In this document: positions 1 through 64,000 of the stretch, in pieces
Numbering within the stretch: position 1 is the stretch's first letter
How the letters are laid out: the number at the start of each line of letters is the position of its first letter
Source: Hyaloraphidium curvatum
Taxonomy: Eukaryota > Monoblepharomycota > Hyaloraphidiomycetes > Hyaloraphidiales > Hyaloraphidiaceae
Direction: 5' to 3'
Assembly (NCBI GenBank): GCA_025558095.1
Contig: JAIVFI010000013.1
Coordinates: 682,001 to 746,000, forward strand
Length of the DNA: 64,000 nucleotides
Translations under genes and position numbers: made by a program
Notes under the pieces: model-generated
Database searches by the model: none
Told to the model about the DNA's origin: nothing
What the model saw: only the letters and a program-made list of their open reading frames with translations

Positions 1-624
1 CCGCTCGCTTCCCTGCGCGGCAGCACGGGGCACCTCTGCCGGGCCGCCCTGCAATCCGCCGTCGCGATCGCACGCCGCGAGGCCCAAACCGCGCTGCTCG
101 CCTCGACCGCGTGCTTCTGCCACCCGGACTGCACCTGCCCGATGCCGGCCGTCCGCGCCGTCGCCGCCGCCGCGATCTGCCCGCCCGACGCCGACGGCCC
201 CGCGATCGCCGACTTTGCCGGCGTCCTGGTCTGCGCTTCCCCGTCTTCGCGGCGGCGGAATGCCAGCGGACCGCATGGGGCGCGGTCAGGGCGTTCCTCC
301 CGTGCGCGGGGGAGATGCTCGTCGACGGGCGGGTCTGGTGCCCTTGCGGCGAAGGCTGCTTCCCCTTCGCGCGGCTCTGCTGGAATCCGGCCTGCGGGAA
401 CGGAACCGCCGCCACGAAGCGGTGCACGAGGTGCGGGACGGCGGAGTACTGCAGGTAGGGCTTATTCTCACGGCTCGTTCCTCGGCCGACGCCTCGACAC
501 GCCGTGGGCCAGCGCCAGGTGCCAGCGGGAGGATTGGGCGATGCACAAGCCGACTTCCACGGAAGTTGTTCTCTCCCGGGCCGCTACCGGCAGCGCCAAA
601 GAGCCCATCGAGAGCGGGGGATGA
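1..624 (+). CDS. MYND zinc-finger protein, 5' truncated by window edge
   Basis: This is the C-terminal part of a MYND-finger protein; its start lies left of the window. Reading frame 1 runs from base 1 to about 228. A short putative intron (229-266, 38 nt, doubtful) restores the frame that carries CWNPACGN and the first zinc half. A clearer intron, 455-512, joins EYC to SARCQREDWAMHK, which gives the normal C-x3-C spacing. MYND domains are protein-interaction modules that bind two zinc ions. The usual last ligand (HKxxC) is missing: the chain continues HKPTSTEVV and stops at 622-624. The intact MYND gene at 13570-14583 ends HKNFC, so this copy may be impaired. The 38-nt intron could instead be a frameshift. 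Confidence 0.6.
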   Translation, partial: PLASLRGSTGHLCRAALQSAVAIARREAQTALLASTACFCHPDCTCPMPAVRAVAAAAICPPDADGPAIADFAGVLVCASPSSRRRNASGPHGARSGRSSRARGRCSSTGGSGALAAKAASPSRGSAGIRPAGTEPPPRSGARGAGRRSTAGRAYSHGSFLGRRLDTPWASARCQREDWAMHKPTSTEVVLSRAATGSAKEPIESGG

Positions 625-1067
625 GTGCACATGAGGGAGCTTGAACGACTGGAGACTGTGCGGCGGGGATCACGAGACACAAAGGGGCGAATAAATAGCG
701 AAGAATAGCTGCCATTCGAAAGGCTCGGCTTCCGATTCGGGGTGCTTTGTTGCTCCGTTTGGGAAGTGGGAGTGCGTGGCGAGTCCCCGCTTGCCAGCGC
801 CTGGACCCTCGATCGTGTCCGCTTCTCCGCCCTCTCTTGGAGCTCTGCAGGCCGACCATCCGGCCATGAGACCACGGAATCATAAAGGTCGTCTACGTGG
901 CAGCAGCATCCGACATGACGATTGCGCCGGCTTGCATTGGATGCTCCGGGTATCGGGGTTATTGGGATCGGCGTCGGATGGGAGGCGATCGATCCCAGCC
1001 CGCCGACATTCAGGCGTTCGCCGCCCTGCCGCACCGAAATCCGCGCGCCTTGCAGGAGCACCAGACA
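625..1067. other. Intergenic, nothing recognised
   Basis: I see no convincing coding exon, repeat or RNA here. The stretch is less GC-rich in its first part and holds the 3' flank of the MYND gene and the 5' flank of the small gene that follows. Confidence 0.5.
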
Positions 1068-1424
1068 ATGCCGGCCATGGCCTCCGCTGCGTTCGACGTC
1101 TTCTCCGCCCCCCGCTCCCCCGTGCCGCGCCGCGCGAGCCTGCCCGCCGTCCTCCCGCTCCCCGCCGCGCTCCCCCGCTTCCTCGCCGAGCGTAGCCTGC
1201 CCTCCGCTCCGCCCGGCTTGGACATCCCGCGCCGCGCGGCGCCGCCGCCGAGGCGCGTGCGGTTCATGGAGGTCGTGCTGGTCCGGTGGACGTGGCACCC
1301 GGAGGACTACGACCGCACGCCGGGGGAGGACTCGTTCGAGTCGTTTTTCGGGTGGGCGCCGCATGCGGGTGCCGGACAGAATGCGACGGGGGAGGGCGAG
1401 CCGGAGCTGCTCGGCTCGCGGTGA
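1068..1424 (+). CDS. Small protein with RVxF-like PP1-docking motif
   Basis: Intronless frame of 118 residues opening MPAMASAAFDVF. The N-terminal half is Pro/Ala/Arg rich. About residues 64-83 read RRVRFMEVVLVRWTW followed by HPEDYDRTP. A basic R-V-x-F sequence just upstream of a short beta-like stretch and a YDRTP turn is the layout seen in several fungal proteins proposed to dock on protein phosphatase 1. The C-terminal part (DSFESFFGW) is acidic and aromatic. The family is not firmly recognised; the PP1 link is inference from the motif alone. The start is the first ATG that keeps the whole motif region. Confidence 0.4.
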   Translation: MPAMASAAFDVFSAPRSPVPRRASLPAVLPLPAALPRFLAERSLPSAPPGLDIPRRAAPPPRRVRFMEVVLVRWTWHPEDYDRTPGEDSFESFFGWAPHAGAGQNATGEGEPELLGSR

Positions 1425-1836
1425 GCGCCCGAGTGGGGCCTGCCGACCTTGCCGAGCCGTGGGCCACGACCTGCACGGAACTTGAACTGCCACCTGGAGA
1501 GGATTGTCACCGCACCTAATGGGCACTGCTGTAGCATGGAAGATTGTTTTCTCGGGGGAAGCGAATGGAAAGGAGTATATGTGAGGAGTATAGATGCCCA
1601 CGAGGCGAACTGTACCATCTGATCCAACGACCATGAACGCGCATTGCTGCTACAGTTCTAGCAAGTCCCTGTGCAGTTGTCAGTTGTCTAGAAAGACCGA
1701 TTGTGCCCGTCGATCTTGGCGGACTCGAGCCAGCACCGAAAAATGAAGAAATTCTGTCTTCGAGAATAGGCAGATGACGATCGGCTGCCAAGAAAACCGA
1801 ATCGCCTCCAAACCCGCCGCTCTTTCCACCTTCGCG
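1425..1836. other. Intergenic, nothing recognised
   Basis: An AT-richer stretch with no frame that I can support on either strand. It precedes the decayed MYND copy. Confidence 0.4.
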
Positions 1837-2100
1837 GTGCCCAACACCAGCGGAAGGCCCGTCAGGCCCGTCGACGGGATCTGCGCGACAGGCCTGGACG
1901 AAGTGCGCCGCCTCGTCTGCGGCCGCTGCAAGCTCGCCCAGCCCTGCTCCCGCGAGTGCCAAGTCGCGCGTTGGGACGCGTACAAAGAAAAATGCGACCC
2001 CGCTGCTCTGGACACGCCAGTGCTTGTGGTGTCCGGCTCGGCAGAATCCGGCTCGTGGCGCAGCGGCCCAGCCCCACGCCGACAGTTCTCGGCGCCCGAC
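1837..2100 (+). pseudogene. Decayed MYND-finger copy 1
   Basis: The frame from 1837 reads VPNTSGRPVRPVDGIC, then ATGLDEVRRLVCGRCK, LAQPCSRECQVARWDAYK. It matches the copy at 7012 (MPPTSNESVKPTHGICERCR, ATGLEKV, LILCGR, KLAQSCS). Compared with that copy a 12-base block encoding ERCR, which holds a zinc cysteine, is missing after GIC, and the ATG start has become GTG. The downstream frame drifts into low-quality sequence. I read it as a non-functional relic of a small MYND family. A fusion to the in-frame ATG at 1774 cannot be excluded. Confidence 0.6.
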
Positions 2101-2393
2101 CCACAATCCAATCCGGACTCAGTGAGACGGCGGACTTGTTGTCGAGCTAGGTTGTTCTGTCGGCGAAGCACTGCTCTTCGGGGCCGTCCGTGTGTTCGGC
2201 GGGATGGGGTTGATCTTGGCGCGCATGGGGCCGGGGGGATCTAGACTCGCACGGACCGCGGAGGGGGCTGAGCTGCTTCACGCAACGCCGCCCGTCAGAC
2301 TTTCCACACCACGCCCCCGGCAGTACCCAGCTGGGCCGGGGCCGGCAGCCGACCAAAAGGCGCGGCGGAAGCCGCCGGCCGCCCACCGCAACC

Positions 2394-5300
2394 ATGGCCC
2401 TCCGCCGCATCCGCACCGTTGCCGCCCTCGCGGTGCTGCTCGGTTTGCTCCTCGCGGCGTCCGCGCTGCCCTCCGCCGCGGCGCCCGTGCGCCGCGCTAT
2501 CCAGCCGCCGTCGGGCACCGCGACCGTCGGCCTCGTCGCGGCGGGCTGCAACGGCTCCCCGGCGGCGCCGGCGTGCCCGCCCGGCAGCCTCGTGCGCGTC
2601 GCCGCGCTGACGTACGGCACGACCGCCGAAATCACCGGCGCCGGCCTGTGCGGCGGCCCGATCGCCCCGCCGACGCCGCCGTGCGCCCTGACGCCGCACG
2701 ACCAGGCCGCCGCCACCGCGCTGGCCGCGCAGCGCTGCGACGGCATGCAGGCCTGCTCCGTGGCGCCCGCGGACGTGCTCGCCCTGTTCGGCGACCCGTG
2801 CCTCGGCACCGCCAAGCTGCTGACCATCGGATACTCGTGTCTGGACGCCGTGCTGAGCCCGCCCACGCCGGCCACGCAGCCGCCGCCAGGCGACCTCTAT
2901 CTGCGCAGGCCGTCGGCCTTTGCCGCCCCCAAGTGCCCCGCATATGCCGCCGGCGTCGCCGCGGCCTCCGAGGCAGGCATCTTCTGGTCGAGCGTCGTCG
3001 CGGGCAGCGCCAGCTTCATCCGTGTGTCGGCCGTGTACGTCGATCTGAACGCGACGGACCTGCCCGGCCTGGTGCAGGCTGCGACCAAGGGCATCTTCAC
3101 CATCGACGACGTGGTCGAGCTCAACATCACCGCCGTCAACTTCCAGCTCCTGCCCGGCGCCGTCGTCGCCATCGGCAAAAACAACCCCGGGTTCACCCGC
3201 GTTCGGATCAGCGCCGTCAATGTCGTTGCCAGCAGCACGGGCGAGCTCGACGTGTACTCCCGCGGGCCGGATGCCTCAGGCCGTTTGGGACCTGACGTCG
3301 TTCTGTCTGCCGCGAACGTGTTCGGTGCCCTGCAGATTCGCCAGAACGGCCTCACTGCGCGTCACCCGCGCGTCTCGACGACTCCCCTGGTGGCTACCAT
3401 CCCGTTGTATTTCGACAGCGGAAACGCTGCCGACAAGGCGTCGCAGTGCGACGTGACGACATACTACACGGATCCTGGCTTGTTTGGCGAACTCCTGCCT
3501 GCCGACTGCGCGGGCGGGCAGCAGCCCTCGGATGACGTCTTCCAGCCTTACTGCAGGACAAACAACCTTGATGGCAGGAAGACGACGTGCATCTCTTTCT
3601 TGAACCCGAACGGTCCCGGCCAACCACCCACCTGGTGCCTTGCATTCCTTGCGAACGTCTCGGCATCTGCCTACTACGGAAACGCGATGCTGGCGACGAA
3701 GCAGAACGACTCGTGGCAGTTCGACGTAAACACGGACCGGTTTACATGGCCAGCTTATTATGTGCCCTGGGTGGACAACCTGTCGCTTCCGGCAAAGACG
3801 GTCCCACATGGTCGCGTGGCGACGTCGGCGGCGTACTTCTTCGATGAGACTGGCGATCCGAGCTCGTCCGCAGGGACAGCGACGTGGGGCACGAATCCTG
3901 CAGGGGTGTTTTCGACCGCCGACTGTGGGTTGTGGTTCACAAGGTGCGATCCGCAACTCACTGCCGTCTCTTTCGCAGATACGATTGCGCTCGCGACGTA
4001 TCCTTCGACCTCCTACCTCATGCGGCTCAGCCTGGCCTCCCAAACCCCCGACCTATCCTATTCGGGCCTCCTTGGGATCAGCGCGCGGTGGCAGCAGGCG
4101 AACCCGCCGCAGCCGTCCAACTGGTCGGACGTGATGGATGCGACGTGCTCGTGGCAGGGCGTACCCTACAGCGCTCTTCAGGGCTCCATCTCGCACACCC
4201 CCTCGGCCGCCTCCCCTTCGACGTTCCCGGGTCTGGACCCGACCGCGGCCCGCCTGGCTCTCAACTGCCTCGAGGAGATGGTCGCCGCCTCCCGCTTCGC
4301 CGACGCATCGGCCTTTGCCGCCGATCTCGCCCCGGCGTTCGGCCCCGGCTCGGGGTCCTCCCGCTCCCTCGGCGCCTCCCTCGCCCGCATCGCCGCCCGC
4401 ACCGCCGACCTCCGCACGGATCGCACCTCGCCGGCCGTCCGCACCGTGCCGTTCCTCTCCGGGACCACCATCGAAGGCGAGGCCGGCGCGGTGCTGGACT
4501 CGCTGGTCGCATCGGAGGCGGCGTTGGACGCGCTCATGCAGGAGGGGGTGGAGTACGAGACCGCCGTGGACGGGGTCGGGAGCACCGTGGCGGTTTTGGA
4601 CGCGCAGGTGTTGGCGGATGCGGATGCACTGCTCGCCGACGCGAAGTTTGTGGCCTCGATGGGCGCCGTGGCCGCGAAGCTCAACGCGACCTACCTGGAG
4701 GACATCGCGCGGAGCAACGCGACGCTCAAGGCGTTCGAGGCGGGGGTGAAGAAGAAGATATCGGAAGAGGTCGGCGAGGCAGTTTTTCAGCTCTTTGCCA
4801 GCGTCGTGGCGCTGGTAGTCGGCGACGTCGCGGCAATCGCCGGAATGGCGGCCGCTGCCGAGGGGGCGGTGGGCGGCGTCATCAAGGAGGCGGACAAGGT
4901 GGTCAGCTTGCTGAGCAACGTCGCCAACCTCGTCAACAGCATCTTCACGCTCATCAACGTGGGTGGCAGGGCGCGCGGGTACCGCCGCGGCTTTCTGACC
5001 TGGCGCCGGCAGAACATCCTGGTCTTCGTCAACCAGATCGAGAACCTCCCGGACAATCCCAACGTCTCCGTGACCCCGCAGCTTGCGAGCGGCTTCCAGA
5101 ACAACACCCAGGCCCTCGTCTCACTCTCCGTCGCCGCGCTCAACTTCAAGGACCTGCACGACGAAGTGTTCATCGCGCTCAGTCCCGCCATCGCAATGGG
5201 CATCGACAATGCAACCGACTACGCCGAAGCTCTCGCCTCGGTCGCCAACAGCGGCTTCGACTGGGCCCAGGCCCAGATCCAGCTCCTCTCGGCGCAGACA

Positions 5301-6261
5301 AAGTACGTGCAGGACGGGCTCAAGCTGCAGGCGGCACAGGCGCAGCGCGACAAGGTTGCGACGGTGCTGGCGAGGCTCCGGGCCCAGGAGGGCTCGCTCG
5401 ACCTGCCCGCGGCCGTGACGGAGGGGTATCTGGACCTGCTGGACGGCAAGATGCGCGCCTTGGAGCTGTTCGACCAGGCTTGCGACGCCTACTCGTTCGC
5501 CTACACGGCGGAGTGCCCCCTGCGCGCGTCGGGCATGGCGCCGAACCCGACCTCGCCGGCAGCCGTGTTCAAGGCTGCGGTGCAGGGGTCCCTGGCGAGC
5601 CTGGACGACGTGTTTCACGGGTCGAGCTGCTTTTGCAACGCGAGCTTCGTGGTCACGGATCCGGGTTTCATCGGCAACCTGACGGCCCGCCAAGGAGAGG
5701 CGGTGCTGGACCTGAGCGACATCACAAACCCGCAGCTGTTCAACTTCTTCGGGCCTTTCGACGACGTTCACATTTACCAGCTCAACGTGGGTGCCGGAAA
5801 CGTGATGTTGCAGCGGCATGTGATGACGCGGAATACCCCGCCAGTTGAAGCCGTACGGCATCGTCCCGATCGATCCCCCGCCGGACACCACACCCACCCT
5901 GACCCTGGACATCCGCCCGGTGGGCCTCTTCACCAACACCTTCTCCTACTCCGGCGGCTGGTACGAGCGCCAGTTTCTCGCGCGCCCGTATGGCATTTCA
6001 GTCCAGATGGAGCCCACCAACGCGTGGACGGTGATTACGCCCGGCACCCTCTCGGGGCTCGAGGCGGGCAAGGTGTACGCGCCGTCGCCTTACGCTCGGT
6101 GGTCGGTCCGGGAGAGCAAGGAGGGTGTGGCGTGGGACTGGGGCGGGGTGTGGGGCGTGCAGGTGGAGATGTGGGGGAAGCACGCGAAGAGGCACTCGCT
6201 CAGCACGGGAGGGGCAGCGCCACCGTCTGCGCTTCAGTACTGCGGGTGCCCTGGGTCATAA
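2394..6261 (+). CDS. Large secreted protein with SUEL-type lectin module
   Basis: Exons 2394-5786 and 5845-6261, about 1269 residues. The intron starts GTGGGT and ends CCGCCAG. Residues 1-30 form a signal peptide (basic MALRRIR, then a Leu/Ala core). About residues 40-155 have the cysteine and FGDPC..GTAKLL..GYSC pattern of galactose/rhamnose-binding SUEL lectins. The middle (about 170-640) is a Cys-containing extracellular region of unknown fold with repeated ASN-x-Ser/Thr sites. Residues about 660-1060 are mostly helical, with hydrophobic stretches near 795-835 that could be amphipathic or membrane-associated. The C-terminal exon adds a beta-rich domain. It is probably exported and sugar binding; the rest is unassigned. 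The 5' end lies 230 bp past the MYND relic and has no visible partner gene. Confidence 0.7.
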
Positions 6262-6540
6262 AGGCCTCGGGAAGGCAAAGGCGGGAATGTCGCCCGCGGT
6301 GTGGTGTTGTAGAACGCCAGCGTGCAGTAGACCCGCTCGTGCATTGAACATGCGCTCAAAGGTGCTGTATCTGACGGATAGTTCCTCCAGACAGCCCCTG
6401 CACTGTCCATGAAAAGACGAAAGATCCGGACTAGAGCAGGCACCAGAGTTGGGCGATCGGTATCTGCGCGAAGGAATCCCAAAATCGCCACCCCCGGAAG
6501 CGTCCTCGATCAAAGCGAGCGGCACTTTTCCCCCCTAATC

Positions 6541-6787
6541 ATGCCCGCAACGAGCTACGAGCCTGTCAGGCCCGTCCACGATCCGACGTGCAGTGGGACC
6601 AAGAGGCACGCTTCCGTCTTGGGAAAGCCACTAGCAAATGAGAAACGGCGAAATCGAGGCCAGGTACGACGGCTCTGACTACATGGCGAGGGAAACGACG
6701 AGGAAAGATGCAACGGAGACAAGGAGGATCATGGCGGAGCGCCTGGGGATGGAGGATGCGATTAAGAAGATCTACAAGAAGAAGTAG
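6541..6787 (+). pseudogene. MYND-family relic 2, internally deleted
   Basis: The N-terminal piece from 6541 reads MPATSYEPVRPVHDP and matches the start of the copy at 7012. The zinc-finger part is gone. In another frame (6638-6787, 49 residues) the C-terminal piece reads AERLGMEDAIKKIYKKK and matches AESLGMEDAMTKASRKKK at the end of the 7012 copy. The locus therefore keeps both ends of the gene but not the middle. The short C-terminal frame has its own ATG and could be expressed, but there is no sign that it is. Confidence 0.6.
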
Positions 6788-7011
6788 TTCCACGGCAGCG
6801 GAAGGACTGCCACGATTTCGGGCGAAGGTTAAAGCTCGTTACGTTACACGGGAAACTCATGCGGACCTTTTTCCAGAAGCACAGATCTGTCTTGCTCCTC
6901 ATTCTCGCGGAGGCGAGTGACACGCGTCGATCGACAAGTCGCTTTGGTCGGACAAAGCAAACCAACGAGGCCTTCCTACTCCCCGGCAGTTCCCGATTTT
7001 CTTACCGCACG

Positions 7012-7495
7012 ATGCCTCCGACATCGAACGAGTCCGTCAAGCCCACTCACGGGATCTGCGAGCGCTGCCGCGCGACCGGGCTCGAAAAGGTGGGCCTCAT
7101 CCTTTGCGGACGCCGCAAGCTCGCCCAGTCCTGTTCGGTGCGTTTCACAGATCTGTCGATGACCCCTTTTGATCTCTGACTTTCCGTCTCCGTATCGCTC
7201 GCAGGCCCCTTCGGCTACTCCGAGTTTGGCGCTCTCCTCTACGAAGCCAAGGAAGCGGAGCGCTTCTTCACGCCCTGGCATCAGACGGCCACGGATGCCG
7301 ACCGGCAGCGAGCCGACGCGGCGTTCCAGAGCAACCTGCAGTCCCAACTGCGAGCATGGATCCCTCGCAGCTCCTCAAGCAGCTGGAAATTGGGGACAAC
7401 GTCACCGCAAGATGGCCAAGGACATCAAGATGAAGGTCGCGGAGAGTCTGGGTATGGAGGACGCGATGACGAAGGCCAGCCGCAAGAAGAAGTAG
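7012..7495 (+). pseudogene. MYND-family copy 3, frameshifted
   Basis: Exon 1 (7012-7137) reads MPPTSNESVKPTHGICERCR, then ATGLEKVGLILCGRRK, LAQSCS; one expected zinc Cys is Arg (CGRR for CGRC). A 67-nt intron (7138-7204, GTGCGT..GCAG) follows. Three frames then carry the recognisable protein in turn: YSEFGALLYEAKEAERF, then MDPSQLLKQLEIGDNV, then KDIKMKVAESLGMEDAM and the Lys-rich end. Two one-base losses, near 7352 and 7411, would account for the later switches, and the splice junction is also out of phase. Either the gene is decaying or the assembly has homopolymer errors. It lies head to tail behind relic 2. Confidence 0.6.
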
Positions 7496-7577
7496 CAGGG
7501 GCTGGATCGGGCCATCGAAAATCAGATCTAGCAGGGAACGAAGGCATCGTAGCATTGCAGGACTTGGCAGAACAGAA

Positions 7578-8520
7578 TCATTTGCTACCCTTTGAAAACA
7601 CGTCGGCGCCAAAGGCAAGCAGAGCCGCGTCGAATTCGGTCGGCCTTTCCCACATCGGTGAGTGTCCGGCACCTTCGATGGCGACGACGCGGTGCTGCCA
7701 CGCCGTGGGCATGCCGCCCACGACGGACTCGAGAAACTCGGACTTGACGAGCTTTTCCTTGGCACCGTGCATGAGCAGGAACGGGACCTTTGTCGAGGCC
7801 AGAATCGCGAGCTCGTCGTCCTCCGAGGTAGGAATGGACGCCGATAGCACCCGGGCAAAGTTGGGGTCACGGCGAAGGCAGTCCCGAACAGCCCACTGGC
7901 AACGACCGGCTGTGAGCGGTTCGTCTGAAGCGGAACTCCCGCTTGCGTACCTCTTCGATTGGGGTTCCTTCAGCGTACTGGCCCCTTGCCCGGGCCTCGG
8001 CTTCCTCCCGCGTGTACTTTTCCGGCTTGAACAAGACGCCCATGTTGGGGTCGTTCATGTCGAATCTGACGGAAAAATCCATAGCCTTGTCCAAGGGGGG
8101 CGTGCCCACGCACCCGGCGCCCGCGAGAGCCATCTTCGGCAGCGCCCGGATCACAATGTGGCCGCCCAAAGAGTGACCAAACACAATCGTCTGCTGCGGG
8201 TCCAGGCCGAGGGCAGGGATCAGCGCGGCCAGCCAGTCGCGGAACCCCCCGAGGGAATAAACCGCGTCCGGCCCGTCCGGAGAGTCGCCGTGGCCAGGCA
8301 GATCGGGAGCGTAGACGTTGAACTTTTGGGCTAACGCAGACAAGTCCTTGTCCAGCTGTTTGGAAAACAGCTTCGCCGACAGCGAGTTGCCGTGTATCAG
8401 GACGACGTTGGGGCGACCGGCGGCGTTCGACGGGGCTTCGAAAACAGCGATTCGAACGACTGTCGCATCGTCCAGAGGGACTTCCACAAAGCGCGGCGTC
8501 GGCATCGGTGGGGTAGCCAT
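7578..8520 (-). CDS. Alpha/beta hydrolase
   Basis: Exons 8520-7951 and 7895-7578, 295 residues. The 55-nt intron starts GTACGC and ends GCCAG, in phase 0. Family marks are an oxyanion-type HGNSLSA (about 43-49), LPGHGDS (74-80), the nucleophile elbow GHSLGGH with Ser117, and the catalytic His268 in GAGHSPMWERP. The acid is likely in the preceding exon-2 strand region. Length and order fit a soluble esterase/epoxide-hydrolase-type enzyme; the substrate is unknown. The gene diverges from the asparaginase-like gene with about 100 bp between start codons, so the two probably share a promoter region. The ATG at 8520 is followed directly by the first beta strand (FVEVPL). Confidence 0.85.
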
Positions 8521-8620
8521 GCTTGATCCCCGGCGAGTGTCTCCCGGACGGGTCCCCAAAGGGTTGGCCGCGTCCCGCCACCGCCACGAATCGAATCGCT
8601 CGGTTCTTGATTATCCGCGA

Positions 8621-9664
8621 ATGCCGGGCAGCCGCGACGCGTCTCCTCCCGCCGGCCGCCTCCGCGTGGACTCGCTGCGCGCCGGCCTCGTCGAGAGCGC
8701 GCACGACGTGACCGTGGCCGTCGTCGACGCGTCGGGCCGCCTCATCGCATCTTCCAACGATCCGTCGCTGAAAACCTTCTGGCGCTCGAGCTGCAAGTTC
8801 TTCCAGGCTATGCCTATGGTCGAGGCCGGCGCCGCAGACCGTTTCGGTCTCTCGCAGGCCGCCCTCGCGCTCGCGTGCGCATCGCACTCCTCCGAGCGCG
8901 AACACCTGGAGGTCTGCGACGAAATGCTCGCCGCTTGTGGCTGCCGGGACTCGGACCTTGCCTGTGGGCCGCACGTGCCGCTGGCCCCGGACGTGGCCGA
9001 AAAGGTCGCCGGCGAAGGCATCAACCTTACGCCGAGGTGGTCAAACTGCTCAGGCAAGCACGCGGCTATGCTTGCTTATTGCAGGCACGTTGGGTGGCCC
9101 GTGGAAGGGTACGAATTGCCGGACCACCCGTTGCAGCAGCGCTTGCTGGACGAGGTCGCCGAATGGACCAGTATCCCGCGCGACGAACTCCCCATCGGGG
9201 TGGATGGTTGCGCTCTGCCGACCTACTTTCTCCCGGTTCGGGCCATGGCACTCGCTTATGCGAGGTTCGGTGCGTCGTCGCTCCCTCAAGCCGTGCGCCT
9301 CCGCAACGCCGTCGCAGCCCACCCGCTCATGATTGCCGGGCGCAACAGACTCTGCACGGATCTTGCGGCCGCGAGCAAAGGTGCCGTGCTGGCCAAGATC
9401 GGTGCGGAAGGACTCTACGGCGCGACGATACCTTCCGCCGGCCTCGGCATCGCGCTCAAGATCAACGACGGTGATTTCCGGTGTGCGCCCGTTGCCCTCG
9501 TGGCTGTTTTGAAGGCGCTCGCTGATCGTGGTACTGTCGACGGGCTCGCGGAAATCGTGGCCCACCCGGAGGTGGCCAAGTACGCCGAGATTCCGCTGCC
9601 CAATACCCGTGGGTTTGCAGCAGGAGCACTCCTATCCTCTGGGACTCTGAGATTCGAGAGCTGA
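8621..9664 (+). CDS. L-asparaginase II-type protein
   Basis: Single exon, 347 residues. It matches the asparaginase II family of bacteria and fungi (a family separate from EcA-type asparaginases): an N-terminal RAGLVESAHDVTVAVVD strand pair, SSCKFFQAMP, then CASHSSEREHLE, NCSGKHAAMLAYC, GVDGCALPTYFLPV and a C-terminal AAHPLMIAGRNR..TDL segment. The expected reaction is hydrolysis of L-asparagine to aspartate and ammonia in the cytosol, but substrate preference in fungal members is poorly known. The ATG at 8621 lies close to the first conserved segment; an upstream in-frame extension is low-complexity and overlaps the divergent hydrolase, so it was not used. Confidence 0.85.
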   Translation: MPGSRDASPPAGRLRVDSLRAGLVESAHDVTVAVVDASGRLIASSNDPSLKTFWRSSCKFFQAMPMVEAGAADRFGLSQAALALACASHSSEREHLEVCDEMLAACGCRDSDLACGPHVPLAPDVAEKVAGEGINLTPRWSNCSGKHAAMLAYCRHVGWPVEGYELPDHPLQQRLLDEVAEWTSIPRDELPIGVDGCALPTYFLPVRAMALAYARFGASSLPQAVRLRNAVAAHPLMIAGRNRLCTDLAAASKGAVLAKIGAEGLYGATIPSAGLGIALKINDGDFRCAPVALVAVLKALADRGTVDGLAEIVAHPEVAKYAEIPLPNTRGFAAGALLSSGTLRFES

Positions 9665-10111
9665 CGGTGCCTTTGGGATCGATGCCGGACCTCGGGGGAG
9701 TCGATGGATCGTCGCGGCACGAGCGGTAGCTGGTCAACAACATGCTAGCAACGCTGGCTTGCGCGAGATACCTTCGATTGCAGCAATCTTGTTGCTAGCC
9801 AAGTCTGCGACGATTAGATCGGCGTTCGGATTGCATGGTCCTTAGCTAGTAATTGCGTCCCCGTGGCGGCCCGACCGGTGCTGAGCGGACTTTCGAGAAC
9901 TGCGCAGCGCCTGCTGCCCCTCTGCAAGGTGGAGGGCGACCGTGGACGACCGGTCTCGCCGTCAGGCGCCCGCGAGCGGCCGCGAAGCGCGTCCGCGGGC
10001 CGCCCCGGGGCGGCATCGCAGTTCTTGCGCAAGATCTTCTCGGGCGGTTCCAAGAAGGACTCCGAAGCCAGGGCCGGCCATTCGGGCGCAAACTCGGCGC
10101 CCACGAGTCCG
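9665..10111. other. Intergenic or 5' exon region of the USP gene
   Basis: No separate gene is seen in the first 200 bases. From about 9860 the frame of the next gene is open without an ATG and reads like a Ser/Arg-rich tail (for example QFLRKIFSGGSKK), so an upstream exon with the true start may exist. Confidence 0.4.
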
Positions 10112-11551
10112 ATGAACGCGACGGACGAGCTGGCGCTGGCCCGGGTGGTCTCGGTTGTCGAGTCGTTCCCGACGCAAGCGTGGAGCTACACGCCCGACGT
10201 CGAGGACTGTCGGGAGGTCCTGTCCGCCTTCAAGGGGGACGTGGACCTCTCCGAGCTTTGGCTTCGGGACCTGCGCGATGCCGAGGAGGGCCTTGTTGAG
10301 GCTGTCCGTCCCGGGACGTCGCTCATGGGGGCGGAGAATGCCGGCAACTCGTGCTACTTCGACAGCCTCCTTTTCGCCTTGTTTGCCGCACAGACTTTGT
10401 TCGATGGCCTGCTCCGCGTGGCACTGGATCCCGCAATGGTCCCGGCGCGCAAGTTCCAGGCTTCGCTCCGGCTCTTTGTGAACCAACTGCGGAGAGGTGA
10501 CCTGGTTTCGCGCTTCACCGTTTCCCGGATGCGGGACGATGCCTTTGCCGCCGGTTTTGCCGGGGTCCATGGACTCGGAAGCGGCGTGCGAACCGCACAG
10601 GAGGACACTTCGGAGCTGTTCCTCTGGATTCTCGGGACGCTCCAGGCCCCTTATCTCCCGCTGAACCAGCGCATTCTCCACGGGGCTCGAGAGGAGGTCG
10701 ATGACACCAAGTACTCGGCCGAGCGCGTGCTGGCACTCGACATTCCGGAGCACTACGCCGATTCTCGCGACCCCGTTCCCTTGGAGCGCCTACTCGAGGC
10801 CTTCTTCTTCGAGAACAGGCTCGAGATCACACGCGAGGTGGAGGCTGCGCCGATCGACTTCGGCGACGAGCGCAAGAGGGCTCCCGCGCCCACGGCCCAC
10901 CTCACCGTCCCCGCCTTTTCCGCCCTCAAGATCCTACCCTTTTACACCCCGCAGTCGCAGGCTGGGGACAGCACGGACGCCTCTTCGGCCATGTGGGGCG
11001 ACAACCTGGCGTCTCCACAGGATGGAAGCCCACCGAGCTACGCCTCCGTCACCACACCCGCTCCCCGCCGCTCGCTTGTCTTACCGATGCTGGTCAAGCG
11101 CTACGCCTCGACAACGACCCCGCCCTACTCGCGCCGCCTCCCCGTCGCCCTCGCTGTCCCCACCACCATGAAATTCGCCCTATTTGTCGACGACCCTCGC
11201 GGCGGCGCGGCTGACTACGTCCTCGAGCTACGCTCCGCCGTCCTCCACCGCGGCGAGTCGACGGGCTCGGGACACTACGTCTCCGCCGCGCGCACCCCTG
11301 ATGGCTGGCTAAAGTTCGACGACCTGGCGCCCCGCCGCGTGGTCCGCCCCGAAGGCTACGCGGGCGAGCTCGCGCTGCTGGACGAGGTCGGGCGCGACGG
11401 TTACCTCCTGGTGTGGGAGCTCACGAGGGGCTCGAGCGGTGGGTTCCCGCACGAGGACCACGAGATGGCGAGGAGGCTACAGGTGGAGGAGCGGGAGGGG
11501 AAGAGGGGGAGGGCGCCGGGTTGGGATCCCGATAGCTGCGCGATGCAGTGA
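10112..11551 (+). CDS. Ubiquitin-specific protease (USP/UCH family)
   Basis: 479 residues from the ATG at 10112. The Cys box is GAENAGNSCYFDSLLFALF with catalytic Cys81. The His box is GSGHYVSAARTPDGWLKFDD with His388. The protein should cleave ubiquitin from conjugates. The region between the boxes has RTAQEDTSELFLWIL, typical of the USP finger/palm, and a Pro/Ser-rich insert. The Cys box with FDSLLFALF resembles CYLD-like or fungal short USPs more than yeast Ubp enzymes. The C-terminus (EDHEMARRLQVEEREG) is charged and helical. The open frame continues upstream without ATG, so the protein may be longer at its N-terminus through a spliced exon. Confidence 0.85.
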   Translation: MNATDELALARVVSVVESFPTQAWSYTPDVEDCREVLSAFKGDVDLSELWLRDLRDAEEGLVEAVRPGTSLMGAENAGNSCYFDSLLFALFAAQTLFDGLLRVALDPAMVPARKFQASLRLFVNQLRRGDLVSRFTVSRMRDDAFAAGFAGVHGLGSGVRTAQEDTSELFLWILGTLQAPYLPLNQRILHGAREEVDDTKYSAERVLALDIPEHYADSRDPVPLERLLEAFFFENRLEITREVEAAPIDFGDERKRAPAPTAHLTVPAFSALKILPFYTPQSQAGDSTDASSAMWGDNLASPQDGSPPSYASVTTPAPRRSLVLPMLVKRYASTTTPPYSRRLPVALAVPTTMKFALFVDDPRGGAADYVLELRSAVLHRGESTGSGHYVSAARTPDGWLKFDDLAPRRVVRPEGYAGELALLDEVGRDGYLLVWELTRGSSGGFPHEDHEMARRLQVEEREGKRGRAPGWDPDSCAMQ

Positions 11552-12036
11552 ATAATTTCGCTCCTTCTGTTCGCATACGGATCTATCTGTCCTCGCTCAG
11601 CTCGAAAAACCCAGCGTTGGATCGCGAGCGAACCGGCTTGATGAGCATCTTGGCTCTGACACGAGGGAAGTTCTTTGACTAATGCCGGTCCGAGAGCTGC
11701 ATCGTCCAATCGTTGACAGGCCTCGGCGGTTGGGCACATTTGGTCGCCCGCCCTGTTCAAGAAGGCGTGTCAGGATCCTTCGACAATACTGGAGGATGAA
11801 CGCCTGCCTCCCCAGATTCGGAAGTGGGTAGCGTCTTTCGTGGCTTCGGCCTTGATTGAAGGTGCGAAAGACGAACCCCGATCTGGAGCTCAGAATCGCC
11901 AAGCGGCGATGGCGGAGGGGAATTGACGGAAAGGAATTGACGGCGCACACAGCGCTTTGGATCTTCCTTCTGTCTAATAGCCCTCCTATTACGCTGGCGA
12001 CGCTTCCCGCCAAGGCGCTGTCGCCGCCTCGCCCGA
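11552..12036. other. Intergenic, short tandem repeat inside
   Basis: No gene seen. Around 11920-11945 the block GGAATTGACGG occurs twice, 14 bases apart. This is the shared 3' flank of two convergent genes. Confidence 0.4.
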
Positions 12037-12728
12037 TCACCCCGCCGGCTGCGTGCACACCCCGATGTTGATTTCGAAAAGCCGCGCCGCGTTAACCGCG
12101 TCAGACTGGACGATGTTGCAGCTCTGGAAGCACTCGCAGGCGACGAACCCCGCGTCGTCGACCAGCTGGACAAACGCCTGGTTCCACTGCAGCCCGGCTG
12201 TGGAGCAAGTATACAGGCAGGGCAGTGTCGCCGCCGCAATCGTGGTGTAGGGGAAGGTCGACGAGGCGGCGGCCAACGCGAAGTGGCAGCGCCGGGTGGA
12301 GTTGACGCCGTAGGGCTCGGTCACCTCGTTCGAGACGGCGACGTTGCCGTGGCACACGTAGGGGGCGCACTCGGAGTCGACGTAGCACGGCATGCCGGTG
12401 TAGTACCGCGAGTAGAGCTCGTGCTCGGAGTGGTAGGCGACGCACGCAACGGGAAGCTCCTCTGTCGGGCCGGGGTAGCCGGCCTCGCTGGTCGCGGGAG
12501 TGAGCGGCGGCGGAGCGCGAAGGGTGGTTGGATCACCGATCAGTAGCTGTCCTTGGTGCAGTCGCGGCACGATCGGCGGAAGACTGCCGAGGCGGGGGCA
12601 CTGCGGGCATAGGGGGGATCAGGCGGCGGGGCGGCCGGCGCGTGGGCGCACCTCGGGGCGGCGGCGGCGAGAGCCACGAGGGCGGCGAGCGCTGCAGCGA
12701 GGAGCCCGGCGATTGGGGCCATCCGCAT
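12037..12728 (-). CDS. Small secreted Cys-rich protein
   Basis: Exons 12728-12571 and 12487-12037, 202 residues. The 83-nt intron starts GTGCCG and ends GACCAG and joins VFRR to SEAGYPGP. The signal peptide is MRMAPIAG plus an Ala/Leu core. The mature part has about a dozen cysteines (CVAYHSEHELY, GMPCYVDSECAPYVC, LPCLYTCST, VACECFQSC), so it is probably a disulfide-stabilised extracellular protein. I do not recognise a family. The ATG at 12728 was chosen because it opens the signal peptide; in-frame upstream sequence is not signal-like. Confidence 0.6.
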
Positions 12729-12866
12729 GGGTGGATCTTGCCTGCCCTTGTTGTGCCGTTGCGCTCCGGTCCGTTTTGCGCCGTCCCTCCTTTTTCCAGC
12801 CAGGCGCAGTACCCGGACACGGCCAGCAATACAGCGCATGCGTGGCTTGGGACGATGACCAATCCA

Positions 12867-13127
12867 TCACATGCGGTGAGCCGGCACCCGTCCTGATTGG
12901 GTGGATCGTCGTTGGTTGGGCCCCGCGTCTGCGCCGTGGTGCGCGCCGGGAACGCGGAGCAGGTGTTCGTGTCGACCTTCCTCCAAGCGCTGTCGCACGG
13001 CGCGGTGCCGCTGAGCGTGTTCCTGGTGCCCACGGACGGGCCGGCGGGCGGTGAGGGACAACAAGGACCAACGAGGCGGCGAGGGCGAGTTCGTTGGCCG
13101 TCACGCAGGAGCCTGCGAACTTGAAAT
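12867..13127 (-). pseudogene. Relic of a membrane-protein last exon
   Basis: The minus strand from 13127 reads FAGSCVTANELALAASLVLV right after a TTTCAAG acceptor-like sequence. The last exon of the membrane protein at 14667-16248 opens FAGSCVTANNLASLAATFVLV after an equivalent ...CTCAAG acceptor. DNA identity continues into CCCTCACCGCC but with about a dozen bases missing, and the frame is then lost. Downstream minus-strand frames (DTNTCSAFPA, PSHACAVLLAVSGYC) have a protein-like look but I cannot build a gene from them. I read it as a fragment of a former paralogue. Confidence 0.45.
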
Positions 13128-13569
13128 AAGGCGCGGTGATCAACGGTGGAGGGATACGTAGGCCCGGGAGGCCGGTTCCGGACGAGATAGCTGCACACCA
13201 GGCTGCACTGTCCTATGCCGGGTCCTTGCGCAGAAGGTTGAGCCAATTCGTGTCGTCGCCAGTGTCGTCCATGGTCGTGGACTGCACAGCCGAGCGGAAC
13301 GCGCCGGCGCAAATGACAGTCATTGCAATGATTGGCTCTGTGCCTGGAGCAGAGAGCAGCGAGGCGTCATTTGCCGGGGTGCCGGGGGTAGAACAGGGCG
13401 CGGCGCACAGCCAATCCAAGAACGCGTACGTGGCCACGCCGCCAGAGCTCGGCGCCAACCTGCAACGCCTTCCACCGAGCTCCGCCTTCCGTGCGTGCGG
13501 CACCGTGGACGCGGGAGGTCGCCCTCGCTCTGCCACAGCGTGCGACTCGACCTCACGGCGCAGGACGCG
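13128..13569. other. Intergenic or 5' region of MYND gene
   Basis: No independent gene supported. The next gene's frame is open back to about 13495, and another frame upstream could hold a 5' exon, but no conserved element identifies it. Confidence 0.35.
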
Positions 13570-14583
13570 ATGGAGACCGTGACCGTCATGCACCTGATCT
13601 TTGACTCTGGCGCCAGCGAGGAGTACCGCGAGTTCAAGACGAAGCTCCGTGCGCCGGTGGGCGCGGTCACCGCGGCGCTGGCGCGGGGCACGGGCATGCT
13701 GGCGGCCTTGGGACCCGCCGGCGAAGCGCTGTTCCGCAAGAACCGCTCCGCCACCAAGCACGCGTGCGCAAACTGCCGCAAGGACGCCGGCGAACTCGCC
13801 ACGTGGTGCGGCGCGTTCGCGTTGGAGGCGCGCGGCGGCGGCCGCGAGGTGTTCTGCGACGTGGTGGAGGTGCCGCACTGCGCCGGCGTCGGCCGGTGCC
13901 GGGCCGTGGCGGAGAAGCTGCGAAAGGACAGCGTCACCGAGTTGCTTGCCCTGATGCGTGAGGACCCTTCGGCACCGAGCGGCAAGGTCAAGGTGCCCTT
14001 CGAGGTCGTCGCGCTGGGGAGGCGTACGGCACCCTGCGAAGAGCGCCCCGCCGTTCTCCAGAAGAGCAGGGACATCGAAATGGACCCGGAACTCGCCTCC
14101 GCCGTTGCCGCTGCTTCTAGCGACCCGTCTCTGTTCCAACCTTTGCAGCAGCGCCTCTGGCCCCTCATCCGCGAAACGGGCATGGACGTGCTCGAGCCGT
14201 ATCAGCACCGCATTCCCTGTGCCAACTGCGGACGGCGGCCCGTGGACGGGGCGACCATGTACTCGTCCGTACCCGACGTGGCCGGGGGGCCGGTGATGCT
14301 GTACATGCTGCCCGAGTGTGGCAAGGAGACCTGCTCCAGCAAGTTGACGAAGGAGACCGCGGACATGGCGATGGAGATGTCGTCGGTTGCGGCCCGGGCG
14401 ACGCCTTCGAAGCAAGCGCAGCATCTCGGGAGTGCGTGCGGCCGCTGCGGCCGCGTGTCCACGGACCCCAAGGTGGACTTCAAGCGTTGCGCAAGGTGCA
14501 AGAAGGCGCACTATTGCTCAGAGAGGTGCCAGAAGGAGGATTGGGCACTGCACAAGAACTTTTGCAACGTGAACTCGCGCTAG
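13570..14583 (+). CDS. MYND zinc-finger protein, intact
   Basis: 337 residues, one exon from the ATG at 13570 (an in-frame ATG at 13495 is possible). The MYND domain is C-terminal: CGRCGRVSTDP, RCARCKKAHYCSERCQ, KEDWALHKNFC, with all eight Cys/His ligands. Two further Cys-rich modules precede it: HACANCRKDAGELATWCG through FCDVVEVPHC, and IPCANCGRRPVDG through ECGKETC. They look like diverged copies of one zinc-binding unit. MYND domains bind Pro-rich partners or sit in regulatory complexes; nothing shows a catalytic function here. The left-edge gene at 1-624 is a relative. A C-terminal MYND at the very end of the chain is usual in fungal members. Confidence 0.8.
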   Translation: METVTVMHLIFDSGASEEYREFKTKLRAPVGAVTAALARGTGMLAALGPAGEALFRKNRSATKHACANCRKDAGELATWCGAFALEARGGGREVFCDVVEVPHCAGVGRCRAVAEKLRKDSVTELLALMREDPSAPSGKVKVPFEVVALGRRTAPCEERPAVLQKSRDIEMDPELASAVAAASSDPSLFQPLQQRLWPLIRETGMDVLEPYQHRIPCANCGRRPVDGATMYSSVPDVAGGPVMLYMLPECGKETCSSKLTKETADMAMEMSSVAARATPSKQAQHLGSACGRCGRVSTDPKVDFKRCARCKKAHYCSERCQKEDWALHKNFCNVNSR

Positions 14584-14666
14584 TCGCTCCTTTTGTCTTC
14601 GTTTCATCTCCATTACGCAAACTACAAGATCGTCTTTGCATCACTTCACCCACTTCTCCACGAACC

Positions 14667-16248
14667 TCACCGCAGCGGGCACACGTTCTCCGCCGTCACA
14701 AACACGCTCGTCCGCAGAGCCGACCACAGCCCCACCCCCACCGTCAGTGCCGCCACCGCCAGCGCCCTCAGGTTCCCCGCCGACACCACGAATCCCAAGA
14801 CGCGGCTCCTGTACCCGTCGGCCTCGGCACAGCTGTCCAGCAGCGCGAGGTGCGCCTGCAGCGATGGTGCCAGCGGGTCGGAGCGGGCGAGGGCGAGGGA
14901 GAGCAGGGCGCGGGTTTCGCGGCGGGCGGACGTGAAGAGGGAGGACAGGAGGTCGATGTGGTGGTTGCTCAGGGCGGTGAGGGACAGGTCGATGTAGACC
15001 AGGACAAAGGTGGCGGCGAGGCTGGCGAGGTTGTTCGCGGTGACGCAGGAGCCTGCGAACTTGAGTGGGGGCGCGGACGGGTGAGTGCGGGCGGGGCGGC
15101 CATGGCATGGCGGAACTCACGATGTTGGCGGCGATCGGGATGATCTCGACGGTGAGCAAGGACAGTGTGATGGAACCGATCTGCCGGGCGCGGAACTTCC
15201 ATGCCAGGGCAATGAGCTGGTGCAGGCGGTAGTAGAGGAACTCGGGGGGGTCCGCTCCCAGGTCCTGCCTCGCGGCGGCGTCCTCCGGCTCCGACAGGGC
15301 GTGCTTGAAGCGGAGCACGACCGAGGAAAGTGCCTCGGAAACGGCCCGCCGGGCAAGGCGGAACTCGAGGTCCATGGCCGGGGGGGAACCCCAGTTCATT
15401 CCGACACCGTTGATCCAATGGAACCCCACGCACGCGACGACGCTCAGCATGGCGAGAATAGCGCTCCACGATGTCGTCCAGGTCCTTGCGGCAAACGTGA
15501 CCAGCGGGGTCCACGTCGCCGTGAGGAAGTTGCCCACGCCGAAGGCGAGGCACACGAACACGGAGAACGCGATGCTCCAGCGCACCGCGCGCGCGGGGAT
15601 GCCGCCGCAGCACGACGGCCGCGGGCAGGTGCAGAAGCGGTCTCCCGAGACGTGCCGCAGGAAGAGCCCGGGCTTGTCCGCTACCTCGCCGGATGCGATC
15701 CGGGCGCCCTGGCAGAGCTGCATCCACCTCGCGATCCCGGCCTGCTGGACGCCGTCCAGGAGGTCCTTGTCGCCCTCGGGGAGGGCGATGCGGTCTCCCG
15801 CAGCGGCGCCCTCGGCGCCATCCACGTGCGAGAAGGGCCTGAACCGGATGGCGAGGCCAACGCCTACCGCGGCGACAAAGTACGCCACGTTCGCAAAGAC
15901 GATCTGAAGGGTCCCGAAGCGGCCGTCGTTAAACACGTAGACCGCGGCGTAGAGCGCCGTCACGGAGCAGCCGTAGACCACCTGCCGGACCCACGTGCGG
16001 TTCCCGCCGAAGAACGCGGCCGCCGCGGCCAGCCGCACGCGGAGGATGGCGACGAGCAGCGGTTCCGCGGAAAGCGCCCGGAGCAGCGCGGATTTCGTGA
16101 GGGGGCGCGCACTGCGAGCTTCAGCAGCGAGGTCGGCGGGCGGAGGAACGGCGGGCGCGACAGGCGGCGGTTCCGTAGCGGGGAGCGGTGCGGGAAGCAG
16201 TGCCAGCCATTCCGACTCTGTCAGTTCGGGCTCTGGCGACGCGTCCAT
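14667..16248 (-). CDS. Multi-pass membrane protein, unknown
   Basis: Exons 16248-15121 and 15059-14667, 506 residues. The 61-nt intron starts GTGAGT and ends CTCAAG and joins IAANI to FAGSCVTANN in phase 0. The N-terminal 60 residues are Pro/Ala rich and acidic. Hydrophobic segments: SVTALYAAVYVFN, VANVAYFVAAVGVGLAI, IAFSVFVCLAFGVGNFL, ILAMLSVVACVGF, LSLLTVEIIPIAANI, LAATFVLVYIDLSL and LAVAALTVGVGLWSAL, so about seven spans. A cytosolic-looking loop holds FCTCPRPSCCGG, a possible metal or palmitoylation site. No family recognised. The start is divergent from the luciferase-like gene, 154 bp apart. Confidence 0.65.
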
Positions 16249-16402
16249 CGTCCGCGCAGCTCCTCGTGCGAGCAATCGGCGGGGCGACAATCCCTTGGCG
16301 GGGCGTGGAGGCGGGCGGGGGCAAGGCGGGGAAGTCTCCCATCATTCTCGCAGCACTGCTTCAACAGGTCCTCTCCGAGGCCGTTAGCAGCACTCACGAG
16401 CC

Positions 16403-17238
16403 ATGGACCGCGTCGCCAAGCTGATCGAAGCGGCGAAAATGCGAGGTGGGCAGCCCGATGCCCGCGGCAACGCGTCGAGCGTCGGGGGCTCAACGAAGCT
16501 CCCTCTCCGGCCCTCCGACCAGCCGACCACCCCTTAGTCAAACCCCTCGCTCTCCTCGCCGGCTCCGTCCTCGCCCTCAAGCTCGCGCTGATGGTGCGGG
16601 CGGACTACCGCGCCTGGGTCGCCCTCGGCGTCGGGGGCCTGCCGCACACCCTCAAAGGCTACCTCACCATGTGCGCCTTCCGCGCGCTCTCCCGCAGCGG
16701 GCTCGACACGCGCAGGCTCGAGGCCGCGGGATTGGACGAGCGTCATGCGGGGACGCTGCCGGAAAGGGGCCGGCGCCGCCCCGAAGTCGCGCCGCACCCC
16801 GTGCCGCAGAGGCAGCTCACGCAGACCGGCACGCCCGAGTCGCTTGCTCGCCTGCAGGGCATCTGCGACCGCGCGGTGTCGGCGAGCGGGGGCGAGGCCG
16901 TCTACAAGCAGTCGCATTTCGAGCGGCACAACCGCGCCGTGTGCCTCGTCGAGTCGGCGTGCGGCCATCCCGACGCCGCCATCTCGTTCGGCGAGGTCGG
17001 CCACGTGCATCCCTCGGACGGCTCCATGCACCTCGTGCTCTCGGCGGGGGATTCCTTCGAGGCGCTGGCAAAGGGGTGGGGGGAGCTTCACGGGCTGGCG
17101 GGGTTCGGGGGGAAGCTGCCGGCGGGGTACACGTTCGTCTACGCGCCGGAAAAGGAGGGGGACTTTGCGGTGGTGGAGACGCTGCTGGGGGCCGCGATGG
17201 CGCACCTGAAGCACCGGCCCGCGGAAAGCAAGCAGTAA
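16403..17238 (+). CDS. Fungal luciferase-like domain protein
   Basis: Exons 16403-16445 and 16538-17238, 247 residues. The 92-nt intron starts GTGGGC and ends CCTTAG, phase 1. An N-terminal helix/TM (KPLALLAGSVLALKLALMV) is followed by YRAWVALGVGGLPHTLKGY. The C-terminal domain reads GEVGHVHPSDGSMHLVLSA, then GWGELHGLAGFGGKLPAGY and TFVYAPEKEGDF. This H-x-SDGSxH, GWGExHxLAG and YAP pattern is the domain shared by fungal luciferase (Luz) and many non-luminous fungal proteins. Fungal Luz is of similar length and also has an N-terminal membrane helix. Whether this protein oxidises a hispidin-type substrate is unknown; the other steps of that pathway were not seen here. Confidence 0.75.
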
Positions 17239-17423
17239 CGAATCCTCCAATGCTACCAGACGGGTCAACGAGCCATCAGTTTGGAGAGCTGTCTACTTTC
17301 GTGTTGCTTTTACATCGTTGAAACCTCCCAACCCCGCACGCCAAAGATCCAATCATCTACATCCCCATGGCACCGTGCCCGAAAGAAAGATCGAATGTCA
17401 AACAACCCGACGGCAAGGCGGGC

Positions 17424-19223
17424 TCAGTCGAGGTCCGCGATCACCACGTGCGACCCGTCGTCCCTCGCCATGGACCTCACCACCCGCAGCAGCTCCTCCG
17501 CCCCGCCGACCCAATCCTCCCCCGCCTTGCGCTTCCTCGTCTCGTCCTGCTCCACCTCCATCCCGTCCACCTGCTCCCCGACCGCCCGCACCGTCCCGAC
17601 CTTGCGGCAGACGGGGCACCGCACTTCCTCCCCCGAGGTGGGCATCGCGTACCCCCGCACGCTCAGCAGACCCGCGAGGCACTCGGCGTGGAAGCGGTGC
17701 CCGCACCCCGCCATCTCCCGCAGCGAGCGGTTCCACGCGTCGATCGCGTCGGTGCCCCTGATCTCCGCGCCGGCAGGCACGGGGATCCCTTCGGCCGCCG
17801 CGAGCTCCGCCGCCAGCGCGGGTGTGCCCTGCGGCGCGCGCAGGCACCGCCCGACCACCCTCCGCATCTCGCAGCCGTCCGACTCGGGCTCCTCCGCCGG
17901 CTCCTCCTCCTCCTCCTCGGACGGCAGCCCCATCATCTCGGCGCGCACCTCCACCGCGTTGCCCTCCGGCTCCGGGTCCACCTTCCACAGCGCCATCCGC
18001 TCCCCGACCCCCGCGTCGAACGCCGGGTCCCCCGTCGGCAGCTCGTACCTGCACGCCGGGCACGCGTTGCTCTGGTTCCTGAGCCACGGCGCGAGGCACG
18101 GCAGGTGGAACAGGTGGCTGCACGGCATGCGCACCACCACCTTGTCGTACTCCGAGTCCGATGCCGGCGGGGGGGGCACCGCGCCCTGCGGGAGGTCCTC
18201 GAAGCACACGGTGCAGCTCCGGTTGCGCTCCCACAGCTTCCTGGTGACGTAGCGCATCACCGGCAGCCGGCGGATGGCGTCGTTCGAGGCCGTGGGGGGC
18301 CGGCCGCGGTCGGATTCCCACGTGCCCTGCGGGCCGCCGCCGGGGCCGAAGAAGAAGGCGGGGTGGAGGAAGGCGGTGCCGGGGGGGAACAGCTGCGCGA
18401 GGACGGCGGGGGGGAGGTTGGTGAGGGGGGTGAGGTGGTAGTGCACCGCGCCCTGCTCTCCCGCTTGGGCGCCGGCGGCCTGCGGTGCGGCTGCGGGGTC
18501 GGGCTGCCCCTCCGCGGCCTGGGCGGGCCCGCCCGCGGCGTCCCCGTGGCCCTCCTCAGGGGCTCCCGCGTGGCCGGTGACGACGAACGGGCCGACCGCC
18601 GGGTGCCAGAAGATCGGGTAGCCCGAGGGGGTGAGCGACATGTTGATCGCGTTGGGCAGGAAGTAGGTCGGCGTGGGCGGGGCCGGCGAGGCTGCCGACG
18701 GAGGGGGCGCGGCGGTGCCGGGCAGGTGCGTGCCGGGTACCCGGGCGGGGATCGAGGCGATGGGCTCCAGCGGCGGGGGCGAGTCCGGGGCGGGAGAGGG
18801 CTGCGAGACGACCACGTGCGGGTGCGGCGGGCGGGAGCGGGGGGCGGGCGGCGGGGCGGCGGCCGGCAGATCAGGCCCGCTGGCGGTGGCAGACGCCTGT
18901 GCCGGAGGCCGGGGGTCCGCCGCGGGGGCGGGCTGGGCCTGCGGTGCCGGGGGGTTGGGGGCCGGGGCCGCCCCGCCGAGCGACTCCCTGCCATTGCCCG
19001 CCGGCCCGCTCGGCGGCGTCATCATGCTCTGCATCACGCCGCTGCGCCGCGGGATGAAGTACTGGAACAGGAACGTCCACCGCGGCAGCCGGCTGCCCCC
19101 GCCGCTGCCGTGTTCCAGCGCCGCCCCTTCGGCGGGTTGCGCCTGCCCGGCGGGCCCGCCCGGCCGCGGGGACTCGTTCCGGGACCCCTCGGGTGCGCTT
19201 CCGTCGCCGTTGTTGTCCTGCAT
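17424..19223 (-). CDS. RING-H2 E3 ligase-like protein
   Basis: Intronless, 599 residues from the ATG at 19223. The first 330 residues are low-complexity Pro/Ala/Gly. A RING-H2 domain lies at about 335-390: CTVCFEDLPQG, CSHLFHLPCLAPWLRN, CPACRYELP, that is C-x2-C..C-x-H-x2-H-x2-C..C-x2-C. A second, degenerate zinc site follows near the C-terminus: CGHRFHAECLAG..VRCPVCRK without a clear first C-x2-C pair. Between them is a Glu-rich stretch. The likely role is ubiquitin transfer; substrates are unknown. Composition resembles the RING protein at 56737, but the two are not obvious recent duplicates. Confidence 0.8.
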   Translation of the reverse strand: MQDNNGDGSAPEGSRNESPRPGGPAGQAQPAEGAALEHGSGGGSRLPRWTFLFQYFIPRRSGVMQSMMTPPSGPAGNGRESLGGAAPAPNPPAPQAQPAPAADPRPPAQASATASGPDLPAAAPPPAPRSRPPHPHVVVSQPSPAPDSPPPLEPIASIPARVPGTHLPGTAAPPPSAASPAPPTPTYFLPNAINMSLTPSGYPIFWHPAVGPFVVTGHAGAPEEGHGDAAGGPAQAAEGQPDPAAAPQAAGAQAGEQGAVHYHLTPLTNLPPAVLAQLFPPGTAFLHPAFFFGPGGGPQGTWESDRGRPPTASNDAIRRLPVMRYVTRKLWERNRSCTVCFEDLPQGAVPPPPASDSEYDKVVVRMPCSHLFHLPCLAPWLRNQSNACPACRYELPTGDPAFDAGVGERMALWKVDPEPEGNAVEVRAEMMGLPSEEEEEEPAEEPESDGCEMRRVVGRCLRAPQGTPALAAELAAAEGIPVPAGAEIRGTDAIDAWNRSLREMAGCGHRFHAECLAGLLSVRGYAMPTSGEEVRCPVCRKVGTVRAVGEQVDGMEVEQDETRKRKAGEDWVGGAEELLRVVRSMARDDGSHVVIADLD

Positions 19224-19644
19224 CGTTCGCGATGGCCTTTCGAGCGCGCTGGAAACCGGTGGAGCTTTTGAGAGCCGCGGGTGCAAGCCACAACTCCGAT
19301 GGGCCCTTTCGAACGCGGTGGAAGGCCCGCCCCGGATCCGCCGCTGGCGACCGCAATCGCCCAGTAAACGGCCGAAATAATGATCGATGGATTGCAGCAC
19401 GAGAATCCGCACGGCATTGCCCGCGATCGGATGCAACAGGCAAGCGCAGGGGCGTCGGACGGGCGGGCCGCGCGGCGCCGCCAAGCTGCGAAGATCGCCC
19501 CGGATCCCGGCCCATTCCCAGCAAACCGCGCGGTTACTGTGTCGCATGAGATGAATGCAGTGCAATTGATTGCATATGGGATATTCGCCGACACCTGAAT
19601 TCAAATGGCGCGGGCCATGGGCAATGATATCCTTTTTCAGGCGT

Positions 19645-19700
19645 TGCGTGAGGGCAAGCCCCGGGCGAGGCGGCGGTAGCGGTCTTCGATTTGTATACGC
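19645..19700 (+). repeat. 56-nt dispersed repeat, copy 1
   Basis: TGCGTGAGGGCAAGCCCC through TTGTATACGC is about 89% identical to the reverse complement of 23785-23840. It lies upstream of the RING gene, in the non-coding stretch 19224-20070. No other part of that 847-base stretch is recognised as a gene. Confidence 0.6.
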
Positions 19701-20070
19701 ACTGGAGCCCAACACGACACCTGAACGAGGACAAGAGTTGTTTCCGTCAAAGCTATCTGAATATGACAGGCCAAAACCGCTCTTATCCTTGTTCTGCCTA
19801 CGTAGTCCTCCGAATCTCCAATGCTGATGCTGATTGTGTCTGTTCGGCGGGAATCGTCGTTAGCAGGGGGCCGGGATGATCAAAAATGGCACGTACAGCC
19901 GCACACCCCGAAGAATCACTCGAGGACCTCAACGGACTGGCGTGCGCGATCGAGGCGGAAAGAAAAGATCGGAGTGGCTCAGGATATGATGCGGCATACT
20001 GCGGACCGTCACAGTGGTGCTCCAACATGGTGACACCAAACAGCCATTCCATCGAACCTCGTTCGCCAAT

Positions 20071-21964
20071 TCACCCCTCCGAATCCGACGAGAACCAATC
20101 CGACGCCCTCATCCTCGGCGGCGGCGGCGGCTCCCTGCTCCTCGCGATCTGCGGCACCGCCGGGCCGTCCGGCGGCTCGCCGAACTCGTCCTGGTCGGGC
20201 ACGCCGTCCGACGACGACGAACCGCGGGTACGCCCGATCCCCGTCCCGTCCCCGCGATCGTGCCGGTGCCGCTTGCTCCGCCCGCTTTCGTCCTCGTCCG
20301 ATCCGCCGCCGCCGCGCTCCTTCCGCTTCCTGCTCCCCCCGTCGACGTCCCCCTCGCGATCGCCGTGCCTGCTCTGGTCGGACCCGCGCCGGGAACGGTG
20401 TCCGTGCGGGATCTCGACCCGCTTCTCGACCCACACTTCCTCCTCCTCGGACTTGGGCTTGGCGGTGCGGTTCGCAGCGGGAGGCGGGTCGCGGTCGCGC
20501 GGCGTCGCGGCGTCGGGCTTGACGGAAGGCGGCGGCGGAGGAGGCGGAAGGCGGGGCAGCGAGACGGATTGGGGAACGGCGGGCTGCGGCGGGTTGGTCG
20601 TGGTCGGCGGCCGGGGCGGGAGGGGAGGTCGGGGGGGAGGCGTCGGCGTGCGGGGCTTCCCGGCATGGTTGGAGCTCCGGCGTTCCGGGTCCCTCGACTG
20701 GCGCGGATGAAGCAAAACATAGTGCAAGGGTCATTGATGACCATTGCGCGATGCCGCAATCCGCGCCTACCGTGCTCCGCCGCCGCGACGAGTGCCTCCC
20801 GTTCCTGCCGTTGCTGCTCCTCCGCTCCGGGGACCTTGCGCGGCGCTCTTCCACGTAGTAGTCGTCGTCGGCGTAGCGCTTTGCGATGCGGTGGCCGTTG
20901 ACGTAGTCCGGATCTACGCCGCGCAGGGAAAGCCTCCTCGACGGCTCCCTCGACCTGTCGCGGTCGCGCTCGCGGTGCCAATCCCGAACGTCGCGCTCGC
21001 TTCGTTCCGAGTCCGAGTTCCAGGAGCTGCGCCTCGCATTTTCTTGCCGATCCGCCCGCCGATCGTCCCCCCCCTCGCGCGCCCGCGGCCCCCTCCCCGC
21101 GCCGTCGATCCGGACCTCCAACCCCCCCTCCGAATCCTCGCGCACGCGCCTGTCCCCCGCATCCGGCTCCATCCTCGCCGCGGCGCCGAGGATGTGCACC
21201 TGCCCGCGGGAGTAGGCGGCGTCGGCGGCCGGATCGCCGCGGTACACGTGGCGGTCGGGGGCGGGGCTTTCCAGGCGCGCGGCGGCGCCGAGGAAGTGCA
21301 CCTGCCCGCTCGCGCCTGCCGATTCCCCGGAGCGGGTTTGCTCCGCATGCGCGTTGCCGCCGCTGGAACCCCAGGGTGCCGGCGATGCTGACTTGGCCCT
21401 TCCCGCCGCGATCGCCTCCCCCGCCTCCTTCCACGCCGGCGCGCCCGGCTCCCTCTTGCTGAAGTTCCCGCTCCTGTACGCCTTCTTGGGGTCCTTGATC
21501 CCCTGCACCACCACGTCCCCCCTGGCCAGGACGCGGCAGCACTTGCCGTGCTCCGACCCGACCTGCCCCGCGAACTTCATCGGCGGCCCGGGGACCCACT
21601 TGGGCACCATGCCGTATAGCTCGCGGAGGTCGGCCATGGAGACGGTGGTTCCCTCGGGCACGAGGGCGTGCACGCGCTTGCGGAAGGAGGGGTCGCCGGC
21701 GGCCAGCAGCTGCCTGTCGTGCTCGGCGAGGCGGACGAAGCGCCGCCCGCTCGGCATCCGCACGACCTCCAGCGCGAGGCGGGTGCTTTGGGAGAGGAGG
21801 CAGTACCGCTCGGCGTTGGCGTGGTTCATGGGGGCGCGGAGGGCGGCGCGGGTGGCCGCGGGGAGGCGCGACTCGAGGTCCTCGAGGGGGACGAACAGCG
21901 AGACGGAGAGGAGCGTGCTGGCCGCCTGCAGCGCGACGAGCTCGTCGGGGGTGATTTCTGCCAT
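20071..21964 (-). CDS. Arg/Ser-rich nuclear-type protein
   Basis: Exons 21964-20771 and 20697-20071, 606 residues. The 73-nt intron starts GTAGGC and ends CGCCAG and joins RRRST to SRDPERRSS in phase 0. An ordered N-terminal domain of about 190 residues (ITPDELVALQAASTLLSV .. MKFAGQVGSEHGKCCRVLA) matches nothing I know. The rest is disordered and charged: two copies of a GQVH(F/I)LGAAAR(L/M)E unit about 25 residues apart, then Arg/Asp/Ser tracts (DRDRSREPSRR), a Pro-rich run and basic RKRKERG/KRHRHDRG stretches that look like nuclear localisation signals. The composition is that of RNA-processing or chromatin proteins; this is inference from composition only. Confidence 0.6.
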
Positions 21965-22227
21965 GGCGGGGCGGGGGAAGGGAGGCACGGGGAGGCCCGC
22001 GAAGCGAGGGGGAAAGTGACGCGTGGGGAGGCGTCGTACGACTCGACGTGACACCTTCGCAATCCGACTCGACGCGCACCTTCGCAATACCCAGGAGGCC
22101 ATCGCGCTAAACACTCGTTTGCCTGCCGTCATATATTCATCCCGACGAGGAGGACTTTAGGAGCTAGCGAGATCACATCCCCGCTGGCGGATTCGCGCGA
22201 AGAAATGGGGTACCTTCCATGCCGGCT

Positions 22228-23670
22228 TCAAACCCCCGGCGGCGGCGGCACCCTCCCCAGCACCTCCTCCATCGCCATCCCGATGCCCAGCAGCCTCCGA
22301 TCGCTCCCCAGCGGCCCGTCGATCTCCAATCCCCACGGCAGCCCGCCGTCGAGCAGGCCCGCGGGCACCGACAGGCCCGGCAGGCCGGCGCAGCTCGCCG
22401 GGCCCGTGTTGCGGAGGAAGGCGACGAACGTGTCGATCTCGGCGCCGTCGATGCTCGCGGTACCGGATCCGTGGAGCTCGTCGATCTCGACGGCGGCCAT
22501 GATCGCCGTGGGGAACAGCAGCGCGTCCAGCCGGTGCGACGCAAAGGTGCGCCGGTAGAGGGCCTGAAGGGCAGGCCGGTGCACGCCGATGACTTCCGCG
22601 TAGGGGCCCTCCTGGGCCGCGAGGATCCCGTACACGATTTGACGCACGTCGGGGCTCGCCACCTGCGCCGCGATCGCCTCGATGGTGATCGTTTCGGCGA
22701 GCCCGCTCGCGGCGAGGTACGCCGACATGTCCTCCCGGAACGCGTGCCCTGACGCCCCGTTGTTCACGCGGTCGCTGAGCTCGAACAGCTCCGGGATCGA
22801 GAGGTCGACTAGGGTCGCGCCCGCTGCCTCGAGCTTCGCGCGGGCGGCGGCGGCGGCTTTCGCCACCCGGGCCTCCAGGCCCTCCCAGCACTCTTTCGGC
22901 ACGCCGAGCCGCACGCCCGCCAGCGGAACCGCCTGCACCGTTTCGGTGCCGGTGATCACCGCATCCAAGAGGGCGACGTCGGTGACCGTGCGCCCCATCG
23001 GACCCACGGTGTCGCGGACGCGGCTGATCGGCACGACGGCGCCGTCGTCGTCGTATCGGCACTGCGTGCCGCCGTCTCCCAAGGACGGCCGCAGCCCGGC
23101 GATGCCGCACAGCGCGGCCGGCACGCGGGTGGAACCGCCGGTGTCGGTTCCCAGCCCGCACGTGGCGACGCGCGCGGCGACGGCGGCTGCGGTGCCGCCG
23201 GACGATCCCCCGGGGATGCGCGTCTTGTCGTACGGGTTGCGCACGGCGCCGAAGGCGGCGTTCGTGCTCGTGAAGCCGAACGCGAGCTCGTGCATGTTGG
23301 TCTTGCCCAGCACGACGGCGCCTGCTTCGACCAGCCGGGGCACCGACGGTGCGGTGTTTGCCGGGGCACAACCGCGCAGGGCGGGCGTGCCCGCCGTGGT
23401 CGGCATCCCCGCGAGGTTGATGTTGTCCTTGACGACCACCGGCAGGCCGGCCAGCGGGCCCGGCGCCTCCCCGGCGGCACGCGCGGCATCGATTCTGTCA
23501 GCGGCAGCAAGCGCGCCGGCCTCGTCGACGGCGACGAACGCGTTCAAGTCGGCGCAGGCGCGTGCGCGGTCGAGCGCCGCGCGGACCAGCGCCCGCGCAG
23601 TGGTGGTGCCCTCGCGCACGGCCGCGACGGCCTCGGCGGCGGACAGCGACAGGAGGGGATCGGCGGGCAT
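22228..23670 (-). CDS. Amidase (amidase-signature family)
   Basis: Intronless, 480 residues. Catalytic triad: Lys81 in VVVKDNIN, Ser156 in GGSSGG and nucleophile Ser180 in GTDTGGSTRVPAALCG. These are the marks of amidase-signature enzymes, which hydrolyse amides to acid and ammonia. The nearest relatives by feel are indoleacetamide/mandelamide hydrolases rather than fatty-acid amide hydrolases, but substrate cannot be read. Lack of an intron in a gene-dense, intron-rich window and the bacterial-like compactness could mean transfer from bacteria; that is only a suggestion. The ATG at 23670 opens the conserved N-terminal helix (LLSLSAAEAVAAVREG). Confidence 0.9.
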   Translation of the reverse strand: MPADPLLSLSAAEAVAAVREGTTTARALVRAALDRARACADLNAFVAVDEAGALAAADRIDAARAAGEAPGPLAGLPVVVKDNINLAGMPTTAGTPALRGCAPANTAPSVPRLVEAGAVVLGKTNMHELAFGFTSTNAAFGAVRNPYDKTRIPGGSSGGTAAAVAARVATCGLGTDTGGSTRVPAALCGIAGLRPSLGDGGTQCRYDDDGAVVPISRVRDTVGPMGRTVTDVALLDAVITGTETVQAVPLAGVRLGVPKECWEGLEARVAKAAAAARAKLEAAGATLVDLSIPELFELSDRVNNGASGHAFREDMSAYLAASGLAETITIEAIAAQVASPDVRQIVYGILAAQEGPYAEVIGVHRPALQALYRRTFASHRLDALLFPTAIMAAVEIDELHGSGTASIDGAEIDTFVAFLRNTGPASCAGLPGLSVPAGLLDGGLPWGLEIDGPLGSDRRLLGIGMAMEEVLGRVPPPPGV

Positions 23671-23784
23671 CGCGGCTCCGGAGGAGGGCGAATGCGGCGG
23701 ACGGTCGTCGCGTTCTGGAACGAGAAGACGGTGTCACTCCGATCGTCTCCCACGCCGATCGGTCGTGTGTTGGGCTCGTCCTGC

Positions 23785-23840
23785 GCGTGTACAAATCAAA
23801 GACCGCTACCACCGCCTCCGCCGGGGCTTGCCCGCACGCA
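23785..23840 (-). repeat. 56-nt dispersed repeat, copy 2
   Basis: Reverse complement of this segment matches 19645-19700 with about six differences. It sits 115-170 bp upstream of the amidase start, inside the non-coding stretch 23671-23980, and in the opposite orientation to copy 1. Confidence 0.6.
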
Positions 23841-23980
23841 TGATCGGTCGGTCGGTGACGTGATGTATCGGGGTTGGGGGGCGCTCAGCGTCCGGCTTCT
23901 GGAGAAACTAGTGCATTCCTGGCCAGAGGGGAGACAGCGGGCTCCAAGCAACTGCTCCCGCTGCATCCCAACATTCGCCC

Positions 23981-25561
23981 CTATCGCCCCTTTACCCGGG
24001 GATCCAACCTCGCCCACAGCTTCCCCGCCGCGACCTTGACGGAGCTCGAGAACTTTGCCCCGTCCCAGCTCTCGAAAACCCCCTCGGCCACCGGCCCGCA
24101 CCACCCCGCGCAGTCGAACTCCGCGACCAGCCTAGCCAGCACCATCCGCATCTGCATCCGCGCCAGGCTCTGCCCGATGCAGTTCCGCGAGCCCCACGAG
24201 AAGCCGGGGAGGTGCCGCCGCACCTCGGGATCCGCGGGATCCTTCCACCCCCCGTCGCCGCCCAGCGAGGGAGGGAGGAACCTCTCCGGGCGGAACGAAT
24301 CGGCGTCCGCGCCCCAGTACGATACGTCGGAGCCGATGGCCGCAGTGGAGCAGCTGATCGTCGTTCCCGCGGGGATGTGGTACCCGCCGAGCTCGACGTC
24401 CTCGGGGGCGTACCGCGCGATGAAGCTCGCGATGGGGCGCAACCGCAGGGTTTCCCAGATCACGGCGTCGAGGTACGGCAGCGACCTCAACGCGGCGTGG
24501 TCGAGAGGTCCGGCGGCCGAGGCGGCGTCCACCTCGGCCTGCAGCCTCCGCCACACCCGCGCCCCGCGGCACATCATGAAGCCCGTGGCAAAGGAGAGGG
24601 AGGATGCGGTGGTTTCCTGCCCGGCGATGAAGAAGAGCAGGGCCTCGGCGACGACCTCGCGCTCCGAGAGGCGTTCGCCCGAATCGGCGTCGGTCGAGCT
24701 GACGAGGGCCTGCAGTAGGTCGTTCCGGAGCGGCGCCTTGCCTTCCGCGGCGGCAAGGATGCGGTCCTTTACCGTGACTTCGGCGAATGCCTGCAGCTCG
24801 GCCAAGGCCGCCCTGCATTTCGCCACGTACGGGACGAAGCCGAAGTACGAGACGTCGAGGCCGACGAGGGACAGCACGGCGCGGAGGCCGGCGTAATGGA
24901 ACCCATAGGTTATGTTGCGGCCCACATGCGCGGCGGAAGGGCCGTTCCCGGCCTTTTCTGTGTCCGCGTTGTCGCCGCCGAGCAGGGCGCGGGAGTCCAT
25001 GCCGAACGCGAGGCCCAGGATGACATCCAGTGTCAGGTCGTCGAACGCCTTGACCACCTCGGTCTTTCCTTTCTCGCGAATTTCGCGCGTCAAGCGGGCG
25101 ACGAGATCGTCCACGTGCCCGGCAATCATCGGCTCGACTCCCTCCAACGTGGAGGGGGCGAAGGCCGGGAACACGAGCCTCCTCCTCCGCCTGTGTTCCC
25201 CCGATTTCTTGTCTAAATTCTCCATCGTGAAAACCGAGTCCAGGTCCGGGTACGGCATCCGCAGGGCGCGGAACACGGGCGGCTTGGGCAGATCGAGCTT
25301 GACCGCCACCGCGTCGGCGAGGACGCCGTCGGCGACCATCAGCTCGCCAGGGCGCACGCGGACGAGCTTGCCGTATTTCCGCGCGGTGCGCACCGCGTGC
25401 GCGGGGAGGTCGCCGAGGGGGAAATGGATTGCGTGCCACAGCGAGGTGAAGCGCGCGAGGACGGGGCCGGGGACGCGCGACAGGGGAGAGTGCGCCGCGG
25501 TCCACGCGTGCCACGCGATGTAGAGGAGAATGATGAGCACGAGCAGCGCCGTGAGCCCCAT
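23981..25561 (-). CDS. Cytochrome P450 monooxygenase
   Basis: Intronless, 526 residues. The N-terminal membrane anchor is MGLTALLVLIILLYIAW followed by the proline hinge SPLSRVPGPVLAR. I-helix AGQETTAS, K-helix ETLRLRP (ExxR), PERF-type SFRPERFLPP and the heme loop FSWGSRNCIGQSLAR with Cys461. The protein is probably ER-anchored and NADPH-reductase dependent. The pattern resembles CYP4/fungal CYP52-53-like clans only loosely; the substrate is unknown. The start was chosen at 25561 because it opens the anchor. Confidence 0.92.
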   Translation of the reverse strand: MGLTALLVLIILLYIAWHAWTAAHSPLSRVPGPVLARFTSLWHAIHFPLGDLPAHAVRTARKYGKLVRVRPGELMVADGVLADAVAVKLDLPKPPVFRALRMPYPDLDSVFTMENLDKKSGEHRRRRRLVFPAFAPSTLEGVEPMIAGHVDDLVARLTREIREKGKTEVVKAFDDLTLDVILGLAFGMDSRALLGGDNADTEKAGNGPSAAHVGRNITYGFHYAGLRAVLSLVGLDVSYFGFVPYVAKCRAALAELQAFAEVTVKDRILAAAEGKAPLRNDLLQALVSSTDADSGERLSEREVVAEALLFFIAGQETTASSLSFATGFMMCRGARVWRRLQAEVDAASAAGPLDHAALRSLPYLDAVIWETLRLRPIASFIARYAPEDVELGGYHIPAGTTISCSTAAIGSDVSYWGADADSFRPERFLPPSLGGDGGWKDPADPEVRRHLPGFSWGSRNCIGQSLARMQMRMVLARLVAEFDCAGWCGPVAEGVFESWDGAKFSSSVKVAAGKLWARLDPRVKGR

Positions 25562-25700
25562 CGAAGCTACGGGCGAAGGAAATGTCGGCGGGGGAATACA
25601 AAGGCGACCTCGAAGAGGCAGCCGCACACAGCAACCAAACAACGCGCGACGCCCGCGTTCATCAACGTGATCCGCGTCATCGAGTCGCTGAGGTGTTCCA

Positions 25701-26222
25701 TTACTTGAAAGCAAACTGCGGAAGGATCCACCGCCCGTTCTGATCGCCCATGACTGTCACGTACAAGCTCCTCTCCCCCGCACCAGCGGACGCGTCGAGC
25801 AGCGGCTGGTACGCCGGATCGCCCGGCACCCTGAGGTCGTCGACCACGTTTCCGCTGTCGAGATCCAGCAGGGTCACCAGGTTGTTGTCCGCGGCGTTGA
25901 TTTCGACAAGCTGGTATTCCTTCGGATGGCCGTCGCGTCGATCCTCGCTCGGCAGCGGAGCGACGGGGCAGGCACACACTTTCCGCGTCACGATGGGGAC
26001 GAGCACTTCCTGGCCCGCATCAAATTCTTCGATGATCACCTGCCCCGATTGCAGCTGAAGACGGCCCACCGTGGGTCCGGTGCACCGCTTCCGGCCGGTT
26101 CCGCTACTGATCTTCACCTTGCCCTCTCCGGCGGTCTCGACTTCATCGATCCTGCAAGATACATCGCCGTTCAGCAGGGCCCAGCCGCCGGGTCGGAGCG
26201 ACGAGGCCGGCTGGGTCGCCAT
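25701..26222 (-). CDS. eIF5A-like protein without hypusine loop
   Basis: 173 residues, one exon. The order of conserved parts follows eIF5A: GGWALLNGDVSCRIDEVET (N-terminal SH3-like barrel), then SGTGRKRCTGPTVGRLQ, FDAGQEVLVPIVTRKVC, and the C-terminal OB-type part KEYQLVEINAADNNLVTLLD, DDLRVPGD, GERSLYVTVMGD. In true eIF5A the loop TSKTGKHGHAK carries the lysine converted to hypusine; here the corresponding stretch is TAGEGKVKI and has no TGKHG. A role in translation as classical eIF5A is therefore unlikely. The broken copy next door (26443-26976) is a tandem paralogue. Family call is from pattern, not from a search. Confidence 0.65.
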   Translation of the reverse strand: MATQPASSLRPGGWALLNGDVSCRIDEVETAGEGKVKISSGTGRKRCTGPTVGRLQLQSGQVIIEEFDAGQEVLVPIVTRKVCACPVAPLPSEDRRDGHPKEYQLVEINAADNNLVTLLDLDSGNVVDDLRVPGDPAYQPLLDASAGAGERSLYVTVMGDQNGRWILPQFAFK

Positions 26223-26442
26223 GGATTGCTCGCGTTCCGCGCTTTTTGAGACAGGCGGAGGAACGACGTCGATCGCGACCGATCGCGTTGAACAGAGGTG
26301 CATGCTGCTCAGGATGAGAGGACTCGCGGATGCAATTGAGTAGAAATGTGATTCTCCTTCGAAGCACGCTCTGGGTCGTCTGCAGGCCAACGCGTGCGAT
26401 CCATCCGCGCGGTCCGCGGTGTCGTGTCGCTGCAGCACCCCT

Positions 26443-26976
26443 CTACTTAAGCAAGAACTGCGGCAGGATCCACCGCGCTTTCTGGTCGCTCATCACCGTC
26501 ACAAACACGTTCCTTTCCCCCGCGCCGCCATACCCGTCTACCAGCGGCTGGTAGGCGGGGTCGCCCGGCACCCTCAGGTCGTCGACGATGTCGCCGTTCT
26601 CGGGGTCCATCAGGGTCGCGAGGTTGCCGTCGTCGGCGTTGATGTCGGTCAGCTGGTAATCCTTAGGAGTGGAATCTACGCGTCGGTCGCGGCGCGGCCG
26701 GGGAGGAGGTAGCACCCACGGTCCGCGTCACGATGGGAACGGGCACATCCTCCCCCTCATCGAATTCCGCGCTCTGCTCCTGCCCCGATTGCAGCTGATG
26801 ACGGCCGACCCTTAGCTCGTCGGCCCATGTCCCCGTCGGGCGCGCGGACCCACGCCGGTGCCGGTGACCTTCAGCCTGCCCTCCCCGGCGGGCTCGACGC
26901 CGGTGATCTTGCACGACATGTCGTTCAGCGTGACGTAGCCGCCGCGTCGGAGCGAGGAGGCTGGCTCGGTGGTCAT
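26443..26976 (-). pseudogene. Frameshifted tandem copy of eIF5A-like gene
   Basis: From the ATG at 26976 the frame reads MTTEPASSLRRGGYVTLN, SCKITGVEPAGEGRLKVTG and then runs to a stop. A second frame carries LQSGQEQSAEFDEGEDVP, VPIVTRTVGATSS. A third carries STPKDYQLTDINADDGN, DDLRVPGDPAYQPLVD, ARWILPQFLLK. These three pieces line up with the intact copy at 25701-26222, so at least two frameshifts separate them. Neither switch has a good GT..AG pair. It is either a pseudogene or an assembly error. The loop is hypusine-less in this copy too. Confidence 0.65.
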
Positions 26977-27204
26977 TTCTGGGAGGGACGCGTTCGCGTG
27001 CTTTTGAGACGGGCCGAGTGGCTGCTGCGGATGCAGATACCGAGGACCATGTGAATCATGTCGACCCGCAAGAGAACATGATTGCGAAGAAGAGGAACTT
27101 GCAGAGTCTCAGGGATTGAGCACTCGAAGGCCAGACGGGTTGCAGCGAGGGGAACGTTGGGTCGCGGCGAAAGTGGCCTTCGATTGACGATCCTCCGGGA
27201 CGCT

Positions 27205-28358
27205 TCACATCGCAGGCCCCAAATCGATGGTCGCGTACGACGCCTGCGCGACCGCCAGCACCGTCCCCTCCGCATCCGTGACCTCGGCTTCCACCGAGAC
27301 CCGCCTGCCCGCCGAACCCGTCGCCTTTGCTGTCGTGCGCATCCAGCCCGAGCGGAAGGCCGAGCCGGCGGGAGTGAATGCGAGGCGGAGCGACGCGGTG
27401 CCGGCCATCTTGCGGGACGAGGTGATGGCGGCGAGGGCGATCCAGGCGCTGCGGGAAAGCGGATCGGATCACGGACCGTTGCGGCGCCCTTTGAGGGGAC
27501 CCACTCCACGAGGGTGAACAATACAGCAGGATGCAGCCAGCCATCCGCCGCGAGCAGCTCCGAGCTGTCGACTCCGTGCCATGCTTCCAAGCCCGCCGGC
27601 GACGCCACGGACGCCGCGCGGCGGTAGAGCCTCCCCTCGCGCCGCGAAACCCAGACGAATCGGGCGCCCGAGACCATTTCGGGGAGGTCCGCCGTGCGCG
27701 GGTCGGCGGGGGGTTGGAGCTGCAGCCAGACGATGGGGAGGCCGGCGGAGATGGAGGATAGGAGGGAGGAGTCGGTGCCCGCGGTGGCGATTCCGCCGTG
27801 CTGGGATACCAGAGCCCGCAGACCGTCGGGTATCGGGTCCAGGGGATCTGCAGATGGGCCCGGGTGCCGCAGTTCCTGCCCCGAGTGATCCTCTGCGGGG
27901 CCCCAGGTGGTCTCGACGACGACAAGGTCCCTGTCCTTCTCGCGGTCCCGCAGCACCGCCCGCCATCGTCCTCCCCCCTCCGCGCCCCCGAGCCGCGAGC
28001 AGCCGACCTCGATCCACCCGGGCAGCGGCACCGGCCTCGCGTACCGCACATCGACCTCCCTCAGCACCAATCCGCCCCGCCCGCCCTGCGACGCCAGCAC
28101 CTTGGCCACGTCCGCGCCGATGGCCATCGCCGCCCCGCCGTGCATCAGCGCCCGCGTGCCGCCCATCCCGCCGCCCAGCAACGGGCCGCAGAGCACCGCC
28201 GTGCGGCCGCCCGAGGACACGACGAACCGCGCCGCGCCCGTGGGATGGCGGAGCGCGGGCCACAGGGGAAGAGGCCCGAGGCCGGATGCGGAGTCGGCGA
28301 GGAGGGGGCCATAAGTGCCGGAAAGGATGTCGGAGACCCAGGGAGGAGGATCGCTCAT
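27205..28358 (-). CDS. Hotdog-fold thioesterase-like protein
   Basis: Exons 28358-27505 and 27448-27205, 365 residues. The 56-nt intron starts GTGGGT and ends CCGCAG and joins FTLVD to AWIALAAITSS (phase 2). The first half has LLGGGMGGTRALMHGGAAMA, then VRYARPVPLPGWIEV, like PaaI/THEM4-type hotdog domains (the HGG motif with central helix). The second half ends ASLRLAFTPAG, RVSVEAEVTDAEG, LAVAQASYATIDLG, which looks like a second hotdog strand set. A double-hotdog acyl-CoA thioesterase is the best guess; the substrate is unknown. Two in-frame codons upstream of the ATG at 28358 carry no conserved sequence. Confidence 0.6.
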
Positions 28359-28940
28359 CGCGCTGTTGTGCGTGGAACGTTCCGTGGAAGGGTCGCGGGC
28401 GGGGTGTCCCCCAGGCGTCCATGGACGCGTCCGATACGACCTCCCGGGTCCCGGATGTGACACCCGCGACGTGTCTTCTAGCGGACGCCGAATGCCAGGG
28501 TGCGGCGATTGGCTCCGGCGTCGGGGATGGAGCCGACGGCGTGCTTGAAATCCGTGGCGGCGGGCAAGAGACCACGTTGAAGCGAACGCGAGCCAAGAAC
28601 ATCCGTTGCGAAGAATCCGATCCCGCATGAAGCTCGGCGTGGAGACGGAGAGGAGAAAAGTGCTATCGACTTCTGCTATGGGAGGGGTCGCCAAAATCCG
28701 AGGGGGCCACAGTCAAAGAAAAGTCACAGGACGACATGTCAATTGCTGCCAGGCTTTGGATCGCGAGGAGGGGAAAGAGGTACAGCAACGAAGAAAGACT
28801 GTTGCTGCCGGGCGGATTCCGAGCGAGCCAGAGCGACGACCGATCCTTCCGCTCCCCCGGGCCCTGGGCGCGCAACGCCAGGTCAGCGCACGTCCACCCG
28901 CCCTCCGCGCCCGCCCCGCAATCCCGCGACCCGCGCCGCG
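28359..28940. other. Intergenic between divergent genes
   Basis: 582 bases hold the 5' flanks of the hotdog gene (minus) and the propeller-type gene (plus). No exon, repeat or RNA recognised. Confidence 0.4.
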
Positions 28941-30101
28941 ATGCCCCGCGCCGCGCTCGCCCTCCTCGCTTTCGCGCTGCTCTCGGCGTCCGCCGCCGCG
29001 TCCGCCGCCGCGCTCCCCGGCGGCGCGTCGCTCTCCTCCCCCGCCCAACACCCGCTGCTCCCCTCCTCCGTCGACGCGGAGAAGAAGAAGAAGAAGGACC
29101 CCAAACCCCCGAAGCTCCCTAAGCACTGCTCCCCCGTCGAGCTCCCGATCCCCAAGGGCATCGAGCCCTCGGGCTCGGTGTTCCACGACGGCACGCTGTG
29201 GATCGTCAGCGACAACTCGCAGCTCCTTTCGATGACCGAGGACGGCAGGGAGCAGCAAGTGTACAGGGTCGGGGAGGGGAAGAACGCGTACGACCTCGAG
29301 AGCGTGGCGCACGTGCTCGCAAGGCCGGAGTTCCTCTACCTGGGCGTGGAGGCGCCGCAGGCGATACTCGAGTACCACATCCCCACGCGGTCCATCAGGA
29401 GGACGTGGGATCTGAGCGGGGCGTTCGACGACCTGCCCGAGAACGCGGGGATGGAGGCGCTGGGGTACGTCAAGACAAACAGGAGCGCGACCGGGGGATA
29501 TTTCTTCGCGGGCTGCCAGCACGACGCGCGGATCTTTGTGTTTTCGGTGGACCTGGCGGCCGAGGGGGTGGTCCCGCCGGTGCTCGTGGCCGTGTGGGTC
29601 CTGCCGGGCGGCCGCGGATCGTCGAAGCGTCCCTGACCCACGGAACAGGATCACCGACCATCCCGGTCCCGACTACGACATCTCCGACATCGCCGTGACC
29701 AAGCACCAGCTCTTCCTGCTCTTCGACAAGGCCAAGCTGATGGTCCAGCTCGACCTCAACTCGCACGAGAAGCTCCTCCTGCCGCGGACCAACGGCGAGA
29801 GCCCGCAGCTGCCCGTCAGGATCTCCGCGGCCAACGCGACCCACGCGCACTTCGAGTTCCCGACGAGGGGCCAGGAGGGGGTGGCGTTTTCCGAGACGCA
29901 CGCGTTCTTCTCCGTCGGTGGGTCCCTCGCCCGTCTTCCTTGGCCCGTCTCGACGGGGTTGACCATCACCCGGGGGGCACAGATTACGGCGACGACCAGT
30001 CCGTCCTGCGGTACGACTTCGAGCAGATGGCGAGCTGCTTCAAGAAGCACGGCAAGGACGGGGACGGCGGGGGCAGCGGCGGGGAGGAGGAGGAGGACTG
30101 A
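28941..30101 (+). CDS. Secreted propeller-like protein (SdiA-regulated/phytase-like)
   Basis: Exons 28941-29593, 29649-29917 and 29983-30101, 346 residues. Both introns (55 and 65 nt) start GTGGGT. The signal peptide is MPRAALALLAFALL plus Ala-rich end. A Lys-rich stretch (EKKKKKDPKPP) leads into repeated blades: GSVFHDGTLWIVSDNSQLLS, YDLESVAHVLARPEFLYLG, GMEALGYVKT, ISDIAVTKHQLFLLFDK, GQEGVAFSETHAFFSV. The D-x-E-(G/S) and SDI..LFLLFD sequences repeat as in beta-propeller families such as SdiA-regulated or phytase-like esterases. The C-terminus is Gly/Glu-rich. Enzymatic activity cannot be inferred. Confidence 0.6.
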
Positions 30102-30287
30102 GTTGATGTTGCGGTGTCTTGGGATTTGGCACGATGGAGACCCGCATTTTGTAGCCGGAAACAAAGAATACTGAAGGCAGGATGTCGTGGGTCCCGGAAA
30201 GCATCCCGGACGGCGCAATCCCTTTCCGCACGGCCGCCCCATCCGGACGCGTGACTCCGATTTCGTCTCCCCGCACACTGAGCCGCA

Positions 30288-31533
30288 ATGAGCTCTCCGC
30301 CGTCGTTCTTTTCCGCGTCGGGCGTCGCGTTCGACCCGGTTCTGCCTGCGGGCCTGCCGCAACTGCCAGCCGATGCCGTCCCGGCGGCCCGCCCGACGGT
30401 CCTCGGCGGCGCACACGTCGAGCACCCGCACCACTTCGTGCACGCGAGCCACGCCGGCGCGAAGCATGGCCACCCTCCCGGGGGCAGCGGACACGTCGCC
30501 GGGCCGGGACAGCCGTCCCCGGGCAGCTCGCCCCCGCGCCACGCGCACCACCCGCCGCTGGTCAACCACGCGCACAGGACGCTGACGCTGCACCTGCAGC
30601 AGCGCCACCGCGCGGAGGAGCGCGCGCTGGAAAGGGAGTCGCGCAACGACCTGGTCAGGGAGCGGCGGGGCGTGCGCGGCGTCGCCGAACCCCTGTCCGC
30701 CACCCTGCCCAGGAGGATGCCGTCGCCGCCGCCCGCGATCGGCGACCCGTTCGCGCGGCTGTCGCACTCGCTGCACTCGGCGCGCCGCTTCTCGGCCGGC
30801 CCACCCGCGCTGGTCCTCACCCCGCCGTCCCCCGACGCCCCGCGCCCGCGCGAGCGGCGCAGGTCCCTGCCCCCGGACTTCTCCTTCCCACTCATGTCCC
30901 CAACCTCCCCCGTGCTCGCGACCCCCCGCGATGCAGCCACCCTCTTCGACATCCCCGAGCGGCGGCCGCCGCCCGCGCAGCACCACGAGCACGCCAAGAG
31001 GGGCGATGCGGGGAGGATGCTGGCGGCTCTGTTCCGCGGGCCGAGGGAGAGGGAGCACATGGCGCGGAGGGGGCTCGGGGGTACGAGCATGGATTTGGAC
31101 GAGGGGGGGGACGGGGTGATGAGCGTCGAGTTTGCGGGGGGCGGGATGACGAGGGAGCAGGTGGGTCGCGGACGGGCTGCGTCGGTCGTCTACACGTCTG
31201 ACAACTCGTTCATCGGGTGACCCACAGGCGCTGCAAGCTGTCGACCGCCTCATCCAAACACACCTCATCCTCCCGCGCCTCCTCTCCCTGCACCCCGCCC
31301 TCGCCTCCCACCTCTCCTCCGGCACCCGCCTCCTCCTCCCCGACATGACCCCCCTCCTCCTGGACCGCGTCCCCCCCGACGCGCTGCCCGAGGTCCCCCT
31401 GCTCATCCCGTCGCCGCAGGTGGGGCCGGGGGGCGAGCTGGTGCTCCCGCAGCTGGAGGCGTGCGTGCCCGCCGAGGTGCTCGAGAGGCTGAGGGGGCTG
31501 GCGTGGGAGGCGTTGGCGGCCGGCGTGGCATGA
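30288..31533 (+). CDS. Low-complexity protein, unknown
   Basis: Exons 30288-31160 and 31228-31533, 392 residues. The 67-nt intron starts GTGGGT and ends CCACAG and joins MTREQ to ALQAVDRLIQ in phase 0. The first 290 residues are His/Pro/Arg-rich and mostly disordered, with one charged helix (LHLQQRHRAEERALERE). Exon 2 is an ordered helical/leucine-rich domain (LIQTHLILPRLLSLHPALAS .. LRGLAWEALAAGVA). No family recognised and no membrane segment or signal peptide. The ATG at 30288 is the first in frame. Confidence 0.55.
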
Positions 31534-31678
31534 CCGCGGACCCGGGAAACGATTCTTGTGTACACTGCGCGAATACCCTTTCCGTTCCCGTGCGGGCTCC
31601 CGGGGCCGATCTGGCGACGCGGGGTGCGATCGCCGCGCCGCTGCCCCGGAACCCCGCATCCCGGCGCCCTTCCCCGCC

Positions 31679-32214
31679 ATGTCCCTCCCCTCCTACGCCC
31701 GCCTCCTCTTCGGCGTGCTCGAGCCCGCCAGCAACCTCGTCGGCGCCGTCGCGGGCCTCGCGCGGCCGCGGTGGTTCGCGACCGAGGGCCTCTGGCCGAC
31801 GTCGCCGCCGCCCGCCGCGTCGGGCGCGGGCGAGCTGGTGGACCACATGGCGAGGATGGTTCGTCGCCCGCTTCGGATCGACGCGTTTCGTGGCTTCTGA
31901 TGCGCGTACCGAATGGATTGTTCGACGGCCTGTACCCGCGACGCGTCCCGCAGTACGCCATCCCCCTCATCCCCCTGATCGGCACCTTCCTCGCCCTCTT
32001 CTCCACCGACCGCCCACCCGCCGAACAGGCCGCGCTCGCCCCTGCGCGGCGCCTGGTGATCCAGGTGCTCCTGTTCGGGGACCTCGTGCACGTGGCCAAC
32101 TGGTTCTACCCCGCCCGGAACGGGGGAACGATCAACAGGGCAGGGTTCGCGGGGAACGTGGTGTTTACGGGGGTGCTGATGGTGGGGAGGGTGGCGTATC
32201 TCGCGGGGTACTAG
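31679..32214 (+). CDS. Small four-span membrane protein (DUF7704-like)
   Basis: Exons 31679-31858 and 31954-32214, 146 residues. The 95-nt intron starts GTTCGT and ends CCGCAG and joins DHMARM to YAIPLIPLIG (phase 0). Hydrophobic segments: YARLLFGVLEPASNLVGAVA, AIPLIPLIGTFLALF, LVIQVLLFGDLVHVANWF and GNVVFTGVLMVGRVAYLAG. The pattern FxxxEPxSxLxGA at the start, D-L-V-H in the third span and R at the end fits the small fungal DUF7704 membrane proteins. I am moderately sure of that family and know of no function. Confidence 0.6.
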
Positions 32215-32475
32215 GGCGCCCCGTTCGTGGCCCGATCCGAGGTCCCCCGCTCCGCCGCAGCTGGCATCCGGCAACGTCGGCCCGCCTGCCGCTCCGGCAA
32301 TGACTTTTACGTGTACTTAAAACAGGTTGGACTACAGCTACTCTAGGTCGACGCAGCCTATGCTACTTGTAGAATACGCGAACCTGCCGCCCGGGCACCC
32401 TTCCAATAGATCCCAATACCGCAATCTCCGCTCGGGAAGCTCACCCAGAACACCACAACGACTCGCTCAGGAGGC

Positions 32476-34221
32476 TCAGAAGGCGGCGACGGCGGCCAGC
32501 ACCGCCGCGAACCCGGCCGCCGCGACGCCGCCGCCGATCCTGCCGGCCGAGGCGGGGCGTGAGGTGGTCGCGACGGTCGTGGGGGCGGCGGTCGTCACGG
32601 TGCTCGCGGCGGCGGTGGTGCTCGTTCCGGCGGCGGAAACCGTGGTGCTGGCGGCACTGGTGACGGCGCTCGCGGTCGCGGAGCCGGTTCCGGTGGCGGT
32701 GGGAACGACGGTCGCCTGCACGGGCGCGGGTCAGCTGCCTGGGAACGGAAGGCGATCGGGGGACCCACGGTCGCGGTGGCGGTGGCGGTGGTGCCGCCGA
32801 GGAAGCCCGGGGGGATGAGGACGGCGTCGATGACGTGGATCTGCGGGGGCGGCGTCAGCGCGGGCCGTCAGGGAGGGGTCCCCGCCCGCCCGCGGAACCC
32901 ACCACCCCGTTGCAGGTGCCGATGTTGGGCTGGATCACCCTGGCATTGTAGGGCGCGGTGCCGACGACGACGCCGGAGTCGGTGTTGGACACGGCGAGCG
33001 ACTGGTTGGTCAGCAGCGTGGGCAGGGAGAAGTTGCCGGCGGGGAGCTCGGTGGAGAAGGCGACGGCGGGGACCACGTGGTACGAGAGGACGGCCTGGAT
33101 GAGCTCGTTGGTGACGTTGACGCCGCTGGCCTGGAGGGAGGCGAGGGCGGTGGCGAAGGCTTCGGTCGTCGGGGCGAAGCTGGCAGTTCACGATCGGATC
33201 AGCATGATGCTCGGGGCAGGAGATCGTCCGCAAAACGCCCACATCGTCGCGTTCGGCAGGGTGTCGACGACGCTGGACAGGTTCTGCGAGGTGATGGCCT
33301 GCAGCAGCCCCGCGAACTCGGGCCCCCCGAGCCTGGCGGTGTCGGTCGGGCACAGCGGCGGGAGCACGACGCTGTCGACGACGTTGATCTGCGCCGTGTC
33401 GGTGGGGATGAAATCGACCACCGTGGCGGCGGGGTACAGGTTGTTCTTGATCTCGACGCCGTTGGAGTAGTCGACGAAGGAGCGCTGCGGGTTTTGCTGC
33501 CGGGGGGCGGGATCAGGCGGTGCTTGTGTACGCCGCGGGGGAGCGATCCCACCGTCGTGAGCTTCGAGGGGTCCGAGGAGTTGAGGAACGACGGGATCAG
33601 GGCCTGCCCGCCGGCGAACGGTCCGTACACGTGGAACTTGAGGATGCCGTTGAGCACGGCGGGGCTCGTGAGGTTGACGTCGGTGATGTTGGCGGCGGCC
33701 AGCTGGGCGGGGACATTCGTGAGGGCATCGGCAAAAGCGGCGTCGGTAGGAGCAAAGAGGGTGTTGCCGCGGACGAGGAGCTGGGCAGGGCGGGAACGAT
33801 CCAGTGTCGGTTGAGGTAAGGCGGCGGCGCCACCGCGCAACGGCACCGCGGACCCGCGCCGGAATCGGCCGTGCGGAAACCCGAGATCGCGCGCCACGCG
33901 CGGATCACACGCGTCCGCCCACGCCCCGGGGCCGCGATCCGACGCGGCGATGGACATCCGCGGCGCACAGCCATCGACCCACGGGAAGCACGTCGGGGAA
34001 CTGCAGCCCCAGGCCGACGAGCGTCGACAGGTTGTACGGCTTGGAAATGTTGCCTGCGGCGCGATCGGCTCGGATTCAGGCGCCCATCCGCGCGGCAAGG
34101 AAGGCGGCGCGGACCCACCGCTCGCGATCCCGAGGAGCGTCTCCACGGCCGTGGCCGCTTCGGCGGAGGAGGCGGCGCCGAGCGCGAAAAGCGCGGAGGC
34201 AACAAACGCGGCGAATTTCAT
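32476..34221 (-). CDS. GPI-type fasciclin (FAS1) protein A
   Basis: Seven exons: 34221-34119, 34053-33983, 33780-33553, 33496-33243, 33179-32903, 32840-32769, 32715-32476; 414 residues. Most introns start GTGGG and end in CAG. The signal peptide is MKFAAFVASALFALGA. Two FAS1 domains follow: GNTLFAPTDAAFADAL with NGILKFHVYGPF, and an H2-type TIFAPTTEAFATAL with LSYHVVPAVAFSTELPAG and the closing IHVIDAVLIPPGF. The tail is Thr/Ala rich and ends in a hydrophobic stretch after SAGRIGGG, as in GPI-anchored proteins. The likely place is the cell surface, the likely role adhesion. Exon 2-3 is interrupted by a 202-nt intron. The tandem paralogue lies upstream. Confidence 0.85.
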
Positions 34222-34557
34222 CGTGGCGGGGCGCGGCGCGGAGTCTTGGTGGCGATGGCGCGTGGGGAAGATGTGCGGCTCGCGGAAATTCGCGGGTGCT
34301 CCCCAGCCCATTCGGCGATCCCAACCTGCGCCATTCACCCAGAGTCAGTCTGGGACCTCATCGTGGGCTACTTCGCCCCGATCTCCGCCGAGATGCTTTC
34401 GAGAAAGCGTGTTACTGTTACAGACGTTGACTAAGGCAGCTAGAGACTAGTGTAGGTCGTTTTGATCAGCCTCGAACCGTCTCGGGCCAGATGTCTTCCA
34501 AACAATGCCCCAATAGATCCTCCGGAATATGGCGTTCGTCGACAAAGGCATGCCCGC
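34222..34557. other. Intergenic between tandem FAS1 genes
   Basis: 336 bases contain the promoter of FAS1 gene A and the 3' flank of gene B. No other feature seen. Confidence 0.4.
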
Positions 34558-36196
34558 TCAGAAGGCGGCGGCGGCGGCCAGGACGGCAGCGAAACCGGCC
34601 ACGGCGACGCCGGAGCCGACCTTGCCCGCGGCGGCCGGGCGCGAGGTGGTCGTGGGGGCAGCCGTCGTGGTGGGCGCGGCGGTGGCGGTGGCAGTGCCGG
34701 TTGCGGTGCGCTGTTTGGAACGGCGAAATTAGACACCTGGCGTCCGGGGTCGGCCGGAGCCAACTCACGGTGACGGTGACGGTGCTGCTGCCGCCGAGCG
34801 CGGCAATGATGCTGGGGGGAAGCAGCACTGCGTCGATCAGGTGAATCTAATGTTGACTGTGAGCAGCTTTCCAAACCGAATCAATGGTCAAGCTTACGAC
34901 GCCGTTGCAGGTGCCGACGTTGGGAAGAGTCACTTTGGCGGTGTAGGGTGCCGTGCCGACGACCACGCCCGCGGCGGTGTTGGAGATGGGCAGGGTCTCG
35001 TTGGCAAGGGTGGGCACGGTCGAGTTGCCGGCGGGGAGCTCGCTTGAGAAGGCCACGGCGGGCACCACATGGTAGGCGAGGATTCCGTTGATGAGCTCGG
35101 GGGTCAAGGTCACGTTGAGGGTCCCAAGCGCAGCCAGAGCGGTCTGAAAAGCCGTGGTGTTGGGAGCGAAGCTGGCGAAACGAATCAACGTCGGTTGGCC
35201 AGTGCCGGAACCGCAGAACTCACATGGTGGCCTGGGGCAGTGTGTTAACGACATTGGTAAGGTTCTGCTGCGTCACAGCCCCGAGGAAGCCAGCGAACTC
35301 GGGGCCGCCGAGCTTGGCGGTGTCGGTGGGGCACAGGGGGGGCAGGACGAGGTTGTTGACGACGTTGATGACGCCGTTGTCGGTGGGGATGGTGTCGATG
35401 ACCTGGGCGGGCTGGTAGAGGCCGTTGGTGATGGCGGTGCCGTTGGCGTAGTTGACCAGCGAGCGCTGGGGGTTGAGCTGCGCGGCGGCCAGGGTAAGCC
35501 AGTTGCTCGAAGGGTGATCACCGCGGTCTCCTGCACACCGTCGTGAGTTTCGAGGGGTCAGACGAGTTGAGGTACGAGTTGATCAGGGTCTGGCCGCCGG
35601 CGAAGGGGCGGTAGAGGTGGAACTTGAGGATGCCGCCGATCACGGCGGGGTCCGAGAGGTTGACGCTGGTGATGTTGGCGCCCTGGAGCGCAGCCGGGAC
35701 GGCGACCAAGGCCGAGGCGAAAGCAGCGTCGGTGGGCGCGAAGAGCGTCGTGTTCTGCGAGGCTAGCTGCGAGGCGGGAAGGAGGGGTGAGCTTCCGAAG
35801 TGGCACCGAGCAGGGGGAAGCAGGGGATCAACGCGGTGCCGGCTCGCGGCGGCCGCGCATCGCCACGTGGCGCGAGGCCTAGTCCGTCCGACATCGCCGC
35901 CGGCCGAATCGGCGAGGCACCGCGCCATCCCACGACCGCGGAACGCGCCACTCACCCCAACGACCTCGGGGTACTGGGTGGCCAGGCCGACGAGCGTCGA
36001 CACGTTGTACGGCTTGGTAATGTTGCCTTCGATTGAAATGAGCGCGATTCGCGGGCGGATAGCGGGGGACGGCCGCGATGGCGCGACTCTCACCACTGAT
36101 GATGCCGAGCAGCGTCTCGACGGTCGACGCCGCGTCCGCCGAGGCGGCGGCGCCGAGGGCGAGCAGGGCCGAGGCGGCAAACGTCGAGAATTTCAT
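34558..36196 (-). CDS. GPI-type fasciclin (FAS1) protein B
   Basis: Seven exons: 36196-36094, 36026-35956, 35766-35539, 35477-35224, 35171-34898, 34846-34769, 34710-34558; 386 residues. The first four exons are exactly as long as those of gene A (103, 71, 228 and 254 nt) with the same phases, so the two arose by tandem duplication. The signal peptide is MKFSTFAASALLALGA. FAS1 marks: NTTLFAPTDAAFASAL, GGILKFHLYRPFAGG, FAPNTTAFQTAL, AYHVVPAVAFSSELPAG, IHLIDAVLLPPS. Short Thr-rich tail and hydrophobic GPI-type end (VAVAGFAAVLAAAAAF). Introns here start GTGAG, GTAAG or GTGTG rather than GTGGG. Confidence 0.85.
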
Positions 36197-37058
36197 CGTG
36201 GCGTGGCGGGCGGCGGCGGGACGCGGACGACGAGTGAACAGAAAAGTGGAGGTTCGCGTGGGAATGCTCAGCCCGCCGCAACAACCCGATCGCGCAGAGC
36301 CATCCGTGCACAGCCCCCGGCAAAAGTCGGCAGCGAGGTTCCGCGAGCTTCCACCCCGCCGCTTGACCCAGCAAACGACTTTGCCGGGCAGCGTCCACCT
36401 AGTCCGCTCCATGGACATCAGTTCCCGAAGGATCCGCGATGGTCTCGTCGGTGATGACCAAGCCGGGATGGTCCAACGTCCCGATGCGGACGAAACATGG
36501 ATCGACGGCACATCGAGCCTCGGAAACCTCGCATCGTGCTCGGTCTACCGTCCGAACAGGCTCAAGCACGTCGTGGAGGGGCTGAGGGGACTTCCACGGT
36601 CACAGATTGTCCCATGGGGATGGCACGTGAAAGCCACATTCGTAGTGGAGAGGGGAGCTCATTTTACCGCTCAAGATCGATAGTACCGACGTAGCCTCGT
36701 TACGTAACACAACTTTGCTTCCCAAAACACCAGATCCGAAGTCGATCATCTGTGCCGTCCCGCTGATATGGCACCCCATCACGGCGCCCTCGATCCAATA
36801 CAGTCGCCGGAAACCTGAAGATCATGTGCAACTCCATTCATTCATGGGATCACATCTCGGAGTTTCATGCCGTCGAACCGAACCGCCGTTGGACAGCTCA
36901 TCCGGCAGAACGGGATCCCGGCGGCGGGCAGAAGATGGACGCGCGCGCCTAAACTCGAAGTCCCCGACCACGCAAACCTCCGCTCAACACTCGGGCGAGG
37001 CCGGCGCAGTTGGTATAGAGCGCTGCACATTCAAACCGCCGACCGGCCCATCGCCTCC
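36197..37058. other. Intergenic between divergent genes
   Basis: 862 bases. The frame of the ABC1 gene is open back to 36867 without conservation. An AT-richer block around 36640-36850 holds no supported gene. Confidence 0.4.
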
Positions 37059-40000
37059 ATGCCGTCGACTTTGGGCGCCGAGACCTTCGTGGTCATCCTC
37101 ATGTCGGCCCTGACCTCCATCCCCGGCATGTGGACCGTCCTGAACGCCGTGGTGCCGGACAGCAAGGACTCGCTCTTCCTGCGGCGGCTGAAGGTCTACA
37201 ACACGGCCATCAACGCCTTTTTGCGGGTCCGGTATGCCCAGTGGAAGACCAAAGGGCTGGCGGACGACGACCCGAAGTCCATGAAGATCTGGGAGGCGAC
37301 GCACCGCAGGAATGCCGACGATTTCTACAGCGTCGGCACGTCTCTGGAGGGCGTGTGGATCAAGGCCGGTCAGGTGGGTTGGCCGGAGACCTGTCCGGCT
37401 TCTACTTCTGGAGCTGACTCCGATTCGCGTCCCGCAGTACATGAGCACTCGTGCTGACGTCCTTCCGCTGCCCTACATCGAGAAGCTCCGCCCTCTCACC
37501 GACTCGCTTCCCCCCAAGCCGTTCGAAGAGGTCGAGCAGACCATCCTCGAGGACATGGGTGTCAACTCCCTCTCCCAGGCCTTCGCTTCCGTGGACCGCA
37601 CCCCCCTCGCCACGGCTTCGATAGCCCAGGTCCACCGCGCGGTCCTGCTCGACGGCACCCAGGCGGTGGTCAAGGTGCAGCACCGCAACGTGGCGGACAA
37701 GATCCGGCAGGATCTGCGCAACCTTTCCCACATCGTGGAGCTTGTGGCGCGGTACGAGCCCGAGTGGGACCTGCGGCCGGTGCTGGACGAGTGGGCGAGG
37801 GAGTTGCCGGCGGAGCTGGACTTTAGGAAGGAAGCGGCCAACATGAAGGAGGTCGAGGACTCGATCAACGAGTTCCAGGCGTCGCTCGCGAAGCTGGACG
37901 AGCTGCCGGCGCTGTGGAAGGAGCTCGGCCTGACCAAGGACTTGCTGCGGTTCTCAGTGCGGCTGCCGAAAGTCGTGCCGGACTTTGTCAAGGAGAAGGT
38001 CCTGGTGCTCGAATACGTCGACGGCTTCCGGCTCAGCGAGGTCAACAAGATGAAGGCCGCCGGCGTGGACCTCGACCAGATCAGTCGCGCCATCACCCAC
38101 AGCTACGGATATCAAATCTTCACCACTGGGTGAGGCGTCGGCATGTCTCACATCGCGGAACCGTCGCTGATTCCTGCTTGCCAGGATCTACAATGCCGAC
38201 CCGCACGCAGGCAACTTCCTCGTCGCGCCGACGGACCCCACCCGCCCCGCCCACCCCGTCGATAACCCGTACCAGGCCGTCCTCCTCGACTTTGGTCTCA
38301 CCAAGCACCTCACCTCCTCGGAACGCCTCGGCCTCTCGCGCATGCTCATCTCGGCGTCCGAGGTGGACTACGCCGGCCTGCTCTCGTCGCTCGAGGAGAT
38401 CGGACTGAAGCTCAACATTGATGAGCCCCAGGCCAGCATGGACGTGGTGCGGTTCCTCTTCCGGCGCGGCGAATCCCGGGAGGAATCGATGGAGACCAAC
38501 AAGCAGAAGCGGGAGGAGTGGGAAAAGGCGGACGAGGAGAGAAAGCGCAGGGAAAAGGAGCGCGGCGCGCCCCGGCGCAAGCTACTGGACGCCTTCCCCT
38601 CGTGCCTGATCCTGTTCGGCCGGGTGCTCAACCTGCTCCGCGGCGTGAGCACGGGGCTAGGGGCCAAGGAGAACTATCTCGAGGGCCTGAGCCCGTTCGC
38701 CAAGGTCGGCCTGGTGGGCGACTTTGAGTCCTCCGCGGCCGAGGAAACCCGCGGAACCGGCGCGGTGTGGGATACGGTCTCGCGGCTCCGCGAAGAGCGC
38801 CACATTCTCGGCGTGCAGGTCTCGGTGCGCAAGGCCGGCGCCGAGGTGCCCTCGCTGAGCGCCGTCGCGGGCCACATGGGCCGGTTCGACCCCCGCCCGT
38901 ACGCAAAGGACACTTTGACCAACGTCTACTCTGCCACCAAGCCCGTCGTCGCGCTGGCGATCCACTTGCTCGTCGCCGAGGGCAAGTGCGGGTACGACGA
39001 TCCCGTGGTGCGGTACTGGCCCTCGTACGCTCGCGAGGGCACGGCCAAGTCGCGAACGACGATCCGAGACGTGCTGGAACACCGCGCGGGGATGCAGGAC
39101 GCGGCAACGAGGGAGATTGCGCTGGACGCCTTCATCATGCGGGACTGGGACAAGATGATGAAGCTGATGGAGGAGGCCGAGCCGGATCCGGAGCCTGGGA
39201 CCGAGACGCGTTACCACTACTTCTCGTACGCCTGGCTCGCGGGCGGCCTGGTTCAGAAGGTCGCGGGCAAGCCGTGCATGGACTACATCCGCGAGAGGAT
39301 CTTTGTCCCCCTGGGCTACTCGACGCCCGAGACGTCGCACATGTTCATCGGCATCCCGTCGAAAGTGGTCGACACGAGGCTGGCGAGCGTGGTCTGGGAC
39401 CTGCACGAGGTGCGGGCGATGTTCTCGCGCGCGGCGGTGGAGGAGGGGGAGGAAGTGGCGGACGGCGAGCGTAACGACAGCGGGTTCGGCGTCGGGTCGA
39501 TCGAGGACCTCGTCGAGCGGACCGAGGACTCGGCGGAGAATGGAGTCGCCAACGGAGCCCCCGCCCCGGAGGCCGCCCCGGGCGCACCCGCCACGCCCAA
39601 GAAGTTCGACCTCCGCGAAGCACTGCGCTCCGACCCCCGCATGCAGGCTGCCCTGCTGACATCCAACCCGACCCTGTTCAACCACCTCTTCCTGCGCCGC
39701 GCCGTGATTCCATCGGCGAACGGGCACTTTTCCGCGCACGGACTGTCGGCCTTCCACGCCGAAATTGCGGCAGCGTGGAGCGGCAAATCGAAGATCGTGG
39801 GCCTTGACAAAGCCCGGGTGGGGAAGATGGCCTGGGGCGCGTCGGGGACCGGCTTGACTTCGGTCGAGAGGGAGCTCGCCGACCCGGCGACGGGTGTGCC
39901 GCCGTTCAAGTACCGCGTCACGCTGTCGCAGCTGGCTCGGATCGGGAAGGAGGTTGGGCAGCAGCTCGTGGGAGGTGGACTGATGCGGTATCTGTTCGTG

Positions 40001-40297
40001 CGGCCCCTCGGAGATGCCGAGCGCGCGGGCGGCGAGTCTCACGAGGTGACCGTGGGCATCGGCCACGCCGGGTTCGGCGGCTCCGTCGGGCTGGCGCTGC
40101 CGAGTGAGGACGCCTCGGTCGCGATCGTGGTGAACAAGCTGGATGTGCGCGGGGGAGTGACGAGGGAGCTGCTGGACGCGGTGGCGGGGGAGCTGGGAAT
40201 CGGGAGGGCGGCGCAGTTCGGTGCGGTGCTGGATGGAGCGGAAGGCGGCGAGGGAGCGGTGAACGCGGAGCTGAACCCGTTCGGGAGGATGATTTGA
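37059..40297 (+). CDS. ABC1 atypical kinase fused to beta-lactamase domain
   Basis: Exons 37059-37373, 37438-38129, 38185-40297; 1039 residues. The introns start GTGGGT (64 nt) and GTGAGG (55 nt). The N-terminal ABC1/ADCK/UbiB kinase has the K-x-GQ motif (WIKAGQ) split by intron 1, STRADVLPLPYIEKL, the Ala-rich loop TPLATASIAQVHRAV, VVKVQHRNVADKI, and NADPHAGNFL, LLDFGLTKHL after intron 2. The linker is Lys/Glu rich. The C-terminal half is a serine beta-lactamase/esterase-like domain with YSATKP (Ser585, Lys588), FSYAWLAGGLVQKVAGK and a late GHAGFGGSVGLALPSE box replacing KTG. ABC1 kinases act in mitochondrial or plastid lipid and quinone metabolism. The fusion occurs in some fungi and algae. 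A separate ABC1 gene could not be excluded by transcripts, but the frame is continuous. Confidence 0.85.
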
Positions 40298-40367
40298 AGA
40301 GTAGTTTTCACGGATAGATTAGATCTCTTGCTTCCTTGCTACAGCATTCGTTTCCTGTCTTTCCCTC

Positions 40368-40917
40368 TCACTTGTTTGCCTTCCCGATGATCCCCTTCTT
40401 GACGATGATGTTGCCGTAAAGCGCCGTCTCCCTGAGCGGCAGAGCCGGAGGTGAGCACACATGAAGTCGGCAAGCCGCAGCCCTTTCGCACCCACCCAGT
40501 CGCAACCACCGCAAACGCCTTCTTCGCTCTCTCGTAGAACGCGAACCTCTCCACTTCCTGCAGCTCCACGTTCCTCCCCTCGGCCTTCTCCGCTATCGCG
40601 CGGTAGGTCGCCCACACCTCGGGCTCCTTCCACCCCATCTTGACGTGCTCGTCCATCATCGCCATCACGGCCACTTCACCGTCGCCCCTCCCGATACCGG
40701 GATCGTCCAGCGGGAGCAGGGAAAGCACCGCCTCGAGCAGCTCCGGCACGCCGACGCCGTCGAACCGTAGCGCTTCTCCCAGCGCGGTCGAACGCGACAT
40801 GGAGTGCGAGGGGAAGTTGGCGTCCGCGAGCACGAGCTCGTCGCCGTGGCCCATGAGCGCGAGGCAGCGGAGCAGGTCCGGGGTGAGGATGGAGGGGACG
40901 TTCTTCAGCACCGTCAT
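40368..40917 (-). CDS. Fucose mutarotase (FucU/RbsD family)
   Basis: Exons 40917-40496 and 40431-40368, 161 residues. The 64-nt intron starts GTGGGT and ends GCTCAG and joins VVATG to ETALYGNIIVKKG. The signature runs KNVPSILTPDLLRCLALMGH, GDELVLADANFPSHS, LLEAVLSLLPLDDP, FAFYERAKKAFAVVATG. Members interconvert alpha and beta anomers of fucose (FUOM in animals, FucU in bacteria) or ribose (RbsD) in the cytosol. The length is close to the human protein. The His and Asp in MGHGDE are the expected catalytic region. Confidence 0.9.
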
Positions 40918-41420
40918 CGGATGCGGGGCCGGGGGCGAAGAACGGGGAGAAGGGGCGAGATACGCGCGATGTGGGGATTTCAGACGCGTGGGAGTGGGGA
41001 CGACGCGTGGAAAAAGCACCAGCAGTTGGAACGTGAGAATCTTGGGGAGGGGTGGCAAGAGAGCTGGCGCGGTTGACCTATGCTGGGGCGCCAACGGTCC
41101 TCCACGAGCTTCCGGGCAGGACTCACGATGTTTTCAAGATGATGGAAGATGAGCTTCTGGAATGGATGCCGTGTACGCGAAAGCCGTCTTTCACGCGCTG
41201 GAATCAGGAGGCCGGATCCCGCACAAGCCAACCAAGCGTCAGCCCAGACAACGAGTGGAATCCAGCGTTTACGTGCCTCCTGGTCAAAAATCTTGCGTCT
41301 TTGAAATGATTCCTGGGCGGGGAGATGTAGCTTTCTCGTTCGAACGTTCGATGGTGCACAGCCGCGGGACCTGTGGCGCGGGAGACATCCAACCTTCACT
41401 GTCCCCACCCCTGCAGGAGC
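40918..41420. other. Intergenic between divergent genes
   Basis: 503 bases between fucose mutarotase (minus) and the SDR (plus). No exon or repeat supported. Confidence 0.4.
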
Positions 41421-42395
41421 ATGATGGCCTCTATCCACTCGCCCGCAATCACCAAAAAGGTCGTCCTGATTACGGGCGCCGCGAGCGGCTTCGGTCGCCG
41501 CCTCGCGGAGAAGGTTGCGGCCCGCGGCCCGCGCGCCCTCGTACTCGCCGACATCGACGGGGCCGCGGGCGAGGAGTTCGCCGGGGAACTGAAGGGCAAG
41601 GGCGTCAACGCGCGCTTCGTGAAGGTGGACCTCGCGGAGATGGACCAGGTCAAGGCGATGGTGGTCGGGGTGCTCAAGAACGAGGGCGGGATCGACGTGC
41701 TCGTCAACGTGGGCACTCGAGGCGCTTGGACCTCTCCGTTTATGCTGATGCGGTCAATCGCCGACTTCCGATTGCCCAGAATGCCGGGTACGGCGACTCA
41801 ACCTTCAACCGTGCCGTAGAGCGCGGCGACGTGGACTTCCCGCCCGACCGTTGGATCAAAATGACCCAAGTCAACTACTTTGCCCTCGTCTACGCGACCC
41901 AGATCGCCTGCGCCGCCGCGCGCAAGTCCGACCGCCCCTTGGTGGTCGTCTCCACCGCCAGCATGGCCGGCATTCTACCCCAGCCGGAGCCCGTCTACTC
42001 CTCGGGCAAGGCCGCGGTGATCCACTTCACCCGCAGCCTGGCGTCGCTCGCGCCGCTGGTCCGCGCGGCGGCGGTGTGCCCGAATGCCGCGGAGACGGGG
42101 TTCATGGCGGCTTCGTATGACGGGGACGAGATGAAGGGGTTCGCGGAGGCGATGAAGCCCAATATGGTGACGGTGGACAGCGTGTCGGACGCGCTGCTGC
42201 GCTGCATCGAGGAGACGAAGCTCGCAGGTGGGTCGCCTTTGGGGCCGGGTCGATTTTGCGTGAGTTGACCGCTGATGCTGCTTGCCCGTTGCCCAATCAG
42301 GCCAGATCGTCCGGATCGTGCCGCGCGGGACGGATGTGTGGGACCCGAGGACGGGCAAGACCACGCCGATCGACAAGTTTTCGGGCCGGCTGTAG
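41421..42395 (+). CDS. Short-chain dehydrogenase/reductase
   Basis: Exons 41421-41708, 41780-42227, 42301-42395; 276 residues. Introns of 71 and 73 nt start GTGGGC and GTGGGT. The cofactor site is TGAASGFG near residue 19 with LADID after strand 2. The NNAG motif is split exactly by intron 1 (VLVN/NAGYG). Active site Ser156-region (VVSTASMAG), Tyr169 and Lys173 in YSSGK. An aspartate after strand 2 suggests NAD. The general build is that of 15-hydroxyprostaglandin-dehydrogenase-type SDRs; the substrate is unknown. Either of two adjacent ATGs (41421, 41424) may start the protein. Confidence 0.88.
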
Positions 42396-42692
42396 TCCGC
42401 GGTAACGGGCCAAAAGAAGATAAACGGGGCAACTTTCTCATCTTCAGCCGTTGGGCTGACCGATGCCTCCGCGTCGGTCCGATTAGATTGTTGTAGTAGG
42501 GCCAGTAGATCAGTTTGCTTCTGAAAAGAAGATCGACGGATCCCGAACAACAGCGTTGCGAACCATCTTGTTGCACCTTTTCAGAGGCAAAGACACCTTT
42601 CGCCCCCGCTCTAGGGTATCGCGGGGCCTACTCGCATGCCCTCCCCTTGTCCTTTTCGATCCACCGCGCCCAGCAGCCTCCGCCCGGCAAGC
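42396..42692. other. Intergenic between convergent genes
   Basis: 297 bases with no gene seen; the 3' flanks of the SDR and Not2 genes meet here. Confidence 0.4.
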
Positions 42693-44073
42693 CTAGCGCT
42701 GCCCCTGCCCGCCCATGCCCGGCTGGTTCGCCCATCCGCCCTGCTGGAGCTGCTGCAGCAGCGCGAGCTGCTGCGCCGTGAGGCCGCCGGGGTTGACGGA
42801 GAACTGCGCGAGGAGGGATTGGATGGCGCCCGCGGGGGGCTGCGCGGGGAGCTGCGAGGGGAGGATGGGGGCCGATGTCGGGGGGAGGCCTGGACAGGTG
42901 CGGTCAGCCAACAGCCACTCGAAACAGCACTGGGCAACAACCCACCAGGACGGATGCCGGGGATTCCCTTGTCCAGCGGCGGCACTGGTCCGTTGCCCGG
43001 GGGTACGCCGACGCCCTGCAGCCCCGGGATGGGCCCGACACCTGGCAACCCCGCCGCGCCCGGCACGGGCCCCACCGGCCCGACCCCGCCTATCGCACCG
43101 ACCCCCACGCCCCCGACGCCCACCCCCACGCCCGTCCCGCGCTCCTCCAGGTCCTCGTACCGCACCAGCATCTCCCTCCTCTCCCTCTCCCACCGCTCCG
43201 GCACCCACACCGCGTAAACGCCCCTCTCGAACCCCTGCCCGCGCTGGCCCGCGCCCTCGTCGCGCGTGATCCACATCCGCAGCTCCTTGTGGAAGCGCCA
43301 GTTGCGGTTGTAGAGCTCCTGCGCGGCGTGCTCGGCGAGGAGGTCCCGGGGGAAGGCGTGGAAGATGTACAGCAGCGATTCGTCGCCGAACGAGGGGATC
43401 TTGGACAAGGGGGGCGGGGGCGGGGAAGGGAGGGTGTAGCACGCCGGCAGGGTGAAGGGCGGGGTGGGCGGGGTGGTCGGCGGGTCCAGGAAGGGCGAGA
43501 TGAAGGTCGACCACAGCGGCCTGCGGGCACCACGATCAGCACCCTGCAATCCGCAATGCCAGCAGCAAGAAAAGCACCCTTCCGAGCCCAGATCCAGTCC
43601 CAGCGTCGTCAGGTCGTTGCCCAGCGCCAGCACGTTCCCCTCGCCGCCCTCGCCCTGGCGAATGACGTCGAGCAGGCCGGGCAGCCCCCAGCGGTCCGCG
43701 CCGGACAGCTGCGGGGCCGGCGTCTGCTGAGACGGCGGCGGCTGCTGGGAGGGCGCCGGCGGCGGCGGCGGCGGCAGCGCGGGGCGGCCCTGCGGCGGCG
43801 TCTGCGGCGGGCGGCGCGCGCCCTGTGCCGCGGCCTGCGCGGCCGCCACGATGTTGGCCGCCTGCATCGGCGTCAGCCGCGGTGGGAACTCGTCGCCGGA
43901 CGTCGGCGTCTGAAATGGGGTGAGACGCGTCCGGCAGACGCCCCGCTGCAACCCACCCGCGGCGTGCCCAGCGCCGGAAACTCATCCAGCGTGAAGCTGC
44001 GGTCCGGCATGGTGCCGGCAACAACCGACGCCAGAGGCCGCTGCGGCAGCGACGGGAACTCGGGGAGGGACAT
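42693..44073 (-). CDS. NOT2: CCR4-NOT complex subunit 2 (Not2)
   Basis: Exons 44073-43957, 43909-43578, 43520-42946, 42889-42693; 406 residues. Intron 1 is 47 nt; introns 1 and 3 start GTGGGT, intron 2 starts GTGCTT and is a multiple of three (57 nt), so its retention would not shift the frame. The N-terminus has EFPSLPQRP and EFPALG-type motifs. The C-terminal NOT-box follows: LALGNDLTTLGLDLGS, PLWSTFISPFLD, FTLPACYTLPSP, DESLLYIFHAFPRDLLAEHA, AQELYNRNWRFHKELRMWIT, VPERWERERREMLVRYEDLE. It is a scaffold subunit of the mRNA deadenylation complex and binds Not1 and Not3/5. The last exon adds a Gln-rich tail. Confidence 0.9.
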
Positions 44074-44339
44074 GGTGGGAGGGTGAAGAAGAGGTGCTTA
44101 AGAGTTTTCGCGGCACTGGGGCCCTAAACTCCTAAGCGCCGGGACCAAACAGGGCGACGCGTCGAACGCACTGCCGGTCAGGCAGATCAAGGTATTCGAG
44201 GTGAGATGGCAGTGATCTCCTGCTTACGGGGACAAAAGCCCGGATGATGGCCGCGGTAGTTTCGAAGACCGCCGCCCGATCAAATCCATAGCGCGAGATC
44301 GTGAGCATCGTAGATGGGCAATTTCGGGGCCCCTAGGCG

Positions 44340-45010
44340 TGCTTCAAATCGTACGAAGATCGGGGTTCCTTTCGGTCGCGGTGGTTCTCTCTCGCTTCAT
44401 GTCGTCACTCGCGCTCGCGCTCGCTCCCCGCAGGAATACCAAAGCCCCGGCTCAAAGGGTACTCGATACTGCGGCCGACGGACGGCAAGCATCCCGTGGA
44501 CACCGTGCTCGCGTTCTGCAAGTCGTGGCCCGAGGGCGGGGACCCGACGTTCGCCGGCGGCCCCATCGGATCGAGCTGGATGCCGGACTGTTGGGCGCCT
44601 TCAACGAAACGGACCCCAACCACGCTGCTCGACAGGCCACGGAGGCCAAAATTAAGCAAGCGGTCGAAGGCGTCTTTGATTGTCGCGGGATCGGATGCAT
44701 CGGCTGCGGCGCCGCAACGGCTGTCTCGTACCTGACCTCGTGGTTCGAGACGGAAGGATGGCCTTGGCGGTTGGTCGCGCACGCATTTCCGAGCTGCCTG
44801 GCGTGCGTGCACGCGACGGTCCGCAGGGCAAAGGCCTGGCACAATCGCCCTTCCCGGGGAGCGATCGCAGCTTCTTCTCGTGCGGCGGGGGCTGCGGCAA
44901 GACCTGGATCACGCGCTCCAAGGATTGGAAGAAGGTGGCGGGCATCAAGGGGCCGTTCTAGAGGTGCTCCCGCTGCAAGGGCGCCGCGTACTGTTCCACG
45001 ATACAATGCA
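44340..45010 (+). pseudogene. MYND-family relic with stop codon
   Basis: Protein-like pieces follow one another in different frames: RPTDGKHPVDTVLAFCKSWP, GGDPTFAGGPIGSSWM, then GAFNETDPNHAARQATEAK, then WITRSKDWKKVAGIKGPF, a TAG stop at 44959-44961, and RCSRCKGAAYCST. The last piece is half of a MYND zinc finger (C-x2-C..YC). A first frame switch near 44590 has no good splice pair. I read it as a broken MYND gene. It lies in the 980 bases between Not2 and the amidohydrolase; the rest of that stretch (44074-44339) shows nothing. Confidence 0.45.
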
Positions 45011-45054
45011 TACACGACACGCTAATTCTTCGCTGGCCAAAAGCGGTCGTCCGT

Positions 45055-46840
45055 TCAGCAGCATTTCCGAGGAAGGCTGTTCTTGAGCTCCTTGTGCTCC
45101 GACGGGTCGATGGAGTGAACATAATTCTCAAAGGCTTCGTGGTCCACCTTGCGACCGCCCACGTAGGTGCCCTGGACCTTGACCTCCTCGGTGACCTTCA
45201 GCGGGTCCACCTTGAACGGATCGGCCGACAGCACGACGAAGTCCGCCAGCTTCCCCGCCTCGATCGACCCGAGATCCTTGTCCCTCCCGATCTGGTATGC
45301 CGCATTGACCGTGTGCGCTTTGAACGCCTCCTCGATCGTCACCTTCTGGTTCTCCCCGTGCACGTTGCCCGCGATCGTCGTCCTCGTGACCATGCACTGC
45401 ACGTTGAGCAGCGGGATTGGCGGGCTGACCATCCCGTCGTTGTGGAAGCTGATGCTTGCGCCGCTGTCGAACGCGTCCCGCCCGCGCTGCCATTGCGACC
45501 CGATCTCGGGCGCGAACAGCGTGCCGTCGAGCACGTCGCCCCAGTAGATGAAGTGGAAGGGGGACATGGAGATGCCGACGCCCAGGTCGGCGGCGCGTTT
45601 GAACTGGTCCTTCCTCGCCGCGCCAACGTGCTCCACCCGCCAGCGGTGGTCCGTCCCCAGGAGGTTGTGCTTCCTCAGGGCCGCCTCGTAGCAATCCAGC
45701 ACGACGTCGAACGCCAGGTCGCCGTTGCAGTGCATAGCGAACTGAACCCCCGACGCGACGTGTTTGTCGACGAGCAGGTCCATGGCTTCCCGGGGGTAGT
45801 TGAGCGCCTTGGCCCCCATGTGGATGGGGATCCCGGCCGCGCAGACCTTTTCGTTGTCGAGGTAGGGGAATGTGTTGGCGATGTTGCCGACCCATCTTTG
45901 AGGGATAAGCGGGCGTGAGGACGATTGCAGGGCAAGGATGTCGTGCCACCCACGGGGAACCGTCGGCCCAAAGCTTGATGCCCTGCTTCCAGAGAAGCTC
46001 CTTGGAAATGGGCGACGTGAACTCATCCCCGCAGCTGGGCTCGATGGAAACATGGTACAGGGCGACGCGGAGCGGGACATCAGGCGAACTAGCCAAAGCG
46101 ACGTAACCCTTCTTGGACTCCTCCTGGAACGCGTGCTCCGAGGTCGCCGTGATGCCGTTCCTCGACATGTACGAAAAGAACTTTGCCGCGCTCGCCAGCG
46201 GGTGAGGCACAGCCAGTTGGAGCACCTTGCCGACGGCCATCAGGATCGAGCCCATCTCGTAGGCGCGTCCATTGGATTTGCCGTCGGGGTTCCGTCCGAA
46301 GTGGGCGCCCACGGGGTCCGGGGGGGGCTTGCCGCATTCCCACCCGTTCAGCTCGATGATGGCGCTGTTGAAGTAGAGCTCGTGTCCGGAATTGTCCAGG
46401 ATCGCGACGGGACGCGAGGGAAAGAACGCGTCCAGCATCTTGTTGTCGAGTTCCGGCGCCCCGTGGAGCATCCTGTCGTACCCATTGAATAGCACCGGCT
46501 TGCCCGGGTCCAACGTCGCGTCGAGCTCCCTGAACTTGTCCTGCAGCTGTGGCCACGACGAAGCGCCGTGTCCGACGTACGGCGCGATCCACTGGGTCGG
46601 TTCCTGCGTGAGCATCCCGCTCATGAGCGGGTGCGAGTGCGGGTCGATGAAGCCCGGCATCAGGACGGAGGAGCCGAGGTCGACGAGTTTGGCGGAGGGG
46701 TGGGCGCGCTCCAGGGACGAAAGAGCGCCGGCCGCAACGATGCGGCCCGTGGCGCTGTCGACGGCCACGGCCTCGGCGCGGGGAGTGTCCGCCGCCATGG
46801 TAATGACGCTGGAGGCTTTGAAGATGGTGTCGGCCGCCAT
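45055..46840 (-). CDS. Amidohydrolase (YtcJ-like, amidohydrolase 3)
   Basis: Exons 46840-45954 and 45895-45055, 575 residues. The 58-nt intron starts GTGGGT and ends CAAAG and splits DGSP/WVGN. Metal-site marks: GFIDPHSHPLMSG (HxH), FNGYDRMLHG, DNSGHELYFNS, KLWADGSPWVGN, AMHCNGDLAFDVV, WRVEHVG, ISFHNDG and the closing GSIEAGKLADFVVLSADPF. This is the YtcJ-type branch of metal-dependent amidohydrolases, probably cytosolic. The hydrolysed bond and substrate are unknown. The ATG at 46840 opens the N-terminal beta strand (FKASSVITMA). Confidence 0.88.
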
Positions 46841-47107
46841 TTCGGAGGAAGGTGTTTGAGGGGCGGAGGCGGGCGAGGAGTGGGACGGACGACAGGGGTG
46901 CAAGGGTCCAGTTGCAGCGGGCACCGAGTTGTCGTCGCCCCTGCACGGCGATCGGCATCGCCTCGTCTTCAAGGTCGGTCAGTTCGGCCATCATACACTT
47001 CTAAGCATGGTTGCTTGAACATGACTCCTAAGCGGAAGCCAGGGGGAGCGGCAGGGGATGGCGTTGCGTCCCTCATCCGGCCTTTGTTTACCCCTTCTTC
47101 GCCCGCA

Positions 47108-48719
47108 ATGCTCTTCCACGAGCTGCCCGCCGAGGCGCTGCTCCATCTGATTCAGACCTTCTTGGGCCCCGAAGATGCTTTTTTCCTCCGGCTGGCGTGC
47201 AGCGCGCTCCGGCCCGTCGCGACGGCCGCGTTTCCCTCCTGGGTGTCCCGCGCGCTGCTGGAGGAGCGGGACGCTCGGAAGGCTTACGATGCCTCTACCG
47301 AACGGTTTGGATACAAAGTCATGTCGCCCGAAGCGATGGGCGGCGTGGTCCGCGCCGGCGGTGCAGCCGACCCCGAGTGCCGAGTCCTCATCGAGATGTG
47401 TTGGCACGTCCTGCGCCGGCCGGAACTTCGTTAGCGGCGGCCACTAGCGAATGTTGAAGCAGATGTGCAAGATTATCCAAGGCTTGCCGACTTTCTTCGT
47501 GGTCTGCGTCTGCCCGCGCCCTTTCTCGGTCGGCTGCTTGACACCGGTCCTCTGCCTAACATGATCAGTACCGTCAACGACATCCGCGTCATCCAGCGGT
47601 TTCTTTCTGATCTGGGTGTACCGGCATCGGAGCTCGTGGATCTTGTTTTGGGCTTGAACTCGTTTCGCGTTGAACAGCGATCTGCGGTGGTCAGCTTGAT
47701 CGAGGATTGGAGTGGAGGGGATCCTTTTAGGGACAACACCGCCCGGCTGCTTTCGGGGCTGGATTACGACGACCGAGAGCGCCGCTCATTGGAAGACCAG
47801 CTTCTTGAGCTTCTGGAATTTGCTCGGCGCATTGGCCGGAATCCTCCCGACACGTTCGTTTCCCGGTCAGCCCATCTGCGCCTCGGATATTCGCTGCGAG
47901 ACGGCGCCGAAGGGGTGAACGAAGTGGAATCCAAAGATATCTTGGAGAACCTGCTTTCGGGGCGCCGGCTGGCTTCTTACTTGGCTCTTAGTGAACTACG
48001 GACCGCACGAGCTGGCACCGATTTTTCAGCCCCCTGGCCTGAAACGACGTGGTTTCTGAGCGACCTTGGACACCTCCTCTTCGAACTGAAGTACATCAGT
48101 CGCTGCCAACCCTCCTTTGGTGCTCAGCTTTACGTCGAAATATTCGAACCCCACTGGAAAAGTGGGGTCAAGCACGGAGATGCCGAGGATCTCGCGGATG
48201 CTGTGTGGTACATGAGCAGGGAGCTTTGGGTTCGCAGTGAGAGGCCGTGACCTCGGGGTCCTGCTCGAGGTCGTCCTCGGCGACCCGCGTTTTAGTCTCC
48301 ACGCTCCAGAAGTCACGGGCTTCATGACGGCCGTGGTGCTAGATGACTGCTACTTGGAGGACTGGCTCAAGCCGCTGTCTGCCCGGTTGGTGTCAAGTGC
48401 GGACGTCGCGGTGCGGTTCACAGTCGGAAAGGCGCTCCACCGGAACGTGGCAGGGCGGCGTCCGAACACCCTTCATTGGGAACATGCGAGAGACGAAGAG
48501 CGGGGAGCCGCTGGACGGGCGCTCCGGAAGCTCGATCGATCTTCCGTGGAGGCAGCGCGGGTCCTTGGCGATTTTGGCCACCCCGCACAAAGGGTAGACG
48601 GCGCTGGCGGAGTGGAGAGCCAAGATGATGGGGTGTCGGCGCTGGAAAGGGTGTTGGATGCTGCCGTGGGAAGGCTGGACGAGCTTTTCTTCGAGATGGT
48701 CGACAATATCGACGACTAG
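47108..48719 (+). CDS. F-box-like protein, unknown substrate
   Basis: Tentative exons 47108-47360, 47448-48161, 48238-48719; 482 residues. The start, MLFHELPAEALLHLIQTFLG, then PEDAFFLRLACSALRP, is an F-box-like helix set (LPxExLxxI..L..x.LRLACxxLRP). Without splicing there is an in-frame TAG at 47432-47434 and a frame switch near 48237. The proposed introns (87 and 76 nt, GTGCAG and GTGGGG donors) remove both, but the second would delete coding-looking sequence (GDAEDLADAVWYMSREL). The C-terminus is helical and acidic (RLDELFFEMVDNIDD). Related fragments lie at 53998 and 58208. F-box proteins recruit targets to SCF ubiquitin ligases; that role is inferred. A pseudogene is possible. Confidence 0.5.
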
Positions 48720-48782
48720 AGAGAAGGGAGATATGGGACAGAGAGAGAGAGATAGAAGGAGAGGGATCGAAGTAGACGCTCG

Positions 48783-50003
48783 TCAACCAGCCGCAGCTCG
48801 ACATCGCCGGCCCTCGATCGCCGCCGCAACGTCGTGCAGCATCCCGAACGTCGCCATCTCCATCGCCTCGTCCTCGAACACGGGCCAGCTCGACAGCTTA
48901 ACCGCCACCATCCGGTGCCTCCAGTTGATCCAGATCAGCTGTCCGAAGATCCCAACGCACATGAGCGTCCGGTCTCCGTCGTCCTCGATCCAGAACTGGT
49001 TCTTGTAGGAGGCGGTCGGCAGCCCAGGCCAGTACTCGGGCCCGTGGTGCCCACCGTCCCGCGCGGCGTCGATCCACGCCTTCGGCACGACCGACCCGCC
49101 GCCGTCGAGCAGGAGCTGGCCGAACCGCGCGTAGTCCCGCAGGGTGGCGTTGAACCCGCCGCATGCCAGCGCGTAGCCGGCGGGGTCGACGGTGAAGCTC
49201 GCGCTCTCCTCGGCCCCGATCCTGCTCCAGATCTCGTCCGAGAGGAGCTGCGGCAGGCGCTTGCCCGAGACGTGCTCCAAGATGAAGGCGATCACGTCGG
49301 TCTCGATGGAGCGGTAGTCGAACGCGGAACCGTGCGGGCGGTCGAGCGTCCTGAGGCGGAGGACGAGCTCCCACATGTGCTCGGGAAAGTCTTTCGCGCC
49401 GGCCGGTCGAGGTTTCCAGCCGCACGCCACGTCCATCATGCCGACCTCGGAGTACGGATCCGAGTAGTCTTCGCTAAAATGCACGCCGCTGCGCATGTCG
49501 AGCAGGTCCTGCAACGTCGCACCCGCGTAGGCGGTCGCCTCCAGCTCGGGGAGGTAGTCCGTGACCAACCCCGACGGATCGAGCAACCCGCGCGAGGCGA
49601 GGATGCCGACGAGCGCGCCGACCATCGACTTCGACACCGACTCCGAAAGATGCGGCGTGCGCGGGCCCATGCCGTTCAGGTATCGCTCGTAGACGATCGT
49701 TCCTTCGTGCAGGACGACGAAGCCATCTGTGAACGTATCTTCCAGCAGCCCGTGGAGCGTCGTCCGAGCCCCGTCACATCCCGAAACCGGCAATTCATCG
49801 AGGTCAACTTCAGCACGCGGCAAGTGCCGCACGGGGCCGTCCCCGCGCCAGACTTCTGCCGTCGGGAGCAGTTCGCGGACGTGCTGGAAGGACCACCGGT
49901 TCCACGGCGCGCGATCCCACTCGGTGCGCGGGACGATCGGCTGCGGTGGAGCGACATGCTTGGCTTTCGGCAAGCGCGGGTCCACGGTGCCGCACGATGG
50001 CAT
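48783..50003 (-). CDS. Serine hydrolase, NylB/beta-lactamase family
   Basis: 406 residues, one exon, from the ATG at 50003. The S-x-x-K box is ESVSKSMVGALVG; the second box is DYRSIETDVIAFIL (Y-x-S). Other conserved parts are FTDGFVVLHEGTIVYERYLN, LLDMRSGVHFSEDYSDPYSE, GGFNATLRDYARFGQLLLDGG and KNQFWIEDDG. These fit 6-aminohexanoate-dimer hydrolase-type (NylB-like) members of the class C beta-lactamase fold, i.e. an esterase or amidase. The frame is open further upstream to 50150 with no ATG. It diverges from the MFS gene, about 145 bp away. Confidence 0.85.
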   Translation of the reverse strand: MPSCGTVDPRLPKAKHVAPPQPIVPRTEWDRAPWNRWSFQHVRELLPTAEVWRGDGPVRHLPRAEVDLDELPVSGCDGARTTLHGLLEDTFTDGFVVLHEGTIVYERYLNGMGPRTPHLSESVSKSMVGALVGILASRGLLDPSGLVTDYLPELEATAYAGATLQDLLDMRSGVHFSEDYSDPYSEVGMMDVACGWKPRPAGAKDFPEHMWELVLRLRTLDRPHGSAFDYRSIETDVIAFILEHVSGKRLPQLLSDEIWSRIGAEESASFTVDPAGYALACGGFNATLRDYARFGQLLLDGGGSVVPKAWIDAARDGGHHGPEYWPGLPTASYKNQFWIEDDGDRTLMCVGIFGQLIWINWRHRMVAVKLSSWPVFEDEAMEMATFGMLHDVAAAIEGRRCRAAAG

Positions 50004-50149
50004 GTCGGACGCGTGTTTTCCGAGCGCTGAGCGTACGCGGGTCCCCAGCTTTGGCAATCCCGCCCGGAAAGAACACCCCCCATCGCCGCATTCAGGTCTA
50101 CTCGCAGTGTCCTCCGCTGAGGACGCGCTATTTGCTCTCCTGATTGGCA

Positions 50150-51749
50150 ATGGCCGGTGGGGACGCGCCTCCCCTGCCCCATGGGCCTCCCCCGCCGCAC
50201 TGGCTCCTGCGGCGACCCGCGCCCAAGTTCCTGCGTTCCAAGCACTTTATGACCGCATGCTACTCGCTGGCGCTCTTCGTCGATGCCGCAGCTTTCGGCA
50301 TCGTCATCCCGATCCTGCCCAACCTCACCGTGGAGGGCGTGGACGGCGAGGTGCCGCTCTCGGAGACGGACGTCGGCGGGCTGTTCGCGGCCTACGCGGC
50401 GGGATACCTCGCGCCCTCGCCCTTCGTGGGCTTCTTCTCGGACAAATACCGGGTGCGCGTGGTGCCGATGTGCCTGGGCCTGGTGGCGCTGGCCGGGTCG
50501 TCGGTCCTTTTCGGGACCGCGTCGGGGCTCCCCGCGCTCTACGCCGCCCGCGTGCTGCAGGGCATTTCCTGCGCCGCCACGTGGACCGTGGCCGTCGCCG
50601 CGCTCGCGGACGTGTTCACATCGGACGAGCTCTCGGGCCCGTCGTCGATCGGCAAGGCCTGCAACACAATCGGGTTCCTGGTTGGCCCGGTGATGGGCGG
50701 CGGCGCGTACCAGATGGCCGGGCAGCTGGCGCCGTTTGCCATCCTCGCGGGGCTCGTGGGACTGGACCTGCTGCTGTGGCTGCTGCTGGACCTCGAGGGG
50801 GCCAAGCGGGACGCCGCCGTGGAGAGGCACCGCCGCAGGTCGAGGAAGAAGCCGCCGAGAGAGAGGGAGTCGGAGGGCGCGCTGCCCTCGGAGACCATCC
50901 AGATGCTGGGCAAAGGATCGCGGACAAAGGAGGACGAGGAGCGGGCCGCGTCGGAAGACGGGGACAGCGTCCTGTCGGACGATCTCGCGCTCGTGGCATC
51001 GCCGGACGACGAACCTGTCTCTGCCGTCGCGATTTTGAAGCTGTGGCTTCGACCTGAGGCGCTGCTCATCTTCTTCTCCTCTATGCTGTGCTCGATGCAG
51101 TTCGCGTGGGTTCCCGTCTGTCAATCTTGCCGCCCGCAGTCAACTGACGGGTCCCCGAACAATCAGAACCATAGAATCGGCCGGCTCGGTCGAACTAACC
51201 AACTCCTTCGACATGACCCCCGCCGCGGTCGGCGCCGTCTTCACCGCCCTCTTCCTCCCCAATGCCCTCGCCGGTCTCCTCATGGGCTTCATCCTCGACG
51301 CCTTCCCTCGGAGCCTGGTCCGGCGCCTCATTTCTGCCCTTGGCCTGGTGTTCTTCGGCGCCTCCTTTTGGCTCCTCAACACCGTTCGGCCCCCGACCTC
51401 GGGCTACCTCATGGCCCTCCCCGCCGCCGTCCTTGGCACCGCCGAGGCCGTATCGGACCTTCCCATATACGCCGAGATCGCAGCCATCGCCGACGCCCAC
51501 GGCCCCGGGACGGGGTACGGCACCCTGTATTCGGCATGGAACCTCTTCTACGGCGTGGGGATCCTGGTCGGGCCTGTGGCGGCGGGGTTCGCGGTGCAGC
51601 AGAGGGGGTTCGAGTTCATGGTGTGGGTGATCGGCGGGGTGACGGCCGCATTCGGGTTGGTGGCGGCTTCAGGGTTCACGGTGCTGCCCGAGGCGAACCC
51701 GAAGATCCAGGACGGAGCGGATGGGGCAGAGCGGGAGCTGGAGCGATGA
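50150..51749 (+). CDS. MFS transporter (VMAT/multidrug-like)
   Basis: Exons 50150-51105 and 51167-51749, 512 residues. The 61-nt intron starts GTGGGT and ends AATCAG and joins MQFA to TIESAGSVELT (phase 2). Transmembrane helix 1 is CYSLALFVDAAAFGIVIPIL. The motif-A loop between helices 2 and 3 is GFFSDKYRVRV, then ARVLQGISCAATWTVAVAAL (motif C-like region) and SIGKACNTIGFLVGPVMGGG. A long charged cytosolic loop of about 110 residues lies between helices 6 and 7. The second half has VGAVFTALFLPNALAGLLMG. Twelve hel spans are expected; substrates unknown, perhaps small amines or drugs. It is a plasma- or vacuole-membrane antiporter by family. Confidence 0.85.
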
Positions 51750-51862
51750 TCTCGATCCGGAGGCGCTATCTATCCAATCCCGCTCTCCCCGTCGCACGGT
51801 GCAATACAGTACATAGGCAGTCGTGTTCGATCATCCGCGTTGCGGCATTTTGGTGATCCCGT

Positions 51863-52802
51863 TCAGAGCATGAGGACCAGCGAAGCGACGGCGACGGCCG
51901 CCATCACTCCCATCCCGACAACCGACTTCCCCGCCCCGCCGATCTTCGTGCACGCTGCCACCCGGACGGGGTCAGCCCACCTCTCCGCAACGACGGATGA
52001 TCATCCAACCCACCTCCGAGCAGGCTCACCCCGACGGTCCCGTTGAGCGGTGCCTTGCAGGTTCCATCCAGGGCGACGGTCAAATTGAAGGTCTGGCTGC
52101 AGTTCCTGTCCAGGAAGACCGAGATGCTCCCCGGGCTCGAGGCGCACGAGGCGCGGCCCCAGACGGGGACGGCGCCGCCGGTAAGGGCAGAGACGTCCGC
52201 GCAGGAGCCGTCGCGGATGGACTGGAGGGCGATGACGCCCGAGGCGTTGCAGGCGGTCCCGGCGGAGACGGTGCCCTGGGCAAAGGTGCCAGAGGTGCCT
52301 GGATGGGAACGTCAGATCAGAGGGCGGAGGAGACGAAGCTCGTCGGGTACACACCAGTAGGGTACGCGTATGAGCCGCTGGGGAGGCAACTGGCCATGGT
52401 GTCGGAGATGCAGCGGCCGACAATCTCAGTGATGTTGCTCAGGCTACAGTTAACACCGGGGAACGGCCTGATGGCAAGAGCTGCGGGCCGTATCAGCGGG
52501 TGAGGCGCACAGGGAGGCATCCATGCCGCGACGAACCTTGCACCTGGCCTGTAACAGTCGTCACGCGATGGAACGCGCGGGCGAAGTTCCACGACGACAG
52601 AGCGGCCAGGCAGCGGCGGAAAGGTCGGAATCGCGATCAGGGCGACGGTTCCAACACCCCGACAGCAGACCAGCGACGACCCACCGGTGCAGTTGGTGCC
52701 GCTGCTGTAGGACGCGACCTGGACGAAAACGTCGCCGCGCGCCGGGGCGACGGCGAGCGCGAGGACCGCCAGCGCGACGAGGGCAGTGAAGCGGACGGTC
52801 AT
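51863..52802 (-). CDS. Small secreted GPI-type Cys-rich protein
   Basis: Exons 52802-52685, 52480-52355, 52298-52014, 51954-51863; 206 residues. Introns are 204, 56 and 59 nt; the first and last start GTGGGT, the second GTGTGT. Signal peptide MTVRFTALVALAVLALAV. The mature part contains GTNCT, GVNCSLSNITEIVGRCI, CNASGVIALQSIRDGSC, RASCASSPGSISVFLDRNC and several N-glycosylation sites. The last exon ends in a hydrophobic stretch (GMGVMAAVAVASLVLML) as for GPI anchors. No family recognised; a wall or surface protein is likely. Splice phases fit at every junction. Confidence 0.65.
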
Positions 52803-53078
52803 CGCGACGGAGCTGGGAGCTGGGGGCGGGCGCGTTGGAAGTGTCGGTCCGCGCGTCGAGTGGCGTCGAGGTGAGTCCGTGAGGGACGACGAGTCACAAC
52901 CCCAAGACGCCCAGTCGGGGCTTCGACCGGGGCTGGTGGGCCAGACCCCAAACCCGGGTTTCGGCCGCGGTCGAGTGAAAGACGGAGAACCCAGGTTCAG
53001 CAGCGAAGCAGGATCTGAACTCCGGTGCAAGCTATGCGGCTCCGAAAGGGATGTGGGTTGAATGGACTACAGCTTTTC

Positions 53079-53490
53079 GGGAGAAAGGATACCGATTTCA
53101 ATGTCTGACGGATCTAATGCGCATGAACGGCTACAGTACATCAGGCCGCATCGGCGGCCGCCGGAAATCGGTATCCTTTCTCCCTAAAAGCGGTATAGAT
53201 GGCCGCGTTGCCCTTCATGCAGGCCACTGAAAGGCGTTGGCGGGCGCGGCACATAAAGAGTGCGCGCAAGCCATCGATATCGTCCTCGTTGGCGTACTTG
53301 ATGTGCGCAATCTTCTTGATGAGGCGCTCGGCATCCTCGTTGGACACTCCGTACCTCTCCATGATGGCCGGAACAAGGCGCGAGGGTCCGACCAAACTGA
53401 GTTGCCATCCAGCTTCCGGTGGCCGCCGATGCGGCCTAATGTACTGTAGACGTTCACGCGCATTAGATCCGTCAGACACGGAATGGACTG
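53079..53490. repeat. Nested inverted repeats (fold-back)
   Basis: GGGAGAAAGGATACCGATTT at 53079-53098 is inverted perfectly at 53165-53184. The DNA between them (about 53100-53163, TCTGACGGATCTAATGCGC..) is itself inverted, about 85-90% alike, at about 53411-53487. The two arms therefore belong to the relic on the minus strand (53141-53818). Read on the plus strand the left arm encodes TAFREKGYRFQCLTDLMR, joining two pieces that lie far apart in the minus-strand copy. Confidence 0.7.
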
Positions 53491-53818
53491 CCACTCCCGC
53501 CATTCCCATGGCAGCTCAGCTACGCTCGCGGCCCCGTCCTTGCAGTCGAGCTGGATCTGCCGCAAAAACGCTTAGCACCGAATGACGTAGAATGAGCGGC
53601 GGTTCCGCTTCGAGCTTCCCAAGGCCGAGATCAGGCGGGGAGCGTTGGCTCCCCACAGCTGCAGAGCGGTCCTCGGGGAAGTCAAGCTTGACAGGGACGC
53701 CGCCACGCGGCGCATGGCCCAGTGCCGGCCGAAAGGCGGGCGGACGATTTATGAGGACTCCGAATGAAGGGAATTCGATGGAGGAGATCTCCGGCCGCCC
53801 TACTTTTGCGAGCGCCAT
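53141..53818 (-). pseudogene. Rearranged gene relic, unknown protein
   Basis: From the ATG at 53818 the minus strand reads MALAKVGRPEISSIEFPSFG, then in a second frame QLDCKDGAASVAELPWEWRE, CLTDLMRVNVYSTLGRIGGH, then in a third frame IMERYGVSNEDAERLIKKIA, NEDDIDGLRALFMCRARQRL, GNAAIYTAFREKGYRF. The last part is followed by PAAADAA and a stop made by the inverted-repeat junction, so the natural end is lost. No good introns link the first two switches. No known family recognised. I think it is a broken, partly inverted copy. Confidence 0.45.
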
Positions 53819-53997
53819 CGGTCGGGGATGCTTGACAGGGACGTGCTCATTCGTTCTCGACGAGGCTCAGGATACTCGATCCAGCGCTGTTCGACGCGCA
53901 GAGCCTCCAGGCCGAGGACGAGATCCTGCATCTCCGAGTTTTGGAAGGCGAGCGCATCAACGTTCAAACTGACCCTCTAGAGAGGAGCTCGAACGGC

Positions 53998-54194
53998 CTA
54001 GTCCTCGAACGCCTTCAGGTCGTCCCGCTCCTCGAGCAGAGTCCGGTCGACCCAGGAAAGGAACGCGGTCGTCGTGATTGGGCGGAACGCCCGGCGAGCG
54101 AGCTGCAGGAAGTCAACAAGGCATCGTCGTTCGGGCCGATAAAGATCTCGGCGATGTGGAGGAGCGTCCCCTGGGGCACCTCGTAGAGGAGCAT
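53998..54194 (-). pseudogene. F-box-like relic 1
   Basis: The minus strand from 54194 reads MLLYEVPQGTLLHIAEIFIG, PNDDAL and, after a one-base frame change, LQLARRAFRPITTTAFLSWV, DRTLLEERDDLKAFED and a stop. The gene at 47108 reads MLFHELPAEALLHLIQTFLG, PEDAFFLRLACSALRP, AFPSWVSRALLEERDARKAY. The copy breaks off where that gene goes on (KAFED versus KAYDASTERF). Truncated and frameshifted, so probably dead. Confidence 0.65.
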
Positions 54195-54326
54195 TGCGGC
54201 GGCGATGGATAAGCAAAAGTGGGGGATCGACGATTGAGATGGGGACCCTGCGCCAAGGCGTCGAATCCTCCGTGGAAAGTCCGGGCCGGCCCCCGGAAAT
54301 CCGTCTCCGTGAAGGCAATTTGAGAC

Positions 54327-56439
54327 ATGGCGGACAACGGCACCGCACCAGTCGACGACGCCGACGTCCTGGTCATCGGAGGCGGCTTCGCGGGCATTCT
54401 CGTTTCGCACCAGGTCGGCGGGTCGCATTTCCGGGATCAATATGCCGGCTGATTGTTGGAACGGTGTCATCGCCCGACAGCTCAAGAACCTGGACGGGAA
54501 GCGGGTGGTGACCTTCGAGCGGGCCGAGGAACCGGGCGGTACGGTGGGAACGTGGTCCGGGGCTCGGTTTCAGACGAGACGCGACTGACGTGCTTCGCTG
54601 TGGCAAACCGTTCCGGCCCCCGCTTCGGCGCTGCGGTCTCGTAGTGGTACTGGAATCGCTAGTGGGTGCTCTTCTCGATCTCCCCGGTCTTCCCCGGTAT
54701 TGACAGCCTGCAGCCCCGGCGCCCGCGTTGACCACCCCTCGAGGGACTACTCCTACAAATTTGACCGCGACCTTTACCAAGACTTTGATTGGAACGAGGT
54801 TTACAGCACGCAACCCGAGCTCCTGCGGTACATCCGCTACGTCGTGGACCGCTGGGGCCTGAAGGACACGATCAGCACGCATTCGACCGTTGTAGAGGCC
54901 GCCTGGGACGACGAAGGCAAGGTCTGGACGCTCAGGGTGGAGCACGCCCCGCCGGATGGGATGACCGAGACGCGGGAGTACTCGGCAAAGTACCTGATCG
55001 CCGCCACGGGGTGCCTCTCGAACCCGCAGCCTCCCCCGTTCGAGGGCCTCGACACCTTCAAGGCGCAGTACTTCCACACGGCCGCGTGGCCCAAGGAGGG
55101 CGTCGACTTCACCGGCAAGCGCGTCGCGGTGGTTGGCACCGGCTCCAGCGGCGTGCAGAGCATCCCCATCATTGCCGAGCAGGCCGACAAGCTGACAGTG
55201 TTCATGCGGACGCCGATGTACACCACCCCGGCGTACAACAGGAAACTGACCAAGGAGGAGGACGACAGGAACAAGGCCGAGTACGAGGGGATCCGCGCGA
55301 GGGCGAGGGCATCGGCCGGGGGGGCCGAGACGATGCCGACGCCGGACGAGGCGTTCGCCGACTTTACGCCCGAGGAGCTGGAGGCGCATCTGGAGAAGCT
55401 GTGGCAGAAGGGCGGATTCGTGCTCTACACCTGCTTCAAGGTTCGCAATGCGTGTGCTATCCCTTCCGCTCGCTCTCACGGAGGCCCCACGCGGTTCTCG
55501 CAGGACTTCATCACGAACCCGGAAGCCTCGGCCTACCTCCAAGCCTGGTTCCACCGCAAGATCGACAGCATCGTCAAAGACAAGGCCGTCGCGGACCTGC
55601 TCAAGCCCGACTACCCCTTCGGATGCAAGCGCGCCTGCGTCGACACCGGCTACTACGCCACGTACAACCGGCCCAACGTCGAGCTCGTCTCCATCGCAGG
55701 GACCAAGATCGCCAAGGTCGGCGGGGAGGACGGGAAGATCGTGCTGCAGGACGGCAGGGAGTTCGGGCCGTTCGACGCGGTGGTGCTCGCGATCGGGTTC
55801 GACGCCATGACGGGGTCGATCCTCAAGATCAACATCAGGGGGAGGGACGGGGTGACGATCCAGGAGGCGTGGAAGGCGGGGCCGGCGACCTACCTGGGGC
55901 TGTTGGTCAGCAAGTTCCCGAACAGTGGGTCGCGCGGCTGCGGTTCGCAAGAGGTCCTCGCTGAAGATATATCGACGCCAGTGTTCATCATGGCCGGGCC
56001 GGGATCGCCGAGCGTGCTCACCAACATGCTCACGTCGATCGAGCAGCAGCGCGTCCGCTGGCGTCCTGCGCCCCAGTGGATTCTGACGGCAGTTGTACCC
56101 GACGCAGCGTGGACTGGATCTCGACCACCATCAAGGACCTCGACGCCAAGGGCGTCAAGTCCATCGAAGCCACCGAGGCCGCCCAACAGGACTGGGTCGC
56201 CCTGGGCAACTCGATCCCGGACCAGACGTTCTATCCCAAGTGCGCTTCGGTACGTCCCTCTTGCCTGCCGCCGCTCCATCTCCGCCCCGTCTGATTGATA
56301 CCCGTAGTGGTACCTCGGCGCCAACATCCCGGGCAAGCCGCAGATCTTCATGCTCTTTGCCGGCGGGCTGCCCATGTACGAGGAGACGTGCAACAGGATG
56401 GGGGAGGACGGGTACTCGGGCTGCATTCTCGTGAAGTAG
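54327..56439 (+). CDS. Flavin-dependent Baeyer-Villiger-type monooxygenase
   Basis: Eight exons: 54327-54413, 54481-54543, 54645-54661 (17 nt), 54714-55440, 55504-55924, 55982-56048, 56108-56249, 56308-56439; 551 residues. FAD-binding VLVIGGGFAGI at the N-terminus. The BVMO motif GGTWYWNRYPGARVD (48-62) is rebuilt only if the micro-exon is used. The second fingerprint is FKAQYFHTAAWP (172-183), with Ala where Gly is usual. NADPH-binding VAVVGTGSSGVQ (193-204). The C-terminal MAGPGSPSVLTNMLTSIEQH, VDWISTT and GANIPGKPQIFMLFAGGLP are typical of cyclohexanone/steroid-type BVMOs. It should insert oxygen next to a ketone using NADPH. Seven introns, mostly 52-67 nt; the sixth appears to be GC-AG. 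Confidence 0.85.
54645..54661 (+). other. 17-nt micro-exon of the BVMO gene
   Basis: TGGTACTGGAATCGCTA between a TCTCGTAG acceptor (intron 54544-54644) and a GTGGGT donor (intron 54662-54713). It encodes W-Y-W-N-R and two bases of Y, exactly the middle of the BVMO motif. Skipping it would break the frame. Confidence 0.75.
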
Positions 56440-56736
56440 TTGACTCGAATGCTTTTGATGTAGATACTTCATTGAAGATCCTGGTTGGCCTACGCTCAAG
56501 CAGTCTCGTTCGCCGCCCTCGATTGCTCCGGAGGCACGTGAAGGCCCGAATCACTGCCCTACACCCCCGGACCTCGACTCATTCCTTCTAAATAACGTCA
56601 CCCTGCGAAGTGAAGCCCTTGCGTGCTCGATTGGGCGGCTCGTGTGGTTGAGATCCGGCGTTGGTCCGTGCTGGCGGCCAGACGGGCCCCGGGCGGCGGA
56701 GCATCGCAAGCTCTCAACACCCTCCCTTCCCGCATC

Positions 56737-58143
56737 ATGGCCTCCGCACCGCCTCCCCCGTCGGGCGAGGCATTGCGGCAGCTGGAGGAGTACCGCGAGC
56801 AGCAGCGGCGGCGCGAGCGGGGCGAGTCGCCCGCGCCGCAGCGCCGCACGCCCGAGCCGTCCGCGCCGCCCGCGTCGCTCGCGGGCCCCGAAGCCTCGAG
56901 GGCGGAACAGCCCGGCTCGATGTCGCTGTACGAGGAGATGCTCGCGCACCAGCGCATGCTCGACGAGGCGGGCGTGTCGGACGAGGAGCTGGTCGGCCGG
57001 CTGGGCGCGGAGGGTCCGAACCCGGAAGCGGCAGCACGAACCGCCCCGGCGCCGCAGAGGAGCCCCCCAGCGGACCCCCCGGTCTCGCTGCCCGGCGGCT
57101 TCCCCATGTCGCCGACCGACGGGCCTACGCCCACCTCGGCCGCCCCCGCCCCCGAGCCCGGGCCCGCGCCCAGCGCCGCCTCGGCGCTCTTCGACGGCGT
57201 GCGCTCCGCTTTGGGGTATTTCCTCCCCTCGGTTTTCGGACAGCAGGTGGAGGAGCAGCGGCAGGCGGGTCGGCCTCCCCAGCTGGCTCGGATCAACTCG
57301 GACGTGCGGGACCGGCTGGAGTACGACATGGTGTCGCCGAGCGAGGCGCGGGATTACCGACCCGTCGACCCGTCTTCCGAGTACCAGGTTGGCACAACCC
57401 TGACGCCCGTTCCCAGTCTGGAGAAGCTCACCCATCTCGCCCTCCAGGACTACTACGGCCTCCCCCCGCCCCCCTCCCCCGTTCGGCCCCCTTTCCAGTT
57501 CTCCGTCACCTACGGCCCCCGCCCGCCCTTCCCCCTCTTCGGTGACCCCTTTGCCCGCCCCACCATGGGCTTCCCCTTCCCCGACTTCGACGCGCCGCCG
57601 TTCCCGACCGCCCCCGGCGCGTTCAGGCAGTACCCCCCACCCCCCGGCCCCCCGCCGGACCTCTTCTCCCTCCTCGGTTTCCCTCCCGGGTTCGGGCCCG
57701 CGTTCGGCATCCCCGCGCACGATCCGAGCGATCCGGTGGCGCAGAGGGTCGCGCAGGGGATGCCGGCGAGCTACGAGGAGCTGATGAGCCTGGCCGAGAG
57801 GATGGGCGGCGGAGGGCCGAGGGGGGCGAGCAGGGAGGTGATCGACGGGCTGCCGAGGGTGCCCGCACCGGCGGCGGCGGCGCAGAGCAAGGGGAAGGAG
57901 AAGCCCGGCGGGGAGGGCGGATCCGCGTCTGCTTCGGGTGGTTCCTCGTCGTCGTCGGCGGGTGGAGCAGCAGGCAGCGAGGAACGGCAGACGTCGTGCC
58001 CCGTGTGCCTGGGCGCGTTCGGGGAGGAGCCGGGGGAGCAGCTTGTGGTGCTGCCAAAGTGCCTGCACAAGTACCATGAACCTTGTGCTATCGCAGCGTT
58101 GGAGAGGGATAGGAGGTGCCCGGTTTGCAGGGTGGACGTGTAG
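56737..58143 (+). CDS. RING-H2 E3 ligase-like protein
   Basis: Intronless, 468 residues from the ATG at 56737. Most of the chain is Pro/Ala/Ser-rich with a charged N-terminal helix (LRQLEEYREQQRRRERGE) and a repeated ARxGxP region. The RING-H2 is the last 45 residues: CPVCLGAFGEE, CLHKYHEPCAIAALER, CPVCRVDV, i.e. C-x2-C, C-x1-H-x3-H?-x2-C and C-x2-C. The final Val stop follows directly. Probable ubiquitin ligase of unknown target; disordered N-terminal part may bind it. The upstream frame is open but without ATG before 56623. Confidence 0.8.
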   Translation: MASAPPPPSGEALRQLEEYREQQRRRERGESPAPQRRTPEPSAPPASLAGPEASRAEQPGSMSLYEEMLAHQRMLDEAGVSDEELVGRLGAEGPNPEAAARTAPAPQRSPPADPPVSLPGGFPMSPTDGPTPTSAAPAPEPGPAPSAASALFDGVRSALGYFLPSVFGQQVEEQRQAGRPPQLARINSDVRDRLEYDMVSPSEARDYRPVDPSSEYQVGTTLTPVPSLEKLTHLALQDYYGLPPPPSPVRPPFQFSVTYGPRPPFPLFGDPFARPTMGFPFPDFDAPPFPTAPGAFRQYPPPPGPPPDLFSLLGFPPGFGPAFGIPAHDPSDPVAQRVAQGMPASYEELMSLAERMGGGGPRGASREVIDGLPRVPAPAAAAQSKGKEKPGGEGGSASASGGSSSSSAGGAAGSEERQTSCPVCLGAFGEEPGEQLVVLPKCLHKYHEPCAIAALERDRRCPVCRVDV

Positions 58144-58207
58144 ATCGAACATTGTACTGTTGGAAGATTCGATGGATCGATGACGACTTGCTTTCACCAT
58201 GAACCTC

Positions 58208-58459
58208 CTAGCTGCTAAATCCCGCAACGAGCTCCACGAAACCGTCGTCCAAGGTGTCCACCGCGTAGTCCACGGCCCTCTGTAGCGCGCGCACGCGATT
58301 CGCTGCCGGGAGCGCCTCCAGCCTCGCGGGGTCCGTGCGGCCGTCGCGGCGGGGCGGAGGGCGCGGCACGCCAGCCGCAGGAAGAAGGCATCCTCGGCGC
58401 CCAAGTAGTTCTCGGCGAATGAGCAGCAGCATTTACGGTGGCAGCTCGTGGAGCAGCAT
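58208..58459 (-). pseudogene. F-box-like relic 2, internally deleted
   Basis: The minus strand from 58459 reads MLLHELPP and a stop, then in other frames SFAENYLGAEDAFFLRLACR, ALRPAATAA, and RTDPARLEALPAANRVRAL, QRAVDYAVDTLDDGFVELV. The first parts match the F-box-like start of the gene at 47108, the last part its C-terminus (ALERVLDAAVGRLDELFFEM). About 400 residues of the middle are missing. The rest of 58144-58849 shows no other gene. Confidence 0.6.
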
Positions 58460-58849
58460 CGCGGCGGTGGGGAAGGTAAACAAATGGACGCGCCGGAGGG
58501 CACCTGTGGCCGTGGCGGGCTCGACCGACAACTCGAAACCCCACAGACGAGAATAAAGGAAAAGAAGCAAGGACGTCCCACATGCAGCAGATGTCGTCTG
58601 ATTTAGTGCAACTTGCTACGGCAGTCCAGCGGGGAACCGTATGTCCAGCGTAGGTAGTAGCGGATCCGATTTCATCTCATTGCGCCGCACCGCACAAATC
58701 AATCCCCCACCAGATCCATTCTTCAATAATCGGTGCGGCGAGGCGTCGGGGCATCGCAGCGGGTAATCCTTTTTGGGGGACGTGCGGCAGGGCGGTGCAG
58801 CGCCGAAGACGGCGGCGGCGTCACTCCGCAAAACCCGGCCCGGCAAGGA

Positions 58850-61791
58850 ATGGCGCGGAGCTTGCCGGCACTGATGCGAGGGGTGTTGCTTGCGGTGCTG
58901 TTTGCGGCGGCGCTGGCGGGGCTGGCTGCGCCCGGGAGGGCGGGAGCGACAACGGGCGCGTTGGCACCGGCGGGGCGGGCTGCGGAGGTCCTGCCCCTCG
59001 TCGGCGACGTGGGTTCGCGGGTCGGAGGTGGGCTCAATGTCCTTCCTGGGATCGTTTCACGGGAGAGGGCTCACTGGGCCCTGTACCGCAGAGGCCGCGG
59101 AGCCGGAAGCGCACCTTGGTCGGCGCCAGCTTGTCGTCAGGAAGTCGACCAAGCGCCGGCGCACGACGACCAAGCGGCGAAAGACGACGACCCGCAAGAA
59201 GCGGCGGACGACGACGAAGCGACGGCGGACGACCGCGAAGGTCCGGGCGACGACGAAGAAGGTGGTGTGCCGCGCCGGTGCCGCCCCTCTCGCTGCTGAC
59301 GTGCTCGCCAGATTCTTGCCCTCGAGACCGAGGTCGTTGCTCCGCCGTCCCCGTCCCCACCACCGCCTCCGCCACCCACGTCACCCCCGGCCCCGCCGCG
59401 CCAGACGACAACCCCGATCGCACACACCCCGCTTACGACCGCCCGGCCCCTGCCCCCCCCTCCTCCACCACCAACCACCTCGAAGGCAGCACATACGTCC
59501 ACCCGCACAGCTACCACCACAAAGACCCTGACGCGGACGACCTCAAGCACCACCTCGCCAAAAAAGTCCGCCCCCCCTGCGACCGCCCTGCGCCGCTCCT
59601 TCCCCATGGGCCTCAACCCCAAGCCCGACGACCCGCTGTACCGCCGCGCATCCAACCGCTCCACCGGCTCGGCGCTCTTCTACCACAACGCCGTGGTCAA
59701 CCTCAAAGCATTGGTCGACGCCGCGCTGCCCCGCCCCGCCGCCGACGCGCTGCCCGGCGAGCCGGCACCGGGGCCGGGGGACTGGCAGCGCCTCCTCGAC
59801 AACGCATCCAACCGCGCGAGGGTCAAAGCGCTCCTCGACTCGCTGTCGTCCCCGGGCGGCGCACGCAACCGCCGCCGCCAGGCAAACAGGGTGCTCCCCT
59901 ACGCGCACTCCATCTCGCGGCAGCTGGAGCAGGCCCCGCTGCCGCTGCGATACGACATGCGCGAGGGGACGTACCCCAAGCTAACGCCGGTCAAGGACCA
60001 GGGCGGGTGCGGGGCCAACGTGGCGTTCTCGGCCATGGCGGCGCTCGAGAGCACGGTGCTGGTCAAGAGCAAGGGGAAGCTCGCGGATGGGCCGCCCGGA
60101 GGTGCGTTCAACGCCTTTATGCCAGGGGTTTGACGTGCTGACGGCGCCGCGCCGTGGCAGAAAACACCTTCCCCGACTTCTCCGAGGCCCACGCGTACTT
60201 CTGCGACTGGTCCCAGTCCTGCGAGGGCGGCTACGACCTCCCCGGCGCCGCGGAGATGATCGAGCGCTGGGGCGCCACCTACGAGGAGTGCATACCCTAC
60301 ACGGGCGCGCGCCCGGCGGGAAACGGGTGCGCGACCTTCTGTCACGTCAACAGGGGCACTTTCAGGGTGGCGAGGCTGGGGACCTCGGTGGAGGCGATCA
60401 AGCGGCACGTGTTCAACCTCGGCGCGGTCCAGACCACGTTTGCGCTCTGTGCGTCCCCGCGTTCCGCGCTGCAACGACGACCGCGCTGACCCGCCTCCGC
60501 TGCAGACCCCGACTGGCTCGAATGGTTCACTGGCCCCGCCTGCGCCGGCACCGTCTGGACCCCGCCCCCCTCTCGCCCCCCCGACGCCATGCCCTACGCC
60601 GGTCACGCCGTCGCCGTGGTCGGGTGGGAGGAAGACGGCACGGGCAACGGCTTCTGGCTCGTCCGCAATTCCTGGGGGCCGGCGTGGTGCGACGGGGGGT
60701 ACTTCCGGATCGCCTACGGCGCCGACGGGTTCGCGGGGGAGGAGGCGCAGGGGTTCCTCTGGGAGCCGCCGGAGGGGGACTGCGAGGGGGCGGGGATGGA
60801 GCGGTGCGGGGACGGGAGCTGCGCCGATACCCTGGAGGCGTGCCCCGTGGCGAGGGAGGAGTGTGCGGGAGGGATGGTGCGGTGCCCCGAGGGCGGGCGA
60901 TGTGCGGGGTCGATCGCCGAGTGCTCCTCGACGTGCCCGGACGGCGGGGTGCGGTGCTGGGACGGCGCGTGCGCAGAGGACCACCTCTCGTGCGCGGGCG
61001 GCGAGTTCCCGCAGAACCCGAACTGCACGGCGCTGGGGCTGTTCACGTGCCTGGACGGGACGTGCAGGAACGCCAAGAAGTACTGCCCACCGTGCCCGGT
61101 TTTCGGATTGGTGGGGTGCGAGCGCGGCGGGTCGTGCTCGCGGAACGCGGACGAGTGCCCCAGCTGCGGCGCGATCAACCTGATTGGCTGCGGGGACGGC
61201 ACCTGCAGCACGACCACGGCCTCCTGCCCTGCAACCTGCGAGATGGAGGGCCTGTTTACGTGTCCGAACCTGCTGTGCAAGGAGATGCTCGGGCAGTGCG
61301 GCGGGTGCGAGGACGCTGGTCTGGCGACGTGCTACGACGGCTCGTGCGCGCAGGACGGGGACCACTGCCCGACCTGCGAGTCGCTGGGCAAGGTCGGCTG
61401 CCCTTCCGCGCGGTTCACCAAGATCTGCGCTGCGGCGTGGGAGCTCTGCCCTTCCGTGCAGGGATCGTGCGAGGACGCGGGGCTCGTGACGTGCCCCGAG
61501 GGCGGCGGATGCGAGGAGCGGCTGGACAAATGCCCCGTCAAGATGTGCGACGAGGCCCTGAGCCCCGTCAGCTGCGGCGGCGGGGTGTGCGTGGCGCGGC
61601 CCGAGGACTGCAAGGAGTTCGTGGAGAGCGTGGAGGAGTGGAGCTGCGAGAAGTACGGGTGGGCCACGTGCGCGGACGGGGCGTGCGCGCCGGAGGCGGG
61701 GGGTTGCGCGCCGGCGCCGACGTGCGAGAGCTTCCTGATGGTGACATGCCCGGACGGGCACTGCGAGTTTTCGGCGGAGCGGTGCCATTAG
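58850..61791 (+). CDS. Secreted papain-like pseudoprotease with Cys-rich repeats
   Basis: Exons 58850-59027, 59092-59261, 59312-60101, 60161-60448, 60506-61791; 903 residues. Signal peptide MARSLPALMRGVLLAVLFAA. Residues about 75-116 are a basic-Thr repeat (KRRRTTTKRRKTTTRKKRR). A Pro/Thr-rich linker follows, then a propeptide-like region and a C1 (papain) domain: YPKLTPVKDQGGCGANVAFS, CEGGYDLPGAAEM, GHAVAVVGW (His509), RNSWGPAWCDGGYF (Asn530). The active-site Cys is Asn352 (CGAN for CGSC), and Trp is Val, so the protein should not cleave peptides this way. The last 350 residues hold about a dozen C..DG.C..C-type repeats, LDLa-like, for extracellular binding. All splice phases fit. Confidence 0.8.
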
Positions 61792-62221
61792 CGTGGCCGG
61801 GTTGTGAGGCAAGGGATGCCAAGAGAGGCGTAAATCGATCCTTTTCTGGTGCTGCGTCTGAAGGCCGACGTTCCCATCCCCAGACCAGAATCTGATCGGA
61901 ACTACTTGCCGCCGGGTATGGACACACGGTTTGCATGGGCCACATCCTTCCGTCGAACCTTTTGAGGACTCCTCGGGGGCGTTGTCGCGCCCTATACGTC
62001 GAACGCACGCTCCGCATCCTCCCTGGCTTTCCCGTTGGAGGTCTAACTCAAATCGTGGGATCCGTTGGGATCCGGGTTTTTGGATTTGGTGGGATGGTTT
62101 GACTCAACTGGCCGCACAGAAGGGATAGCGGAACTGTGACACCACATAGCGTCCCCAGGGCCCATTACTCAACTTCCATTCTCGACAAAGGAACAACCCT
62201 GCCGTAAATTCGAACGGAAAC
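61792..62221. other. Intergenic, nothing recognised
   Basis: 430 bases between two secreted-protein genes on the same strand. Near 62060 GTTGGGATCCGGG and GTGGGATCC-type short repeats occur; no exon supported. Confidence 0.4.
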
Positions 62222-63721
62222 ATGCGTATCGGGATCGCGCTACTGCTCGTCGCTCTCCTTGCGGGGGCGGGAACGGCCTCCGCCGATGCTCCCCGCCCCG
62301 CGCGGCCCACCGTCGTTCCTCCACTGGTCGAGGACGTCCCAATCGTCCCGCTCGGTGGACCTGGGATTGCTGCAAACGCAGCACCGACACCCGGCATCTT
62401 CGAGGTGTGATCCTGCCGGCGCGCGCCGCCGGAACCGCCACTGAACCCGCGTCAGCTCCGCCCCATCCCCATGGCCGCACCCAAGCCTGCCGCCGGCTTC
62501 TCCATGCAGGCGGCTGTATCGCCCAAAGCGCGCGCCGGAGCCTCGGCCGCCCGGGCCACGGTCGACTTCGACACGGCGCTGCCCGCGATCCACCTCGGCG
62601 TGGTGCCCGGCGGCGCCTCCTATGCGGAAGGCCCGGATGGCACGGTGATCACAATTCGCACGACGGCGAGGGCCAGGCAAGCCATCGGGAGCTGGCCGCA
62701 GTCGTTTATCGCCGTCCTGGAGGCCAAGGTGTGGCACGAGGCGCATCGATGAGTGAGGCTTCGCAGTTGACCTCTGTCCACCGGGCCGCAGAACATCACG
62801 TCACCAGACCAAGCTTTCCGCCTCGTCAAGTCCGTGCAGACAACACCATCCGGTAGCGTGCAGCTTCGTGCCGTCCCGATGGACCGTAGCCTCGTCCGCG
62901 GCGTCCGGGTGCGCTTCCAGCTCGGCGACGTCTCAAGCCGTGGCCCGGCGAACCTAACCAACGGCACCGGCAACGCGCTATCTCCCAACGCTGCGTGGAA
63001 CTGGGGCACCCGGCGGACGGTCTACTTCAACAACAGGCTCTCGGCGGGCGGGCTCTCGATCTCGTGCACCAACTGCTACGCCTCCTTCTCGGGTTCCTTC
63101 ATGGCCGACGTGTACTGGTCGTGGTTCTCCCTGCATGCCTGCGCCGCCATCCAGGCCTCGGCATCCGCCAACGTCGACGTGCGCGCCGACTTCCGCTCCG
63201 CCTCGGCCGACAGCGGGCGGCGCCGCCTAGCCCGCGCCAACCTTGGTAACTTCCGCATCATGGGCATCTTCGGGATCACCCCCTTCGTTTTCGTCGACGG
63301 CCAGGTCGTCGGCGGCCTCTCGTCGGGCTCCTCCATCTGGGCAACCTACGGATTCGACGCCTCGGCCACGGTCCGCGGCGCCGTCCGCCTTGCGGGGAAC
63401 AACGGCAACTGCGGGTCCTCCTACGCCAGCGCGAACTTCAGGAACCACGGATTCGGGTTCTCCTCCAACCGCGCGACGTGGTCGGGCTACGGCGAGTTCC
63501 GCGGGTACCCGGGCCTCGGCGCCGCGCTCGACGTGATCGGGTTCGGGGTGCTGGAGGGTACGGCGGGGCCGGAGCTCGACGCGGGGATCTACGGCTGGTC
63601 CGACGGCTCATGCAAGGGATCGAAAACGAGGCTGCAGCCGTACAGCGCCACCAAAATCGAGGTCATGGGGGGCGACATCTGGTCGTCCGGGTACAAGTAC
63701 GCATCGAGCAGGTGCTACTGA
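62222..63721 (+). CDS. Secreted protein, unknown
   Basis: Exons 62222-62404, 62456-62728, 62792-63721; 461 residues. Introns (51 and 63 nt) start GTGTGA and GTGTGG, phase 0. Signal peptide MRIGIALLLVALLAGAGTAS. A Pro-rich stretch and an Ala-rich segment precede a compact C-terminal domain with VRVRFQLGDVSS, SISCTNCYASFSGSFMADVY, FSLHACAAIQ, GNNGNCGSSYASANFRNHGF and SSGYKYASSRCY. Gly/Ser/Cys content and beta-pattern suggest an extracellular domain. No family recognised. It follows the pseudoprotease gene, but no functional link is shown. Confidence 0.6.
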
Positions 63722-64000
63722 GATCGCGGCCAACCGCAGCCTGGACCTCGGAGCAGAGACGGTGAGCGCCTTGATAGGACACGCGGTGATGAATACGATC
63801 CTGATGCTCGCTTGAGGTCCCGCGCGGCGACGTGTACAGACGCAAATACGTCTTTCCAGCAACGGGGACATCTCGCAAGTAGACTATCACAACCAGTAAC
63901 GGGATAACATCACATCACAATCAGAGACTCGGTTGGCGTTTCTCGAACGTCCCGCTCGACGTGGTCGCAGCTTGCGACGCCGGCCGAGGGTGCCGCTGTC
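63722..64000. other. 3' flank, nothing recognised
   Basis: The last 279 bases show no supported gene, repeat or RNA before the window ends. Confidence 0.4.

What the first reader, a model, noticed from the sequence alone, without database searches (positions are those of the whole stretch)
58850..61791. Papain-like protein whose catalytic Cys is Asn, fused to many Cys-rich repeats
Seen: the C1 motif reads DQGGCGANVAFS, so Cys25 is Asn and Trp26 is Val, while catalytic His (GHAVAVVGW) and Asn (NSWG) remain. Known: papain-type enzymes need the Cys; family members with Ser or Gly there (silicatein, TINAG) are inactive as proteases or have other roles. Inferred: a secreted pseudoenzyme that binds peptide or sugar ligands, with LDLa-like repeats for attachment.
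Basis: partly seen in the sequence, partly recalled or inferred. Interest (0 to 1): 0.72.

Follow-up and report, generated by a model that had tools for sequence, protein, structure and literature searches.

The report
Fungal papain-like protein lacking catalytic cysteine
An unidentified fungus carries a secreted relative of the protein-cutting enzyme papain in which the one residue needed for cutting has become asparagine, alongside an intact sister gene of the same build elsewhere in its genome, so it is probably a binding or regulating protein rather than an enzyme.

Summary
A five-exon gene (58850-61791, +) encodes a 904-residue protein: signal-peptide-like start, low-complexity linker, propeptide-like region, full papain domain (PF00112, E 3.6e-26) and Cys-rich tail. 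The papain nucleophile is Asn353 (AAC, 60017-60019); Gln19, His159, Asn175 and Trp177 equivalents remain. AAC is two bases from TGC, so one miscalled base cannot explain it.

The same fungal genome holds a second gene of the same architecture (contig C46) with CGSCVAF and intact His/Asn; the two are sisters (support 100/98) with near-equal branch lengths. Of 23 columns at least 95% conserved in 80 bacterial and archaeal relatives, the target departs at two: the nucleophile, and a Gly also lost in the C46 sister. Only the nucleophile loss is its own.

Corrections: Val26 is normal in this subfamily; the tail is 13 four-Cys repeats (C-x7-C-x4-C-x6-C), not LDLa.

Best explanation: a secreted papain-fold pseudoprotease that binds a peptide or protein in its kept cleft, perhaps regulating its active sister, as proposed for Plasmodium SERA5. 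Loss of cysteine-protease activity is very likely; the function is inferred. New variant of a known kind.

The parts
58850..61791 (+). whole gene, 5 exons, 904 aa: signal-peptide-like start - basic Thr/Lys/Arg and Pro/Thr linker - propeptide-like region - papain domain with Asn for Cys25 - 13 four-Cys repeats
   Evidence: one open frame after removal of four GT-AG introns
58850..59027 (+). exon 1, with hydrophobic signal-peptide-like N-terminus (MARSLPALMRGVLLAVLFAAALAGLAAPGRAGA)
   Evidence: translation; signal peptide judged by eye, no predictor run
59092..59264 (+). exon 2, Lys/Arg/Thr-rich linker
59312..60101 (+). exon 3: Pro/Thr linker, propeptide-like region and N-terminal half of the papain domain
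59591..59932 (+). propeptide-like region (residues 211-324), 34% identical to the C46 paralogue; no Pfam match
60017..60019 (+). codon AAC, Asn353, at the place of papain Cys25; Gln347 (oxyanion) and Cys350 (= Cys22) precede it
60161..60448 (+). exon 4, middle of the papain domain (FCDW..SCEGG, structural Cys kept)
60506..61791 (+). exon 5, C-terminal half of the papain domain and the tail
60604..60606 (+). His510 = papain His159
60667..60669 (+). Asn531 = papain Asn175, in RNSWG
60772..61788 (+). Cys-rich tail: 13 repeats of about C-x7-C-x4-C-x6-C (52 Cys); matched elsewhere in the genome only at the C46 paralogue

Best explanation
A secreted papain-fold pseudoprotease. It arose by duplication of a cysteine protease of the same architecture; the active copy survives on contig C46. 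The nucleophile Cys25 became Asn while the rest of the catalytic machinery and the structural disulphide cysteines were kept. Shown here: the sequence, the gene model, the intact paralogue, and selective loss of the nucleophile. Inferred: the domain still folds and its cleft still binds a peptide or a protein (a substrate, the propeptide of its active sister, or a protease inhibitor) without cutting it, and so shields, titrates or regulates its active sister or an outside partner. The tail of tandem disulphide-rich repeats, also present on the active sister, probably sets where the protein sits or what it adheres to.
For: Nucleophile is Asn in a complete, intron-interrupted 904-codon frame. 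Full-length PF00112 match. Only two of 23 columns at least 95% conserved in 80 bacterial and archaeal relatives are changed: Cys25->Asn, and Gly->Cys at WCDGG, which the C46 paralogue shares; the target keeps 21, the intact paralogues 22 and 19. The C46 paralogue has the same order of parts with CGSCVAF, GGHAISIVGW and KNSW intact. The two are sisters, support 100/98, with near-equal branches 1.09 and 1.02, so the target has not evolved faster overall. Third-position G+C is 0.93 in the papain part and 0.92 in the tail. Precedents: Plasmodium SERA5, Ser at this place, shows no activity and has a non-enzymatic role (PMC4671257), and regulates egress (PMC5500368); aphid CathB9 has Asp there, and CathB3/6 keep their effect with the Cys mutated (PMC12266115).
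Against: No expression, activity or binding data. Near-equal branch lengths do not prove constraint after the Cys was lost, since the loss may be recent. No second species could be checked for Asn353. That the partner is the C46 sister rests on analogy only.
Confidence: 0.6

Rival explanations
1. A recently disabled gene: the Cys was lost by chance and the gene is drifting towards a pseudogene with no function.
For: Only one copy in one genome could be seen, and the age of the loss is unknown. The adjacent conserved Ser24 is also changed, to Ala.
Against: The frame is intact over 904 codons and five exons, GC3 is high, and every other near-invariant residue is kept except one shared with the active paralogue. 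Two base changes were needed at the codon.
Confidence: 0.2
2. Sequence or assembly error: the real codon is Cys.
For: No reads were available to check.
Against: AAC differs from TGC and TGT by at least two bases, the neighbouring codon also differs (GCC, Ala for Ser), and the frame is intact on both sides.
Confidence: 0.03
3. An active enzyme with a displaced or different chemistry: Cys350 (= Cys22) or Asn353 itself as nucleophile, the latter perhaps in self-cleavage as in asparagine peptide lyases.
For: His510, Asn531 and the oxyanion Gln are kept; Cys350 is three residues away.
Against: Cys350 is the conserved structural Cys22, whose usual disulphide partner (SCEGG) is kept. No papain-family member using Asn is known to me, and the literature searches found none.
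Confidence: 0.05
4. A decoy secreted to soak up protease inhibitors (cystatin-like) or host and prey factors, protecting the active sister protease.
For: Active and inactive copies share propeptide, papain domain and tail, as a decoy would need; the cleft-lining catalytic neighbours are kept.
Against: No inhibitor or partner was looked for or found. This is a special case of the best explanation, not separable with these data.
Confidence: 0.25

Closest known systems
C46 paralogue in the same genome (G000:C46, about 111.5-115 kb, - strand)
   Same: Same order of parts; papain domain 46% identical, propeptide-like region 34%; same four-Cys repeat, about 10 copies.
   Different: Cys at the nucleophile (CGSCVAF), so a complete catalytic triad; a longer Ser/Thr-rich linker; different introns; fewer repeats.
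Plasmodium SERA5 (pseudoprotease of family C1)
   Same: Secreted papain domain with a non-Cys nucleophile; an active family member exists alongside it; reported non-enzymatic and regulatory (PMC4671257, PMC5500368).
   Different: Ser instead of Asn; different flanking parts; unrelated organism; distinct subfamily.
Aphid CathB9 and other cathepsin B forms
   Same: A family member with the Cys replaced by an acidic or amide-type residue (Asp), in a family whose reported role does not need catalysis (PMC12266115).
   Different: Cathepsin B type, no Cys-rich repeat tail; CathB9 itself showed no effect in that study.
TINAG, silicatein, soybean P34 (from general knowledge; not examined here apart from a 'cathsilicatein' entry among the solved-structure hits)
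   Same: Papain folds with Ser or Gly in place of Cys25 and other roles.
   Different: Different subfamilies and domain orders; none has Asn or this tail.
Bacterial and archaeal secreted C1A peptidases with CGSCVAF and SEAHLF motifs (e.g. L029, L033, L037)
   Same: Closest outside relatives found, 28-35% identity, with the same Val26 and SEAH.F motif.
   Different: Cys kept in 79 of 80; no four-Cys repeat tail noticed in the parts read.

Membership tests
Papain family (Pfam PF00112, MEROPS C1A) | Sequence match over the whole domain | tested here: met
   93.1 bits against a cut-off of 20.7, profile 1-208 of 220
Papain family (Pfam PF00112, MEROPS C1A) | Catalytic Cys25 | tested here: not met
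   Asn353, codon AAC; 79 of 80 outside relatives have Cys
Papain family (Pfam PF00112, MEROPS C1A) | Oxyanion Gln19, His159, Asn175, Trp177 | tested here: met
   Gln347, His510, Asn531, Trp533 present
Papain family (Pfam PF00112, MEROPS C1A) | I29-type inhibitor propeptide | tested here: not met
   The region before the domain has no Pfam match, though it is alike in the C46 paralogue
Papain family (Pfam PF00112, MEROPS C1A) | Peptidase activity | not testable with these tools
   needs the purified protein
LDL-receptor class A repeat (PF00057) | Profile match | tested here: not met
   no hit at E <= 1 over the whole protein
LDL-receptor class A repeat (PF00057) | Six Cys per repeat and acidic calcium motif | tested here: not met
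   four Cys per repeat, no DCxDGSDE
LDL-receptor class A repeat (PF00057) | Fold | tested here: inconclusive
   model of three repeats pLDDT 67, pTM 0.36; top structure hits are LDL-receptor-family entries but at E 4.9 and 6.2, not significant
Papain-fold pseudoprotease (SERA5-like way of working) | Nucleophile lost, remaining fold and catalytic neighbours conserved | tested here: met
Papain-fold pseudoprotease (SERA5-like way of working) | Active paralogue of the same architecture in the genome | tested here: met
   contig C46
Papain-fold pseudoprotease (SERA5-like way of working) | Non-enzymatic function, ligand binding | not testable with these tools
   needs protein or knockout
Papain-fold pseudoprotease (SERA5-like way of working) | Substitution conserved among species | not tested
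   no other fungal genome is held; the search for related loci covers prokaryotes and viral contigs only

The most novel reading that the evidence does not exclude
Probability: 0.25. Interest if true: 0.6.

Novelty: new variant of a known kind. Interest (0 to 1): 0.42.

Why it matters
Papain-fold pseudoproteases are known from parasites, sponges, vertebrates, plants and aphids, but fungi are reported to have lost every ancestral C1A lineage and to hold only later acquisitions (PMC10380794). Here a fungus not only has such genes but seems to have made an active/inactive pair of one architecture, with an amide residue (Asn) at the nucleophile. The pair in one genome makes the question of how pseudoproteases work directly testable: delete each gene, compare, and measure binding of one to the other. 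The four-Cys repeat also appears to be an undescribed secreted module, at least in the libraries searched.

Tried and rejected
Missed exon or splicing that restores Cys: rejected, the motif is inside one exon and no shift gives CGSC. Val26 as part of the loss: rejected. LDLa: rejected by profile and Cys count; structure model too weak to decide. Asn at the nucleophile in four viral-contig relatives (L117, L118, L123, L143): an alignment slip, their catalytic Cys is in SCT(A/G)N or GCTAN. Motif counts in 396 and 395 genomes of two phyla: too few matches, some at chance level, for a rate. Naming the organism: not achieved; fungal chitin synthase present, radial spoke and IFT46 families gave no match, but their controls were also silent. 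Literature for Cys-to-Asn papains: nothing found. The tree holds only prokaryotic outside rows, so it cannot show where the fungal genes came from; PARA_C2 and PARA_C18 are long branches whose places are unsure.

Full report
Gene. The window is part of a 32-Mb assembly in 55 contigs. Two fungal-type chitin synthase matches and introns of about 50-60 bases fit a fungus; the species was not identified. The gene runs from 58850 to 61791 on the + strand in five exons with GT-AG introns and encodes 904 residues. Order of parts: a hydrophobic start that looks like a signal peptide (judged by eye), a Thr/Lys/Arg and Pro/Thr linker, a propeptide-like region without Pfam match, a papain domain (PF00112, 93 bits), and 13 repeats with four Cys each.

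The substitution. DQGGCGANVAFS has Asn353 (AAC) six residues after the oxyanion Gln, where papain has Cys25. His510, Asn531 and Trp533 of the active site, and the structural Cys350 and its usual partner in SCEGG, are present. A Cys codon is two bases away and the neighbour codon (Ala for Ser) differs too, so a single error is excluded and splicing cannot restore it. Val26 is not a loss: the intact paralogues and many bacterial relatives have it.

Paralogues. PF00112 and protein searches of the genome give five papain-like loci: the target; a gene on C46 with the same order of parts, whose spliced model reads through with CGSCVAF, GGHAISIVGW and KNSW intact and about ten of the same repeats; a gene on C2 with CGSCVAY and a weak SUEL-lectin-like domain, below the Pfam cut-off; and two genes on C18 and C39 with the SSCTANA-type motif. 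The four-Cys repeats were matched only in the target and C46. The searches list best candidates only, so these counts are lower bounds.

Constraint. Against 80 bacterial and archaeal relatives the tree puts target and C46 as sisters, 100/98, with branches 1.09 and 1.02. Of 23 columns at least 95% conserved in those relatives the target keeps 21, C46 22 and C2 19; the target's two departures are Cys25->Asn and a Gly->Cys it shares with C46. At looser thresholds target and paralogues are alike (33, 33 and 32 of 40). So the nucleophile was lost selectively. The timing of the loss is unknown, so this does not by itself prove constraint afterwards. Among the 80 relatives 79 have Cys; one, L030 (Kibdelosporangium aridum), has Ser. 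Apparent Asn in four viral-contig relatives was an alignment slip.

The tail. Consensus CExxGxVTCxDGxCAxxxxxC. It has the four-Cys half of an LDLa-like pattern but not the fifth and sixth Cys or the calcium motif, and no Pfam, NCBIfam or PDB sequence match. A model of three repeats is of low confidence (pLDDT 67) and its structure matches are not significant.

What it most likely does. Loss of ordinary cysteine-peptidase activity follows from the chemistry of the family (general knowledge). By analogy with SERA5, where the Ser form showed no activity yet the protein matters and affects the timing of egress (PMC4671257, PMC5500368), and aphid CathB proteins, whose reported effect does not need the Cys (PMC12266115), the likeliest role is non-catalytic binding, with the active sister, its propeptide, its substrates or its inhibitors as candidate partners. 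That step is inference.

Known context. [quoted passage not shown] The genes here resemble bacterial C1A proteins with SEAH.F motifs, in keeping with such a gain, but the tree has no eukaryotic outside rows and cannot show it. Verdict: a real papain-fold pseudoprotease candidate, a new variant of a known kind.

Noticed in passing
L007 (G000:C2:1190500-1197500), - strand, about 3110-4640: Papain-like gene with intact CGSCVAY motif followed by a weak SUEL-lectin-like domain (E 0.0017, below the Pfam cut-off): a different tail on the same enzyme type.
   Followed up: partly
2394-6347 (+): Large secreted-looking open frame (1317 aa) with a SUEL-lectin-like domain near its start (E 4.7e-6, slightly below cut-off).
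   Followed up: no
62226-63721 (+): Next gene downstream encodes another secreted-looking protein with a weak DUF7223 match (E 0.0017, below cut-off).
   Followed up: no
L030 1501-2115 (Kibdelosporangium aridum): Bacterial C1A relative with Ser in place of Cys25 (CGSSVSF) and the Cys63 partner region changed; another natural nucleophile loss.
   Followed up: partly
8318-9664 (+): Complete L-asparaginase II (PF06089, E 2.7e-103); origin not examined.
   Followed up: no
L005 (C18) and L028 (C39): Two further papain-like genes of another subgroup (QG..SSCTANA motif) with Cys present.
   Followed up: partly
38342-40297 (+) and 48783-50150 (-): Two beta-lactamase-fold (PF00144) genes 8-10 kb apart.
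   Followed up: no
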